From contig JMRP01000020.1 in NCBI GenBank assembly GCA_000708525.1, forward strand, positions 1 through 49,886: a stretch of DNA of 49,886 nt. The letters are read 5' to 3'. Every line of letters starts with the position of its first letter. Position 1 is the stretch's first letter. Origin of the DNA: Cyanobium sp. CACIAM 14. Lineage in GTDB: Bacteria; Cyanobacteriota; Cyanobacteriia; PCC-6307; Cyanobiaceae. Positions 1-49,886 of this stretch are shown piece after piece. The translations under genes and the position numbers were made by a program. The notes under the pieces were generated by a model. It was given only the letters and a program-made list of their open reading frames with translations. It made no database searches and was not told where the DNA came from.

Positions 1-1
1 T

Positions 2-70
2 GGATCCCGTGGCCACGCCTGCCTGCTGCCGGCGCTGCCTGCTGCCTACGGTGAGCGCGTCGCTCCCTGA
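2..70 (+). CDS. 3' end of an upstream gene (partial)
   Basis: An open frame enters from the left edge and stops at TGA 68-70, giving a 22-residue tail ending in AAYGERVAP. The next gene begins 11 bases later on the same strand. The fragment is too short to name; it is called only because the frame is open to the edge and its composition looks like coding sequence. Confidence 0.35.
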   Translation, partial: GSRGHACLLPALPAAYGERVAP

Positions 71-81
71 GGCGTTCCGCC

Positions 82-660
82 GTGCTCCCCGACGCCCCGC
101 GGATGCTGGATCTCGAACGTCGCTGCCGGAGGGAGGGCAGCGGCCTGCAACCCGACGATCTGATCGGCTCCTGGCGCCTCGAGCGCGTCTGGAGCAAGGG
201 CAGCCTCCGGCCCGCCGCGCTGAGCGCCTCGCTGTTGCGCGGGCTGGCTGCCCGGTTGCAGATGGAGGCGGATGCAAGCGGCCCCGGCCTCCGCCTGGTG
301 AACAGCGTTCGTCTCGGGGCACTGGGATTGCGGTTCGAGGGCACCGGGCGGCTCCAGGGGCGCCGTCCCCTTCTGGAGTTTCAGTTCGATCGCTGGCTGC
401 TGTCGCTGGCTGGACGGGTGCTGATCGAGCGTGCCCTGCCCGCTCCGGCTCCAAGGCAGCGACCCTTCTTCGCCCTGATCGCGGCCCGCCGGCCCGCCTC
501 CGGCACGGCGGGGGAGCCCGTCGGGTGGCTGGCGGCCAGGGGGCGCGGCGGCGGGCTCGCCCTCTGGTGCCTGGAGGCTGATCCAGAAGGCTGGTCCAGA
601 AGGCTGATCCAGACAGCTGAGGCGGGGGCCGAGAGGGACGCGGACAAGATTCGAGAGTGA
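82..660 (+). CDS. Conserved hypothetical protein, possibly fibrillin/PAP-like
   Basis: A 192-aa protein starting at GTG 82; ATG 103 is an equally good start. Near residue 26 it reads DLIGSWRLERVWSKG, followed by alternating hydrophobic stretches (LRLVNSVRLGALGLRFEG, then LLEFQFDRW) and an ending LAARGRGGGLALW. Such a small beta-rich pattern opening with GxWxL recalls the plastid lipid-associated (fibrillin) or lipocalin-like proteins of cyanobacteria, which bind lipids at thylakoids. I recognise the style, not a firm domain. No signal peptide. Its stop overlaps the GTG start of the next gene by 3 bases, so the two are probably co-translated. Confidence 0.7.
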   Translation: MLPDAPRMLDLERRCRREGSGLQPDDLIGSWRLERVWSKGSLRPAALSASLLRGLAARLQMEADASGPGLRLVNSVRLGALGLRFEGTGRLQGRRPLLEFQFDRWLLSLAGRVLIERALPAPAPRQRPFFALIAARRPASGTAGEPVGWLAARGRGGGLALWCLEADPEGWSRRLIQTAEAGAERDADKIRE

Positions 661-1343
661 AGCTACGCTTAATCCACGTTGAAAAATGGATGGATGTCAT
701 GGCCGCAGCCGTCAGTGCCTTTCAGGAGTGGTTGCTCCATCGCGTACCCGAAGGGAGCGCCGCCACGCTGCCGGAGAATCTCCGCCGGGCCTTCGAGGCG
801 GATGACCCCCGCCTGGCGCCGGTGTTCGTGGCCCATGACTGGCAGGCGCACCTCGATGCCGAGTTGTCCCGCCGCCTGAGGGAGGCCGCCGAAGCCGAGC
901 GACAGCGCCAGGAGCTCCTTTTCCGCCGCAGGCTCGGCCTCGATGCCGAAGCCGATGGCAATCTGGCCCTGGCGCTCGATCGGGCCGTGGAGGGCGCCTT
1001 GAAGGACTGCCATTGTGTCCTCGAGCTGATCGCGGAGCCGATGCCCGATGGTCAGCAGGCCGATGGGGAACGTTGGTTCCGGCTGGAGATCGGATCGGGC
1101 GAGGCCCACCGGCTTGTTTCGGCGAGCGGACGAGGCGCCGGGGAGCAGACGCTGGAGTGGATCCCCGTCGCCTCCCGCTGCCAGGCTGAGGCGATCAGCG
1201 AGGCCATCCAAGCGGTGCTCTCGGCCCGAGGCTTCCAACCCGGCGACGACCAGGGTCGGTTCCAGCTCGAAGGGCCGCAGCTGGGGGCCCTGGTGGCCAC
1301 CCTGAAACGCCAGGGCCGGCCGGAGCCGGCTCAGGCCCCCTGA
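657..1343 (+). CDS. Hypothetical protein with helical middle
   Basis: GTG 657 overlaps the stop of the preceding gene (GTGA), giving 228 aa; ATG 690 or 699 are alternatives. Residues about 60-110 form a charged helical stretch rich in Arg, Glu and Ala (RRLREAAEAERQRQEL), which may be a short coiled coil. The C-terminal half is mixed alpha/beta with no motif I recognise. No membrane segment or signal peptide. The coupling with the upstream gene suggests a shared job, but I cannot name it. It converges on the next gene with a strong inverted repeat between them. Confidence 0.7.
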   Translation: MKLRLIHVEKWMDVMAAAVSAFQEWLLHRVPEGSAATLPENLRRAFEADDPRLAPVFVAHDWQAHLDAELSRRLREAAEAERQRQELLFRRRLGLDAEADGNLALALDRAVEGALKDCHCVLELIAEPMPDGQQADGERWFRLEIGSGEAHRLVSASGRGAGEQTLEWIPVASRCQAEAISEAIQAVLSARGFQPGDDQGRFQLEGPQLGALVATLKRQGRPEPAQAP

Positions 1344-1355
1344 AGGCGCGATGTC

Positions 1356-1385
1356 GGGCCCTGAACACGCTGCAGTGCAGGGCCC
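1356..1385. terminator. Hairpin between convergent genes (terminator-like)
   Basis: GGGCCCTG at 1356-1363 and CAGGGCCC at 1378-1385 are perfect inverted repeats with a 14-base loop that can itself pair CAC with GTG. It lies between a plus-strand stop (1343) and a minus-strand stop (1404). Neither side has a T tract, so any terminator role is inferred from position and stem strength. Confidence 0.45.
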
Positions 1386-1403
1386 TGGTGCCGCCTGAGT
1401 CGA

Positions 1404-1889
1404 TCAGAGACAGCCCTGGACGGAGATGCGGTAGCTGAAGCCCAGGGCGCCCGGATCGCTGCTGGCCCCCACCTTGAAATTCATCTGGCTGGCCTGCTTG
1501 CCGGGGATGGCCGGGAAGGGGCCGAACATCCGACCGGTACCGATCGGCGGATTCATGCTCTGGTTGATCACCTGCAGACTGGATCCATCGGTGAACTTCA
1601 TGAATCCCTCCACGGGGTATTTCGCGCCGCTGTCCGAGGAATTCGCCGTGAAGAAGAACTTGTAGCTGTTGTAAGGCTTGTCGACGACGAAGTCGGTGTT
1701 CCAGTTGGTCTTGCCGATCAGCTTGCCCCTGCCCACCGATTTCGAGACCACAGGACTGGTTCCGCTCCCTCCGATGGGCGCCAGGAAGGTGCAGACGGGA
1801 GCCGCGAGGGACGGCGAGGCCGCCGTCGTCAGCAGGGCGAGGCTGGCCCCGGCGCCGGAGCAGAGCGCCAGGATGGAGCGAAGCGTCAT
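1404..1889 (-). CDS. Exported hypothetical protein with two cysteines
   Basis: Starting at the ATG at 1889 gives 161 aa. It begins with a typical Sec signal peptide (MTLRSILALC, hydrophobic core, then SPSLA before AP), so the mature protein is outside the cytoplasm. The mature part is about 130 residues, rich in Gly, Ser, Asn and Phe, with one Cys at the start (VCTF) and one at the very end (QGCL). These could form a disulfide joining the ends of a small beta fold. The frame is open upstream, but the signal peptide fixes this start. I do not recognise the family. Confidence 0.7.
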   Translation of the reverse strand: MTLRSILALCSGAGASLALLTTAASPSLAAPVCTFLAPIGGSGTSPVVSKSVGRGKLIGKTNWNTDFVVDKPYNSYKFFFTANSSDSGAKYPVEGFMKFTDGSSLQVINQSMNPPIGTGRMFGPFPAIPGKQASQMNFKVGASSDPGALGFSYRISVQGCL

Positions 1890-1989
1890 GCGGGGTTCGA
1901 TCGATGAACGGCCTCCACGACAGTAGGCGCAGCGCATGGGAGTGCCCGGTGGATCACAGGCGGGCACGACCTTTGGTGGCGACGCAGGC

Positions 1990-2595
1990 TCAGGGCGCGT
2001 TCCCTGCGTCGGGCTGATTGACCCGTCCCAGGTTGGAGCCCAGATCCGACTCCAGAAACGCGTGCACCACGTTGCTCATGCCGCTGAGCCCCTGGAGGGC
2101 AGACTGCAGGGCCGGCAGGCTGATGGCCAGTTCGTCGTTCGGGTAGGCCCGCAGAAAGCCGACCCCCGCCAGGCTGCCACCGCCGGCCTGGATCCCCTGG
2201 ATCGTGGCGGAGCGCAGGGCCACCACCCCGACCCGGGGTGCTCTGAGGGGGTAGAGGATCGTGGACAGGCGATCCAGGGCGGCTTCGCCGAACCGGGTGC
2301 TCAACAGTCGTGTCGTCAGCACCAGGGGCAGCGGCACCGTCTGGTGGAGGAGCCTGCCGATGGCCGCCGGATTCTGGCCACTGATGCGCAAGGCATCGCC
2401 GAGCAGGCCGACGGCCACCCCGGTGTCGGCCAGCCGTTGCAGGTCGGCGACCGGGATCGAGCGACGGAAGGCCCCGCTGACGAAGACCACCTGCTCCGCC
2501 GCTCCGGCAGGGGCAGCCGCCAGGGCCAGAATGCCGGCAAGCGCCAGTCCCGGCCAGCCCCCCGCAGGAGGACCTTTGAAGGTGGGGCGGGGCAT
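1990..2595 (-). CDS. Exported DUF1400 (alpha/beta hydrolase-associated) protein
   Basis: A 201-aa protein from the ATG at 2595, with a signal peptide (GLALAGILALAAAPAGA, then AEQ). The mature region carries the DUF1400 pattern: an FRRSIPVADLQRLADTG block, then helical repeats, VGVVALRSATI, and a C-terminal DELAISLPALQS. DUF1400 often precedes an alpha/beta hydrolase domain in cyanobacterial proteins; here it stands alone with no GxSxG site, so enzyme activity is unlikely. The frame continues upstream to 2703, but that extension would bury the signal peptide. It lies downstream of nrtD with about 190 bases between. Confidence 0.75.
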   Translation of the reverse strand: MPRPTFKGPPAGGWPGLALAGILALAAAPAGAAEQVVFVSGAFRRSIPVADLQRLADTGVAVGLLGDALRISGQNPAAIGRLLHQTVPLPLVLTTRLLSTRFGEAALDRLSTILYPLRAPRVGVVALRSATIQGIQAGGGSLAGVGFLRAYPNDELAISLPALQSALQGLSGMSNVVHAFLESDLGSNLGRVNQPDAGNAP

Positions 2596-2786
2596 CGGCA
2601 ACGGGGGGCCGCTGACGGGCCGGGAGCCCGGCCGCAGGGCGTGAAGGGTCAGGCTGCCGGATTCTGGAGCGGGCCGGAGAGCTCGCTCGCGCCGGGGTGC
2701 CATCTCCCCAGCCGTCCGGTGCCGGCAGCCGTTGCAGCTGACGGCGGTGCGACCGACGGTGGTGCGGTGATGCCGTCGCGCTGACC

Positions 2787-3593
2787 CTATTCCACGTCGT
2801 CGTGAGCGAAGCGGTTGTAGAGGAAGTCGAGCGCTGTGTTGCGCAGCTCGTAGTACTTCGGATCCTCCATGATGTCCTCGCGGTTGCGGGGGCGCGGGAA
2901 ATCGATGGTCATCACTTCCCCGATCGAGGCTGAGGGGCCGTTGGTCATCATCACCAGACGATCCGCCAGGAAGAGCGCTTCATCGATGTCGTGGGTGATC
3001 ATCAAAACAGTGCACTTCTGGGTGTTCCAGATCTGCAGCAGTTCCACCTGAAGCTCTTCCTTCGTGATCGCATCCAGAGCGCCGAAAGGCTCATCGAGGA
3101 TCAGTACCTCCGGGCGGATGGCCAGGGCACGAGCGATCGCCACCCGCTGCTTCATCCCCCCCGAGAGCTGGGTGATGAGCTTTTCACTCGCTTTCTCAAG
3201 GCCCACCAGGCGCAGGTGCTCCATGGCGATCTCCCGCTTCTCCCGTTCCGGGAGCTTCGGCTTCACCGAATCGATGGCCAGATGGACGTTCTCGTACGCC
3301 GTCATCCAGGGCAGCAGAGCGTAGCCCTGAAACACCACCATCCGGTCAGGGCCAGGCTTCACGACCGGGGCTCCGTTGAGGAGCACCTGACCGGAACTGG
3401 GCGTGGAGAAGCCGGAAACCATGTTGAGCAGGGTGGACTTGCCGCAACCGGAATGGCCGATCACGCAGACGAATTCTCCCTGCATGACCTCGAGATTGAT
3501 TTTCTCGAGAACGCAATAGGGGCCTGTGGGCGTGGGATAGATCTTGCCCAGATCTTCAAAGCGAAGCAGGGGCTGGGTGGTGGTGGTGGTCAT
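2787..3593 (-). CDS. nrtD: Nitrate ABC transporter ATP-binding protein NrtD
   Basis: A 268-aa ABC ATPase, the second NBD of the nitrate/nitrite importer, acting at the cytoplasmic face with NrtC and NrtB. Walker A is GHSGCGKST (about residues 46-54), the signature [15 protein letters not shown], Walker [12 protein letters not shown], and the switch His lies in ITHDIDEA. It closely parallels the N-terminal half of NrtC, including the [10 protein letters not shown] segment typical of the NrtCD/SsuB/TauB group. It starts 23 bases after the nrtC stop and is the last transporter gene. Assignment to nitrate rather than bicarbonate (CmpD) rests on NrtA. Confidence 0.95.
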
Positions 3594-3616
3594 GGATCGA
3601 TCGGCGGGGGGGAAAT

Positions 3617-5614
3617 TCAGACGCTCAGGGGGCGCGGCAGGCCCAGGGGGATTTCGGCGACGCTGAAATCGCGGTGCACCTTCACATCGTTGAGGTAGCC
3701 GATCGGGTCGTCCGGGTTGAAGGCACGCCCATCGAACAACTCGATGCCCTGGCGCTGGTAGCTCACGTCCTCCAGTCCCAGTTCCCTGGCGGCGGTGCTG
3801 AACACGCTGACGCTGCAGACCCGCTCGAGGATCTCCACATAGTTCCTTGGGAAGGGGATCTCGGCCCAGCGGGCCATCTGGGTGAGGATCCAGAGGTGTT
3901 CGGTGCGGCTGGGACGGTTGAGCCCCGCGCCGAAGAAGAGGTGGTGCGGTTCGCCATGGGGCGCGAACGGGCCCGTCTCACCGGGCTGGCCGCTGAAGCG
4001 GATCAGGTCGGCCTTGATCCCCAGGTAGCGACGGTCGCTCAGCAGCTCGCTCATCTCCGACCAGTGGGCGGGATCGGCGCAGTAGCGGCAGGCTTCCAGC
4101 AGCGCCTTTGTGAGGGCGATGTGGGTGTTGGGGTAGGCCAGGGCCCAGTCTTCCCGTGCCCCCAGCACCTTGCCGGGATGGCCCGGCCAGATCTCCAGAT
4201 CGCCCACGATCGGCACGCCGTGGCCCGTGGTGGCGGCGCGGTAGTTCCAGGGTTCACCGATGCAATAGCCGTCGATGGAGCCGTCCTTGAGGTCGGCGAG
4301 CATCTGGGCCGGCGGCAGCGTCTGCAGGTGCACGTCCTTGTCGGGATCGATGCCGTTGGCCGCCAGCCAGTAACGCAGCAGCAGATTGTGCATCGAGGCC
4401 GGATGGACGATGCCGATCCGGTGCGGCTCCCGTTCGTGACTGCCGAGCCAGGAGCGGTAGGCCTCCACCGTGGTGACACCCTGGTCCGCCAGCCGCTTGG
4501 CCAGGGTCACCTCGTTGCCGTTGCGGCTGAGGGTGAGGGCGGTCACGATCGGCAGGGGATCCCCGCCATGTCCGCCGGCCGTCATCCAGGTGGGCATCCC
4601 CGAGGGCATCATCGCCGCATCGAGCGTCTGGTCCAGCAGACCGTCGACCACCCCCCGCCAGCTGGTCTCCCGGACCAGATGCACCTCATCGAGGCCGTGC
4701 TTGCTGAAGAACCCCTTGGCCTCCGCCACCGCCAGCGGCGCACAGGCGGCCAGGGGGAGGATGCCCAGATCCAGGTTCACCTTCTCCAGGCCATGGCGCG
4801 CCAGGACCTTGTGGGTCTTGGCCTGCCACTGCTTGACCCGTTTCTGACGGTTGAGGAAGTAGATGATCTCCGAGCGCAGGCTGTAGTAGCTCGGGTGGTG
4901 CACCACGGTGAGGCGCTGGCGGGGCCGGGGGATGTCCACCTCGAGGATGCCGCCGATCTTCGAGCCCGGTCCGTTGGTGAGCATCACGATGCGGTCGGAG
5001 AGCAGCACCGCCTCGTCCACGTCGTGCGTCACCATCACCGCGGTGAGCTCATGCTCATTGCAGATCTGCATCAGCTTTTCCTGCAGATTGCCCCGGGTCA
5101 GGGCATCGAGGGCCCCGAAGGGTTCATCCAGCAGGAGCAGCTTGGGTTTGATCGAGAGGGCACGGGCGATGGACACCCGCTGCCGCATCCCTCCGGACAG
5201 CTGTGCCGGCAGTTTGGCCCCGGCCTGGCCGAGTCCGACCATCTCGAGATGCTCGTCGATGATCGCGTCCCGCTCGGCCCTGCCCAGATCGGGCATCACT
5301 TCATCCACCGCCAGGGCGACGTTCTGGCGGACCGTGAGCCAGGGCAGCAGGGAATAGTTCTGGAACACGACCATCCTGTCCGGCCCTGGCCGCTTGATGC
5401 TCTCACCGTCGAGCAGCACAACCCCATCGGTGGGCAGATCGAGCCCGGCGATCATGTTGAGCAGCGTGGACTTGCCACAGCCGGAGTGGCCGATCAGGGA
5501 GATGAATTCCCCCTGGCGGATTTCCAGGTCGATTCCCTTCAGGGCCAGATAGTTGCCCCCGCCGGCAAGGGGAAAATCCTTCTCGATGTTCTGGACATCA
5601 ACCAGTGTCGTCAT
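3617..5614 (-). CDS. nrtC: Nitrate ABC transporter NrtC: ATPase fused to NrtA-like domain
   Basis: A 665-aa protein. Residues 1 to about 255 are an ABC ATPase (Walker [10 protein letters not shown], signature LSGGMRQRVSIARAL, Walker [12 protein letters not shown]). Residues about 275-660 are an NrtA-like solute-binding domain on the cytoplasmic side (LGILPLAACAPLAVAEAKGFF, later IDGYCIGEPWNYRA). In the family, this fused domain mediates ammonium-triggered shut-off of nitrate uptake. Full length and all ATPase motifs are intact. It lies 6 bases downstream of a 52-codon membrane mini-gene and 23 bases upstream of nrtD. The only close alternative, CmpC, is disfavoured by the NrtA binding-pocket sequence. 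Confidence 0.95.
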   Translation of the reverse strand: MTTLVDVQNIEKDFPLAGGGNYLALKGIDLEIRQGEFISLIGHSGCGKSTLLNMIAGLDLPTDGVVLLDGESIKRPGPDRMVVFQNYSLLPWLTVRQNVALAVDEVMPDLGRAERDAIIDEHLEMVGLGQAGAKLPAQLSGGMRQRVSIARALSIKPKLLLLDEPFGALDALTRGNLQEKLMQICNEHELTAVMVTHDVDEAVLLSDRIVMLTNGPGSKIGGILEVDIPRPRQRLTVVHHPSYYSLRSEIIYFLNRQKRVKQWQAKTHKVLARHGLEKVNLDLGILPLAACAPLAVAEAKGFFSKHGLDEVHLVRETSWRGVVDGLLDQTLDAAMMPSGMPTWMTAGGHGGDPLPIVTALTLSRNGNEVTLAKRLADQGVTTVEAYRSWLGSHEREPHRIGIVHPASMHNLLLRYWLAANGIDPDKDVHLQTLPPAQMLADLKDGSIDGYCIGEPWNYRAATTGHGVPIVGDLEIWPGHPGKVLGAREDWALAYPNTHIALTKALLEACRYCADPAHWSEMSELLSDRRYLGIKADLIRFSGQPGETGPFAPHGEPHHLFFGAGLNRPSRTEHLWILTQMARWAEIPFPRNYVEILERVCSVSVFSTAARELGLEDVSYQRQGIELFDGRAFNPDDPIGYLNDVKVHRDFSVAEIPLGLPRPLSV

Positions 5615-5620
5615 GGCGGA

Positions 5621-5779
5621 TCAGTGTCGGGATAGGTAGAGGTAGCTGAAGGCCAGCACCATCATGGTCATCACCAGGAAGCGACCCATCAGGAATCGGA
5701 TCACGTTGCTTCGGTCGCTCATCCAGGCCTCCAATGGGGCCTGCAGCGTACCGATGGTCCTTCTTACGGTGTGAAACAT
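5621..5779 (-). CDS. 52-aa membrane mini-protein inside the nrt operon
   Basis: A short frame from ATG 5779 to TGA 5621 fills the gap between nrtB and nrtC. It starts 16 bases after the nrtB stop and ends 6 bases before the nrtC ATG. A GGAAG Shine-Dalgarno lies about 8 bases before the ATG. The protein opens MFHTVRRTIG, has an amphipathic middle with Trp and Arg, and ends in a Met-rich hydrophobic stretch (LVMTMMVLAFSYLYL) capped by SRH. This is one predicted membrane helix with a basic N-terminal side. I recognise no family. Position, ribosome site and tight packing argue for a real gene, perhaps a small partner of NrtB or the NrtC regulatory domain; that role is inference. Confidence 0.65.
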   Translation of the reverse strand: MFHTVRRTIGTLQAPLEAWMSDRSNVIRFLMGRFLVMTMMVLAFSYLYLSRH

Positions 5780-5794
5780 GATGGCACTTCCGGA

Positions 5795-6628
5795 TCACTG
5801 TCCAGAGGACATGCGCTTCTGGATCCAGAGCATGAGTCGGTCGAGAATCAGACCGATGGCACCGATCCAGATCACGCCGAGCACGATCTCGCCCACATAG
5901 TTCTGCTGGTAGGCATCCCAGATGAAGAAGCCGATGCCAACCGTACCGGGCATCACGATCTCAGCGGCAATGATCGCCAGCCAGGCCAGACCGATGGAAA
6001 TGCGAAGACCCGTGAAGATATAGGGAAGGGCAGAAGGGATCAACACCTTGGTGAAGAAGCGCCGGCTCGACATCTGAAGCACCAGCGCCACGTTGCGGTA
6101 GTCCTGGGGGATCTGGCGCACGCCTTCGGCGGTGTTGATCAGGATCGGCCACACCGCCGTGATGAAGATCACGAAGATCGCGGCCGGCTGGTTCTGCTGG
6201 AAGACGACCAGCGCGATCGGCACCCAGGCCAGGGGCGCCACCATGCGCAGAAACTGGAAGAGAGGGTCGAATGCTCTGTTGATGCTCTGCTTGAGCCCCA
6301 CCGTGATGCCAACGCTGATGCCGATGGCGGCGGCGAGCAGATAGCCCTGGGCCACCCGGCCGAGGCTGGCGAGTGTCTGCCAGAAAAGGCCTTTGTCGAG
6401 GCCGCCGTTGTCGAAGAAGGGATCGAGGATCAGGCTGCGGGTGCGCTCTTCGGTGAACAGGCTGATGGGCCCCGGCAGCTTCAGGATGCCAAGGTTGAAG
6501 AGGACTTGCCAGAGCACGAGGAAGCCGCCGATGCCCAGGACGGGAGGCAGCCAGTTGCCGCGCTGACGAAGCAGCCAGCCCAGTGGACTGGAGGATTTCC
6601 CGGGGCGGCGCTGGGGCGTTGGAACCAT
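5795..6628 (-). CDS. nrtB: Nitrate ABC transporter permease NrtB
   Basis: A 277-aa inner-membrane permease of the BPD_transp_1 family forming the nitrate/nitrite channel. Several membrane helices are visible, beginning WLPPVLGIGGFLVLWQVLF, and an EAA-type loop for ATPase contact occurs around AEGVRQIPQDYRNVALVL. The start at ATG 6628 is chosen because AGGAGA lies about 9 bases upstream. The frame is open for 90 more codons, but that stretch is not permease-like. It is separated from nrtA by about 360 bases containing a perfect hairpin, and is followed by the membrane mini-gene. Confidence 0.95.
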   Translation of the reverse strand: MVPTPQRRPGKSSSPLGWLLRQRGNWLPPVLGIGGFLVLWQVLFNLGILKLPGPISLFTEERTRSLILDPFFDNGGLDKGLFWQTLASLGRVAQGYLLAAAIGISVGITVGLKQSINRAFDPLFQFLRMVAPLAWVPIALVVFQQNQPAAIFVIFITAVWPILINTAEGVRQIPQDYRNVALVLQMSSRRFFTKVLIPSALPYIFTGLRISIGLAWLAIIAAEIVMPGTVGIGFFIWDAYQQNYVGEIVLGVIWIGAIGLILDRLMLWIQKRMSSGQ

Positions 6629-6890
6629 TGAAGAGGTCTCCTGGAAAACGTTGGAACGGAGCAGTCGGGGACGGAGCTGTTGGAAGCGCCGGATGAACGG
6701 GCGCTGCCCCTGGGGGGGCACCGGACAACCTTGAAGGCCCCGGATGGGTGGGGCCAGGTATGTCCGGCGGAACCCCGAGGCCGCCACAACTCCCGTGAGG
6801 TGATGGATTGGCGGTCCCTGAAAAGGCGCATCAAGCCGGACGGCCGAAGCGCAGTCGAGAGACCATAAGGGCCAGATCCTCAGGGTGGTG
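6629..6890 (-). other. Long leader between the nrtA-nrtB hairpin and nrtB
   Basis: About 260 bases between the hairpin at 6891-6919 and the nrtB start. An open frame runs through part of it in phase with nrtB, but it encodes a Pro/Arg-rich sequence unlike permeases, so I treat it as untranslated. No clear promoter, NtcA box or T tract was seen. It may hold an internal promoter or act as an mRNA spacer. Confidence 0.3.
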
Positions 6891-6919
6891 TGCTGCATCC
6901 TCCCAGGGAGGATGCAGCA
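6891..6919 (-). terminator. Perfect 14-bp hairpin between nrtA and nrtB
   Basis: TGCTGCATCCTCCC (6891-6904) is exactly inverted at 6906-6919, with a single A at the centre. It begins 69 bases after the nrtA stop. On the minus strand it is not followed by a T tract, so it is more likely a 3'-end stabiliser or partial terminator that sets more NrtA than NrtBCD. This is the usual need of binding-protein transporters. The structure is seen; the role is inferred. Confidence 0.6.
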
Positions 6920-6988
6920 TCGCTGATCGCCGGGATCAGCGGACCCGATGGCTCAGCCGATCAGGCCATGGGGCCGGGCGCTGGTGGT

Positions 6989-8326
6989 TCAGCGCTTGAT
7001 CTTGAGGCTGTTGAGGTAGGCCTCAGGCTTGGCGGGGTCGTAGACCACGCCATCGAAGAATTTCTCCACCCCACGGCTCGAGCCCTTGGGGATGTCCTTG
7101 GCGGGGACGCCCAGTTCCTTGGCGGCCTGCTTCCAGAGATCCTCCCGGGTCACCTGGTCGTTGAGCGCCTTGGCGGCGGCCACGTTGGGGAGCTGGCCGG
7201 GGTAGAACTTCCAGCGGATCGACTCCAGCAGGAACCAGAGGGTGAGGCTCTTGTAGGGATAGGAGATCACGCCACGGGAGCTGTTCCAGTAGAGGGGAGC
7301 CATCGCGGGATTGGTCTCCTTCTGGGCGGTGGTGCCCACCTTGTACCCACCCCTGAGGGCGAGCTCCAGCACCGGCGCAGGAACGTTGAACCACTTCCGG
7401 CTGCTCAGGATCTTGGCGGCCTCCTCCTTGTTGCCGGCCTTGTCGAGCCACTGCTGGGCTTCCATCACCCCCTTGAGCAGGGCGATGGTGGCCTTGGGGT
7501 TCTTCTTCACCCAGTCGGCGCGCACCGCCAGGAACTCCTCAGGATGCACGCGCCAGATGTTGGCCGTGGTGGCCACCATGTAGCCGAACTTCTCCTCCAC
7601 GGCACGGGTGGGCCAGGGATCACCCGTGCTGAACAGTTCCATGGTGCCGTTGCGCAGGCCCGCCACCGTCTCGGCGGCCGGCACCGTCAGCAGTTCGACG
7701 TTGTTGTCGGGGTCCACACCGCCGGCAGCCAGCCAGTAGCGGATCCACATGTCCTGGTTGGCCTTGGGGAAGGTGTAGGCGGCCCGGAACTTCCGCCCCT
7801 TTTCCTTCTCGAACTTCTTGAAGAAGGCACCGTCACCCTTGGTGTTCAGGCCCAGGTCGGCCTTCTTCACATTGTTGGAGGCGACGATGCCGTTGCCCTG
7901 GCTGGAGAGCATGGCCAGGATGTACATCGGCACCTTCTTGCCGTTGGAGATGGCGCCGTTGCTGATCATCTGGGGCATGGGCAGCTGCCACTGGCCACCG
8001 TCGATGCCGCCACCGGCGCTACCGAGCACCACGTTGTCACGGGCGGAGGGCCAGCTCGCCTGCTTGGTGATGTTCACATCGGTGAGGCCATGCTTGGCGA
8101 AGAAGCCCTTCTCCTGGGCGATCACCAGCGGGGCGGCTTCCAGGATGGGGATGTAGCCCAGATTGATGGTCTTGGTCTCCAGGGCGCCGCCTTTCGCGGG
8201 AGCGGCTTTCTTGGGGGCACTCTGGGCCAGCACGCTGGTGAGGGTGCTGGGAATGGCCGCGGTGATCAGGGCGGCGCCGAACAGGCCACCACCCAGCAGG
8301 GAAATGAAGCGACGACGATTGGGCAT
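6989..8326 (-). CDS. nrtA: Nitrate/nitrite-binding protein NrtA
   Basis: A 445-aa solute-binding protein that captures nitrate/nitrite outside the inner membrane and delivers it to NrtB. It begins with a twin-arginine-like signal (NRRRFISLLGGGLFGAALI), suggesting Tat export. The mature part opens INLGYIPILEAAPLVIAQEKGFF. GIDGGQWQLPMP marks NrtA; the bicarbonate protein CmpA has a different sequence here without the Trp. QGNGIVASN also fits NrtA. The start at ATG 8326 places the signal correctly; no clear Shine-Dalgarno. Upstream are a leader hairpin, a promoter-like palindrome and a consensus NtcA box. narB and nirA are not neighbours here. Confidence 0.95.
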   Translation of the reverse strand: MPNRRRFISLLGGGLFGAALITAAIPSTLTSVLAQSAPKKAAPAKGGALETKTINLGYIPILEAAPLVIAQEKGFFAKHGLTDVNITKQASWPSARDNVVLGSAGGGIDGGQWQLPMPQMISNGAISNGKKVPMYILAMLSSQGNGIVASNNVKKADLGLNTKGDGAFFKKFEKEKGRKFRAAYTFPKANQDMWIRYWLAAGGVDPDNNVELLTVPAAETVAGLRNGTMELFSTGDPWPTRAVEEKFGYMVATTANIWRVHPEEFLAVRADWVKKNPKATIALLKGVMEAQQWLDKAGNKEEAAKILSSRKWFNVPAPVLELALRGGYKVGTTAQKETNPAMAPLYWNSSRGVISYPYKSLTLWFLLESIRWKFYPGQLPNVAAAKALNDQVTREDLWKQAAKELGVPAKDIPKGSSRGVEKFFDGVVYDPAKPEAYLNSLKIKR

Positions 8327-8379
8327 TGTGTTCAAGAGTCGGCAGAGGGATGTTGAACTGGCTGACTGGCAGAAAATAA

Positions 8380-8402
8380 GGGGCTGTTGAATCAACAGTC
8401 CC
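8380..8402 (-). promoter_or_regulatory. Terminator-like hairpin in the nrtA leader (possible attenuator)
   Basis: Positions 8380-8390 and 8392-8402 form an 11-bp stem (one G-U pair) centred on A8391; the core CTGTTGA-A-TCAACAG is perfectly palindromic. On the minus strand the stem ends in CCCC and is followed by TTATTTTCTG. That is the layout of an intrinsic terminator, 54 bases before the nrtA ATG. It could attenuate transcription into nrtA, or the palindrome could be a protein site. Confidence 0.5.
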
Positions 8403-8570
8403 GGAGAGCGATTACGTGCTCAGAAGCTTTGCCAGGTAAGAGAGGAGATGTTGATAGGGATGGGTTCAGACTCGGTGATGGAGGAAGCTGATGGAGGCCC
8501 CGGATTTGGGGTCCGGAAAGATTAGTGGCTGGCTTGGAATGGTGGGTGCTGATTTCAAGAAGCCTTGCCA

Positions 8571-8599
8571 ATTCTTGACATAAGGACTTCTTATGTCAA
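8571..8599 (-). promoter_or_regulatory. Promoter-like element embedded in a 10-bp palindrome
   Basis: TTGACATAAG (8575-8584) is exactly inverted at 8590-8599 with five bases between. Read toward nrtA on the minus strand, TTGACA (8599-8594) is a consensus -35 box. Seventeen bases later AAGAAT (8576-8571) matches four of six -10 positions. The palindrome would cover the promoter core, as a dimeric repressor site would. A start near 8564 gives a leader of about 240 bases with no ATG in it. Confidence 0.45.
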
Positions 8600-8649
8600 C
8601 AGATTATGGCGTCGATCGAAAGAGGGTGGGGGGATTTCGGGGTTCACTG

Positions 8650-8663
8650 GTATTCCGAAATAC
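8650..8663 (-). promoter_or_regulatory. Consensus NtcA box upstream of nrtA
   Basis: GTATTCCGAAATAC is an exact GTA-N8-TAC site with symmetric flanks (GTATT...AATAC), the binding motif of the cyanobacterial nitrogen regulator NtcA. It lies 324 bases before the nrtA start and 50 bases upstream of the palindromic promoter-like element. I found no TAN3T -10 box at the usual 22-base spacing on either side, so the precise promoter geometry is unclear. Confidence 0.55.
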
Positions 8664-9173
8664 CTCCCGGCCGCGGGGGCTGGCGAGCCGCATTGATTGA
8701 GCCGGCGGAGCTGCGCGATTAACCGCTCCTGGGAGGTGATGGATCCACCGGGGGATGGGCGCAGCCCCGATCCCGCGGGAGATTCTCGAACGACAGGGCC
8801 TCGGCCGCGCGTCATTCTCCTCGAGCTCGTCGCTGGCTGTGGCTGTGGATGTGGCTGTGAAGGCTCTCAGACACCCGGCGGAGATGGACAGGGGGCCGGA
8901 CGGAATCGTCACCGCTTTCCACTATCCAGTCGCTGCGGGTCATCTTGGGTTCGTGCGGCCGGACCACGTTGGAAGCTCGTTCCGAAGAACCGACTGCAGC
9001 GGCAGAACGCCACCTTGTATGAACGCCCGGGGTGACCGCGGCCATCCTCCCGAGGCTGATTCCCAGGCGGGCGAGAGGCTCCTCGGCCAACCGGGCACCC
9101 AAGCGGAGCTGCCGGGGGATGCGGGCTGGATGGAAAATCCCCCATCCCCATCGCTCAACGCTTGGAAGGAGGA
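8664..9173. other. Intergenic stretch without a supported gene
   Basis: About 510 bases between the NtcA box and the psiE-like stop. Several open frames exist on both strands but none has a ribosome site or recognisable protein. A short imperfect tandem of TGGCTG-type hexamers lies near 8842-8866. An inverted repeat (GGATGG/CCATCC) near 9130-9149 could end the psiE-like transcript but has no T tract. Confidence 0.4.
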
Positions 9174-9782
9174 CTAGTCCCTCGCCGCGGTGGCGGTCTC
9201 TTCCCTCAGACCTCCCTGATGCCGCGGCTGATCGGCCCTCTGATAAGGCTCGACATGATGGCCCATGGCGCTCTGTTCGTAGGACTGACGCAATCGTGCC
9301 GACACCTGGGCTTCCGGGTCGACCCCCGCGAACGTGGGCGGCAGCCAGACCCGCACCACCATCAGCAGGGCCATGGTGGCCAGAAACAGACAGACCGCCA
9401 GGATCTGCTGCCATTCGGTCTCCAGGACGCCGCGCACGATCACTTCCCGCAGCACCGAGACGATCGCGATCTCGACCGCCACACCGATCGAGACCCGCTG
9501 CTCCTGCAGATAGATGATCAGCAGGCGGAACAGCTCCACCAGGATCAGGATGAACAGGAAATCGGCGGTGACCTCGTGAAATTCCGACGAGGAAAGGAGG
9601 GTGGAGAAGGTGCGTTTCAGCTGCAGCACCATCACGCCGAACAGCCCAAGACAGAGGGAGATGGCGATCAGGTCCTGAACCGCTTCGAGAGCCTGGACGA
9701 TCTGGGCGCGACGCAGCTGCTGGTGCCAGGGCACGAACTCATGGATTTCGGAAACCGGCTTTCTGGTGGGCTGGAGGTTCAT
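9174..9782 (-). CDS. PsiE-family (phosphate-starvation-inducible E) membrane protein
   Basis: A 202-aa membrane protein with four predicted helices: LIAISLCLGLFGVMVL, FLFILILVELFRLLIIYL, VEIAIVSVLREVIV and ILAVCLFLATMALLMVV. The block FILILVELFRLLIIYLQEQ followed by VAVEIAIVSVLREV is the PsiE family pattern. In Escherichia coli the family is linked to phosphate starvation, but its biochemical role is unknown. The C-terminal 50 residues are polar and unusual. Its start overlaps the end of the upstream regulator gene by 44 bases, so the pair is almost certainly co-transcribed. Confidence 0.85.
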   Translation of the reverse strand: MNLQPTRKPVSEIHEFVPWHQQLRRAQIVQALEAVQDLIAISLCLGLFGVMVLQLKRTFSTLLSSSEFHEVTADFLFILILVELFRLLIIYLQEQRVSIGVAVEIAIVSVLREVIVRGVLETEWQQILAVCLFLATMALLMVVRVWLPPTFAGVDPEAQVSARLRQSYEQSAMGHHVEPYQRADQPRHQGGLREETATAARD

Positions 9783-10407
9783 GGCGGAGGGTTCGCGGGA
9801 ATTGCAGCGAGGAAACCGAGAGGGGAGCGGGGAAGGTCGGAACGGTGCTGAGGCAGGCGGCGCGGGGGACCATCAGGTCGGCTTCGTTGACCTTGACGAT
9901 CAGCCCTTTGCTGCGGAAGCGGGTGAGGGACTTGGTGACCGTGACCCGGGTCATGCCGGCGATGTCTGCCAGGTGGCGATGGGTCAGGCACATATCCTCC
10001 AGGGAGAGGGTGGTGCCACTGCTGCTGACCCGACCGAAGCGGCCACCGATCCAGTGCAGCAGACGCAGCAGACGGGCATCGGCGGGCCTGATCCGGTGGA
10101 TCTGCAGCAACTCGGAGGTCTGGGTGAACAGGTCGCGCATGAAATCCAGGATCTCCCCTTCGCTGGGATCGCATTCCTCCACCACCACCCGGGTGAGGGA
10201 AATGAGTTCGTAGGGCTTCACTCCGCAGCCAGTCGGTGTGATCAGCTCGCCCGGCCCCCAGATGCCGAGGGTGATGGATTCCCCTTCCTCATTCCAGGTG
10301 TTCGCCCGGATGTAGCCATCGTCGATGCGCCAGCTCAGATCCGCCGGCAGGTGATCATCGGCGCGCAGGCTGAGGCGGAGCGGGCGGGCGGGCATGGCGA
10401 CGGACAT
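9739..10407 (-). CDS. CRP/FNR-family transcriptional regulator
   Basis: A 222-aa regulator. The N-terminal part reads like the beta-barrel effector domain of the CRP family (WRIDDGYIRANTWNEEGES, then LGIWGPGELI). Residues about 140-185 form the winged helix-turn-helix (LTHRHLADIAGMTRVTVTKSL). This recognition-helix style is close to, but distinct from, NtcA; the core GxTRVTVTxxL is shared. The canonical cAMP-binding residues are not evident. A Pro-rich tail runs 44 bases into the psiE-like gene. Given the nearby nrt operon and NtcA box, a role in nutrient control is plausible but unproven. ATG 10395 is an alternative start. Confidence 0.88.
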   Translation of the reverse strand: MSVAMPARPLRLSLRADDHLPADLSWRIDDGYIRANTWNEEGESITLGIWGPGELITPTGCGVKPYELISLTRVVVEECDPSEGEILDFMRDLFTQTSELLQIHRIRPADARLLRLLHWIGGRFGRVSSSGTTLSLEDMCLTHRHLADIAGMTRVTVTKSLTRFRSKGLIVKVNEADLMVPRAACLSTVPTFPAPLSVSSLQFPRTLRHEPPAHQKAGFRNP

Positions 10408-10456
10408 GGCGGGCGGGAGATAGAACGAAGGAAATGGTGGGAAGGCAGATCAGGGA

Positions 10457-10552
10457 TCAACTTCGCTCGTGGCGCTGTTCGTCGCGCAGGGATTGGTTGC
10501 GGGCGGACCTCCAGCTGAAGGGACGGTTGCGGGGAGCACAGGGGGTGGTCAT
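10457..10552 (-). CDS. Possible 31-aa basic peptide upstream of the regulator
   Basis: ATG 10552 to TGA 10457 encodes MTTPCAPRNRPFSWRSARNQ and 11 more mostly charged residues. AAGGA lies about 11 bases before the ATG. It sits 50 bases upstream of the CRP-family gene on the same strand, so it could be a leader peptide. Length and composition alone cannot separate it from chance. Confidence 0.25.
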   Translation of the reverse strand: MTTPCAPRNRPFSWRSARNQSLRDEQRHERS

Positions 10553-10702
10553 GGCGGGAGATTCCTTCATGGAGTGGGGCTCTGTGGTGAAGGGAACTGC
10601 TGCGTTCGGACCGGTGATTCCACCCGAACCGCCTCAGGGAGGCTCGTGTTGGAGTCCGGGAACATTAATGACCATTTCGCCGCCGTGGGTGCTAAGCGAA
10701 CG

Positions 10703-10719
10703 CAGGATTGCCAATCCTG
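10703..10719. promoter_or_regulatory. Perfect 17-bp palindrome (possible operator)
   Basis: CAGGATTG and CAATCCTG flank a single C in the intergenic region ahead of the DUF6671 gene, 55 bases before its likely GTG start. The size fits a dimeric regulator site. No promoter boxes are clear around it. Confidence 0.3.
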
Positions 10720-10773
10720 GCGATAAGCCCCCGTGATCGGACCGCCTCCCCGTCGCTGCCAGGCTCTGCCGTC

Positions 10774-11667
10774 GTGATCGCCCCCCTGCCCATCGGAGGC
10801 CCGGGGTCCTATGCGGGCGGGCGGGTGAGCCTGGCCACCTGCCATGGCAAGGAACGGGTGCTGAGTCGTCCGTTCCACGCCGCCCTGGATCTCACGGTGA
10901 CCGTGGCCAGCGGCTTCGACACCGACCAGCTGGGCACCTTCAGCGGTGAGCGGCCCCGCCCCGCGGATCCCCGGGAAACCTGTCGGCGCAAGGCGCTGGC
11001 CGGCATGGCCCACACGGGCCTGGACCTGGGCCTGGCCAGCGAGGGCAGCTTCGGGCCCCATCCCGCCTTCCCCTGGCTGGCCGCTGGCAGCGAATGGCTC
11101 ACCTTCGTGGACAGCAGGGCGGGCCTGGTGATCGAGGAGCATCTGCTGGCGCCGAGGACCAACTTCGACCAGCGGCTGGTCGTCCCCGGCGACGCCATCG
11201 CTGACTGGCTGCGGCGTGTCGGCTTTCCCTCCCATGCCCTGATCGCCCGCCCCCACGCCCCCGAGAGGGACCCCGGCGACGGCGCCGGTCTCCTGATCAA
11301 GGGGATCCGTGATCCCGCTGGACTGGCCGAGGCGCTGCGACGCTGCGCCGAAGCCTCACCGGAAGGGCGGGTGCGCCTCGAGACGGACATGCGGGCCCAC
11401 TGCAACCCCACCCGCCTGGGGGTGATCCGGACCCTGGCCTTCAAGCTGGTGCGGCGCATCGCCCGTCCCTGTCCGGCCTGCGGAGCCCCTGGCTGGGGGC
11501 TGGTGGAGCGGCTGGCCGGCCTCCCCTGCGGCTGGTGCGGCCAGCCCACCGAGCGGATCCGGGCCGAGCTGTGGGGATGCGCGGCCTGCGCGCATCAGGA
11601 GGAGAAACCCCGCCGCGACGGCAGGGGATCGGCGGATCCCGGCGATTGCCCGTCCTGCAATCCCTGA
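10774..11667 (+). CDS. DUF6671-family protein
   Basis: A 297-aa protein from GTG 10774; a TTG at 10708 would add 22 poorly conserved residues. The N-terminal region has YAGGRVSLATCHGKERVLSRPF, then TDQLGTFSGE, and the block LASEGSFGPHPAFPW, all hallmarks I associate with DUF6671. The C-terminal third carries paired cysteines (CPACGAP, CGWCGQP, CAAC, CPSC), which look like two zinc-ribbon-type sites. Predicted soluble; function unknown. It stands alone upstream of the flv genes. Confidence 0.8.
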   Translation: MIAPLPIGGPGSYAGGRVSLATCHGKERVLSRPFHAALDLTVTVASGFDTDQLGTFSGERPRPADPRETCRRKALAGMAHTGLDLGLASEGSFGPHPAFPWLAAGSEWLTFVDSRAGLVIEEHLLAPRTNFDQRLVVPGDAIADWLRRVGFPSHALIARPHAPERDPGDGAGLLIKGIRDPAGLAEALRRCAEASPEGRVRLETDMRAHCNPTRLGVIRTLAFKLVRRIARPCPACGAPGWGLVERLAGLPCGWCGQPTERIRAELWGCAACAHQEEKPRRDGRGSADPGDCPSCNP

Positions 11668-11780
11668 GACCCCGGCAGGTTATGGGCCCGATCATCAACG
11701 CCTATCGGCGAAGATGCCCAGCACTCCGTCACCCTCCTTAGCGTCGATTGCGACCACCCTGCCATGGGAGTTTCGATCCG

Positions 11781-13601
11781 ATGCCTGCAACTGCACAACC
11801 CGGATCTTTGCGCGTGGAAAGCCTGCTCCAGCAGGCGGAGAAACAACGATCCGCATCACCCGAGTCCTCCCTGGAAGCTCCTGCAGGACGCCTTTCCCTG
11901 CAGTGTGAGCAGGTAGCCGCCGATACCACGACCCTGCGATCTCTCGACTGGGACCGGAGCCGCTTCGACATCGAGTTCGGCCTTCGCAACGGCACCACCT
12001 ACAACGCCTTTCTCGTGGCCGGCGAACGCCGGGCCCTGGTGGACACCAGCCATGCGAAGTTCCGTCGGATCTGGCTGGAGCTGCTGCAGTCCTGCAGCGA
12101 TCCTCGCAGCATCGATCATCTGATCGTTTCCCATACCGAACCTGACCATTCCGGCCTGATCGGTGATGTGCTGGATCTCCATCCCGAGATCGAGATCATC
12201 GGCTCGAAGGTGGCGATTCAGTTCCTGGAGCATCAGCTGCACCGCCCCTTCCGCCACCGCGTGGTGAAGACCGGAGAGCGCCTCGATCTCGGCAGGAACC
12301 CGGAGTCCGGCGTGCAGCATGAACTGGAGTTCCTGAGTGCCCCGAATCTGCACTGGCCGGACACGATCTTCAGCTTCGACCACGGCACCGGCACCCTCTT
12401 CACCTGCGATGCCTTCGGTCTGCACTACTGCTCCGACGACCTCTTCGATGAGGACCCCGGTGCGATCGCTCCCGATTTCCGCTTCTACTACGACTGCCTG
12501 ATGGGTCCCAATGCCCGCAGCGTGCTGCAGGCCCTGAAGCGGCTGGAGGCCCTGCCGCCGATCACCACCATCGCCACCGGCCATGGTCCGCTGCTGCGGC
12601 ATCACATCGATCACTGGCTGGGGGATTACCGCGAGTGGAGCCAGGCCCGCAGCGGCAGCGAGACCTACGCCGCGGTCTGCTACCTCAGCCAGCACGGCTT
12701 CTGCGACCGGGTCAGCCAGGCCATCGCCCGCGGCATCGGCAAGTCGGGAGCCCAGGTCCAGATGGTGGATCTGCGCTCCACCGATGCCCAGGAACTGGCA
12801 GCCCTGATCGGCGAAGCGGCGGCCGTGGTGGTGCCCACCTGGCCGGTGGAGCCAGAGCCGGACCTGCAGGCGGCGATCGGCACCCTGCTGGCGGCTCTGC
12901 GGCCGACCCAGTGGCTGGGCTGCTACGAGGCCCTCGGTCGCCAGGATGAACCCCTCTACGGCATTGCCAGCCGCTTGCGGTCCCTCGGCCTGCAGGAGGG
13001 GTTCGCCCCGCTCAGGCTCGCGCGGGTTCCGGATGCCGGCGATGTGCAGCGCTGCGAGGAGGCCGGCACGGACCTCGGGCTGCTGCTCACCCGGGACCGC
13101 ACCATCGCCGCGATGAAAGCCCTCGATGGCGATCTGGATCGCGCCCTGGGCCGGCTCAGCGGCGGCCTTTATGTCGTCACCGCCGCCCAGCCCGACCGCA
13201 GTGGAGCGATGGTGGCCAGCTGGGTCAGTCAGGCCAGTTACGAGCCGCCGTCCCTGACGGTCGCCGTGGCCAGGGAGCGGGCCATCGAGGCCCTCATGCA
13301 GGTGGGCGACCGCTTTGTGCTCAACGTGCTGCGGCAGGACAACCACCAGCTCCTGCTGCGCCATTTCCTGAAGCGTTTTCCTCCGGGCGCCGATCGCTTC
13401 GCCGGGATCGCCGTGCTGGAGGGGGTGGCGGCCGGGGGGCCCGTGCTGGCCGAGGCCCTGGCCTACCTGGGCTGCCGGGTGACCCAGCGGCTCGAGACCG
13501 CCGACCACTGGATCGTGGTCGCCGAGGTGGAGGAGGGCAGCGTCTCCGACACCGAAGCCGCCACGGCCGTGCATCACCGCAAATTCGGCAACCACTACTG
13601 A
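11781..13601 (+). CDS. flv3: Flavodiiron protein Flv3
   Basis: A 606-aa soluble enzyme that, with Flv1, uses photosystem I electrons to reduce oxygen to water (Mehler-like reaction), protecting against light fluctuation. It contains a metallo-beta-lactamase domain with iron ligands in SHTEPDHSG (H118, E120, D122, H123), then NLHWPDTIF and CDAFGLHYCSD, a flavodoxin domain (about 260-400), and the cyanobacterial C-terminal flavin reductase domain (DKALG-like RALGRLSGGLYVVTA). The intact ligands identify Flv3 rather than Flv1. ATG 11781 is preferred over the open frame upstream because conserved sequence begins soon after. The flv1 gene follows 14 bases later. Confidence 0.95.
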   Translation: MPATAQPGSLRVESLLQQAEKQRSASPESSLEAPAGRLSLQCEQVAADTTTLRSLDWDRSRFDIEFGLRNGTTYNAFLVAGERRALVDTSHAKFRRIWLELLQSCSDPRSIDHLIVSHTEPDHSGLIGDVLDLHPEIEIIGSKVAIQFLEHQLHRPFRHRVVKTGERLDLGRNPESGVQHELEFLSAPNLHWPDTIFSFDHGTGTLFTCDAFGLHYCSDDLFDEDPGAIAPDFRFYYDCLMGPNARSVLQALKRLEALPPITTIATGHGPLLRHHIDHWLGDYREWSQARSGSETYAAVCYLSQHGFCDRVSQAIARGIGKSGAQVQMVDLRSTDAQELAALIGEAAAVVVPTWPVEPEPDLQAAIGTLLAALRPTQWLGCYEALGRQDEPLYGIASRLRSLGLQEGFAPLRLARVPDAGDVQRCEEAGTDLGLLLTRDRTIAAMKALDGDLDRALGRLSGGLYVVTAAQPDRSGAMVASWVSQASYEPPSLTVAVARERAIEALMQVGDRFVLNVLRQDNHQLLLRHFLKRFPPGADRFAGIAVLEGVAAGGPVLAEALAYLGCRVTQRLETADHWIVVAEVEEGSVSDTEAATAVHHRKFGNHY

Positions 13602-13615
13602 AAGGACGCCTCGCC

Positions 13616-15462
13616 ATGACCTCCACCCCCACCCTCACGCCGCCCGCCCCGGCCCTCGGCGACGGCCGCCGGATGGTTCCGCTCACGATCGAGCCGGGCC
13701 TCACCTGCCTGAGGGGGCTGAGTCCCCGCCGCCTGCGCTTCGAGGTGGAGTACGGCCTGGAGCGGGGCACCTGCGCCAACAGCTTCCTCTTCGACGCCGG
13801 CACCACCGACGCCGGAGAACCCGCCCCCCCGCTGCTGGTGCACCCCCCCGGGGACACCTTCACCACGCCCTACCTCGAAATGCTCGAGGAGCTGGTGGAC
13901 CCGTCGGCCCCCCTGACCGTGGTGGTGGGAGTCGTCAATCCCAACCGCATCGTGCTGCTCCACCGGCTGGCCAGCCACTGGCCGGGTCTGCGGCTGATCG
14001 CCTCCAATGCGGGCGCCCGGGTGCTGCGGGAGCTCTGGGGGCGCCCCGCCCACTCGGCGGCGGCCGGCGCGGGCGACGAACCACCACCGCTGCCGCCCAT
14101 CGAGGTGATCCGGGGCGAGCAGACAAGAGCGATGGGCCACGGCCTGCGCCTGCGCATGATCCCGGCTCCCACCCCCGCTGGCCCGGGGGGCTGATCGCCT
14201 TCGAGGAGACCACGGGCCTGCTGATGAGCAGCAAGTTCTTCTCGGCCCATCTCTGCAGCGAGGGCTTCGCCGAAGCCACCCGCAGCGAGACCGAGGAGGA
14301 CCGCCGCCACTTCCATGACTGCCTGATGGCACCGATGGCCCGTCAGGTGGAGATGGTGCTCGATCGCATCGAGACCCTGCCGATCCGCACGATCGCTCCG
14401 GGCCACGGTCCGGCCGTGGAGCAGAGCTGGCGCTCCCTGGTGGCCGATTACCGGCGCTGGGGCCGCCAGCAGGATCAGGCCACCGCCACGGTGGCGTTGC
14501 TCTACGCCAGTGCCTACGGCAACACCGCCGCCATCGCCGATGCCCTGGCCCGCGGCCTGTCCGGCAGCGGCGTGCGGGTGGAGAGCCTCAACTGCGAGTT
14601 CGCCAGCAGCGAGCAGCTGGTGGCGGCGATCCGAGGCTGTGACGGCCTTTTGATCGGGTCCCCCACCCTCGGGGGGCACGCCCCCACGCCGATCGTCTCG
14701 GCCCTGGGCACGGTGCTCGCGGAAGCGGACCGCTCCCGGCCGGTGGGGGTGTTCGGCAGCTTCGGCTGGAGCGGCGAGGCGATCGACCTGATCGCCGGCA
14801 AGCTCCGCGATGGAGGCTTCCGCCTGGCCTTCGACCCGATCCGGGTGAAGTTCAGCCCCGACCCGGCGATGCTGGCCGAACTGGAGGAGCGGGGCGCCAC
14901 CCTCGGCCGGTTGGTGCTCGCCGCCCCGGCCCGGTCCCGGCGCTCGGCGACGGGGGGCGGCCTCCACGAAAGCCGCAGTCTGCCGGCCCAGCGGGCCCTG
15001 GGTCGGGTGGTGGGTTCCCTCTGCGTGCTCGGCCTGCGCCGGGGTGCGGCTGAGCAGGCGATCGAGGGGGCCATGGTGGCGAGCTGGGTGAGTCAGGCCG
15101 GCTTCAGCCCTCCAGCCATCAGCCTCTCGGTGGGCCGCGACCAGCCCCTGGCCGACCTGCTGGAGGTGGGTGACCTCTTCGCCCTCAATGTGCTGGCGGC
15201 CGGTCGGGAGGGCCGGCTGGTGAAGACCCTGCTGCGCCCGTTGCAGGCGGCGCCGGATCGGCTGGCCGGCCTGGAACTGCTGGAGAGCCCCTCCGGCCAG
15301 CCCGTGCTGCGCGAGGCCCTGGCCTGGCTGGAGGCCCGGGTGAGCCAGCGGGTGGCCTGCGGCGACCACTGGCTGCTGGTGGCCGAGGTGCTGGCCGGCG
15401 CGGTGCTCGATACCGACGGCACCACCGCCGTTCCCCAGCGACGCAGTGGGACACCGGTGTGA
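13616..15462 (+). pseudogene. flv1: Flavodiiron protein Flv1, split by a one-base deletion
   Basis: This is the partner of Flv3 in light-driven oxygen reduction. The frame from ATG 13616 (AAGGA upstream) runs 192 codons and stops at 14194. The rest of the protein resumes one frame over and ends at 15462. At 14172-14176 there are five Cs; six would restore IPAPTPRWPGGLIAF, exactly as expected for Flv1. Flavodoxin and flavin-reductase domains follow intact. The iron-ligand region reads VNPNRIVLL, lacking the His/Glu/Asp ligands, which is normal for Flv1. A lone change in a C run with everything else conserved suggests a sequencing slip, though a true recent mutation is possible. Confidence 0.9.
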
Positions 15463-15530
15463 TGGCTCGTGTGGCTGCCGCTACCGCGGCAGGTTCCCGC
15501 TTTGCCTCTTCCAACGGACAGAACTTCTAA
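15462..15530 (+). CDS. Possible 22-aa micro-ORF after flv1
   Basis: The flv1 TGA overlaps an ATG (TGATG) that opens 22 codons ending in TAA at 15528-15530, 23 bases before the terminator. Product MARVAAATAAGSRFASSNGQ plus NF. The overlap allows translational coupling. Nothing else supports it. Confidence 0.2.
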   Translation: MARVAAATAAGSRFASSNGQNF

Positions 15531-15553
15531 GGTTGAAGTTCTCCTGGAATCCC

Positions 15554-15595
15554 ATTCCGGTGGTGCCACTTCCGGTGGCCCACCGGAATTTTTTT
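15554..15595 (+). terminator. Rho-independent terminator of flv3-flv1
   Basis: TTCCGGTGG at 15570-15578 pairs with CCACCGGAA at 15580-15588, and an earlier copy ATTCCGGTGG at 15554-15563 can pair with the same right arm through a 16-base loop. Seven Ts (15589-15595) follow directly. The clearest intrinsic terminator in the window. Confidence 0.9.
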
Positions 15596-15998
15596 GCCCT
15601 GCTGCCCACAGGCGGCTCGGAGGGAATGGGCCTTCAGGATGAGATCGTCGACGTCGACGTCACCCGCACCAGGCAGATCCTCCAGGTCGTCATCGCCCCT
15701 GCGGGCTTATGCCGACGGACCCCATCGGGTTGAAGTTGGAGCCCAGTGACTTTCGGGGGCTTCAGGACTCCGCCCTGCGCTGATGTCGATGACGATGGCT
15801 CTGGCATCACCCACAAAGTGCCCCGGCCATCGCCATCCCCATTTCCCTCAGGTCTTGCCGTGCAGTGGTCCGGGGGATGGATCGTCGCTACAGCCGTTCG
15901 CGGATTCAATCGTTCGCGAGGCTTCGATGGGTTGCCTACGGGCATGGCCGTCGGCTCCACCACCCCGAGCCGGCCAATGGGAGGGACTCGTTGCTCGA
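15596..15998. other. Intergenic stretch without a supported gene
   Basis: About 400 bases between the flv terminator and the M23 peptidase. Open frames on both strands have no ribosome site or recognisable product. The frame of the peptidase is open back to 15783, but that extension is low-complexity Pro/Ser/Arg and precedes the signal peptide. The promoter of the peptidase gene probably lies here; no clear boxes seen. Confidence 0.4.
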
Positions 15999-17246
15999 GT
16001 GCTCCGAAGCGGACCAGGGGGCGAGGATCGGCCGATCGCCGGAGTCCGTCATGCCCCTGCCGTCGCTTCCCGCCAGGGCCTTCCCCCCCTGGCCCTGCTC
16101 TGCGCGGGTCTGCTGCCGGCCGGCGTCACGGCTCCGGCGCGGGCCGAGGACCAGCTCACGCCGGTGCTGGCCTCGGTCCTCGCCACCCCGGCCGCCGCGC
16201 CGATGGGGGATGGCCGCTGGGTCCTGCCCTACGAACTGGTGCTCACCAACGTCACCGCCGTGCCGCAGACGCTCGAATCCCTGCAGGTGCTTGATCCGGC
16301 GCGCTCCGCAGGCCCGCTGCTGACCCTCAGCGGCGCCGCCCTCAGCGGGAACCTCCAGCTCCCCGGTGCCCACGGCACGACGGTGCTGGGACCCGGCCAG
16401 AGCGCCGTGCTGCTGATCAATGCGAGCTTCGGCTCCCGCGAGGCGCTGCCGCAGCGGCTGATCCATCGGCTCACGGTCAGCAACGCCGGCGGGGTGCCGG
16501 ACCTGCCGCGCCGCAGCGACGAGGAGGTGGCCCCGGCCGTGGTCGATCGCCGCGAACCGGTCGTGCTGGCCGCTCCCCTGCGGGGGGACCGCTGGGTGGC
16601 CGCCGCCTCCTGCTGCAACTCCTACCACCGCAGGTCGGTGCTGCCGGTGAACGGGGCCCGCCATCTGGCCCAGCGTTTTGCCATCGACTGGATCCAGCTG
16701 GAACCCGGCAACCAGCTGGCCAAGGGCGATCCCTCCCTCAACAGCAGCTATCCCCAGTTCGGCCGGGAGGCGCTGGCAGTGGCCGAGGCCACCGTGGTGC
16801 ATGTCCAGGACGGCCTGCCGGAGGGCAGGCCCGGCACCTTCGCGCCCGGAGTCACGGCCGCCAATGCCGACGGCAACAGCGTGGTGCTGGATCTCGGCGC
16901 TGGCCGCTTCGCCCTCTACGCCCATCTCCAGCCGGGCAGTCTGCGGGTGAAGGTGGGCGACCGGGTGCGCCGCGGCCAGGTGCTCGGCCTGGTGGGCAAC
17001 TCCGGCAACAGCGACGCCGCCCATCTGCATTTCCATGTGATGGATGGCCCCTCCCCCCTGGCCTCCAACGGGCTGCCCTATGGGATCGACCGCTTCGAGG
17101 TCACCGGCCGGGCCGTGTCCTCGACGGATCTGGATGCGGAGCTGCGCACGCCCCTGAAGCCGGTGCCCGTGCTGCCGGTGCCCGGTCCTTCGCTGCGCCG
17201 GAACCAGCTCCCGACCGATCTGCAGGTCGTGCGCTTCCTTCCCTGA
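15999..17246 (+). CDS. Exported M23-family (LytM-like) metallopeptidase
   Basis: A protein of about 415 aa with a hydrophobic export segment (LALLCAGLLPAGVTAPARA, then ED), an all-beta N-terminal region, and a C-terminal M23 domain: HLAQRFAIDW carries the first His/Asp pair and HLHFHVMDG the HxH zinc ligand. GLVGNSGNSDAAHLHFH is classic for the family. M23 enzymes cut peptidoglycan peptide bridges in the periplasm. The start is uncertain: GTG 15999 is in frame, but ATG 16051 in another frame would give an ideal signal peptide if the seven-C run at about 16083-16089 had eight Cs. Confidence 0.85.
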   Translation: MLRSGPGGEDRPIAGVRHAPAVASRQGLPPLALLCAGLLPAGVTAPARAEDQLTPVLASVLATPAAAPMGDGRWVLPYELVLTNVTAVPQTLESLQVLDPARSAGPLLTLSGAALSGNLQLPGAHGTTVLGPGQSAVLLINASFGSREALPQRLIHRLTVSNAGGVPDLPRRSDEEVAPAVVDRREPVVLAAPLRGDRWVAAASCCNSYHRRSVLPVNGARHLAQRFAIDWIQLEPGNQLAKGDPSLNSSYPQFGREALAVAEATVVHVQDGLPEGRPGTFAPGVTAANADGNSVVLDLGAGRFALYAHLQPGSLRVKVGDRVRRGQVLGLVGNSGNSDAAHLHFHVMDGPSPLASNGLPYGIDRFEVTGRAVSSTDLDAELRTPLKPVPVLPVPGPSLRRNQLPTDLQVVRFLP

Positions 17247-17280
17247 CAGGGGAAGTCATCCGCCCGGGCCTCTTTCTGCC

Positions 17281-17685
17281 ATGCGACTCCTTCTCCCCCT
17301 CACCCTTGTCTGGGTCCTGCTGCTCCCCGAGGCCCTGGCCGGCAGCCTGGAGCAGTGCCGCAGCCTCCGGGAACGGCGGGAGGCCCTGGCGGCCGAGGCC
17401 ATTTCGGCGGAGATCGCCCTGGTGCAGGAGATGCGCAGCCGTCTCTGCCCGGAGCTGCACCGTCAGGCCGATGGGGCCAATGCCAACCGACAGGAGTTCA
17501 CGCCCATCGATTACCAGGCCCTGCTGCTCTGCCGGCGACGGGCCGAGCAGCTGATCGAGCGCACGCGTCCCGTGCACTACCGCAACCGGCTCGGCTTCAC
17601 CTACTACACCGAAGCCGGCGCCGATCTGGCCAGGCAGGCCGATGCCCGGGCCAGGGAGATGGAGCGGCAGGCCTGTGCCGGCTGA
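17281..17685 (+). CDS. Small exported helical protein
   Basis: A 134-aa protein with a clear signal peptide (MRLLLPLTLVWVLLLPEALA, then GS). The mature part is helical and rich in Arg, Ala and Glu, with four cysteines (EQCRSL, RLCPEL, LLCRRR, QACAG) that could form two disulfides in the periplasm. It lies 34 bases after the peptidase stop on the same strand and may share its transcript. The family is not recognised. Confidence 0.7.
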   Translation: MRLLLPLTLVWVLLLPEALAGSLEQCRSLRERREALAAEAISAEIALVQEMRSRLCPELHRQADGANANRQEFTPIDYQALLLCRRRAEQLIERTRPVHYRNRLGFTYYTEAGADLARQADARAREMERQACAG

Positions 17686-17690
17686 GCGGC

Positions 17691-18104
17691 TCAGGGAACG
17701 GCGGGCTCGGCGCTGCACCCGCCGCGGTCACGGCAGAGGCGCTCGAGCGAGGGGCGGCCGGTGATCGCCAGCCGCCAGCGGGCCCACAGCCCGTAGAGCG
17801 CCTCCAGCAGCGGCCTCAGCAGGGGCCAGCGGGTGGGGGCATAGAGCCAGCCCAGACCCACCGCGGCGTAGGCCTGGCGGAACACCTCCAGGTCGCGGAT
17901 CACGACCCCATCGGCGCGGAGGGCATGCATGCGGCCCATGGCCTCGGCGTAGCTGACGCCGCCGTAGGAGGCCGGGTCGTAGGCGGGATCGTCCACATCC
18001 ACGAAGGCCAGCCGGCCCCGGCCCCGATCACGTCGGCGCAGGGTCTCCACCTCCCGCTGGCAGAGGGGGCAGCCGCCATCGAACAGCAGGGTGAGCTCGG
18101 CCAT
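17691..18104 (-). CDS. DCC-family (DUF393) thiol-disulfide oxidoreductase-like protein
   Basis: A 137-aa protein with the DCC signature at its start: LLFDGGCPLCQREV, holding the CxxC pair at about residues 13-16. Later come FVDVDDPAYD, MHALRADG and LYGLWARWR, usual for the family. These small proteins have a thioredoxin-like core and presumed redox activity; substrate unknown. The start at ATG 18104 puts the motif at the N-terminus as in relatives. It converges closely (5 bases) on the preceding small exported protein. Confidence 0.88.
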   Translation of the reverse strand: MAELTLLFDGGCPLCQREVETLRRRDRGRGRLAFVDVDDPAYDPASYGGVSYAEAMGRMHALRADGVVIRDLEVFRQAYAAVGLGWLYAPTRWPLLRPLLEALYGLWARWRLAITGRPSLERLCRDRGGCSAEPAVP

Positions 18105-18276
18105 GGGGCAGAAGAAGGGCGCGGTGCCTCCGGCCCGGTCCGGGCCGCGGCGCTCCAACCCTAGAAACCGCCGCGAACAGCCGCGGCCGCCCTGCCTTCG
18201 CCTCCGGCCAGGCGTCGCGGCGGCCTGCAGCCACGGCCAGACTCCAGCCGCAAGCTCCCACCCCGCCCCAGCTCCC

Positions 18277-19110
18277 ATGCCTCTCTCCCGCCAGGACGCG
18301 CTGCAGCCCTGGCTGCGCCGGGATCCGAAGCTGATCCGGCGGCTGATGCCCTTCTGGGCCTGGCTGTACCACCACTACTTCCGGGTGGCCAGCGATGGCT
18401 GGGAGAACATTTCCGCCAGCGAGCAGGCGCTGTTCGTGGGTTCCCACAACGGCGGCCTGGCGGCGCCCGACATGCACATGGTCATGTACGACTGGTTCCG
18501 CCGCTTCGGACTGGAACGCCCGGTGCTGGGCCTGGCCCATCCCAAGGTCTGGCTGGGCTATCCGCCGCTGGCCGATCTGGCGGCCCGCACCGGCGCCATT
18601 CCCTACCACCCGCGTCTGGCCCTGGCGGCCCTGGAGCAGGGGAACAGCCTGCTGGTGTACCCCGGTGGCGGACAGGACACCTTCCGCCCCCATCGCCACC
18701 GCGGCCGCATCCATTTCGCCGGCCGCACCGGCTTCCTGCGCCTGGCGATCTGGCATGGTCTGCCGATCGTGCCGCTGATCTCCTGGGGAGCCCATGACAC
18801 CCTGCTGGTGCTCGAGGATCTCTATCCCCAGTTCCGGGCGCTCCACGAGCGCGGCATGCCCTGGCCGTTCGGCATCGACCCCGAGGTGATGCCCCTCTAC
18901 ATCGGCCTTCCCTGGGGGCTGGCGCTGGGGCCGCTGCTCAACCTCCCCCTGCCGGCGCGGATCCACACGCGGGTGTGTGCCCCGATCCGCTTCGAGCGGG
19001 CCGGCCATGCCGCCAGCCGCGACCGGGCCTACGTCCAGGCCTGCTACCGGAGGGTGACGGACACGATGCAGGCCGCCCTCGACCGGCTGGCGGCGGAGGC
19101 TCAGCGGTAG
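18277..19110 (+). CDS. Lysophospholipid acyltransferase-like protein
   Basis: A 277-aa protein of the PlsC/DAGAT-like acyltransferase superfamily. FVGSHNGGLAAPD holds the catalytic-type His with a downstream Asp (spacing longer than the classical HX4D), and LVYPGGGQDTFRP is the glycerol-phosphate-binding block (like FPGG/YPGG in the diacylglycerol acyltransferase branch). A hydrophobic helix (LMPFWAWLYHHYF) near the start suggests membrane association. It probably acylates a lipid; the acceptor cannot be read from sequence. The 3' end overlaps the convergent next gene by 10 bases. Confidence 0.82.
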   Translation: MPLSRQDALQPWLRRDPKLIRRLMPFWAWLYHHYFRVASDGWENISASEQALFVGSHNGGLAAPDMHMVMYDWFRRFGLERPVLGLAHPKVWLGYPPLADLAARTGAIPYHPRLALAALEQGNSLLVYPGGGQDTFRPHRHRGRIHFAGRTGFLRLAIWHGLPIVPLISWGAHDTLLVLEDLYPQFRALHERGMPWPFGIDPEVMPLYIGLPWGLALGPLLNLPLPARIHTRVCAPIRFERAGHAASRDRAYVQACYRRVTDTMQAALDRLAAEAQR

Positions 19111-19718
19111 CGGTCCGGCGCCACGTAGCGCTGGGAGGGGATCCGCTGCGGCGAGGTTCCCGACCCCAGGCGCTGGGGCAGGGGATCCCGCTGGCGCCGC
19201 AGTTCGGCCAGGGAGCGGGTTTCCCCCATCGCCAGACCGGTGAGCATCGGCAGTTCCTGCTTCAGCTGGTTCGCCGGTTTGGGGTTCACGAAGCGGAAGT
19301 TGAGGGTGGTCTTGTCACCGGAGCTGTCGTAACCCACCACCGTGAAGTAAAGATCCGCCGTCCGGCCGGCCTTGGAGCCGGCCAGGGCGCCTCCCACCAT
19401 CCCGCCCACCAGACCGACCGGTCCGAGCAGGATCCCCCCGGCGATGGCGCCGGCCGTGCCCCCGCCAACGGCCCCCACGGTGCCGTTGGTGCTGTCGTAG
19501 CCCTCCTGGCCGCCCGCATACCACCGCGCGACCCGTCCGATCGGAATGAACGTGTTGAGGCCGCCGATGCCGTTGGCATCGACATTGATGCTGCAGGGGT
19601 TGTTGCCGCAGAGGGCCTGGTAGGTGGTGGCCGCCGCCGGGGCGGGAAGCAGCAGAGCCAGCAGCACCGGGGAGGCGAGCGACGCCCTGATCCAGGGCCG
19701 CGCCGTTGCGTTGGTCAT
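19101..19718 (-). CDS. Exported protein with glycine-zipper segment
   Basis: A 205-aa protein with a signal peptide (LASPVLLALLLPAPAAA). The mature start has two cysteines (LCGNNPCSI). A glycine-zipper-like hydrophobic stretch (TAGAIAGGILLGPVGLVGG) follows at about residues 88-112, of the kind that inserts in membranes or self-associates. The C-terminal third is basic and Pro/Arg-rich. The family is not recognised. Outer-membrane or periplasmic location is likely. Confidence 0.7.
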   Translation of the reverse strand: MTNATARPWIRASLASPVLLALLLPAPAAATTYQALCGNNPCSINVDANGIGGLNTFIPIGRVARWYAGGQEGYDSTNGTVGAVGGGTAGAIAGGILLGPVGLVGGMVGGALAGSKAGRTADLYFTVVGYDSSGDKTTLNFRFVNPKPANQLKQELPMLTGLAMGETRSLAELRRQRDPLPQRLGSGTSPQRIPSQRYVAPDRYR

Positions 19719-19826
19719 GGGTCCCAGAGTGAGGGTGCCCAGTCAATCGGCGTCCCGCTCCGGCGCAATGGGGCGAGGCGTCGGGTTGATGACTGGATGT
19801 GACTGCGGGCCCACCCGGGCCGGGGC

Positions 19827-20975
19827 TCAGCTGAGCTGGGTGCGGAAGCGGGACACGCTGAAGGCCATCAGGGCCAGCGCCATCAGCGTCAGGGCCAGCA
19901 CATGGGGCCAGAGGGCCTCCAGCCCCACACCCTTCAACTGCATCCCCCGAATGATGGTGATGTAATGACGCAGCGGATTGAGCAGCGAGATGGCCTGGAA
20001 GAAGGCCGGCATGCTCTCGATCGGGGCGATGGCGCCCGAGGTCTGCACCAGGGGCAGGTTGATGAAGAACGCCGTGAGCAGCACCTGCTGCTGGGAGCGG
20101 CAGACCGTGGCCAGCAGCGTGCCGATGCCGATGCCCACGAACAGATAGAGGCCCGACAGCAGCAGGAACAGGGGCAGATGCCCCCGGAACGGGAGGCCGA
20201 ACACCGTCCGCCCCAGCACCAGGGCCAGGGCCACGTCCACCTGGAGCAGCACGAACAGGGGCACGATCTTGGCGAGCAGGATCTCCCAGGCGCTGGCGGG
20301 GGTCATCAGCAGCTGCTCGAGGGTGCCCGTGTCCTTCTCCCGCACCAGGGCCACGGCCGACACCAGCGAGGCGATCAGAGTGAGCACCACGCCCATCACG
20401 CCCGGCACGAAGAACCAGCTGCTGGTCAGGCCGGGGTTGTAGAGAAACGTCACCGCCGCGCTCACCGGTGGCGGCCGGGCCGTGGTGAGCGATCCCTCCG
20501 GCCGGAAGCGGCGCAGGATCTGCTGGATGTAGCCGTTGGCGAGGCCGGCGGTGTTGGCGTCCACCCCGTCGATGAACACCTGCACCTCGGCGGAACGCCC
20601 GGCGGCCAGGTCGCGACGGAACTCGGGAGGGATCACCAGTCCGGCGGTGAGGGCGCCCCGTTCCACCATCCCCGCCAGCGCGCGCTCCGAGCGGGGACGG
20701 GCGGCTTCCAGGAACACCCGGTTCTCCGTGAGGGCCGAGACCAGTTCCCGGCTGGCGGACACCCGGGCGTGATCCACCACCCCCAGCGGCAGGAAGCGCA
20801 CGTCGGGATTGAGGGCGAAGCCGTAGACGAGCAGCTGGATGGTGGGGGGGATCAGCAGCAGCTTGATCAGCTGCCGGTCCCGCAGGATCTCCTGGACCTC
20901 CTTGCGCAGCAGGGCCAGGAAACGGGAGTCCAGAAACCGGAGGGCCCAGCCCCGCAACCGCCGCAGGCGCCTCAT
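19827..20975 (-). CDS. ABC-2 type export permease (distal)
   Basis: A 382-aa ABC-2 permease like the YbhR/YhhJ group: a cytoplasmic N-terminus, a first membrane helix (LIKLLLIPPTIQLLVYGFAL), a large outer domain of about 140 residues (VFIDGVDANTAGLANGYI), then five helices with the family segment LVREKDTGTLEQLLMTP between them. It starts inside the stop of the upstream permease (ATGA), so the two are translated together and likely form a heterodimer. It is the last gene of the export operon. Confidence 0.92.
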   Translation of the reverse strand: MRRLRRLRGWALRFLDSRFLALLRKEVQEILRDRQLIKLLLIPPTIQLLVYGFALNPDVRFLPLGVVDHARVSASRELVSALTENRVFLEAARPRSERALAGMVERGALTAGLVIPPEFRRDLAAGRSAEVQVFIDGVDANTAGLANGYIQQILRRFRPEGSLTTARPPPVSAAVTFLYNPGLTSSWFFVPGVMGVVLTLIASLVSAVALVREKDTGTLEQLLMTPASAWEILLAKIVPLFVLLQVDVALALVLGRTVFGLPFRGHLPLFLLLSGLYLFVGIGIGTLLATVCRSQQQVLLTAFFINLPLVQTSGAIAPIESMPAFFQAISLLNPLRHYITIIRGMQLKGVGLEALWPHVLALTLMALALMAFSVSRFRTQLS

Positions 20976-22090
20976 CGGCCGGCTCCATCGTCCAGCTGCA
21001 TGGGCCCGAGCGAACGGCAGGCCGCCGCGAACAGCACCACGGCGCTCACCATCACCACCAGCACATCCAGGGCCACCCCGGGCCAGCCGGTGCCGCGGAC
21101 GTAGGCGTCACGGCTGATCAGGATGAAGTAGCGGGCCGGCACGACCGCCGACACCAGCGAGAGGGGGAAGGGGATGTTGCTCACCGGGTAGATGAAGCCG
21201 GAGAGCAGCAGGGCGGTGAGGAAGCCGATCAGGGACACCCCCTGTACGGCGGCGTTCTGGCTGGCGCTGCGCACCCCCAGGAGCAGGCCGAAGGACACCG
21301 CCGAGGCCAGATAGGCGGCGGTGCCCACCAGCAGGGGGGTGGGATCGCCGGCGAAGCCGACGTGGAAGATGAGACTCCCCAGGCCCATCACCACCAGGGC
21401 CATGGCACCCCCGACCAGCAGGTAGGCCATGGCCTTGCCCAGGAGCAGTTCCCCTGCGCCGATCCCGGAGGCATAGACCTGCAGGATGGTCCGCTTCTCC
21501 TTCTCCCGGACCATGGCGATCGCCGCCAGCAGCGACGGAAAGATCCACAGCACCACCGCGTACACCCCGGGCACGATGTAGAGGGATTCCTTGCGGCCCG
21601 GGTTGAACCACAGCCTGGTGCGGGCCAGCACCGGCTGGGTGGCGTCGACCAGCCCCCGATCCCGCAGGAAGAACTCCGTGGTGGCCTGGAGGCTGTTGCG
21701 GATCACCCGGGCGTTGTTGGCGTCGGTGCCGTCCACCAGCACCTGGATGCTGGCGGTCTTGCCGGCCTTGAGACGGCGGCTGAAGTCCGGCGGGATGATC
21801 ACGGCGGCCCTGGCCTCGCCCCGATCGAGCGCCTCCACCGGGTCGTCACCCTGCCAGCGGCTGGGCTGGAACTGGTTGGTGGCGAACAGCCGGTCGGTGT
21901 AGGAGCGGCTGAGCGGGCTGCGGTCCAGGTCCTGCACCACCACCGGGATGTGCTTCGTCTCCAGCCGGATGGCGAAGCCCAGGATCAGCAGGCTCAGAAG
22001 CGGCAGCAGGAAGGCCAGGCCCAGGGTGAGCCGGTCGCGGCGGAACTGCAGCAGTTCCTTGATGCACTGGGCGCGAATGCGGCTGTTCAT
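20972..22090 (-). CDS. ABC-2 type export permease (proximal)
   Basis: A 372-aa ABC-2 permease with the same plan as its neighbour: N-terminal helix (LTLGLAFLLPLLSLLILGFAI), extracytoplasmic domain (QVLVDGTDANNARVI), then MVREKEKRTILQVYASG and C-terminal helices. The ATG at 22090 overlaps the ATPase stop by four bases (ATGA). With the ATPase and HlyD-like protein it makes a YbhGFSR-type exporter of drugs, lipids or other hydrophobic compounds; substrate unknown. Confidence 0.92.
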   Translation of the reverse strand: MNSRIRAQCIKELLQFRRDRLTLGLAFLLPLLSLLILGFAIRLETKHIPVVVQDLDRSPLSRSYTDRLFATNQFQPSRWQGDDPVEALDRGEARAAVIIPPDFSRRLKAGKTASIQVLVDGTDANNARVIRNSLQATTEFFLRDRGLVDATQPVLARTRLWFNPGRKESLYIVPGVYAVVLWIFPSLLAAIAMVREKEKRTILQVYASGIGAGELLLGKAMAYLLVGGAMALVVMGLGSLIFHVGFAGDPTPLLVGTAAYLASAVSFGLLLGVRSASQNAAVQGVSLIGFLTALLLSGFIYPVSNIPFPLSLVSAVVPARYFILISRDAYVRGTGWPGVALDVLVVMVSAVVLFAAACRSLGPMQLDDGAGR

Positions 22091-24087
22091 GGCTCCGCCT
22101 CCAGGGCCCCCGCCGCTTCCGCCGCCGCCGTCCGCTGCACCGTGCCGATGAAGGCGTCCTCCAGGGAGAAGGGAATCTGGCGCAGGCTGAGGATCTCGAT
22201 GCCGGCCTCCCCGAGTTGCCGGCGCACCAGGGCCAGCTCCGGCCCGGCGTCGTCCAGTACCAGGTGGAGGCGGTCGGCGAACCGGCTCACCCGCCAGGGT
22301 TCCCAGTGGCGGCGCAGCACCTCGGCGCTCCGCTGGTCGAAGCCGGCAGGCACCTGGAGCTCGAACAGGCAGCCGGGCTGGGCGGCCTTCACGGCGCTGG
22401 GGGTGCCTTCGATCACGCTGCGGCCGGCCACCAGGAAGCAGAGGCGGTTGCACTGCTCCGCCTCCTCCAGGTAGTGGGTGGTCACCAGGATGGCGGTGCC
22501 GGAGCGGGCAAACGCGTTGATCAGGCGCCAGAACTGGCGCCGGGCCACGGGGTCCACGCCGGAGGTGGGCTCATCGAGGAACAGCACCTGGGGGTCGTGC
22601 AGCACGGCCGCCCCGAAGGCCACCCGCTGCTTCCAGCCTCCCGGCAGCTGACCGGTGGGCAGGTCTCCCTGGCCCTCCAGCCCGCAGCTGGCCAGCACCC
22701 AGTCGATCCGTCGGCGGCGCAGGGCGCGCGGGATGCCGTAGACACCGGCGTAGAAGGCCAGGTTCTGGCGGATCGAGAGGTCGTCGTAGAGGGTGAACCT
22801 CTGGCTCATGTAGCCGATCCGGCCCAGCAGCTCGCGGCTGCGCAGCCGGCTGGTCTCCCCCGCCAGCGACACCTCGCCGGCGCTGGGCTCCAGCAGGCCG
22901 CAGAGCATCTTGATGGTGGTGGTCTTGCCGGCGCCGTTGGCCCCCAGCAGGCCGAAGATCTCGCCGTAGCCCACCTCCAGATCCACCTGGCGCACCGCCT
23001 GGAAGCCGCCGAAACTGCGGGACAGGGCCCGGGCGGCGATGGCCGGGTCTGCCCGTCGCGGGCGCCCGCCGCTGCGGGGGAAGGCCAGAGGCAGGGACTG
23101 GACGCCCTCCTGCCGCAGGCGGGTGACGAAGACGTTCTCCAGGGTGGGCAGGGTGACCTGCAGGTCCTCCACGGCCAGACCCTCGCGAGCCAGCCGCCCA
23201 CGCACCTCGGCTGCACCCCGCGCGGCATCGCTCACCAGCACGTCCAGCCGGTCGCCGAAGGTCTGCACATCGACGATGCCGCCCGGCGCGGGGCCGTCCG
23301 CTCCGCTGGCCTCCTCGAGCAACGCCTCGGCCCGGGCCCGCTCGGGGCAGCGCAATTCCAGGCGGGTGAGGCCCAGATCCCGCTTCAGGGCTGCGGGCGT
23401 GCCGATCTGGCGGATCCGTCCCTCGTGGATCAGGGCGATGCGGTGACAGCGCTCCGCTTCGTCGAGGTAGGGAGTGGCCACCAGGATCGTGACGGAGGCG
23501 CCGGCCAGCCGCGCCAGCACGTCCCAGAACTCGCGGCGGGACACCGGATCCACGCCCGTGGTGGGTTCGTCCAGCAGCAGCACCTGCGGCCGATCGATCA
23601 GGGCGCAGCAGAGGGCCAGCTTCTGTTTCATGCCGCCGGAAAGCTGCCCTGCCAGGCGTTCGCCGAACGGAGCCAGCCCCATCAGCTTCAGCAGCTCCTG
23701 CCGTCGCTGCCGGAAGTCGCCCTCGGCCACCCGCCGCAACCCCGCCACGTAGCGCAGGTTCTCCACCACGCTCAGGTCGGGGTAGAGGGAGAAGGTCTGA
23801 GTGAGGTAACCCACCCGTGAGCGGGCCTGGCGAGGGGCCTGGCCCAGCACCCGCACCGTGCCGGCGCTGGGGGCCAGCATCCCGGCCAGGATGTGGAAGG
23901 TGCTGGTCTTGCCGGCGCCGTCGGCACCGATCAGGCCGAAGATCTCGCCGGCGCGCACCTCGAAGTCGACCCCCCGCACCGCGACCACGCTTCCATAGCT
24001 TCTGTGCAGCGCCTGCACGTCGAGCACGACGTCGCCGCCTGTGGCCAGCGCCTGCCCACCGGGTTCAGCGGCTGAGGATCTCGGCAT
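22087..24087 (-). CDS. ABC exporter ATPase with two fused nucleotide-binding domains
   Basis: A 666-aa ATPase. NBD1 (about 15-240) has Walker A GADGAGKTS, signature LSGGMKQKLALCCAL and Walker B LLLDEPTTGVDP. NBD2 (about 340-570) has GANGAGKTT, a signature reading LPGGWKQRVAFGAAV (Pro in place of Ser, Trp in place of Gln), and LFLDEPTSGVDP. A C-terminal domain follows each. One polypeptide thus supplies both ATP sites, which may be unequal given the altered second signature. The start at ATG 24087 removes a non-homologous upstream extension; it overlaps the HlyD-like gene by 23 bases. Confidence 0.92.
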   Translation of the reverse strand: MPRSSAAEPGGQALATGGDVVLDVQALHRSYGSVVAVRGVDFEVRAGEIFGLIGADGAGKTSTFHILAGMLAPSAGTVRVLGQAPRQARSRVGYLTQTFSLYPDLSVVENLRYVAGLRRVAEGDFRQRRQELLKLMGLAPFGERLAGQLSGGMKQKLALCCALIDRPQVLLLDEPTTGVDPVSRREFWDVLARLAGASVTILVATPYLDEAERCHRIALIHEGRIRQIGTPAALKRDLGLTRLELRCPERARAEALLEEASGADGPAPGGIVDVQTFGDRLDVLVSDAARGAAEVRGRLAREGLAVEDLQVTLPTLENVFVTRLRQEGVQSLPLAFPRSGGRPRRADPAIAARALSRSFGGFQAVRQVDLEVGYGEIFGLLGANGAGKTTTIKMLCGLLEPSAGEVSLAGETSRLRSRELLGRIGYMSQRFTLYDDLSIRQNLAFYAGVYGIPRALRRRRIDWVLASCGLEGQGDLPTGQLPGGWKQRVAFGAAVLHDPQVLFLDEPTSGVDPVARRQFWRLINAFARSGTAILVTTHYLEEAEQCNRLCFLVAGRSVIEGTPSAVKAAQPGCLFELQVPAGFDQRSAEVLRRHWEPWRVSRFADRLHLVLDDAGPELALVRRQLGEAGIEILSLRQIPFSLEDAFIGTVQRTAAAEAAGALEAEP

Positions 24088-25267
24088 CGGCGGGCATCCC
24101 CGGTTTGGCGTAGCCCCCCGGGGCGGTGATGGCCAGCTTGACGCCGAACACCTGCCGCACCCGGTCCTTGCGGAAGTAGATGTTCTCGGGGGTGAAGGAG
24201 GCCTGGGCGTCGATCTCGGCCACCCGGGCCGCCAGCGGACGGTCGGGAGCGGAGTCGAGGAACACCCGGGCCTCCTGGCCGGTGCGGACCCGGCCGATGT
24301 CCCCCTCGGGGATGAAGCCGCGGAGGTACACCGTGGCCGGATCGAGCAGGGTGAGCAGGGTGCGGCCATTGGTGACCACCGCTCCCGGCTCGACGCTGCG
24401 GGCGATCACCACGCCGCGGATCGGCGAGCGGATGGTGAGGTAGGCCAGCTGGGCGCGGATCCGCTCCTCCGCCGCCAGGGCGGCGCCGACCTCGGCGGCG
24501 CTGGCCCGGAGCTGGGCGCGGGCCTGCTGCAGCTGGCGGCGCAGGGCCGCGAGCTGGGCGCCGCGGATAGCGGGGTTGTAGGCACTGGAACGGGCCAGGG
24601 TGAGGGCGCCGCGCGCCGCCTCCACCTCCCGGGCCAGGGCCCGCACTGTGGCCTGGGCGCTGGCGTGGGCGGTGCGGTCCTGGTCGAGGGTCTGGCGTGA
24701 GGCCGCCCCTTCCCGGGTGAGCTGTTCGGTGCGGGCGGCGGTGACGCGGGCCAGTTCCAGCCGCGCCTCCCCCGCCTGCAGCTGCGCCTCCGCCGTCGCC
24801 AGGTTGGCCCTGGCCTGGAGGATGCGCCCCTGCTCGTCCAGCCGGGCCTGGGCCCTGTTCAGCTGCGATTCCTCGATCCGGCTGGTGGCCACCTCGATCT
24901 GGGAGCGGGCGTCCTGCTCCCGCTGTCGGGCGGCGGCCACCCGGGCCTGGGCCTCCCGCAGCTGGGCCTGCACCTCGTCGTCGTCCAGGCGCACCAGCAG
25001 CTGACCAGGAACGACGGCATGACCCTCTCGGACGGTCACCAGAGCCACTCGCCCGCCGACCCGCGCGCCCACATCGGTTTCATAACCTTCGATGCGACCG
25101 CTGAGCCTGAGGGGGCCGCTGCCGCCGCGGCCCAGGGCGAACCAGCCGGTCAGTCCGAGGGCCAGCAGGCCCAGACCGCCTCCGAGCAGCAGCCGCTGGC
25201 GCGATGGAAGCCGGGCCAGCCGCTGCAGCACCTTGGGGTGGGGGAGCTCGGCGACGATCGGTGGCAC
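24065..25267 (-). CDS. HlyD-family membrane fusion protein
   Basis: A 400-aa periplasmic adaptor that links the inner-membrane exporter to an outer-membrane channel. One N-terminal membrane helix (LLLGGGLGLLALGLTGWFAL), a lipoyl-like half (LSGRIEGYETDVGARVGGRV, LLVRLDDDEVQ), a long Ala/Gln/Arg coiled coil (about 120-290), then the second lipoyl half and beta barrel (LTIRSPIRGVVIARSVEPGA). The GTG at 25267 is the best start because the frame upstream runs into the divergent marC-like gene. First gene of the four-gene operon; the outer-membrane partner must be elsewhere. Confidence 0.9.
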   Translation of the reverse strand: MPPIVAELPHPKVLQRLARLPSRQRLLLGGGLGLLALGLTGWFALGRGGSGPLRLSGRIEGYETDVGARVGGRVALVTVREGHAVVPGQLLVRLDDDEVQAQLREAQARVAAARQREQDARSQIEVATSRIEESQLNRAQARLDEQGRILQARANLATAEAQLQAGEARLELARVTAARTEQLTREGAASRQTLDQDRTAHASAQATVRALAREVEAARGALTLARSSAYNPAIRGAQLAALRRQLQQARAQLRASAAEVGAALAAEERIRAQLAYLTIRSPIRGVVIARSVEPGAVVTNGRTLLTLLDPATVYLRGFIPEGDIGRVRTGQEARVFLDSAPDRPLAARVAEIDAQASFTPENIYFRKDRVRQVFGVKLAITAPGGYAKPGMPADAEILSR

Positions 25268-25328
25268 GAGGCTGGCCTGATCCTGCTGCCAGAGGCCGCC
25301 GCGGAGCAAGAACACTCCCGCGGCTCCG

Positions 25329-25958
25329 ATGATGACCTCCGATCTCCCGGTGTCCCCGGCCGCCATGTCCCTGATCAACACGGCCGTCGGTCTGCTGGCG
25401 ATCAGTTCGCCGATCGGCCTGCTGCCGGTGGTGGTGCAGGCGGGCGGCGGCAATCCCGTGCGGATCCGCCGGATCAGCCGTCTGGCCGTGCTCACCTTCC
25501 TCTGCGCCCTGATCGCCGCCTGCTGGTGGGGCCAGGCCCTGCTCGACCTGTTCGCCATCACCCTGGAGGCGTTCCGTGTCGCCGGGGGGCTGATCCTGCT
25601 GCCAATAGGACTACGGCTGATCGATGGGCGGGAAGTGAGCCACGGTTCGCTGGACGACCGTGAAGACAGTGCCGGGGTGGTGCCGATCGGTCTGCCCCTG
25701 CTGGCGGGCCCCGGCGCCATCTCGCTGGTGGTGGCCGACGCCCCCGCGAGCTGGCAGGGGAGGGTCGCCCTCAGCGGCGTGATCGGCGTGCTGGCCCTGG
25801 TCATCTACGGGGTGCTGATCGCTTCGATGCCCCTGCGCCAGGCTCTCGGAGAGCTCCAGGAAAAGGTGATCAGCCGTCTGATGGGTCTGCTGCTGAGCGC
25901 GATCGCGGTCCAGATGCTCGTCAGCGGCCTCAGGGGGTGCTTCCCGGTGCTCGCCTGA
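25329..25958 (+). CDS. MarC-family (UPF0056) integral membrane protein
   Basis: A 209-aa protein with six predicted helices. Family blocks are visible: NTAVGLLAISSPIGLLPVV at the start, FRVAGGLILLPIGLRLI in the middle, and PLLAGPGAISLVV, matching the MarC pattern (P-x-x-A-G-P-G-A-I). MarC proteins were once tied to antibiotic resistance, but their function is unknown. Transcribed divergently from the export operon, with about 60 bases for both promoters. It converges on the next gene with only 8 bases between. Confidence 0.9.
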   Translation: MMTSDLPVSPAAMSLINTAVGLLAISSPIGLLPVVVQAGGGNPVRIRRISRLAVLTFLCALIAACWWGQALLDLFAITLEAFRVAGGLILLPIGLRLIDGREVSHGSLDDREDSAGVVPIGLPLLAGPGAISLVVADAPASWQGRVALSGVIGVLALVIYGVLIASMPLRQALGELQEKVISRLMGLLLSAIAVQMLVSGLRGCFPVLA

Positions 25959-25966
25959 ACGGCGCC

Positions 25967-26482
25967 TCAGAGGCAGGCGAGTCTCGGAGTCGCTGGGGGG
26001 CCTTCGAACGGATCGATCGCCAGCTCCTGCTCCACCATCGAGAGGATGTCCTGGATGGCAGCGGGTCTGGTGGCCACCCAGCCGAAGCCCTCGCGCGGCG
26101 TCTGCCGGAAGGGGTCCCACAGGCAGAACTGCGGATGCTGCTTGTACATCCGGGTGGCGAGCGGCAGCAGGTAACGGGTCTTGGGGAACTGCTCCTCGCC
26201 GTGATCGAAGGTGAGGACCACGGCGAACTCCAGTTCCCCGCTGGCCGTGTATCGATCCGTGCGGGTTTCGCCTTCGGAGCCGGCGAAGGGGGAAAGGCGG
26301 TATTCGACGTACTTGCGGTGGAAGGGGTTCCTCTCCTCCTTCCAGGTCTTTCCATCCACTCCCAGCTCGGCCGCGAGCTCGGTGAGCAGCAGATAGGAGT
26401 GGGTCCGGAGGGTCTCCTGGAGCTCGCCGGTCCTGCTGTCCTGAAGCCGCCACTGCTCCGCCAGCTGTTCGTAGCGGTTCAT
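25967..26482 (-). CDS. Hypothetical soluble protein
   Basis: A 171-aa protein, acidic-neutral and soluble, with no signal peptide. It begins MNRYEQLAEQWRLQD, has an Arg/Glu-rich middle (RNPFHRKYVEYRLSPFAG), then alternating strands (LEFAVVLTFDHGEEQF) and an amphipathic C-terminal helix. I recognise no family. The region upstream of its start is AT-rich for this genome (26483-26510), a likely promoter. Confidence 0.7.
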   Translation of the reverse strand: MNRYEQLAEQWRLQDSRTGELQETLRTHSYLLLTELAAELGVDGKTWKEERNPFHRKYVEYRLSPFAGSEGETRTDRYTASGELEFAVVLTFDHGEEQFPKTRYLLPLATRMYKQHPQFCLWDPFRQTPREGFGWVATRPAAIQDILSMVEQELAIDPFEGPPATPRLACL

Positions 26483-26720
26483 GGAAATCTTTTTCTTTTA
26501 TTCACTTTATCGACGGACTCCCTCCGGGAAGAGGCTTCCGGAGGCGGCGAGGAACCCCTGCCGGCCGGCCTCGGCAGGGGGCTTGGGCCAGAAACGGCCC
26601 GCCTGGCCTGGGTCCTGGCAGCTCCAGCTCAGCGAGTCAGGATTGCAGCACCAGCGCTGCAAGTTCTGATGCCATGAGCGAGCCATGGGTGTACTCTTAA
26701 AAGGCAGTGAAGCAACGGCC

Positions 26721-26906
26721 ATGGATCCTGTGAGCCCGGTAGCCCAACTGGCAGTCGCCGCCATCAGCGGCGCGGCCTTTCTGGTGTCAGTGGCAGTGAT
26801 GCCCTTCCCCAAGACCAGCACGGACGCCTCCGCTGGTTTCTCCCTCCCACCCCAGACGGTGACCGTGCAGCCCACGAGCGGACCCGTCAGCCCCCCGCAG
26901 AAGTAG
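26721..26906 (+). CDS. Small single-helix membrane protein
   Basis: A 61-aa protein from ATG 26721; ATG 26685 would add 12 residues. Residues about 7-28 form a membrane helix (AQLAVAAISGAAFLVSVAVM), followed by a Pro/Ser/Thr-rich tail. No family recognised. It stands alone between two longer genes. Confidence 0.5.
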   Translation: MDPVSPVAQLAVAAISGAAFLVSVAVMPFPKTSTDASAGFSLPPQTVTVQPTSGPVSPPQK

Positions 26907-27035
26907 GTCCACTCCTCCTGCCTGACTCCCGGCTCCCGTCTCCAAGCCCCCTCAAGTCAAGGGCCCACCCGCCTCCAGCCACAGCCTTCCCGGACGCGCC
27001 GGTTCTCCGGGTCGACAGCTTCTTCTTACCCTCCC

Positions 27036-27671
27036 GTGCCTCCTGGCGAGGACCCGACCACACCGCCACCAGAGCCACCACAAACCCCACCCCTGGTGCT
27101 CGTCCATGGCCTGTTCGACACCGCACGAGTGTTCGATCGTCTCAGGCGCCACCTGGATGGACGGCGTGAGCCTCTTCTGATCCCGGATCTGCCGCTCCGT
27201 TGGGGGAGCACGCCGATCGAGAGCTCGGCGGGGCTGCTCGCCCGCCAGATCGAGATGGCCTTCGGTGACCGTCAACCCATCGACATCCTTGGCTTCTCCA
27301 TGGGTGGCGTCATTGCCCGCACCTGGATCCAGTTGCTGGGTGGTCACCGGCGCACGCGCCGCTTCCTCAGCCTCGGCAGTCCCCAGCAGGGCACCCTCAC
27401 CGCCCTCCCCTGGCCCGGCCGCTGGCTGGGGGGCATCGCCGATCTGAAACCGGCCAGCCCACTGCTGCGGAAGCTCAACGCCGACCTCAGCCCGCTGGAG
27501 GAAGTCGCCTGCAGCAGTTACTACTGCGCCCTCGATCTGATGGTGGTGCCCGGCCCCCGCGCCGTGCTGCCGATCGGGGAGCGGCGGCCACTGGCGGTCT
27601 GGACCCATCGCCAGCTGCTGCGCCATCCGGCGGCCCTCACCCCCCTGGTGGAGGAGCTGCTGCGAGGCTGA
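27036..27671 (+). CDS. Alpha/beta hydrolase (lipase/esterase-like)
   Basis: A 211-aa hydrolase starting at GTG 27036. LVLVHGLFDTARVFDRL holds the oxyanion region, LGFSMGGVIA the nucleophile elbow (Ser near residue 90), and WTHRQLL the probable catalytic His. The acid is probably the Asp of LDLMVVPGP. The fold resembles the PGAP1/lipase-class esterases that are common in cyanobacteria. The Pro-rich opening (PPGEDPTTPPPEPPQTPP) is a linker rather than a signal peptide. Substrate unknown. Confidence 0.85.
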   Translation: MPPGEDPTTPPPEPPQTPPLVLVHGLFDTARVFDRLRRHLDGRREPLLIPDLPLRWGSTPIESSAGLLARQIEMAFGDRQPIDILGFSMGGVIARTWIQLLGGHRRTRRFLSLGSPQQGTLTALPWPGRWLGGIADLKPASPLLRKLNADLSPLEEVACSSYYCALDLMVVPGPRAVLPIGERRPLAVWTHRQLLRHPAALTPLVEELLRG

Positions 27672-27829
27672 GCCCGGAGCAGATCGGGGCTCGGCGCCCG
27701 ACGGTCGGTCTCTCCCCTCCCTGGGACGGCGCCAGCCTCCGAGGCATCGGTACGTGAAGCTGCATGCCGTCGCTGACCCGGAACCCCCGGGCCTTCCTAA
27801 GGGTGAGGAGAGGTTCCCTGGAGGGCGAG

Positions 27830-28342
27830 ATGGCGAATCCCCATCCCCAGACCGGCGGAAGCGGCCACCTGGCTCGCCATGACGGACTGGAAATCGGTCA
27901 TCGCGCCGATCCCTACCGGGAGAGGGCCAAGGTCGCGGAACCCTGTGTCTGTCCCGACTGCGGCGCCAGTGTTCATGACGGTCGCTGGACCTGGCAGCCG
28001 GCGTCGCCGGGGGCGGCGAGCCACCGCTGTCCGGCCTGCCGGCGCATCCACGACCGGGTGCCCGCCGGCGAGCTCACCCTCGAGGGTCCGTTCCTGGCGG
28101 CCCATGAAGGGGAGATCCTGCAGCTTCTGACCCATGTGGAAGCACGCATCCGCCAGGAGCATCCGCTGGAGCGCCAGATGGCGATGCACCAGGACGCCGG
28201 CCATGGCCGGACCGTGGTGACCTTCACGGGCACCCACATCACCCACGGAGTGGCCCAGGCGCTGCTGGGGGCCTTCGCCGGGGAGATGCAGGCCTCCTGG
28301 CCGGAGGGGGGAGCCCCGATCCGCATCCGCTGGAGCCGCTGA
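27830..28342 (+). CDS. BCAM0308-like protein with zinc-ribbon cysteines
   Basis: A 170-aa protein from ATG 27830. DPYRERAKVAEPCVCPDCGASVHDGRW and CPACRRIHDRVPAGELTLEGPF are the features I link to the BCAM0308 family; the two CxxC pairs should bind zinc. The second half has HPLERQMAM and TFTGTHITHGVAQALLGAF, a small alpha/beta unit. Function unknown. It lies 7 bases upstream of the superoxide dismutase gene on the same strand and may be co-expressed with it. Confidence 0.78.
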   Translation: MANPHPQTGGSGHLARHDGLEIGHRADPYRERAKVAEPCVCPDCGASVHDGRWTWQPASPGAASHRCPACRRIHDRVPAGELTLEGPFLAAHEGEILQLLTHVEARIRQEHPLERQMAMHQDAGHGRTVVTFTGTHITHGVAQALLGAFAGEMQASWPEGGAPIRIRWSR

Positions 28343-28349
28343 TCGGCCG

Positions 28350-29123
28350 ATGTTCCTGCCGACGCTTCCCCGTTTGCTGAGGGCCTGCTGGATCGCCGGA
28401 CTGGCGCTGATCCTGCTGGTCGCCGGGCCTGGGCCGGCCGGGGCCGCAGAGGCCTTCACGCTGCCGCCGCTGCCATACCCGGCGGATGCCCTGGCGCCGG
28501 CGATCGATGCCACCACGATGGCGGTCCACCATGACCGGCACCACGGGACCTATGTGGCCAACCTCAATGCCCAGGTCCAGGCGCATCCCGAACTCGGCAC
28601 CCTTGGCCTGGAGGCAATGCAGAGCCTGGTCTCCCGCTACCCCGCGGCGGTGCGCAACAACGGCGGGGGGCACTACAACCATTCCCTGTTCTGGACCGTG
28701 ATGGCACCTCCCGGTCAGGGGGGTGCGCCCTCGCCGGAACTGGAGGCGGCGATCAATGCCGCCTTCGGTTCGCCCGAAGGCCTGCAGGCACAGTTCGCCC
28801 AGGCGGCGGCGGCTCGCTTCGGTTCGGGCTGGGCCTGGCTGATCCGGCGCCCCGATGGGAGCCTGGCGATCACCAGCACCGCCAATCAGGACAATCCCCT
28901 GATGGACCTGCCGGAGATCGAGCGAGGCCTCCCCCTGCTGGGCCTGGACGTGTGGGAGCACGCCTACTACCTCCAGTACCAGAACCGACGGCCCGACTAC
29001 ATCACCGCCTGGTGGCCGCTGGTGAACTGGAACGCGGTGAACCGACGTTTCGCTGCCTCCGGGGAGCCGGGGGCAGAGGTGACGCAGGGAGCACAGGCAT
29101 CGCCCGGGGCCAGTGATTCCTGA
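28350..29123 (+). CDS. sodA: Exported manganese-type superoxide dismutase
   Basis: A 257-aa enzyme that converts superoxide to oxygen and hydrogen peroxide. An N-terminal hydrophobic signal (WIAGLALILLVAGPGPAGA, then AE) predicts export or membrane anchoring. Metal ligands sit in HHDRHHGTYV, GGHYNHSLFW and DVWEHAYYLQY. STANQDNPL, with Gln in place of the Fe-type sequence, favours manganese. A periplasmic or thylakoid-lumen SodA fits a cyanobacterium guarding against light-made superoxide. A tail of about 25 residues beyond the usual end is polar. Confidence 0.93.
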   Translation: MFLPTLPRLLRACWIAGLALILLVAGPGPAGAAEAFTLPPLPYPADALAPAIDATTMAVHHDRHHGTYVANLNAQVQAHPELGTLGLEAMQSLVSRYPAAVRNNGGGHYNHSLFWTVMAPPGQGGAPSPELEAAINAAFGSPEGLQAQFAQAAAARFGSGWAWLIRRPDGSLAITSTANQDNPLMDLPEIERGLPLLGLDVWEHAYYLQYQNRRPDYITAWWPLVNWNAVNRRFAASGEPGAEVTQGAQASPGASDS

Positions 29124-29201
29124 CAACTGCTGCTGCACGCAGCGGTAACAACGCCTGGCCGGGGAGATCGTCGCGAAAGTTCACGACATTGCCGCCGTCC
29201 C

Positions 29202-29660
29202 ATGGCCTTGTCCCGCACTGTGGAGCTCCTGCCGGTGGAGCGTTCCCGGGATGGTGAGGCCGTCTTCTCGGCCCCCCGCACCAGTGACGAAACCCTGGTC
29301 GCCGAGATCAGCTGCGATCAGTCCTTCGAACTCTTCTGCCACCGTTTCCAGACCGATCACCTGCTCGTGCTTCGCGGCGCCATCGATCTGGTGGTGCTCC
29401 AAAACCGTCGCCTGCGCTACATCCCCCTGCGGGAGGACGAAGCCACCTGGGCACGCATCCCTCCGGGGGTTCCCCATGGCGCCATCAATCGGGGCCGGAC
29501 CCCCGCGTTGCTGGTCAACGCCGTGCTGCGCCACGGACCCACGGATCCCAGGGATTACCGTCCCCTGCCGGTGCCGGCCGGGCTCCATTCACGGCTCCAT
29601 TCGTTCTGTTCGCCGGAGATGACCTGCTGGCTCAGCTGGCTCCGTCCGAGCTGGCGGTGA
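29202..29660 (+). CDS. Cupin-like protein
   Basis: A 152-aa protein with a cupin-like middle: LLVLRGAIDLVVLQNRRLRYI, then WARIPPGVPHGAINRG, where the His may be a metal ligand as in the second cupin motif (PxGxxHxxxN). The first motif's His/Glu set is not clear. The C-terminal tail ends in Trp/Leu/Arg-rich sequence. Soluble; function not predictable. It overlaps the convergent next gene by 29 bases. Confidence 0.7.
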   Translation: MALSRTVELLPVERSRDGEAVFSAPRTSDETLVAEISCDQSFELFCHRFQTDHLLVLRGAIDLVVLQNRRLRYIPLREDEATWARIPPGVPHGAINRGRTPALLVNAVLRHGPTDPRDYRPLPVPAGLHSRLHSFCSPEMTCWLSWLRPSWR

Positions 29661-29880
29661 GCGCCCATCGCTGGGCCGTCGGCTGCGAGCCCGCACCCTG
29701 TGGGTTGAAGGCCTCCGGGAGCCCACAGGCCTGCGCGTCGGCCTCGCAGAGACGCTGCAGGATCAGCGCGTGGTCCCGTTCGCTGAGTTCCCCGTCCGTG
29801 CGCCACGTCAAGCAGGTGCGCCCCATGCAGGTGTCCTCCTCGGGTGCCTGGATCCGGATCCGGGTGGTTATGCCGGCCAT
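29632..29880 (-). CDS. Small hypothetical protein (82 aa)
   Basis: ATG 29880 with GGGAGG about 5 bases upstream gives an 82-aa protein (MAGITTRIRIQAPEEDTCMG...), soluble, with three Cys and no motif that I recognise. The strong ribosome site separates it from chance frames, though its 3' end overlaps the cupin-like gene on the other strand. Confidence 0.5.
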   Translation of the reverse strand: MAGITTRIRIQAPEEDTCMGRTCLTWRTDGELSERDHALILQRLCEADAQACGLPEAFNPQGAGSQPTAQRWALTASSDGAS

Positions 29881-30066
29881 GGTGTCCTCCCCTCGGCGTG
29901 GATTCAGCCTAGGAAGGTCGCCGGGAGCGGTCTCTCCCGCCGGGGGGCGCATGACCCACCGGCAGAAGTACCCAGAAGCTCCGATGCTCCGGCCGCTCCC
30001 CAGCTCCGCCACTCCGCCACATCGCCGCTGGACACGGCCAGACTTGGAGCAGTGGACGGAGCGGTC

Positions 30067-30426
30067 ATGGCCCTGGCGAACGAAGCCTGTCTCCCCTGCC
30101 GTGAGGGGGCGCCCACCCTCACCGATCAGGAACTCACCGCCCTGATGGAGGAGCTGCCCGACTGGCAGGTGATCGATCATCACCACCTCCGCAAGGGCTG
30201 GCGGTTCGAGGATTTCCGCGCCGCCCTCGACTGGGTGAACCGCGCCGGCGCCATCTGCGAGGAGCAGGGCCACCATGCCGAGTTCAGCCTGGGCTGGGGT
30301 CATGCGGAAGCGGTGATCTACACCCACAAGGTGGACGGGCTAACCCGGGCCGATGCGGTGCTCGCGGCCCGCTTCGATGCCATGGAGCCGAAGAATCCCT
30401 ACGCGGCCTTCGTCACCGACCGCTGA
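30067..30426 (+). CDS. 4a-hydroxytetrahydrobiopterin dehydratase (PCD)
   Basis: A 119-aa enzyme of the pterin-4a-carbinolamine dehydratase family, which dehydrates oxidised pterin cofactors for recycling and in some bacteria supports molybdopterin or folate metabolism. WRFEDFRAALDWVNRAGAICEEQGHHAEF has the catalytic HHAE, and VIYTHKVDGLTRADAVLAA is the usual C-terminal strand-helix. Length is normal. The start at ATG 30067 follows relatives; the frame upstream is non-homologous. The last 14 bases overlap the convergent P-type ATPase gene. Confidence 0.92.
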   Translation: MALANEACLPCREGAPTLTDQELTALMEELPDWQVIDHHHLRKGWRFEDFRAALDWVNRAGAICEEQGHHAEFSLGWGHAEAVIYTHKVDGLTRADAVLAARFDAMEPKNPYAAFVTDR

Positions 30427-33226
30427 GTTCGCCGCAGGGCCTGGACCCGTCGGCCTCGGAGGCCGCCGGTTCCCTGTGGAGGGCGATGGCGATCAGCTTC
30501 TCCGCCTCCAGGTAGGCCACGAAGACCACGCTCACCCCAACGCAGGCCATCAGGTCCGAGGCCCTCAGGGGGCTGACGCCGAAGAAGCGGGCGAGCGGGG
30601 GGAGGTAGAGGAGCGTCAGCTGCAGAGCGGTGGAGCCCAGCACGGCGCCCAGCAGCCAGGGGTTGGCCAGGGCAGGTGTGTGCCACAGGGGGCGGTTGCC
30701 GCCGGCCGAGAGGGCATGACCCAGCTGGGCCAGGCAGAGGGTGGTGAAGGCCATCGTCTGCCAGGGGCGCCCCAGATGGGCGGCCACCACCATCAGCGCC
30801 ACCACCAGGCTGCCGAAGACCACCCCGATGCGCAGGACGGTACGGCCCAGGCCGCGGGCGAAGATCGATTCGCCGGGCTCGATCGGCGGCTGGTGCATCA
30901 GATCCTGATCCGCCGGACCCAGCGCCAGGGCCAGGGCCGGCAGACCGTCGGTGACCAGATTGATCCAGAGAATCTGCAGGGGGGTGAGGGCCAGGCCCAG
31001 CAGCGGGGCCGAGCCGATGGTGATCAGCTCGCCGAGGTTGCAGCCGAGGATGAAGCGCACGAAGCGGCGGATGTTGGCGTACACCTGACGCCCCTCCTCC
31101 ACGGCGTTCACGATCGTGGCGAAGTTGTCGTCGAGCAGAACCACGTCGGCCGCCTCCCGGCTCACGTCCGAACCGCTGATGCCCATGGCCACGCCGATGT
31201 GGGCCTGGCGCAGGGCCGGGGCGTCGTTGACCCCGTCCCCGGTCATGGCCACCACCGCGCCGTTGGCCTGCAGGGCCCGCACGATGCGGAGCTTCTGCTC
31301 CGGCACCACCCGGGCGAAGACGCTGCTGCCCCGCACCACCTCCTGCAGGGCCCCGTCATCAAGACCCTCCAGGTCCACGCCGAGCACCACCGGGCTGCCG
31401 GCTGCCGCCAGGCCGATCCGTTCGCTGATGGAGCGGGCCGTGAGGGGATGGTCGCCGGTGACCATCACCGGCCGGATCCCGGCCGCATGGCAGCGGGCCA
31501 CGGCCTCGGGCACCTCCGGTCGGGCCGGATCGAGCTGGGCCATCAGCCCGAGCAGCACCAATCCCTCGATCCCGGCCCCGGACCCCGGCTCGCGCCGGCT
31601 GCAGGCGAAGGCCAGCAGCCGCAGGCCCGAAGCCGCCAGCTCGCGGGCCTCGGCCAGCCACCAGTCCCGCTGGAGCGGCGTGAGGGCGCGCAGCCCCGAC
31701 CCGTCCAGCCACTGATCGCAGCGCTGCAGGATCACCTCCGGCGCTCCCTTGACGATCAGCAGCACAGGGGAAGCCAAAGAGGACAGGGGGCTCGGGGGAG
31801 CCGGCCGCAGCGGCTTCGCGAGGCTGCCGTCGGCATCGCTCACCCACACCGCCATCAGCTGGCGTTCGGCGCTGAAGGGGAGCTCCGCTGTGCGCGGGTG
31901 GCCCTGCCGCAGGGACCCGGCATCGAGGCCCGCCCCGGCAGCCACCAGCAGCAGGGCGACCTCGGTGGGATCGCCCATGCCTCCGCCGTCGCGGGGTTCG
32001 GCGTCGTTGCAGAGCACCCCGGCCTGCAGCAGCAGTTCCAGGGCGCCGGGGGGGATGCCGGGGACGGCGTCGGCCGGTGGGGTGCGTCCGGCCACCGTGA
32101 AGGCGGCGGCTGTGGCCAGGCCTCCCCCCTCAGGCTCCTCGGCGGCCGGCTGCAGGGCGCAGGTGCCGCAGCGGAGTTCCTGCACCACCTGCCGGTTCTG
32201 GGTGAGGGTGCCGGTCTTGTCGGTGCAGATCACGGTGGTGGAGCCCAGCGCTTCCACGGCCGGCAGGCGCCGGATCAGGGCGGCCCGCCGCACCATCCGC
32301 TGGGTGCCGATGGCCAGGCTCACGGTGATCACCGCCGGCAGACCCTCCGGCACGATCGCCACGGCGGTGGAGAGCGCCAGCTCCAGCAGCGTCAGCGGGG
32401 GACGGCCCAGCACGGCTCCCGCCAGCACCACGGTCGCCACCAGGGCCAGGGCCCAGGCCACCAGGCGGCGGGAGAGCTCCTCCAGCCGCAGCTGCAGCGG
32501 GGTCGCTTCCGGCCGGGCCGTCTGGATCAGCGTGGCGATCCCCCCCAGCACGGTGGCCATGCCGGTTCCGCTCACCACGGCCAGTCCCCGTCCCCGCACC
32601 ACCTCGGTGCCGAGGAACAGGCAGTTGCGGCGCTCCACCACCGGGGTCTCCGCGGCCAGCGCCGGCTCGGGACACTTGCTCACCGGTTCGGCCTCCCCGG
32701 TGAGGGCCGCCTCCTGCACCGCCAGGTCGCTGGCTTCCAGCAACCGGGCGTCGGCGGGTACCCGGTCGCCCGCCTCCAGCCGGATCAGATCGCCCGGGAC
32801 CAGCAGCTCGCTGGCCAGGCGCTGCCAGAGCCCATCGCGGCGCACGCGGGCCAGGGGCTGGGCGAGGGACAGCAGACTGCGCAGGGCCAGCTGGGCGCGG
32901 CTCTCCTGCAGGTATCCCAGCAGGGCGGTGAGAGCCACGATCAGCAGGATGGCGATCGCATCCTTGGGAAAGGCGCGGTCCATCACCGCCAGAGCCGCTG
33001 ACACCGCCGCCACCGCCAGCAGCAGGATCAGCATCACGTTGCTGAACTGGTCCAGCAGGATCCGCCAGCGGCCCGGACCCTCCGGCAGCGCCAGGCGGTT
33101 GGGTCCCTGTGCCTCGCGACGTTCGGCCGCCGCGGCTTCACTCAGCCCCTCGGCGTCCACCCCAAGCCGCCGCAGGCACTCAGGGCCCGAGAGGGCATGC
33201 CAGGGTGGGGCCTCGCAAGGGGTCAT
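30413..33226 (-). CDS. P-type Ca2+-transporting ATPase (PacL-like)
   Basis: A 937-aa type II P-ATPase exporting cations, likely Ca2+, from the cytoplasm. Ordered motifs: an N-terminal cation-ATPase segment, [18 protein letters not shown] in M4, the phosphorylation site [30 protein letters not shown], and in M5-M6 CNLGEL and NLVTDGLPA. These M4-M6 residues match the Ca2+-binding set of SERCA/PacL. Ten membrane helices expected; length is normal. It stands alone, reading toward the pterin dehydratase. Confidence 0.93.
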
Positions 33227-33295
33227 CGGCAGCCACCCGATGGCCCTGAACCCTAGGAGGCAGCGGCGATCGGCCCGGGCCGCCGCCCCAGTGCC

Positions 33296-33502
33296 TCAGC
33301 TGCCGTAGGGCCACTCGGCCCGCCGCATCACCACGCCGGCGCAGGTGGCCCTGTGGAGGGTGAACACCCCGAAGCGAAAGCCCAGTTCCCCGGCAATCTC
33401 AACGATGGTGTACGGGTCGGCGCCCTGGACCCTGGAGCGCAACTCGGCGGATCTGGAGACCGCATCGAGGAACCGTTCCAGCTGCTCCTGCTCCGGGTCC
33501 AT
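33296..33502 (-). CDS. Nif11-like peptide without a double-glycine leader site
   Basis: A 68-aa protein. Residues 1-50 fit the Nif11 leader-peptide domain: [20 protein letters not shown], then [15 protein letters not shown]. In lanthipeptide and related systems this domain ends in GG, followed by a Cys-rich core. Here the tail after the domain is short ([19 protein letters not shown]), with one Cys and no GG. No modification enzyme is nearby, so this is probably one of the orphan Nif11-like proteins abundant in picocyanobacteria. It follows the nuclease gene on the same strand. Confidence 0.8.
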
Positions 33503-33531
33503 GGGAAGGGTCCAGGAAAGGGGATTCAGTA

Positions 33532-34062
33532 TCAGTCACTACGAAACTGCCGTCCATGGCTTCGGCCCAGGCGCTGCTCACGCCGGTAGTCCCAGGGACG
33601 GGTCACGCCCTGCGGCAGCGTCCAGACCCCGAGCCGCCGGCGGCGGGCCCTCGCTTCGGCGTCCAGGTAGCTCCTGACGTCGCAGGCACCCAGGTGGCGG
33701 TGATCGACGAAGGCCAGACCGGCTTCCACCTGGGCCAGGCCGATGCTGCTGCCGCTGATCACTTCAGCCACGGTGCGGCCGTAGCGGTCGCGGCTGCGGG
33801 GGGCGACCGTCAGCGGCAGCCCGATCGGCAGCCGCCGCCGCAACGCCTGCCAGGCCCACTCGCCCCAGGGGCTCTGGGACCGCTCCGGGGCATCGATGCA
33901 GGCCAGCCGGATCGTGATCCGCTGATCGCCGCGGCGCACCCGCAGGCTGTCTCCATCACCGACCGAGATCACCGTGGCCCGGAAGGCCGGCGCCGCCCGC
34001 CCCGGCCCCGTCACCCCCAGGCAGAGGGCCAGCAGCAGCGTCGACAGGAGGCGGTCGGGCAT
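33532..34062 (-). CDS. Exported staphylococcal-nuclease-like (thermonuclease) protein
   Basis: A 176-aa protein with signal peptide (LLSTLLLALCLGVTGPGRAA) and an SNase fold: VISVGDGDSLRV, RLACIDAPERSQ, and DRYGRTVAEV. These hold the Asp/Arg/Glu-type active site of Ca2+-dependent nucleases, so DNA or RNA cleavage outside the cytoplasm is likely. The start at ATG 34062 is set by the signal peptide. It may share a transcript with the downstream Nif11-like gene (29 bases). Confidence 0.87.
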   Translation of the reverse strand: MPDRLLSTLLLALCLGVTGPGRAAPAFRATVISVGDGDSLRVRRGDQRITIRLACIDAPERSQSPWGEWAWQALRRRLPIGLPLTVAPRSRDRYGRTVAEVISGSSIGLAQVEAGLAFVDHRHLGACDVRSYLDAEARARRRRLGVWTLPQGVTRPWDYRREQRLGRSHGRQFRSD

Positions 34063-34185
34063 GGGCGGGGCGGACTGCCGGTGGGGGTGCGGGACGGGTG
34101 AGGAGCGGCTGCCGACGTCCCTTCCGACACCCTGGCGCAGGGCCTGCTCCTGGCTGCCAGGCTGCCCTTCGCCGCCTGCAGGCCC

Positions 34186-34356
34186 ATGCCCCATCACGCT
34201 GACCGCCCCAGCAAGACGTGCCCCATCTGCGGCCGCCCCTTCCAGTGGCGAAGGAAATGGAAGGACGTCTGGGAGGAGGTGCGCTACTGCTCCGAGCGCT
34301 GCCGCCGGGCCGCGCGCCGGCGTTCCGGAACCGCCCCCCTAGCCTCTGGCGAGTGA
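34186..34356 (+). CDS. DUF2256 zinc-ribbon mini-protein
   Basis: A 56-aa protein with two CxxC-type pairs ([15 protein letters not shown] and RYCSERCRR), the complete DUF2256 pattern including the invariant Trp/Arg/Lys run. DUF2256 proteins are small predicted zinc-binding proteins of unknown function, often fused to or beside photolyase-like genes, which I do not see here. Its stop overlaps a GTG (GTGA) that can start the 5'-nucleotidase gene. Confidence 0.88.
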
Positions 34357-35930
34357 GCCGACGACCGGACATGGGGGCGCTGAGCCGGCGTTGGTTCGGG
34401 TTCGCCCGCGAGGGACTCCCCCGGCGGTTCGGGCTCCGCTTCGCCCTGGCGGCGGCCGTCTGCCTGGCCGGGCCGATCCGGGCCGAGACCATGGAGGTCC
34501 AGCTGCTCCAGCTCAACGACGTCTACGAGATCGCCCCTACGCCCGGGGCCGACGGGGGCAGGGGCGGGCTGGCCAGGGTCGCGACCCTGCGCCAGCGCCT
34601 GAAGGCGCGCAACCCCCACACCCTCACGCTGCTGGCGGGCGATGCCCTGAGCCCCTCGGCCCTGGGCACGGCGAAGCTCAACGGCGAGCCTCTGGCCGGC
34701 CGGCAGATGGTGGCGGTGCTGAACCGCATGGGCCTGGATCTGGCCACCTTCGGCAACCACGAGTTCGATCTCAGCGAAGCCCAGTACCGCGAGCGTCTGA
34801 GGGAATCGAAGTTTCAGTGGCTCTCCAGCAACGTCACCGATGCCAGCGGCAGACCGTTTCCGGGGGTTCCCTCCTCGCGGCTGATGGCGCTGGAGGGGAA
34901 GGACGGTGGGCGGCTGCGGCTGGGAGTTCTGGGCGTCACCCTGGCGAGCAACCCCGCTACCTACGTGCGCTACGCCGATCCCCTGGAGGCCGCCCGCTCG
35001 GAGGCGGATCGCCTGCGCCGCCAGGGCGCCGACGTGGTCATCGGCCTCACCCACCTGTCGCTGGCGGAGGATCAGCGGCTGGCCGCCGCGGTGCCGGCGA
35101 TCGATCTGATCCTGGGGGGCCATGAGCACGAGAACGTGCAGCAGTGGCGCCTCCTGAGCCGTGCCCACCGGCCGGGGAGCTGCCCGGATCCGGGCACCCC
35201 GATCTTCAAGGCCGATGCCAATGCCGGCACGGTGTACGTGCTCACCCTGCGCTACGACACGGTCCGCCGCTGCCTCCACATCGGCGCGCTGCTCCAGCCG
35301 ATCACCGGCGCCCTTCCCGCTGACCCCGCCGTCCAGGCCGAGGTGGAGCAGTGGCAGCGGCAGGCGTTCGCGGGCTTCCGCGCCGAGGGCTTCGAGCCCG
35401 GGGCCATCGTCGCCACCACCGCCGTTCCGCTCGACGGCCGGGAGGCCAGCGTGCGCAACGGTCCCACCGCCCTCACCGAGGCGATCGCCGCCGCCATGCT
35501 GGCGGCGGTGGAGGGAGCCGAGCTGGCCGTGTTCAATGCCGGTGCCATTCGCATCGACGACGTGATCCCCCCCGGCCCGATCCGCCAGTACGACGTGATC
35601 CGGGTGCTGCCCTTCGGCGGCCAGGTCGTCGAGGTGGCGATCACCGGGGACCTGCTGGCGAAGGTGCTGGATCAGGGCAGGGCCAACCGGGGCTCGGGAG
35701 GCTTCCTGCAGACCGCCGGGGTGACGGGGGATGGGCAGGGCGGCTGGCGGATCGCCGGCCAGCCGCTGCAGCCCGCTCGCACCTACCGGATCGCCGTCAG
35801 CGACTTCATGATGACGGGCCGGGAACAGGGTCTGGGCCTCCTCGGCACGGCCAATGCTTCCATCCAGCGCCTCGGGAACCGGGGGGAGATCCGTCAGCAG
35901 CTGATCCGGTACTGGGGAGGAGGTCGCTGA
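34353..35930 (+). CDS. 5'-nucleotidase-family metallophosphatase
   Basis: A protein of about 525 aa from GTG 34353 (ATG 34371 is the alternative). After a signal peptide ([16 protein letters not shown], then ET) comes the metallophosphatase domain: [35 protein letters not shown] and LGGHEHE. Then the C-terminal nucleotide-binding domain with NAGAIR and [14 protein letters not shown]. The first ligand pair reads D-V-Y rather than D-x-H, a variant of the two-metal site. Likely hydrolyses nucleotides in the periplasm for phosphate or nucleoside scavenging. Confidence 0.9.
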
Positions 35931-35933
35931 GGT

Positions 35934-36413
35934 TCAGTCGCGGCCCCCATGGGCGTAGAGCGCCTGCAGGGTGGCGCTGGCCAGCACGTGGCCGGCCATG
36001 GCCGCCTGCACCTCGGGCGCAGTGGCCCCGGAGGGCAGCCCGAGGGTCCGATCGAGGGCGGTGAGGCTGAAGCAGTAGCGGTGGGCCCCGCCCGGGGGAG
36101 GCTTCGGACCGTGGTAGCCCCTGCGGCTGAAGCTGGTCACCCCCCAGCAGCTGCCGTGGCGAGCGCCATTCTCCAGCCTGGGAACGGGGGGGATCCCCTC
36201 CGGCAGGGCGTGCACGTCGGCCGGGATGTCGAACAGCACCCAGTGCACCCAGAGCCCCGCGGGGGCGTCGGGATCGTCGAGGATCAGCACGAACGATCGG
36301 GTTCCCGTGGGGATCTCGCTCCAGTGCAGGGCGGGCGAGAGATCCCTGCCCTCACCCGTGTGGATCCGCGGCATCCACTCGCCGTCCTGGAAGGCCGGAC
36401 TCTCCAGTCGCAT
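35934..36413 (-). CDS. YbhB/YbcL-family PEBP-like protein
   Basis: A 159-aa protein of the phosphatidylethanolamine-binding (Raf kinase inhibitor-like) family. It has the paired ligand-pocket blocks DDPDAPAGLWVHWVLFDIP and GGAHRYCFSLTALD, and the usual opening with SPALHW. No signal peptide. Role in bacteria unknown. It converges on the 5'-nucleotidase gene with 3 bases between. Confidence 0.92.
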   Translation of the reverse strand: MRLESPAFQDGEWMPRIHTGEGRDLSPALHWSEIPTGTRSFVLILDDPDAPAGLWVHWVLFDIPADVHALPEGIPPVPRLENGARHGSCWGVTSFSRRGYHGPKPPPGGAHRYCFSLTALDRTLGLPSGATAPEVQAAMAGHVLASATLQALYAHGGRD

Positions 36414-36442
36414 CGCCGTCTCCGGTCTCGGGCTTCGGGGCC

Positions 36443-36655
36443 TCAGTCGATGCGGCCCGGCGGGGACTGCACACCGGCGGCGGCCTCGAGTTCCGCTTCG
36501 GTCAGCAGGTCGTCGTCGCTGTTCTCGTCGCTGTCGTCGCCGATGGACGACGAAGGCTCACCGGTGAGTTCCGCAGCATGGTCCTCGAGCGTCCGTTGCG
36601 GCGCCACTGGGTCGTCCGCGTCGTCCTCCAGGGTCCGTGGGGGGTAGAGCGTCAT
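36443..36655 (-). CDS. Small acidic hypothetical protein
   Basis: A 70-aa protein from ATG 36655 with many Asp, Glu and Ser residues, including a run of acidic residues in its middle (DDSDENSDDDLLTEAELEAA). Two copies of a short RTLED motif precede it. It is probably disordered and may act as a binding tail. No family recognised. It lies 29 bases upstream of the PEBP gene on the same strand, suggesting co-transcription. Confidence 0.5.
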   Translation of the reverse strand: MTLYPPRTLEDDADDPVAPQRTLEDHAAELTGEPSSSIGDDSDENSDDDLLTEAELEAAAGVQSPPGRID

Positions 36656-36766
36656 GGTGGTCGCCCGGAGCAGGGTCCGAGCGGGAGCATCTGAAAGAAC
36701 CGTATCGGCGATCACAGCGACGGCGGCTGTGCTGTGCAGATGTGATGCACTCGCCCCGGCTGCACT

Positions 36767-37483
36767 GTGGCTAGCAAAGGGGAAGAATCCGGGGGGCGCG
36801 TGAGCCGCACGACCATCCGTGAGCACGAGGTGAGCGTCGCGTCGGCCGGGGCCGAGCTGGCCGGCCTTCTCACACTGCCGCAACCGGCACAGGGCCTGGT
36901 GCTGTTCGCCCATGGCAGCGGCAGCAGCCGTTTCAGCCACCGCAACCGCTCCGTGGCCGCCGTGCTGGTTCAGGCGGGCCTGGCCACGCTGCTGTTCGAT
37001 CTGCTCACAGCCGCCGAGGAGCGCATCGACGCGGTCGACCGTTCGCTGCGCTTCGACATCCCCCTGCTGAGCCGGCGCCTGGTCGGGGCCATCGACTGGG
37101 CGGGCCGCCATGAGGAGCTGGCAACTCTGCCCATCGGCCTGTTCGGTGCCAGCACCGGCGCCGCGGCGGCCCTGGCAGCGGCGGCGGCAAGGCCGGAGCC
37201 GGTGGCGGCCGTGGTGTCGCGCGGCGGACGGCCGGATCTGGCTCACCTGGCCCTGAGCGAAGTGCGCTGCCCCACGCTTCTGCTCGTCGGCGGTCAGGAC
37301 TTCGAGGTGCTCGCCCTGAACCGCCAGGCCGCCCAGCAGCTCCATGCCCCCCATGCCCTGCGGGTGGTGCCGGGGGCCAGCCATCTGTTCGAGGAGCCCG
37401 GGGCCCTGGAGCAGGTGGCCCATGAGGCCCGCGACTGGTTCCTCCGGCACCTGGCGGGGGAGCAGTCCCCGGCGGCCTCCTGA
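36767..37483 (+). CDS. Dienelactone-hydrolase-like alpha/beta hydrolase
   Basis: A protein of up to 238 aa from GTG 36767; GTG 36800 is an alternative. LVLFAHGSGSSRFSHRN, then GLFGASTGAAAAL with nucleophile Ser, LLLVGGQDFEVLALN with the acid, and PGASHLFEEPGAL with the His make a full triad. Such proteins are often fused to or next to phosphoribosyltransferases, as here (24 bases downstream). The substrate is unknown. The pair is likely one operon. Confidence 0.9.
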   Translation: MASKGEESGGRVSRTTIREHEVSVASAGAELAGLLTLPQPAQGLVLFAHGSGSSRFSHRNRSVAAVLVQAGLATLLFDLLTAAEERIDAVDRSLRFDIPLLSRRLVGAIDWAGRHEELATLPIGLFGASTGAAAALAAAAARPEPVAAVVSRGGRPDLAHLALSEVRCPTLLLVGGQDFEVLALNRQAAQQLHAPHALRVVPGASHLFEEPGALEQVAHEARDWFLRHLAGEQSPAAS

Positions 37484-37507
37484 GTCCTCCCTCTCTCCCT
37501 CTCCGCC

Positions 37508-38167
37508 ATGGCCCACCGACCCCCGCTCTGGACCAACCGCCATCAGGCCGGCCTCGCGCTGGCGGAGGCCTTCGCCGATCGCCAGGGCCGCGGCGGCGAC
37601 ACCACCCTGCTGGCCCTGCCCAGAGGCGGGGTGCCGGTGGCGGCGGCGATGGCCGCACGCCTGGGGCTGCCGCTGGCCACCTGGTCGGTGCGCAAGGTCG
37701 CCGATCCCTCCTGGCCGGAGCTGGCGATCGGTGCCGTCGCCGGTGGTGGAGTTGTCGTCTGGCGGGATGGGGAGAGTGCGCGCCGCCGGGCCACCACGGC
37801 CACGATGCACGGCTGGCTGCGGGCCCAGGAGCAGGAGCTGCAGCGCCGGCAGCAGCTCTTCGGCGATCCCCCAGGCGAGCGGCTTCGCGGCCGTCACCTG
37901 ATCGTGGTGGATGACGGCATCGCCACCGGCATGACCGTACAGGCCGCCCTGATTTCCCTGCGCAAGGTCCAGCCCGCCTCCCTCGCTCTGGCGGTGCCGG
38001 TGGTGGATCGGGAGGTGGCCGGCGAACTGAGCCGGCTGGTGGATCGCCTGGAGGCCCTGGCCGTGGTGGACGATCTTCAGGCCGTGGGCCTGTGGTACGA
38101 GCACTTCGAGCAGCTCCGGGACGAGGAGGTGCTCGCCCTGCTGCACCCCGCCGGTTTGCCGAACTGA
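37508..38167 (+). CDS. Phosphoribosyltransferase-family protein
   Basis: A 219-aa protein with the PRPP-binding motif LIVVDDGIATGMTVQAAL and the early block TTLLALPRGGVPVAAAMAARL. These proteins form a standalone group, often beside dienelactone-hydrolase-like genes, whose reaction is unknown; a base-transfer or regulatory role is possible. Length and motifs are normal. A strong hairpin lies about 100 bases after the stop. Confidence 0.9.
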   Translation: MAHRPPLWTNRHQAGLALAEAFADRQGRGGDTTLLALPRGGVPVAAAMAARLGLPLATWSVRKVADPSWPELAIGAVAGGGVVVWRDGESARRRATTATMHGWLRAQEQELQRRQQLFGDPPGERLRGRHLIVVDDGIATGMTVQAALISLRKVQPASLALAVPVVDREVAGELSRLVDRLEALAVVDDLQAVGLWYEHFEQLRDEEVLALLHPAGLPN

Positions 38168-38268
38168 GCGGCCGGCCTGCCGTACTGACAGCGGCCCCGA
38201 CCGGCGTTATTCATGAATCAGAGACCACGACCCGGGCCGTGCGAGCCGAGGGCCCGGCAACCGGTCCA

Positions 38269-38292
38269 AGGGCGCCCGACACGGGGCGCCCT
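38269..38292 (+). terminator. GC-rich hairpin after the phosphoribosyltransferase gene
   Basis: AGGGCGCCC (38269-38277) is exactly inverted at 38284-38292 with a six-base loop. It is placed as a terminator for the hydrolase-phosphoribosyltransferase operon, but without a T tract. Confidence 0.45.
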
Positions 38293-38352
38293 CCCTCATG
38301 GAGCCCTCTCCAGCGGCCTGGGGTCCTGTCCTGCGGATCGGAGATGGCGCGG

Positions 38353-38697
38353 ATGGAGAAGCAACCCGTGGAATCGGCCCTCGCCGCCCTGCGGCGCCGC
38401 CTGCAGCAGCACTCCCCCCTGGAGGACCTGGGCCCGCTGTTCGCTCCACAGGCAGGGGGCGGTTCAGCCCCGCCAGGCCCACCAGGGACGGCGTCTCGGC
38501 CGGCCGTGGCTGCCGTCACAGAGGGGGTAGCGGCCGGAGCGGCCGCAGCCGCAGACCATGACGGTGGCCGGTGCCTCCAGCCGCAGCTCATGGGAGACGC
38601 GGCCGGTGCCGAGGTGGGCGCCATCGCAGAACCAGCCGTGGCGGCTCCGGCCGCAGCTGCAGAGATGGTGGACCCCGGCCTGCAGCCGGAGGGCTGA
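38353..38697 (+). CDS. Possible small protein antisense to the CDGSH gene
   Basis: ATG 38353 follows a GGAG at 9 bases and opens 114 codons. The first 35 residues (MEKQPVESALAALRRRLQQH, then PLEDLGPLF) look protein-like and helical. From about 38464 the frame runs antisense through the CDGSH gene and becomes Ala/Pro/Gly-rich. Either the gene lost its natural stop or only the first part has meaning. Weak call. Confidence 0.25.
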   Translation: MEKQPVESALAALRRRLQQHSPLEDLGPLFAPQAGGGSAPPGPPGTASRPAVAAVTEGVAAGAAAAADHDGGRCLQPQLMGDAAGAEVGAIAEPAVAAPAAAAEMVDPGLQPEG

Positions 38698-38730
38698 TGG
38701 ACCGGCTGGCGCTCCCTCGGCGTCCTCCAT
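38464..38730 (-). CDS. CDGSH iron-sulfur protein (double domain)
   Basis: An 88-aa protein with two CDGSH-type motifs: CSCGRSRHGWFCDGAH and CGCGRSGRYPLCDGSH. Each has the three-Cys-one-His ligands of a [2Fe-2S] cluster like mitoNEET. The bacterial tandem type is monomeric and soluble, with redox or Fe-S transfer roles proposed. ATG 38730 is used; the open frame upstream runs into the structured RNA-like region and is not homologous. Confidence 0.88.
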   Translation of the reverse strand: MEDAEGAPAGPSALRLQAGVHHLCSCGRSRHGWFCDGAHLGTGRVSHELRLEAPATVMVCGCGRSGRYPLCDGSHGRPRRRPWWAWRG

Positions 38731-38893
38731 GGCGGGTGTCGTGGTGCGGGCGGTGGGTTCCCTCCAGTGTGGGTCGCCCCGCCGGTACGGGAAGACGGTC
38801 GCCTGACCGGGGGAATCCGTACGCCATCGCGCCGCCATGGCCGCCGGATCGGCATAAGTTGAACTTGAGGGGGAGGGACCTCTTAAGGCCTTC

Positions 38894-39155
38894 CTCTCAG
38901 GGGTCCGCCGGGTAGGTCGCCCGGCCTCGAGAAGGGAGGTGATGCGGTTGGAAACAGGCCCAACGTGGCACCGGATGGATGTCACACCGGATGGTCGAGT
39001 GAGCCATACGCCGCGTCGATCACGCTGAGGTGCGAATCCTGGGCTGCATAACCCAGGCTGGGGCGGCGGGCGATGAGGTCAAGCCCTGAGCGTCTCTCAT
39101 CTGAGCCCTGCGCCCCGAAGGAATCCCGGCAGTCGCAGCTGCCGGGATTTCCTTT
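38894..39155 (+). ncRNA. Candidate structured non-coding RNA
   Basis: About 260 bases with no supported gene, packed with hairpins: 38907-38912/38920-38925, a GGTT/GGCC stem with loop GGAAACA (38946-38960), GTGGCA/TGTCAC (38965-38985), CCTGGG/CCCAGG (39038-39057), a long GC stem (39060-39116) and a terminal hairpin. TTGAAC at 38859 with CTTAAG 17 bases on is a weak promoter. From memory, GGAAACA loops mark the cyanobacterial Yfr2 RNAs, but only one copy is seen, so identity is open. A 28-codon frame (ATG 38942) overlaps GGGAGG but is too close to it. Confidence 0.45.
39118..39155 (+). terminator. Strong hairpin ending the RNA candidate, possibly bidirectional
   Basis: CCCGGCAG (39125-39132) pairs with CTGCCGGG (39139-39146) around a six-base loop; AAGGAAT and ATTTCCTT extend the stem with one bulge. 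The T-rich tail ATTTCCTTT gives a plausible intrinsic terminator for plus-strand RNA. It also sits just past the minus-strand stop of the cytochrome gene. Confidence 0.65.
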
Positions 39156-39168
39156 GCGGGCCGGCGGA

Positions 39169-39699
39169 TCAGCCGGCCCTCCTGAGGTGCTCCAAGAGCT
39201 GGCGGGGCCAGTCGCCCGGACGGTCTCCCTGTCGGAGGCGCAGGCTCAGCATCGAGCGCGCCAGAGGCAGGCCGCCGCGTGCCAGCACGGCGCCCAGGTG
39301 CCACAGCACCGCCAGGGCGATCGCCAGCCAGGCCAGCAGATGCAGCCCGTAGACCCCGTGCTGGAGCTGGCCATCCCGCAGCCAGTCCTCCTCCATCAGC
39401 TTGCCGCTGATCAGGGCCACCGCCAGCGCCCCCAGGGCGACGGCATTGGCGGGTTGGTGAAGGCGCCGCCGCCCCAGGCTGATGGCATACAGCGCGAACA
39501 GCAGCGCCAGCGGCCAGAGCAGCACCCCGAGAGTCCCGTGGATGTCGATCCAGTTTCCGCCCGGGGTCCAGGGAAGCCGGCCCCAGCGGCCGTCATAGCG
39601 GCTGTAGATCAGCAGGCCGCTCAGCCAGGCCAGCGGCACCAGCAGGGCCGTGGCCCCGTGCAGGGCCCGCAGCAGGGAGGGTTGGTAGGGACGGGCCAT
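39169..39699 (-). CDS. Cytochrome b561-type membrane protein
   Basis: A 176-aa protein with four predicted helices and conserved histidines for haem: LLRALHGATALLVPLAWLSG, WIDIHGTLGVLLWPLALLF, and GVYGLHLLAWLAIALAVLWHLG. The layout fits the bacterial di-haem b561 / Ni-Fe-hydrogenase cytochrome b subunit superfamily, which passes electrons across the membrane. Partner unknown; the FAD oxidoreductase directly upstream on the same strand is a natural candidate. ATG 39699 is preferred over the 5-codon longer form. Confidence 0.85.
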   Translation of the reverse strand: MARPYQPSLLRALHGATALLVPLAWLSGLLIYSRYDGRWGRLPWTPGGNWIDIHGTLGVLLWPLALLFALYAISLGRRRLHQPANAVALGALAVALISGKLMEEDWLRDGQLQHGVYGLHLLAWLAIALAVLWHLGAVLARGGLPLARSMLSLRLRQGDRPGDWPRQLLEHLRRAG

Positions 39700-39780
39700 G
39701 TGGGAGCGGCGCACAGCGCGAACGCCCGTTGTAGCGTCGGCCCGGTTCCCCGTTGGAGCCCTTTGGCAGCGGAGCGCCGT

Positions 39781-41502
39781 TCAGTGCCTGCCTGCGGGCC
39801 GCCAGATGAAGCCTTCGCCCCAGCGGATCCAGGGATCGAGCACGTAGAGCACCCGGGCCAGGATCTGATCGAGCAGCGTCGCGTCGGCCGGCCGGCCGTA
39901 GGGCCGGTAGCCGGGCGGCATCAGCGCCGCCACCTCCCGTGGGTTCAGCGCCGCCAGCGGCCTCTGGCGGGCCAGGGCCAGCGCGGAGGCGATCGCCAGG
40001 CCCTGGCCGACGGAGATGTTCAGTTCGATGATGCGGCCGGCCCCCACGCCCAGCCCGCCGAAGCCGCCTGCGGGGCCGAGCACCGCCAGGTTGTCCAGCT
40101 CCGCGGGCAGCGTGTGGCGGTAGCCGAAGTTGAAGGTGGGCCGGAGGGTGGCCAGGTCTTCGGCGAGCCCGCCGCGGTAGTCGAGGGCGTAGGTGAAGGT
40201 GCCCAGCGCCTCCTCGCGGGGAACGCCGCCCTCCAGCATCCGTGTGGCGCTGAGCACCTCGACCGGATGGGCGATCTGGTCGGCGCTGCGCACGTAGAGC
40301 TCGGGCATCCAGCGCACCGCCGTGGCGCCGTTGTCACGGAAGAACCGCTCCACCTCCCCGGCGATGGGACGCATCCAGCTCAGGGGTCGATCTCCGCCCG
40401 CCAGCACGGCACGGTTCTGCTGGGCATCGTTGCGCAGCAGCAGGGCATTGACGCTGAGCCGGCCCGGCAGGACGGCGACGTTGGCGGCATCGAGACGGGC
40501 GGAGCCGCGCCGCAGGCCCGGGGCCAGATGTTCCTGCCCATGGAAGGCGATGGCGAGCGCCGGGCTTCGCTGGTCGCAGCTGTCGGGCGTGAAGGCCCGG
40601 CAGACCCGCGGCTGGCCGGTGGCGTCCAGCAGGTCCATGCGCAGGCGCCGTGGGTCGTTGCGGTACTCCGGCCACAGCCGCAGCCAGCGCCGGGCTTCCC
40701 CGTCACGGGGGTGGAGGAGGCGGCGGGTGAGCCGGGTCTCGAGCTGCTGCAGGCCCTCCACCGTGAACCCCTCCAGCTCGAAGATCCATCCCAGGGAGAG
40801 GCTCTCCCTGGCCAGCGGTCCGGCTCCCAGCCCCGGCTGGAACGCCACGCCGGCCGCATGGGCCAGCACGCCGCCGAGGCTCGCATCCACGAACAGGTCG
40901 GCACCGAGCGTCCCGTGGGTGCGGCTGTCCAGCGTGCAGAGGCGCCGTCCCTCCCGCTGGGCGCCACGGATCGCCGCCTGGGAGAGCACGGTGATGCCGG
41001 CCTGATCCAGCGCCTGCCGGAAGGCTGCCGAGGCGCGGGCCGGATCGATGGCGATGCGCTCCACCCCGGTGAGTCGCAGGAAGCGCCGGTACAGCTCCGA
41101 CGACGGCGCCAGCGGCGGCAACAGGTCCAGCAGATCGGGCGGCATCTGATTGCGATCCAGATAGGCCAGACCGGCCCGGCCGATGGTGCCGCCCAGGGGC
41201 TGGTCGCCGGCGGCCTCGCTGAGCAGGGCCAGCCGCGGGCGGTGCCGGCCCGCCAGACCCGGCAGCCGCCGCCGCAGTTCGAGGGCGGTCATCACCCCGG
41301 CGGGCTCATCCCCCACCACGATCACGTCGAAATGCCGCTGCCCCCGTTGGGCGCAGGGCCGCAGCCGCGGCGACGCCCCATGGGCCTCCACCGGCGCCTG
41401 CTCGTGGAGCACCTTGGGCACCGGCTTCGGTGCCCCCGCCGGCAGGACCAGCGCCAGCACCAGGCCCCAGCCGAAGGGGCCCAGACGGCGGTTCCTCAGC
41501 AC
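39781..41502 (-). CDS. FAD-dependent oxidoreductase
   Basis: A 573-aa protein with a hydrophobic N-terminus (GWGLVLALVLPAGAP) that may be a signal, then an FAD Rossmann motif (FDVIVVGDEPAGVMTALEL) in which the second glycine is replaced (GDEPAG). The middle has DLFVDASLGGVLAHAAGV, like the FAD-dependent group of PF12831, and the C-terminal end has LAVLGPAGGFGGLGVGAGRI for the second FAD contact. Substrate unknown. It ends 82 bases upstream of the b561-type gene, which could be its electron partner. Confidence 0.85.
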   Translation of the reverse strand: MLRNRRLGPFGWGLVLALVLPAGAPKPVPKVLHEQAPVEAHGASPRLRPCAQRGQRHFDVIVVGDEPAGVMTALELRRRLPGLAGRHRPRLALLSEAAGDQPLGGTIGRAGLAYLDRNQMPPDLLDLLPPLAPSSELYRRFLRLTGVERIAIDPARASAAFRQALDQAGITVLSQAAIRGAQREGRRLCTLDSRTHGTLGADLFVDASLGGVLAHAAGVAFQPGLGAGPLARESLSLGWIFELEGFTVEGLQQLETRLTRRLLHPRDGEARRWLRLWPEYRNDPRRLRMDLLDATGQPRVCRAFTPDSCDQRSPALAIAFHGQEHLAPGLRRGSARLDAANVAVLPGRLSVNALLLRNDAQQNRAVLAGGDRPLSWMRPIAGEVERFFRDNGATAVRWMPELYVRSADQIAHPVEVLSATRMLEGGVPREEALGTFTYALDYRGGLAEDLATLRPTFNFGYRHTLPAELDNLAVLGPAGGFGGLGVGAGRIIELNISVGQGLAIASALALARQRPLAALNPREVAALMPPGYRPYGRPADATLLDQILARVLYVLDPWIRWGEGFIWRPAGRH

Positions 41503-41564
41503 GGCCCCCCCGCGGCGGCCCGGATGGGCGAAGCTGACCAGCCACAGGAGCAGGAGGCGGGGGG

Positions 41565-42716
41565 ATGGGTCTGGGACGGTCGGGGCCGGGGGGGCGCGGC
41601 TGGCGGCGGCTGGGGCTGCTGCTGGCGGCGACGGGCCTGGGGCTGGGGTGGGCTCCCCCCGGCCTGGCGCGGATCCCCGAGGACCGCCTGGGGGTGTGGC
41701 TCACCACCGTGGACAGCGAGGTGCTCAGCGATCCGGCGGAGGCCGAGCGCGCCCTGGGCTTCCTGAGCCGCAACGGCTTCCGTCGCGCCGCCGTTCCCCT
41801 GCTCACCGGCGGCGCCACCACCTGGCCGGTGCAGCCCCAGCGGAATCCCCTGGGGATTCCCCTGGACAGCCGCATCGGGGGAGGCTCCGTGGCGCCGTTG
41901 CTCACGGAGCTGCGCCGCCGCGGCCTCCACACCGTGGGCTGGTTCGAGTTCGGGCTGATGGCCCCGGCGGGGGCGCCCTGGCTGCGGGGCCGGGAGCACC
42001 TGCTGCTGGCCCGGGCGGACGGCAGCACGCTCTGGCGTGAAAGTCCGGCTCTGGAGCGGGTGTGGCTCAATCCCGCCCTGCCGGAGGTGCAGGCCCTGCT
42101 GAGCGATCTGGTGGTGGATGCCTGCCGCTCCCTGCCGCTGGATGCGATCCAGTTCGACGATCACCTGGGCTATCCCTCCGACTTCGGCTACGACCCTGCC
42201 ACCCTGACCCTCTGGCGCCGGACCGGCGCCGGCGCGGCGGATCCCAGCCCCGAGCCCCAGGCAGCCGCCTGGCTGGCCTGGCGCTCGCGCAGCGTCACCG
42301 CCCTGCTCGAGCGGATCCGCGGGGCCATGGCCGCGGCCTGCCCGGAGGTGAAGCTGTCGGTGGCTCCCAATCCCCAGCCGTTCTCCTACCGGAGCTATCT
42401 GGCCGACTGGTCGGACTGGGTGGCCCGGGGGCTGGTGGATGAGGTGGTGGTGCAGATCTACCGCTGGGACCGCCGCGGCGTCGAGAGCGAACTGGCGGAT
42501 CCCTCTCTGGCCCTGGCGCGGGGGAGGGTGCCCGTGCGCATCGGCCTGCTGGCGGGGCTGCGGGGTCGGCCGAAGGAGACCGGACTGCTCCGGCGCGAGC
42601 TCGACCTGGTGCGGGCCGAGGGACTCGACGGGGTCGATCTGTTCTTCTACGAGTCGGCGAAGGACCATTTCCCGCTCCAGCCGGCGGCGGACCAGGACCC
42701 GGCCCCCCGCCGCTGA
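41565..42716 (+). CDS. GHL10-type glycoside hydrolase-like protein
   Basis: A 383-aa protein with a signal peptide (LGLLLAATGLGLGWAPPGLA). LGVWLTTVDSEVLSDPAEAE begins a TIM-barrel; WFEFGLMAPAGAPW, WLNPALPEVQALL and IQFDDHLGYPSDFGYDP are the strand-end blocks of the glycosyl-hydrolase-like 10 family (PF02638). The acidic FDDH pair probably lies in the active site. Likely exported to act on envelope or surface polysaccharide. Transcribed divergently from the FAD oxidoreductase. Confidence 0.88.
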   Translation: MGLGRSGPGGRGWRRLGLLLAATGLGLGWAPPGLARIPEDRLGVWLTTVDSEVLSDPAEAERALGFLSRNGFRRAAVPLLTGGATTWPVQPQRNPLGIPLDSRIGGGSVAPLLTELRRRGLHTVGWFEFGLMAPAGAPWLRGREHLLLARADGSTLWRESPALERVWLNPALPEVQALLSDLVVDACRSLPLDAIQFDDHLGYPSDFGYDPATLTLWRRTGAGAADPSPEPQAAAWLAWRSRSVTALLERIRGAMAAACPEVKLSVAPNPQPFSYRSYLADWSDWVARGLVDEVVVQIYRWDRRGVESELADPSLALARGRVPVRIGLLAGLRGRPKETGLLRRELDLVRAEGLDGVDLFFYESAKDHFPLQPAADQDPAPRR

Positions 42717-42832
42717 CGGCCAGCCGCTCGTGCAGGACCCGGTGTTCCCCGGCTGTCCGAAGATGAGGGTGGCGTCCTGTCTCCTGCCACCTGCCTCCTG
42801 CCTCGGCGACCACAAGCGAGGCCGAGCCACCC

Positions 42833-43378
42833 ATGAAAGAAGATCCTGCAGCGCCGGATGGCTACCTCGAGGAACTCAGGGAATTCCTGGGATTCCTGAA
42901 GAATCTGTGGGGCCTTCTTGCCGGCCTGTCCGTCTTCTTCCCCCTCTCCAACATCCTCACGGGCGCCATCCCCCTCCACGCCTACGGCAGTGACGATGGC
43001 GTGTTCGATCAGCTGTCTCCCGACCTGATCACCACCCTGGCAACGGTGGTGACGTTGTTCGTGATTCTTGTGACGTTCTCCAGTCGCACGACCCTGGCAG
43101 GGGTGAGGGGAAGACGGATCCTGCTGCGTCGGGCCTGGATGTCGTTCGGGGTGAGCCTTCTCTCGCTTCTGGCTTACCTGGTGATCCATCAGACCTATCG
43201 CGAGTACGCCTGGGAGCCATGGGGATGGGGGAGTGGCGACCCCCGGAAACTCATCGCCGAACTTCCATTGCTGATCACCTATGTGCTGTTCTTCTCGATG
43301 CTGACCAGGGCCTTCGTGCTCCTGGGCCTGCTGGAGTTCCTCAGGTCGAAGGAGCGTCGCGCCGGGCCGAGCGGGTGA
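42833..43378 (+). CDS. Hypothetical membrane protein with four helices
   Basis: A 181-aa protein with hydrophobic segments near residues 25-45 (LWGLLAGLSVFFPLSNIL), 65-82 (LITTLATVVTLFVILVTF), 103-119 (FGVSLLSLLAYLVI) and 146-168. A charged N-terminus and basic C-terminus suggest both ends are cytoplasmic. No family recognised. The 116 bases upstream hold short CTCCTGCC repeats (about 42778-42801) but no clear promoter. Confidence 0.7.
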   Translation: MKEDPAAPDGYLEELREFLGFLKNLWGLLAGLSVFFPLSNILTGAIPLHAYGSDDGVFDQLSPDLITTLATVVTLFVILVTFSSRTTLAGVRGRRILLRRAWMSFGVSLLSLLAYLVIHQTYREYAWEPWGWGSGDPRKLIAELPLLITYVLFFSMLTRAFVLLGLLEFLRSKERRAGPSG

Positions 43379-43460
43379 CCCGCGGCTCCAGGCCCGACGG
43401 CTGGCCCGCGCAAGGCGTCACCCACCGCACCTCCTCCCCCGCACCCGACCCTTCCCTCCC

Positions 43461-44204
43461 ATGGCAACGAGCCACTCCAGTGCCTGGCAGAGCGAGGAGC
43501 TGTCCCGCGCCTTTCTTGACGGGGTGCGAGGCGCCATCCCCGCTGCCGATCTGCAGCTCGCCCTGATCGCCAGGATCACGGAGCTGTGGGCGCCCGCGGC
43601 CGTCCGGGTGCTGGATCTCGGCTGCGGCGACGGAATCCTTGGGACGTTTCTCCTCTCCCGCCTGCCTTCGGCCCGCGCTCTGCTGCTCGACTTCTCCGAG
43701 CCGATGCTGGAGGCCGCCCGGGCGAACCTCCGTGACCAGCCCCGGGCGATCGTCGCCCGGGCCGACTTCGGCGCCCCCCAGTGGCGGGACGTGGCACGCC
43801 CGGCGGGCCCGTTCGATCTGGTGGTCTCCGGCTTCGCCATTCATCACCAGCCGGATGGCCGCAAGCGGGAGCTCTACGCCGAGATCCTCGATCTGCTGGC
43901 GCCGGGAGGCGTGTTCCTCAACCTGGAGCATGTGGCCTCGGCCTCGCCCGCCGGGGAGACCCTCTTCGATGCGTTCTTCATCGACCACCTCCACGCCTTC
44001 CACGCCCGCAGGGACCCCTCCGCGGAGCGCGAGACGGTGGCAAGCACCTACTACAACCGGGCCGACAAGACGGAGAACCTCCTGGCGCCGGTGGAGCTGC
44101 AGTGCCGCTGGCTGCGGGAGATCGGCTTCGCCGATGTGGACTGCTTCTTCAAGCTCTTCGAGCTGGCCCTGTTCGGCGGACGGAAACCTCCGGCCACGGT
44201 CTGA
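43461..44204 (+). CDS. Class I SAM-dependent methyltransferase
   Basis: A 247-aa protein with the SAM-binding glycine loop VLDLGCGDGILGTFL (motif I), LLLDFSEPMLEAAR (acidic loop), DLVVSGFAIHH (motif IV) and the C-terminal LLAPGGVFLNLEH. It fits the UbiE/COQ5-like small-molecule methyltransferases. Substrate not predictable. A stable hairpin follows the stop. Confidence 0.9.
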   Translation: MATSHSSAWQSEELSRAFLDGVRGAIPAADLQLALIARITELWAPAAVRVLDLGCGDGILGTFLLSRLPSARALLLDFSEPMLEAARANLRDQPRAIVARADFGAPQWRDVARPAGPFDLVVSGFAIHHQPDGRKRELYAEILDLLAPGGVFLNLEHVASASPAGETLFDAFFIDHLHAFHARRDPSAERETVASTYYNRADKTENLLAPVELQCRWLREIGFADVDCFFKLFELALFGGRKPPATV

Positions 44205-44247
44205 GCGAAGCCTTCGGTGGTCCCGGCGCCATGGGCCCGGACGTGGA

Positions 44248-44276
44248 CAGGCCCGGCGGCGGTGCCACCGGGCCTG
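44248..44276 (+). terminator. Hairpin after the methyltransferase gene
   Basis: CAGGCCCGG (44248-44256) is exactly inverted at 44268-44276 with an 11-base loop, 43 bases past the stop. No T tract, so it is a terminator by position only. Confidence 0.4.
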
Positions 44277-44635
44277 CAGGCGAGGTACGTGTGGGGGCGG
44301 AGCTGCTGACGCTGGCGCCTGGGGCCAGGGTTCCAGTGGGGCTTCCCGGTTGGTCCGGGGCACCTCAGGCCGGGGCCTTCGTCGATGCAGTGGACGGCGA
44401 CGGTGTCACACGCCGGGGAAGCCAGAGATTCCGACGAGAGTGTTGGAGCAGGGGCCGGATCGTCAGCGCACTCCTCGGCGCTGCTCCGGTGGGGTTTCTT
44501 CCATCGCTGGAGCCTCCCGGGGTCGCTGGGCTCACCTTCGGATGGCCCGCTGCCCCGGACAAGAGGCAGGAGCGGAGGTGACATCGCTCGTGATCTTCCG
44601 AGACAGCCATTCATCAAGAAGCGTTTCCGGGCCCG
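44277..44635. other. Intergenic stretch without a supported gene
   Basis: About 360 bases between convergent methyltransferase genes. Two long open frames cross it, one per strand, but neither has a ribosome site or recognisable protein; I call it non-coding. Confidence 0.4.
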
Positions 44636-45637
44636 TCAGGCCGAGGTGATGGCGACGGCCTCCACCACGCTGATCGGCGAGGGGGTGGGCGTGATGGCGC
44701 TCAGCCGCAGCCCCGCCTTCTCCAGCAGCAGGGCGTACTCCTCTGGGGTGCGCTCCCGGCCGCCCTCGGTCATCACCAGCATGTTGAGGTCGAGCAGCTT
44801 GCCGGGGAAGGGATCGTTGCCCGGGGGGATCACCTGCTCGAGGATCAGTACCCGGCCTCCGGGCGCCATGGCGCTGCGGATGTGACCCAGGATCCGCAGG
44901 CAGCGGTCATCGTCCCAGTCGTGGATGATGTGCTTGAGCAGATAGGCGTCGGCCCCGGCGGGCACCGCCTGGAAGAAGTCGCCGGCCACCACGTTGAGCC
45001 GGCCCTCCAGCGCCGTGGGGACCGAGACCGGCGCCACCACCGACGGCTGATCGAAGACGGTGCCCTGCAGGTGCGGATGGCGATCGAGAACGCGCATCAG
45101 CAGTTCGCCCCGGCCACCGCCCACGTCGACCAGGTGGGTGATCCCCTCGAAGGAAAAGGCCGCCAGCAGCCCGGCGATCTCCTGACGGGAGAAATCGCTC
45201 ATGGCGCCGTCGAAGATCTCCCCCCGCTCCGGCTGCTGCTGGTAGTGCTCGAAGACCGAGCAGCCGTAGCGCTCATGGAATGCCGGCGTGCCGCTGCGCA
45301 CGCTCTGCAGCAGTCCGTCCCAGGCCAGGTAGTGCTCCTCGCCCAGCATGCGCAGGAACTGCCGAAGCGACTGCGGATGGTCGCTGTGCAGCAGCTCCGC
45401 CAACGGGGTCAGGGCGAAGGTGCGGGGAGCCGTTTCCTGGAACACCCCGACCGAGGCCAGGGCGCGCAGCAGGCGGAAAAGGGTGTCCGGATGGGCAGCG
45501 CAGGCGGCGGCCAGATCCTCGGCGGAACGGTCGCCGCCTTCGAGCTGGTCGGCAAGGCTGAGTTCGGCCGCCACGTGGAGCATCTGGGTGATCCAGGCGC
45601 CACTGGCCATCTGGAGCAACTGGGTGGGGAGATCCAA
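44636..45637 (-). CDS. Class I O-methyltransferase (hydroxyneurosporene/plant COMT type)
   Basis: A 333-aa protein with an N-terminal winged-helix dimerisation domain (about 1-95: GAWITQMLHVAAELSLADQL) and a SAM domain: LVDVGGGRGELLMRVL, the catalytic-His block LLKHIIHDWDDDRC, VLILEQVIPPG, and the signature DLNMLVMTEGGRERTPEEY. The family methylates phenol or carotenoid hydroxyls and similar small molecules. Substrate not readable; no pathway genes adjoin. Confidence 0.92.
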   Translation of the reverse strand: MDLPTQLLQMASGAWITQMLHVAAELSLADQLEGGDRSAEDLAAACAAHPDTLFRLLRALASVGVFQETAPRTFALTPLAELLHSDHPQSLRQFLRMLGEEHYLAWDGLLQSVRSGTPAFHERYGCSVFEHYQQQPERGEIFDGAMSDFSRQEIAGLLAAFSFEGITHLVDVGGGRGELLMRVLDRHPHLQGTVFDQPSVVAPVSVPTALEGRLNVVAGDFFQAVPAGADAYLLKHIIHDWDDDRCLRILGHIRSAMAPGGRVLILEQVIPPGNDPFPGKLLDLNMLVMTEGGRERTPEEYALLLEKAGLRLSAITPTPSPISVVEAVAITSA

Positions 45638-45832
45638 GGAAGCGGGTGGGCGATGGCTATCGACCCTATGGCCGGCGCAGCTCCGCCGATCCGCTCCCGC
45701 CAGGCCGCCCCGACGCCGGACGCTCGATCAACAATGGGCGACGGGCGGTGGGGCGCCCGAACCGGCCACGCACCAACACTGGAGGCAGGTCGTCACTGCG
45801 ACCTTTCCTTTCCTTCAGGGAGGCACCGAACC

Positions 45833-46396
45833 ATGACCACCACCACCTCCGCCACCCGCCGGCTCAACGGCGTCGATCTGGACACTCTGCTGGCCACGGT
45901 GCAGCAGATCAAGGACGACCCCGGCCTGGGGGCCTGCCGCTTCCGTGCCCGCAACGCCTGGCTCGGCGGCACCCGCAACCGCACCACCGTGGCCGACTTC
46001 CACGGCGCCCGCCAGGACATCCCTCACCTCCAGACCTTCCTGCTCGAGGCCGACGAGCCACCGATCGTGGCCGGCCAGGACGCCTACGCCAACCCGGCGG
46101 AACACCTGCTTCACGCCCTGGCCTCCTGCCTCACCACCAGCATGGCGGCCCATGCGGCGGTGCGCGGCATCGCCATCGAGGCGCTCGAATCGGAGCTGGA
46201 AGGCGACATCGACCTGAACGGCTTCCTGGGGCTTGCCCCCGATGTGCCGAAGGGCTTCACCGAGATCAGGGCCCGCTTCCGGGTGAAGGCCCGCCCCGAG
46301 GACCTGCCGCGCCTCCGGGAGTTGGTGGCGTTCTCGCCGGTGTTCAACACGATCACCGGCGGTGCCCGGGTGGTCGTCGACGTGCAGGGCAGCTGA
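45833..46396 (+). CDS. OsmC-family peroxiredoxin-like protein
   Basis: A 187-aa protein of the OsmC/Ohr superfamily of thiol peroxidases. The catalytic-type Cys sits in LHALASCLTTSMAAHAAV with the preceding HLL; the second Cys of the classical pair is replaced in FSPVFNTITGGARVVV, so it belongs to the OsmC-like rather than Ohr branch. ATG 45833 is chosen for the AGGGAGG about 9 bases upstream. First gene of a compact cluster with a 36-aa membrane peptide and two GNAT genes. Confidence 0.9.
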   Translation: MTTTTSATRRLNGVDLDTLLATVQQIKDDPGLGACRFRARNAWLGGTRNRTTVADFHGARQDIPHLQTFLLEADEPPIVAGQDAYANPAEHLLHALASCLTTSMAAHAAVRGIAIEALESELEGDIDLNGFLGLAPDVPKGFTEIRARFRVKARPEDLPRLRELVAFSPVFNTITGGARVVVDVQGS

Positions 46397-46415
46397 AGCG
46401 GTGAGGCAGGTCACG

Positions 46416-46526
46416 ATGGCAAGCGACGACATCCTCACCGCCCAGTGGGTCAGCTCGGTCTCCACGGCCATCCCTTTCCTGCTGGTGTTCAGCCTCATCC
46501 CCTTCTCCATGCGGCATCGCCGATGA
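46416..46526 (+). CDS. 36-aa membrane peptide coupled to a GNAT gene
   Basis: ATG 46416 to TGA 46524-46526, preceded by GAGGCAGG at a good distance, lies 19 bases after the OsmC stop. The product starts MASDDILTAQWVSSVSTAIP, then FLLVFSLIPFSM and a basic end MRHRR: one short membrane helix with a positive cytoplasmic tail. Its stop overlaps the ATG of the next gene (ATGA). Tight packing and ribosome site support it; no family recognised. It resembles small subunit-like peptides but no large partner is seen. Confidence 0.6.
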   Translation: MASDDILTAQWVSSVSTAIPFLLVFSLIPFSMRHRR

Positions 46527-47020
46527 GGCCAGCCATCGAACGCGCCGACGTGTCGGATGCCCCGGTGATCACCGCCCTCACAGGTGAACTGCTGGAGGAG
46601 ATCCAGGCCGCCATCGGCGAGCGGGTGTTCCGCTTCGATGCGGCCCTGAATCAGGCCCGCATGGAGGAGGCACTGGAAAGCGGCCGCTGCGTCGTGTTCG
46701 TGGCCCGGGGCCCGCATGCCGGCAGTGAGCCTCTGGGGTTCCTGGCGCTGTGCGAAGCCTTCGCCCTCTACGCCGAGGGGTCCTTCGGGATCATCACCGA
46801 GCTCTACGTGCGCCCGCCCCACCGGGGCCGGGGCCTTGGCAGCGCCCTGCTGGCCGCCGCGCGGGAGCATGCACGGCATCAGGGCTGGAGCCGCCTGGAG
46901 GTGACCACACCGCCGCTGCCGGCCTTTTCCCGCACGCTCGGTTTCTACGAACGGGAAGGCTTCGCCATCAGCGGCGGCCGCAAGCTGCGCTGCCTGATCG
47001 GAGGGGCCCAGGCCCCATGA
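46523..47020 (+). CDS. GNAT-family N-acetyltransferase (first)
   Basis: A 165-aa protein whose ATG overlaps the stop of the mini-gene. The acetyl-CoA motif is ELYVRPPHRGRGLGSALLAAARE, preceded by LGFLALCEAFAL and followed by LGFYEREGFAI, the usual GNAT order. Acceptor unknown; the fold fits general small-molecule or antibiotic-type acetyltransferases. Its stop overlaps the start of a second GNAT gene (ATGA). Confidence 0.9.
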   Translation: MRPAIERADVSDAPVITALTGELLEEIQAAIGERVFRFDAALNQARMEEALESGRCVVFVARGPHAGSEPLGFLALCEAFALYAEGSFGIITELYVRPPHRGRGLGSALLAAAREHARHQGWSRLEVTTPPLPAFSRTLGFYEREGFAISGGRKLRCLIGGAQAP

Positions 47021-47478
47021 GGATCCGTCCTGCGCACGCCTGGGATGCCGGGGCCATCGCCGCTCTGGTGCACTCCTGCGGATCGGTGCTGGTGGTCGAT
47101 CCCGCCGCCGCGGCCCCCTTCTGGGCGGCGATGGCGGCGCCGGCCCACGCCGCCAACATGGCCACCAGCCGCTTCCGCTACGGCGTGGCGGAAGCGGACG
47201 GGGAGCTCGTGGGTTTCGTCTCCATCCGTGACGGCAGCCACCTGTTCCATCTCTTCGTGGCTTCGCCCCATCAGGGCCGCGGCATCGGCCGGGCGCTGTG
47301 GCACCACGCGCTCCAGGAGCTGTCCGCCGCCAGGGGTGGGGGCACCATCACGGTCAACGCGAGCCTCAACGCCGTTGGCTTCTACCGGGCCCTCGGGTTC
47401 CGCCAGGAGGGTGAACCGGCCCGCGTCAACGGCGTGGCGTTCGTGCCGATGCTCTGGCTGCCACCCCCTGGTCCGTGA
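47017..47478 (+). CDS. GNAT-family N-acetyltransferase (second)
   Basis: A 153-aa protein with the acetyl-CoA block LFVASPHQGRGIGRALWHHAL and then ITVNASLNAVGFYRALGF, typical GNAT. ATGA overlap with the first GNAT gene indicates coupled translation; the two differ clearly in sequence, so they are not a recent duplication. Substrate unknown. Confidence 0.9.
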   Translation: MRIRPAHAWDAGAIAALVHSCGSVLVVDPAAAAPFWAAMAAPAHAANMATSRFRYGVAEADGELVGFVSIRDGSHLFHLFVASPHQGRGIGRALWHHALQELSAARGGGTITVNASLNAVGFYRALGFRQEGEPARVNGVAFVPMLWLPPPGP

Positions 47479-47494
47479 GGATCCCCCAAAGCCC

Positions 47495-47824
47495 ATGAGC
47501 GATTCAGCCTTCGCGCCGATGGACGCCGTACGCGGCGGCCCTCCGGTTCCGGAGATCGTGGCCCTCGAGGGCCGGCTTCGGGCGGCACAGCTGGCGGCGG
47601 ATGTGGCCGCCCTGGAGGCCCTGATCGCCCCCGACCTCCTCTTCACCGGGCCGGATGGACGGCTCGCCACCAGGGAAGACGACCTGACGGCCCATGCCAG
47701 CGGTGCCGTCCGGTTTCAGGCCCATGAGCCCGAGGAGCTGAGGGTGCGGCGGGTCGGCCGGGAGGTGCCAGGTTCGGAGATGAAGGTGGCCAAGCCCTCG
47801 ATGTTGGAGAGCAGGATCCGCTGA
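47495..47824 (+). CDS. NTF2-like (DUF4440) protein with a replaced C-terminus
   Basis: A 109-aa protein from ATG 47495. VALEGRLRAAQLAADVAALE, LIAPDLLFTGPDG and the run through VRFQAHEPEELRVRRVG match an NTF2-like (DUF4440) domain, normally followed by 40 more residues with strands and a YTRVW-like segment. These are missing: from about 47765 the frame reads through the antisense end of the DUF5615 gene to a chance TGA. The gene is probably inactivated or altered by the insertion that brought the toxin-antitoxin-like pair. Confidence 0.7.
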   Translation: MSDSAFAPMDAVRGGPPVPEIVALEGRLRAAQLAADVAALEALIAPDLLFTGPDGRLATREDDLTAHASGAVRFQAHEPEELRVRRVGREVPGSEMKVAKPSMLESRIR

Positions 47825-48081
47825 ATCTCCAGAGTGCTGGTGTTGCCGATCAGCAGCCAGAGCACCTTGGGCGGAGCACCGCGCAGAAGGCTCAGGGCGC
47901 GAAAGTCGTCGTTCTTGGTGACGATGCTGAAGCCGTTCGTTCCGGCAAAGGTCCAGATCTCCTCATCGGTTGCACCCTTCAGACCGATATCACAGACGTG
48001 AACGCTGCCGGGAAATCCATCCGCCATGGCGCCCGGTAGCCTGAGGCTGAGGTTTTCATCGAAGAGCAGGCGTCCAGCCAT
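47716..48081 (-). CDS. DUF5615 PIN-like protein (toxin of a TA-like pair)
   Basis: A 121-aa protein with the DUF5615 pattern of PIN-like nucleases: LLFDENLSLRL at the start, DIGLKGATDEEIWTFA in the middle, IVTKNDDFRAL, and VLWLLIGNTSTLEIQRIL near the end. The conserved acidic residues of the putative metal site are all present. The last 20 residues come from antisense reading of the interrupted NTF2-like gene, so the natural C-terminus was probably lost or changed. The antitoxin-like gene lies 8 bases upstream. Confidence 0.85.
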   Translation of the reverse strand: MAGRLLFDENLSLRLPGAMADGFPGSVHVCDIGLKGATDEEIWTFAGTNGFSIVTKNDDFRALSLLRGAPPKVLWLLIGNTSTLEIQRILLSNIEGLATFISEPGTSRPTRRTLSSSGSWA

Positions 48082-48089
48082 CAGAGACT

Positions 48090-48323
48090 TCAGGCCACGT
48101 TGAGGTCACTGAGGCGCTTCTCTCGCTCCGCTGCATAGCGCAAGACCGCCAGGATGTGCTCAGCCCTGAGGTCGGGAAAGTCGGCAAGGATCTCCTCCTG
48201 GCTCATGCCGCTGGCCAGGTACTCGAGTACATCGGAGACGGTGATGCGAGTCCCGGCCACACAAGGTTTTCAGCTCCGCACACCGGGTGTGCAGGTGATC
48301 AGGTCGTTGGTGCTGGAGGGCAT
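48090..48323 (-). pseudogene. DUF433 antitoxin-like gene with an internal stop
   Basis: From ATG 48323 the frame reads MPSSTNDLITCTPGVRS, then TGA at 48270-48272, then KPCVAGTRITVSDVLEYLAS to TGA at 48090. Relatives read GGKP at the stop, so one G-to-T change explains it. The body after the stop is a complete DUF433 unit: TVSDVLEYLASGMSQEEILA, then DFPDLRAEHILAVLRYAA. Translation could restart at GTG in CVAGTR (56 aa), leaving the toxin-binding or DNA-binding part. With DUF5615 it forms the well-known toxin-antitoxin-like pair. Confidence 0.85.
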
Positions 48324-48374
48324 GGCAGCAGACCCTGGGAGGGTTGGCCGGAGGGTAGAACCTAGGCTGTCACT

Positions 48375-48599
48375 TCAGGGCGGTTTGGAAGGCTTGCGCG
48401 AGACGCGGTCGATCTGCTCCCTCAGGCTGGCCAGTTCCGTCGCCAGGGAGGAGAGCTGGGCTCGGAGCTGATCGTTCTGCTGGCGCAAACCCTCGTTCTC
48501 CTGCCGCTGGAGCACCACCACACCGACAGGAACTCGCACGGTTGCTGCAGTGGCCTTCCAGTCGGCTTCTGAAATCCCGGCCGGAGGGGGTGGTCAGCG
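48375..48599 (-). pseudogene. IS66-type transposase N-terminal remnant
   Basis: The minus strand encodes ISEADWKATAATVRVP, a coiled-coil stretch rich in Gln, Leu, Arg and Glu, and an end reading SRKPSKPP followed by a stop. In IS66-family transposases this N-terminal region (DUF6444) has DWxATP, a coiled coil and SRNSSKPPSSD. The catalytic body is absent and there is no ATG. It lies 52 bases upstream of the antitoxin-like gene and is likely a scar of the event that brought the pair. Confidence 0.65.
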
Positions 48600-49048
48600 C
48601 TGACGCTCCTTACCTGAGATGGAACCGGGAATCAGGCTGCGGTCAAAAGTTGAATCATGTCAATAATCGCTGCGAGCGCATCCGGCCCATGGACAGCTCC
48701 AGCCGGCAAGTGGCCCTTGGTCTGAGGGCAGGCACTGGTTTTCAGGGACATCCCATTCGATCTCACGCAAGCCTATACTTGGTGGTCATACACCATTCAG
48801 CGGGCCGCTCTTCAGCCTGCTGGGAGCCAGGGGCGATTTCGGTATCACGGCGTCGGGCCAAAGAGTGTTCACAGCCGACCGAAACGCCTACCGAGACTGG
48901 CTGATAGGTCTGGAGGATTCCCTCCCCCTCCTGCGTATCATTTTCTTGGCGCATGGTGAGCCGATCACGATGAGCCGACCACGGTGAATTTCCCTGCCCG
49001 CCTTCCTGGAGCCGCCGCAGTCTTTCCTGGCTAGCTAGCGAAGCGACA
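48600..49048. other. Gene-poor stretch beside the transposase remnant
   Basis: About 450 bases with somewhat lower GC than the neighbours and no supported gene. Open frames on both strands lack ribosome sites and homology. No terminal inverted repeats or target duplications were found by eye. Likely a decayed insertion area plus the promoter of the following gene. Confidence 0.4.
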
Positions 49049-49744
49049 ATGAGTCCATTCAGCCTCGATGAGATCGTTCCCTGGGGCCGCTCCTTCGAGG
49101 AGTACCGCGCCATGTTCCGGCTCACCGAGGCGGATCTCAGCGGAAGGATTCTGGGATGCGGGGACGGGCCGGCCAGTTTCAATGCCGAAGCCAGCCGTCT
49201 GGGGGCATCGATCGTGTCATGCGATCCGATCTATCGATGGGATGTGGAGGAACTGCGGGCTCGCATCGCGCAGACCTGTGACCAGGTTCTGGAGCAGACC
49301 CGCCGGAATCGGCAGGCGTTCGTCTGGACATCCATCCCCTCCGTCGACGAACTGGGTCGCACGCGGATGGCGGCCATGGAGAAATTCCTGGCCGATTACC
49401 CCGAGGGCCTGAAGCAGGGCAGGTACGTCGTGGCGGAACTGCCTGTATTGCCGTTCGCCCATGTCCAGTTCGATCTTGCCCTCTGCTCGCATCTGCTGTT
49501 CCTCTACGGCAGCCAGCTCGGGGAGGCTTTCCATCACGCCGCCCTTCTCGAGCTGGCCCGGGTGGCGAAGGAGGTGCGGGTCTTCCCCCTGCTGGCGCTG
49601 GGTGGCGAGCCCTCCCCGTTCGTGCGCGGCTGCGTCGACCTGCTGGAGCAGACCGGCCATCGGGTGACGATCGAGACGGTGCCCTACGAATTCCAACGGG
49701 GCGGCAACCAGATGCTGCGTTTCCGCAGGAGTTCCGATGGTTGA
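49049..49744 (+). CDS. SAM-dependent methyltransferase-like protein
   Basis: A 231-aa protein. ILGCGDGPASFNAEASRLGA matches the SAM glycine loop, CDPIYRWD the acidic loop, and FDLALCSHLLFLYG motif IV. The C-terminal strands (VRVFPLLALGGEPSPF, then YEFQRGGNQMLRFRR) fit a known group of small cyanobacterial and proteobacterial methyltransferase-like proteins of unknown substrate. It is complete at both ends and stands alone. Confidence 0.85.
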   Translation: MSPFSLDEIVPWGRSFEEYRAMFRLTEADLSGRILGCGDGPASFNAEASRLGASIVSCDPIYRWDVEELRARIAQTCDQVLEQTRRNRQAFVWTSIPSVDELGRTRMAAMEKFLADYPEGLKQGRYVVAELPVLPFAHVQFDLALCSHLLFLYGSQLGEAFHHAALLELARVAKEVRVFPLLALGGEPSPFVRGCVDLLEQTGHRVTIETVPYEFQRGGNQMLRFRRSSDG

Positions 49745-49886
49745 CACTGGAATGAAGATCATGCTCCGGGGGGCTGATCATCCTGGTGGGGATGGCCGTG
49801 CTCAGGGCGGGAGCCGCCTGAAGGGGCAGGGCAGGCGCAGAACGGATCCGGCAGAGGGCATGGCTGCCCCTAGTGTGCCGTCCCGG
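49745..49886. other. Window end, no supported gene
   Basis: A short frame from ATG 49752 stays open to the window edge with a Gly/Arg-rich product, unlike a protein. One frame over, LIILVGMAVLRAGAA ends in TGA at 49820-49822, but no start codon reaches it without a base change in the six-G run at 49768-49773. Confidence 0.3.

Follow-up and report, generated by a model that had tools for sequence, protein, structure and literature searches.

The 49,886-nucleotide stretch of Cyanobium sp. CACIAM 14 DNA analysed here (assembly GCA_000708525.1, contig JMRP01000020.1; hereafter the window) contains an ABC importer operon in which a short open frame lies between the permease and ATPase genes. The locus raises two questions: whether this frame is a gene, and which transporter its product might serve. 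The frame has 52 codons, runs from ATG to TGA at positions 5621–5779 on the minus strand, and would encode MFHTVRRTIGTLQAPLEAWMSDRSNVIRFLMGRFLVMTMMVLAFSYLYLSRH, a product with 6 Met among its 52 residues and a single hydrophobic stretch. A possible ribosome-binding site read from the sequence, GGAAG (5787–5791, minus strand), lies 7 bases before the ATG; it is kept in some homologues but not in all. An earlier sequence-only reading had described these features, a short frame filling the permease–ATPase gap with a GGAAG site and a Met-rich hydrophobic helix, and we find them as described. The 6 bases that it placed before the ATPase gene are also correct (5615–5620), but the distance from the permease stop is 15 bases (5780–5794) and not 16. 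When the 180-base gap was shuffled 5000 times with dinucleotides preserved, 46 of the shuffled versions also held a closed ATG frame of at least 52 codons. The size of the frame is thus only mildly unusual by chance, and the case for a gene, to which we give the working name cmpX, rests on its relatives and their conservation.

The sequence-only reading named the flanking genes nrtB and nrtC and the importer a nitrate transporter, and these names proved to be wrong. The binding-protein gene (6989–8326, minus strand; the start was taken as the ATG at 8326, and the listed frame begins with a TTG at 8395) scores 532.7 bits against CmpA (2i48) versus 396.2 against NrtA (2g29). The permease gene (5795–6628, minus strand; the start was taken as the ATG at 6628, and the open frame extends to 6898) matches TIGR01183 and scores 371.3 bits against CmpB (9u9z) versus 279 against NrtB (8w9m), and CmpB chains rank first in a fold search with its model (9u9z, 9ua1, 9ua0). 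Beyond cmpX lie an ATPase gene with a C-terminal binding-protein-like regulatory domain (cmpC, 3617–5614, minus strand; TIGR01184, ABC_tran and NMT1_2 domains) and a further ATPase gene, assigned as cmpD (2787–3593, minus strand) from its TIGR01184 match and its position after cmpC. Matches to cmpC in other families of the phylum form one group at 65–72% identity and a second at 56–59%. The strings TFPKANQD and HPEE occur in the window binding protein, and TFPGGTHD and HPEK in that of a second operon of the genome; we take NQD/HPEE to be the CmpA signature and THD/HPEK the NrtA signature, at positions that presumably matter for substrate choice.

This second operon, on another contig (G000:C24, locus L091), gives the reverse result, its binding protein scoring 485.9 bits against NrtA versus 362.8 against CmpA. 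It sits between fragments that match ferredoxin-nitrite reductase (nirA-like) and assimilatory nitrate reductase, both of which are cut by the ends of the locus and hence fall below curated cut-offs. The flanks of the window operon hold a DUF1400 gene on one side, and PsiE-family and Crp-family genes, with no nirA/narB neighbourhood. TIGR01183, the nitrate-permease model, scores both permease paralogues of the genome above its cut-off and may be the source of the nrt naming. Judged by these comparisons, the window operon is cmpABCD, encoding the bicarbonate importer BCT1, and not nrtABCD.

A search through 201 family genomes returned five same-genus homologues of cmpX (E 7.2e-12 to 2.8e-9), all in the same gap. 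With a profile built from ten early members, which match it by construction, a search of 400 family genomes gave matches at E 8e-8 or better in 32 genomes, and the homologues range from 49 to 63 residues. Across 12 pairs, which were hand-chosen and are not all mutually independent, there are 191 amino-acid differences, compared with 268.6 ± 7.3 expected when the same base changes are placed randomly; none of 5000 random trials was as low. Ten of the pairs are individually below 0.05, and two are not significant alone. In six groups, from which locus L044 was left out, pN/pS is 0.18–0.53 in the true frame, compared with 0.41–1.37 and 1.33–7.59 in the two shifted frames; the low value of 0.41 comes from one shifted frame in one small group. 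Close relatives thus keep the frame in homologous gaps, and changes within it are biased towards synonymous ones, the two features that the sequence-only reading had proposed to check. A chance frame is ruled out by this retention with coding bias, and the comparisons establish cmpX, at the level of sequence, as a genuine, conserved protein-coding gene kept by selection as a protein.

None of 20 members of the cmpX family has a credible match in Pfam or NCBIfam (best E 0.059 and 0.045), a PDB sequence search found no credible relative (one match, E 3.5), and Rfam has no match in the window. Phages and plasmids gave no match to cmpX, and among viral contigs none was confirmed. Across 386 genomes of the phylum we found no credible homologue outside the family. 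Three weak matches there (E 3e-4 to 0.008), two of which contain stops, were set aside when the surrounding frames were read and none resembled cmpX. A 150-genome search gave three more weak matches (E 0.006–0.010), which lie inside 425-codon frames of another genus of the family. In the literature searched, which excluded subscription papers and preprints, we found no report of a small gene within a cmp operon.

We then asked where the gene occurs. Among 49 cmp-type loci, cmpX lies in the cmpB–cmpC gap in 27 and upstream of cmpA in 4, a total of 31; in 17 it is missing from the piece retrieved, and the remaining locus is interrupted by a contig end. These counts include one locus in which the position was read separately (G111, among the 27) and one in which the region upstream of cmpB is off the contig (G212, among the 17), and they leave out L044/L097 (a remnant in G286) and L098 (the second contig end of G111). 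The classification covers the counted loci, a selection among the permease matches listed. None of 14 nrt-type loci carries the gene. Named strains with cmpX include Cyanobium sp. N.Huapi 1H5, Synechococcus sp. BO 8801 and CCY 9618. Resolved cmpB–cmpC gaps measure 132–299 bases with cmpX and 25–121 bases without it, and 38–165 bases in the four genomes with an upstream copy.

Of 42 genomes sampled in the window's genus, 23 have cmpX, 22 of them between cmpB and cmpC. The remaining carrier, G286, retains it next to what seems to be just the end of cmpB, after a deletion. A full-length window-type cmpC is absent from G286 and from all 19 genus genomes without cmpX. In one of these 19 (L148, G352:C63), a deletion within the cmp operon brings cmpB and cmpC together and takes out the gap, and cmpX with it. 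Within these limits, and with some of the sampled genomes incomplete, the gene and the cmp operon go together in this genus. The linkage also survived relocation: in four Vulcanococcus-like genomes cmpX lies 0.3–1.1 kb upstream of cmpA. One of these, G200, has in addition to its intact upstream copy a shortened stretch, still in frame, in the original cmpB–cmpC gap (L093 7221–7307, minus strand), which resembles both ends of the small protein without the helix; its profile E value is only 0.19, and by eye it looks like a decayed copy of cmpX. All four relocated-gene loci (L093–L096) also carry, by eye, a recurring CTAACGTT or CTAGCGTT string between cmpX and cmpA, a possible shared regulatory site.

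Outside the family, 0 of 29 resolved cmpB–cmpC gaps of other cyanobacteria contain a cmpX homologue (best profile E 2.4). These were drawn from the best 30 loci of a longer match list plus 5 named ones; for 4 further loci the piece retrieved did not include cmpB, and the permease of one of the 29 (L167) scored closer to NrtB. From these comparisons of loci we regard it as established that cmpX is tied to cmp and not to nrt, and it has been found only in this lineage so far. Two observations concern the records themselves. A contig whose title names a Bifidobacterium breve bin (L119, CALPNT020000019.1) holds a picocyanobacterial cmp operon with cmpX, and its title or bin is probably wrong. The cmpB of L103 (6983–7825; G005:C31) has one internal stop (TGA), from assembly error or decay.

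The history of the gene was read from trees of its neighbours. In a cmpC tree of 51 rows (43 different), cmpX is present in several early picocyanobacterial branches, with modest support for the deepest forks. It is absent from a fully supported 14-row clade with cmp operons (Synechococcus WH 5701, RedBA-s and others) and from part of the Vulcanococcus group. This pattern looks like a lineage-specific addition, followed by loss in some clades and by relocation to a site upstream of cmpA in others. Most simply read, cmpX arose in the picocyanobacterial line after operon transfer, although the outgroup sample is finite and a donor that carried the gene could be missed. Since it is missing from a clade with cmp operons and from 29 of 29 gaps elsewhere, cmpX is, on this distribution, dispensable. 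On the same 34 rows, its presence requires 4 changes on the CmpC tree versus 7 each on the CmpA and CmpB trees, which argues that cmpX travels with cmpC; physical linkage alone may account for the agreement. The CmpB proteins of the window, CCY 0621 and UBA5018 group with those of operons that lack the gene, whereas their CmpC proteins do not. By this tree evidence the cmpX protein must tolerate CmpB of different origin, and the trees lend no support to a tight, CmpB-specific fit.

What kind of protein is encoded? A transmembrane helix is predicted at residues 29–48 or thereabouts (limits set by eye; 5636–5695, minus strand), with a conservation periodicity of 98–100 degrees and AlphaFold2 pLDDT of 88–94. 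Over residues 26–46, the helical moment of conservation is 9.15, versus 3.25 in shuffles that ignore relatedness among the sequences (P 0.0003), and it peaks at 98 degrees. The conserved face begins just before the helix and comprises V26, F29, L30, R33, position 36 (L in most homologues, V in the window), M37, M40 and F44; F29, L30, R33 and M40 are invariant in 30 aligned sequences, about 20 of them effectively different. AlphaFold2 returned one long helix, with block pLDDT of 94 for residues 31–40 and 88 for 41–50, a mean of 73 and a pTM of 0.40. In 30 of 30 homologues, K and R are more numerous before the helix than after it, and net charge favours the N side in 22 of the 30, with 5 ties. 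From the K+R excess the N-terminus is probably cytoplasmic, a topology that we infer.

We also looked for signs of a contact. When CmpB and cmpX were modelled as one joined chain, the CmpB fold was close to 9u9z (67–68% identity to the solved chains), and the small protein, at block pLDDT 45–64, had no confident placement; the model supports no defined contact. A search for CmpB and CmpC residues that track the presence of cmpX found changes that looked like clade markers; in CmpB, no acidic residue emerged as a partner for R33. One alignment in which the small-protein rows were left free placed them wrongly, on the permease, and was dropped.

Upstream of cmpA, a sigma-70-like promoter, TTGACA-17-AAGAAT (8571–8599, minus strand), is weak as a prediction, being the one found in the scanned region where shuffles gave a mean of 0.8. 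About 50 bases upstream of its first hexamer lies a GTA-N8-TAC palindrome (8650–8663) of the Crp/NtcA operator type, one of 3 exact matches in the window, against a mean of 0.15 in shuffles. It occurs upstream of cmpA in only some relatives and is not general; it may be a site for NtcA or for the Crp-family regulator encoded nearby. No CmpR-type TTA-N7/8-TAA motif was found upstream of cmpA in 16 picocyanobacterial loci scanned. The genes that precede cmpA include a PsiE-family gene (9174–9782) and a Crp-family regulator gene (9739–10407; a weak PtrA match, far below cut-off). In 43 scanned loci (38 named and 5 unnamed, with some genomes present twice), a Crp match was found in 16 and a PsiE match, not always beside cmpA, in 15. 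In the Vulcanococcus-like locus L096, a Crp gene lies between cmpX and cmpA. A Crp-type regulator may control cmp here. A flavodiiron-type gene is also present near the operon (11748–13601), with flavorubredoxin-like and flavin-reductase-like matches below their cut-offs.

The sequence-only reading suspected an overlooked small membrane protein that partners an ABC importer, and in this respect the data bear it out: cmpX is a conserved gene for such a protein, tied genetically to one ABC importer, and at the gene level a small partner of this importer appears well supported. As to its role, we propose that cmpX encodes a single-pass membrane accessory subunit of BCT1 that would sit beside CmpB and stabilise or gate the complex, with a probability that we put at roughly two in three. 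The N-terminal half, which carries nearly all of the positive charge, would probably lie on the cytoplasmic side, and the C-terminal helix would cross the membrane and turn its conserved face (F29, L30, R33, position 36, M37, M40, F44) towards another protein. A stripe of conserved residues that includes an invariant arginine, within the membrane or close to it, leads us to expect a helix packed on protein and not floating in lipid, and the stripe together with the operon linkage would make CmpB, within the assembled CmpBCD complex, the likeliest partner. By stabilising or gating BCT1, the subunit would tune bicarbonate uptake or leak, and the effect could be of either sign, activating or inhibiting.

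Other roles can be envisaged for the frame or its product. The suggestion of the sequence-only reading, that cmpX serves the nitrate transporter NrtABCD as a subunit or regulator, is scarcely credible. Its appeal lies in the paralogy of the cmp and nrt operons, whose permeases both exceed the TIGR01183 cut-off, but the window proteins fit CmpA and CmpB better, the scores are reversed in the operon beside the nirA-like and nitrate-reductase-like genes, and cmpX is missing from that operon as from every other nrt-type locus counted; we therefore rejected it. The frame might instead act through its translation, as a coupler or leader that sets the CmpB:CmpC ratio, with a peptide that has no role of its own. 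Spacings of 15 and 6 bases would suit coupling, and engineering of BCT1, as described in PMC11349869, suggests that subunit stoichiometry matters. Constraint on the amino-acid sequence, concentrated on one conserved helix face, argues against such a device, as do the four genomes that keep cmpX upstream of cmpA, where coupling of cmpB to cmpC is impossible, and we judge it very unlikely.

Nor need a small protein act on the product of an adjacent gene: the targets of SgrT, MgtS and MntS are not known to be products of neighbouring genes. The cmpX protein might similarly have its target elsewhere in the membrane (SbtA, BicA or a general stress system, for instance) and share nothing with BCT1 but the operon. 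Its occurrence with CmpB of different origins would fit this, as would the example of SgrT, MgtS and MntS, small proteins covered in PMC10710835. In the sampled genus, however, no genome has cmpX without a cmp operon or its apparent remains, and the gene stays near cmp after relocation, which makes action elsewhere quite unlikely. Binding mainly to the ATPase side, CmpC with its regulatory domain, is a real if unlikely possibility. Here the protein would relay a nitrogen or carbon signal to the transporter, and a tie to the regulatory domain of the ATPase was also raised by the sequence-only reading. The presence of cmpX follows the cmpC tree better than those of cmpA or cmpB, and PMC13249358 reports nitrate sensing by the CmpC regulatory domain and binding of SbtB to CmpC. 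The 6-base linkage to cmpC explains the tree signal equally well, however, and the most conserved part of the protein is the predicted membrane helix and not the N-terminal segment.

A membrane accessory subunit of BCT1 would join a class that is already known, small membrane proteins which modulate transporters, and cmpX, at 49–63 residues with one predicted helix, fits the short one-helix form. The host complex type is that of PDB 9u9z, 9ua0 and 9ua1, cyanobacterial CmpBCD with chains named CmpB and CmpC. The nearest likeness by description, with no kinship implied, is SbtC, a small protein of the SbtA/SbtB bicarbonate uptake system of Synechocystis (Walke et al. 2026, as related in PMC13360264 and PMC13249358). 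PMC13360264 places its frame upstream of sbtA and sbtB and reports that SbtC migrates together with SbtA and SbtB, inhibits the uptake that depends on SbtA and limits leakage in the dark; PMC13249358 differs in suggesting that SbtC may be required for efficient uptake. Like SbtC as portrayed there, cmpX is a previously unannotated small frame in a bicarbonate-transporter cluster, has a predicted membrane helix and is patchy among cyanobacteria. SbtC is linked to sbtA/sbtB, on their upstream side, whereas cmpX in the loci examined lies in cmp operons or upstream of cmpA, within or beside an ABC-importer operon of picocyanobacteria, and not upstream of sbtA/sbtB.

Further precedents appear in PMC10710835. 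AcrZ (49 residues), MntS (42), MgtS (31) and SgrT are E. coli small modulators of transporters, and LucB, for which a role in regulation has been proposed, is a small, conserved transmembrane protein belonging to a mycobacterial ABC transporter that takes up lipids. The cmpX product resembles the former in being very small, and they bind or regulate a transporter; their partners belong to different transporter classes, and the cmpX family has no credible Pfam or NCBIfam match. With LucB it shares the form of a conserved small transmembrane protein associated with an uptake ABC transporter and a proposed regulatory role, in a different phylum and with a different transporter. By analogy, cmpX may act on BCT1 in the way described or proposed for SbtC on SbtA and for AcrZ and LucB on their transporters.

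A 2026 review names BCT1 as one of three bicarbonate importers. It is also a target of crop engineering, and in PMC13249358 and PMC11349869 the native importer is reported to be inactive in E. coli and its control incompletely understood. A conserved, lineage-specific extra gene in its operon offers a small, deletable handle on that control, just as SbtC is coming to light for a second high-affinity importer. The operon is also easily misnamed nrt, given that TIGR01183 is above cut-off for both paralogues of this genome. Tentatively, and with more doubt than conviction, we suggest that alpha-cyanobacteria took the BCT1 operon from beta-cyanobacteria and that a new membrane microprotein in the cmpB–cmpC gap became a fifth, regulatory subunit, which would supply control that the imported complex needed, for example by shutting the pump in darkness or when nitrogen is in excess, and which some lineages later lost or re-sited. 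In picocyanobacteria, cmpX may be a case of a transferred importer operon gaining a new membrane microprotein.
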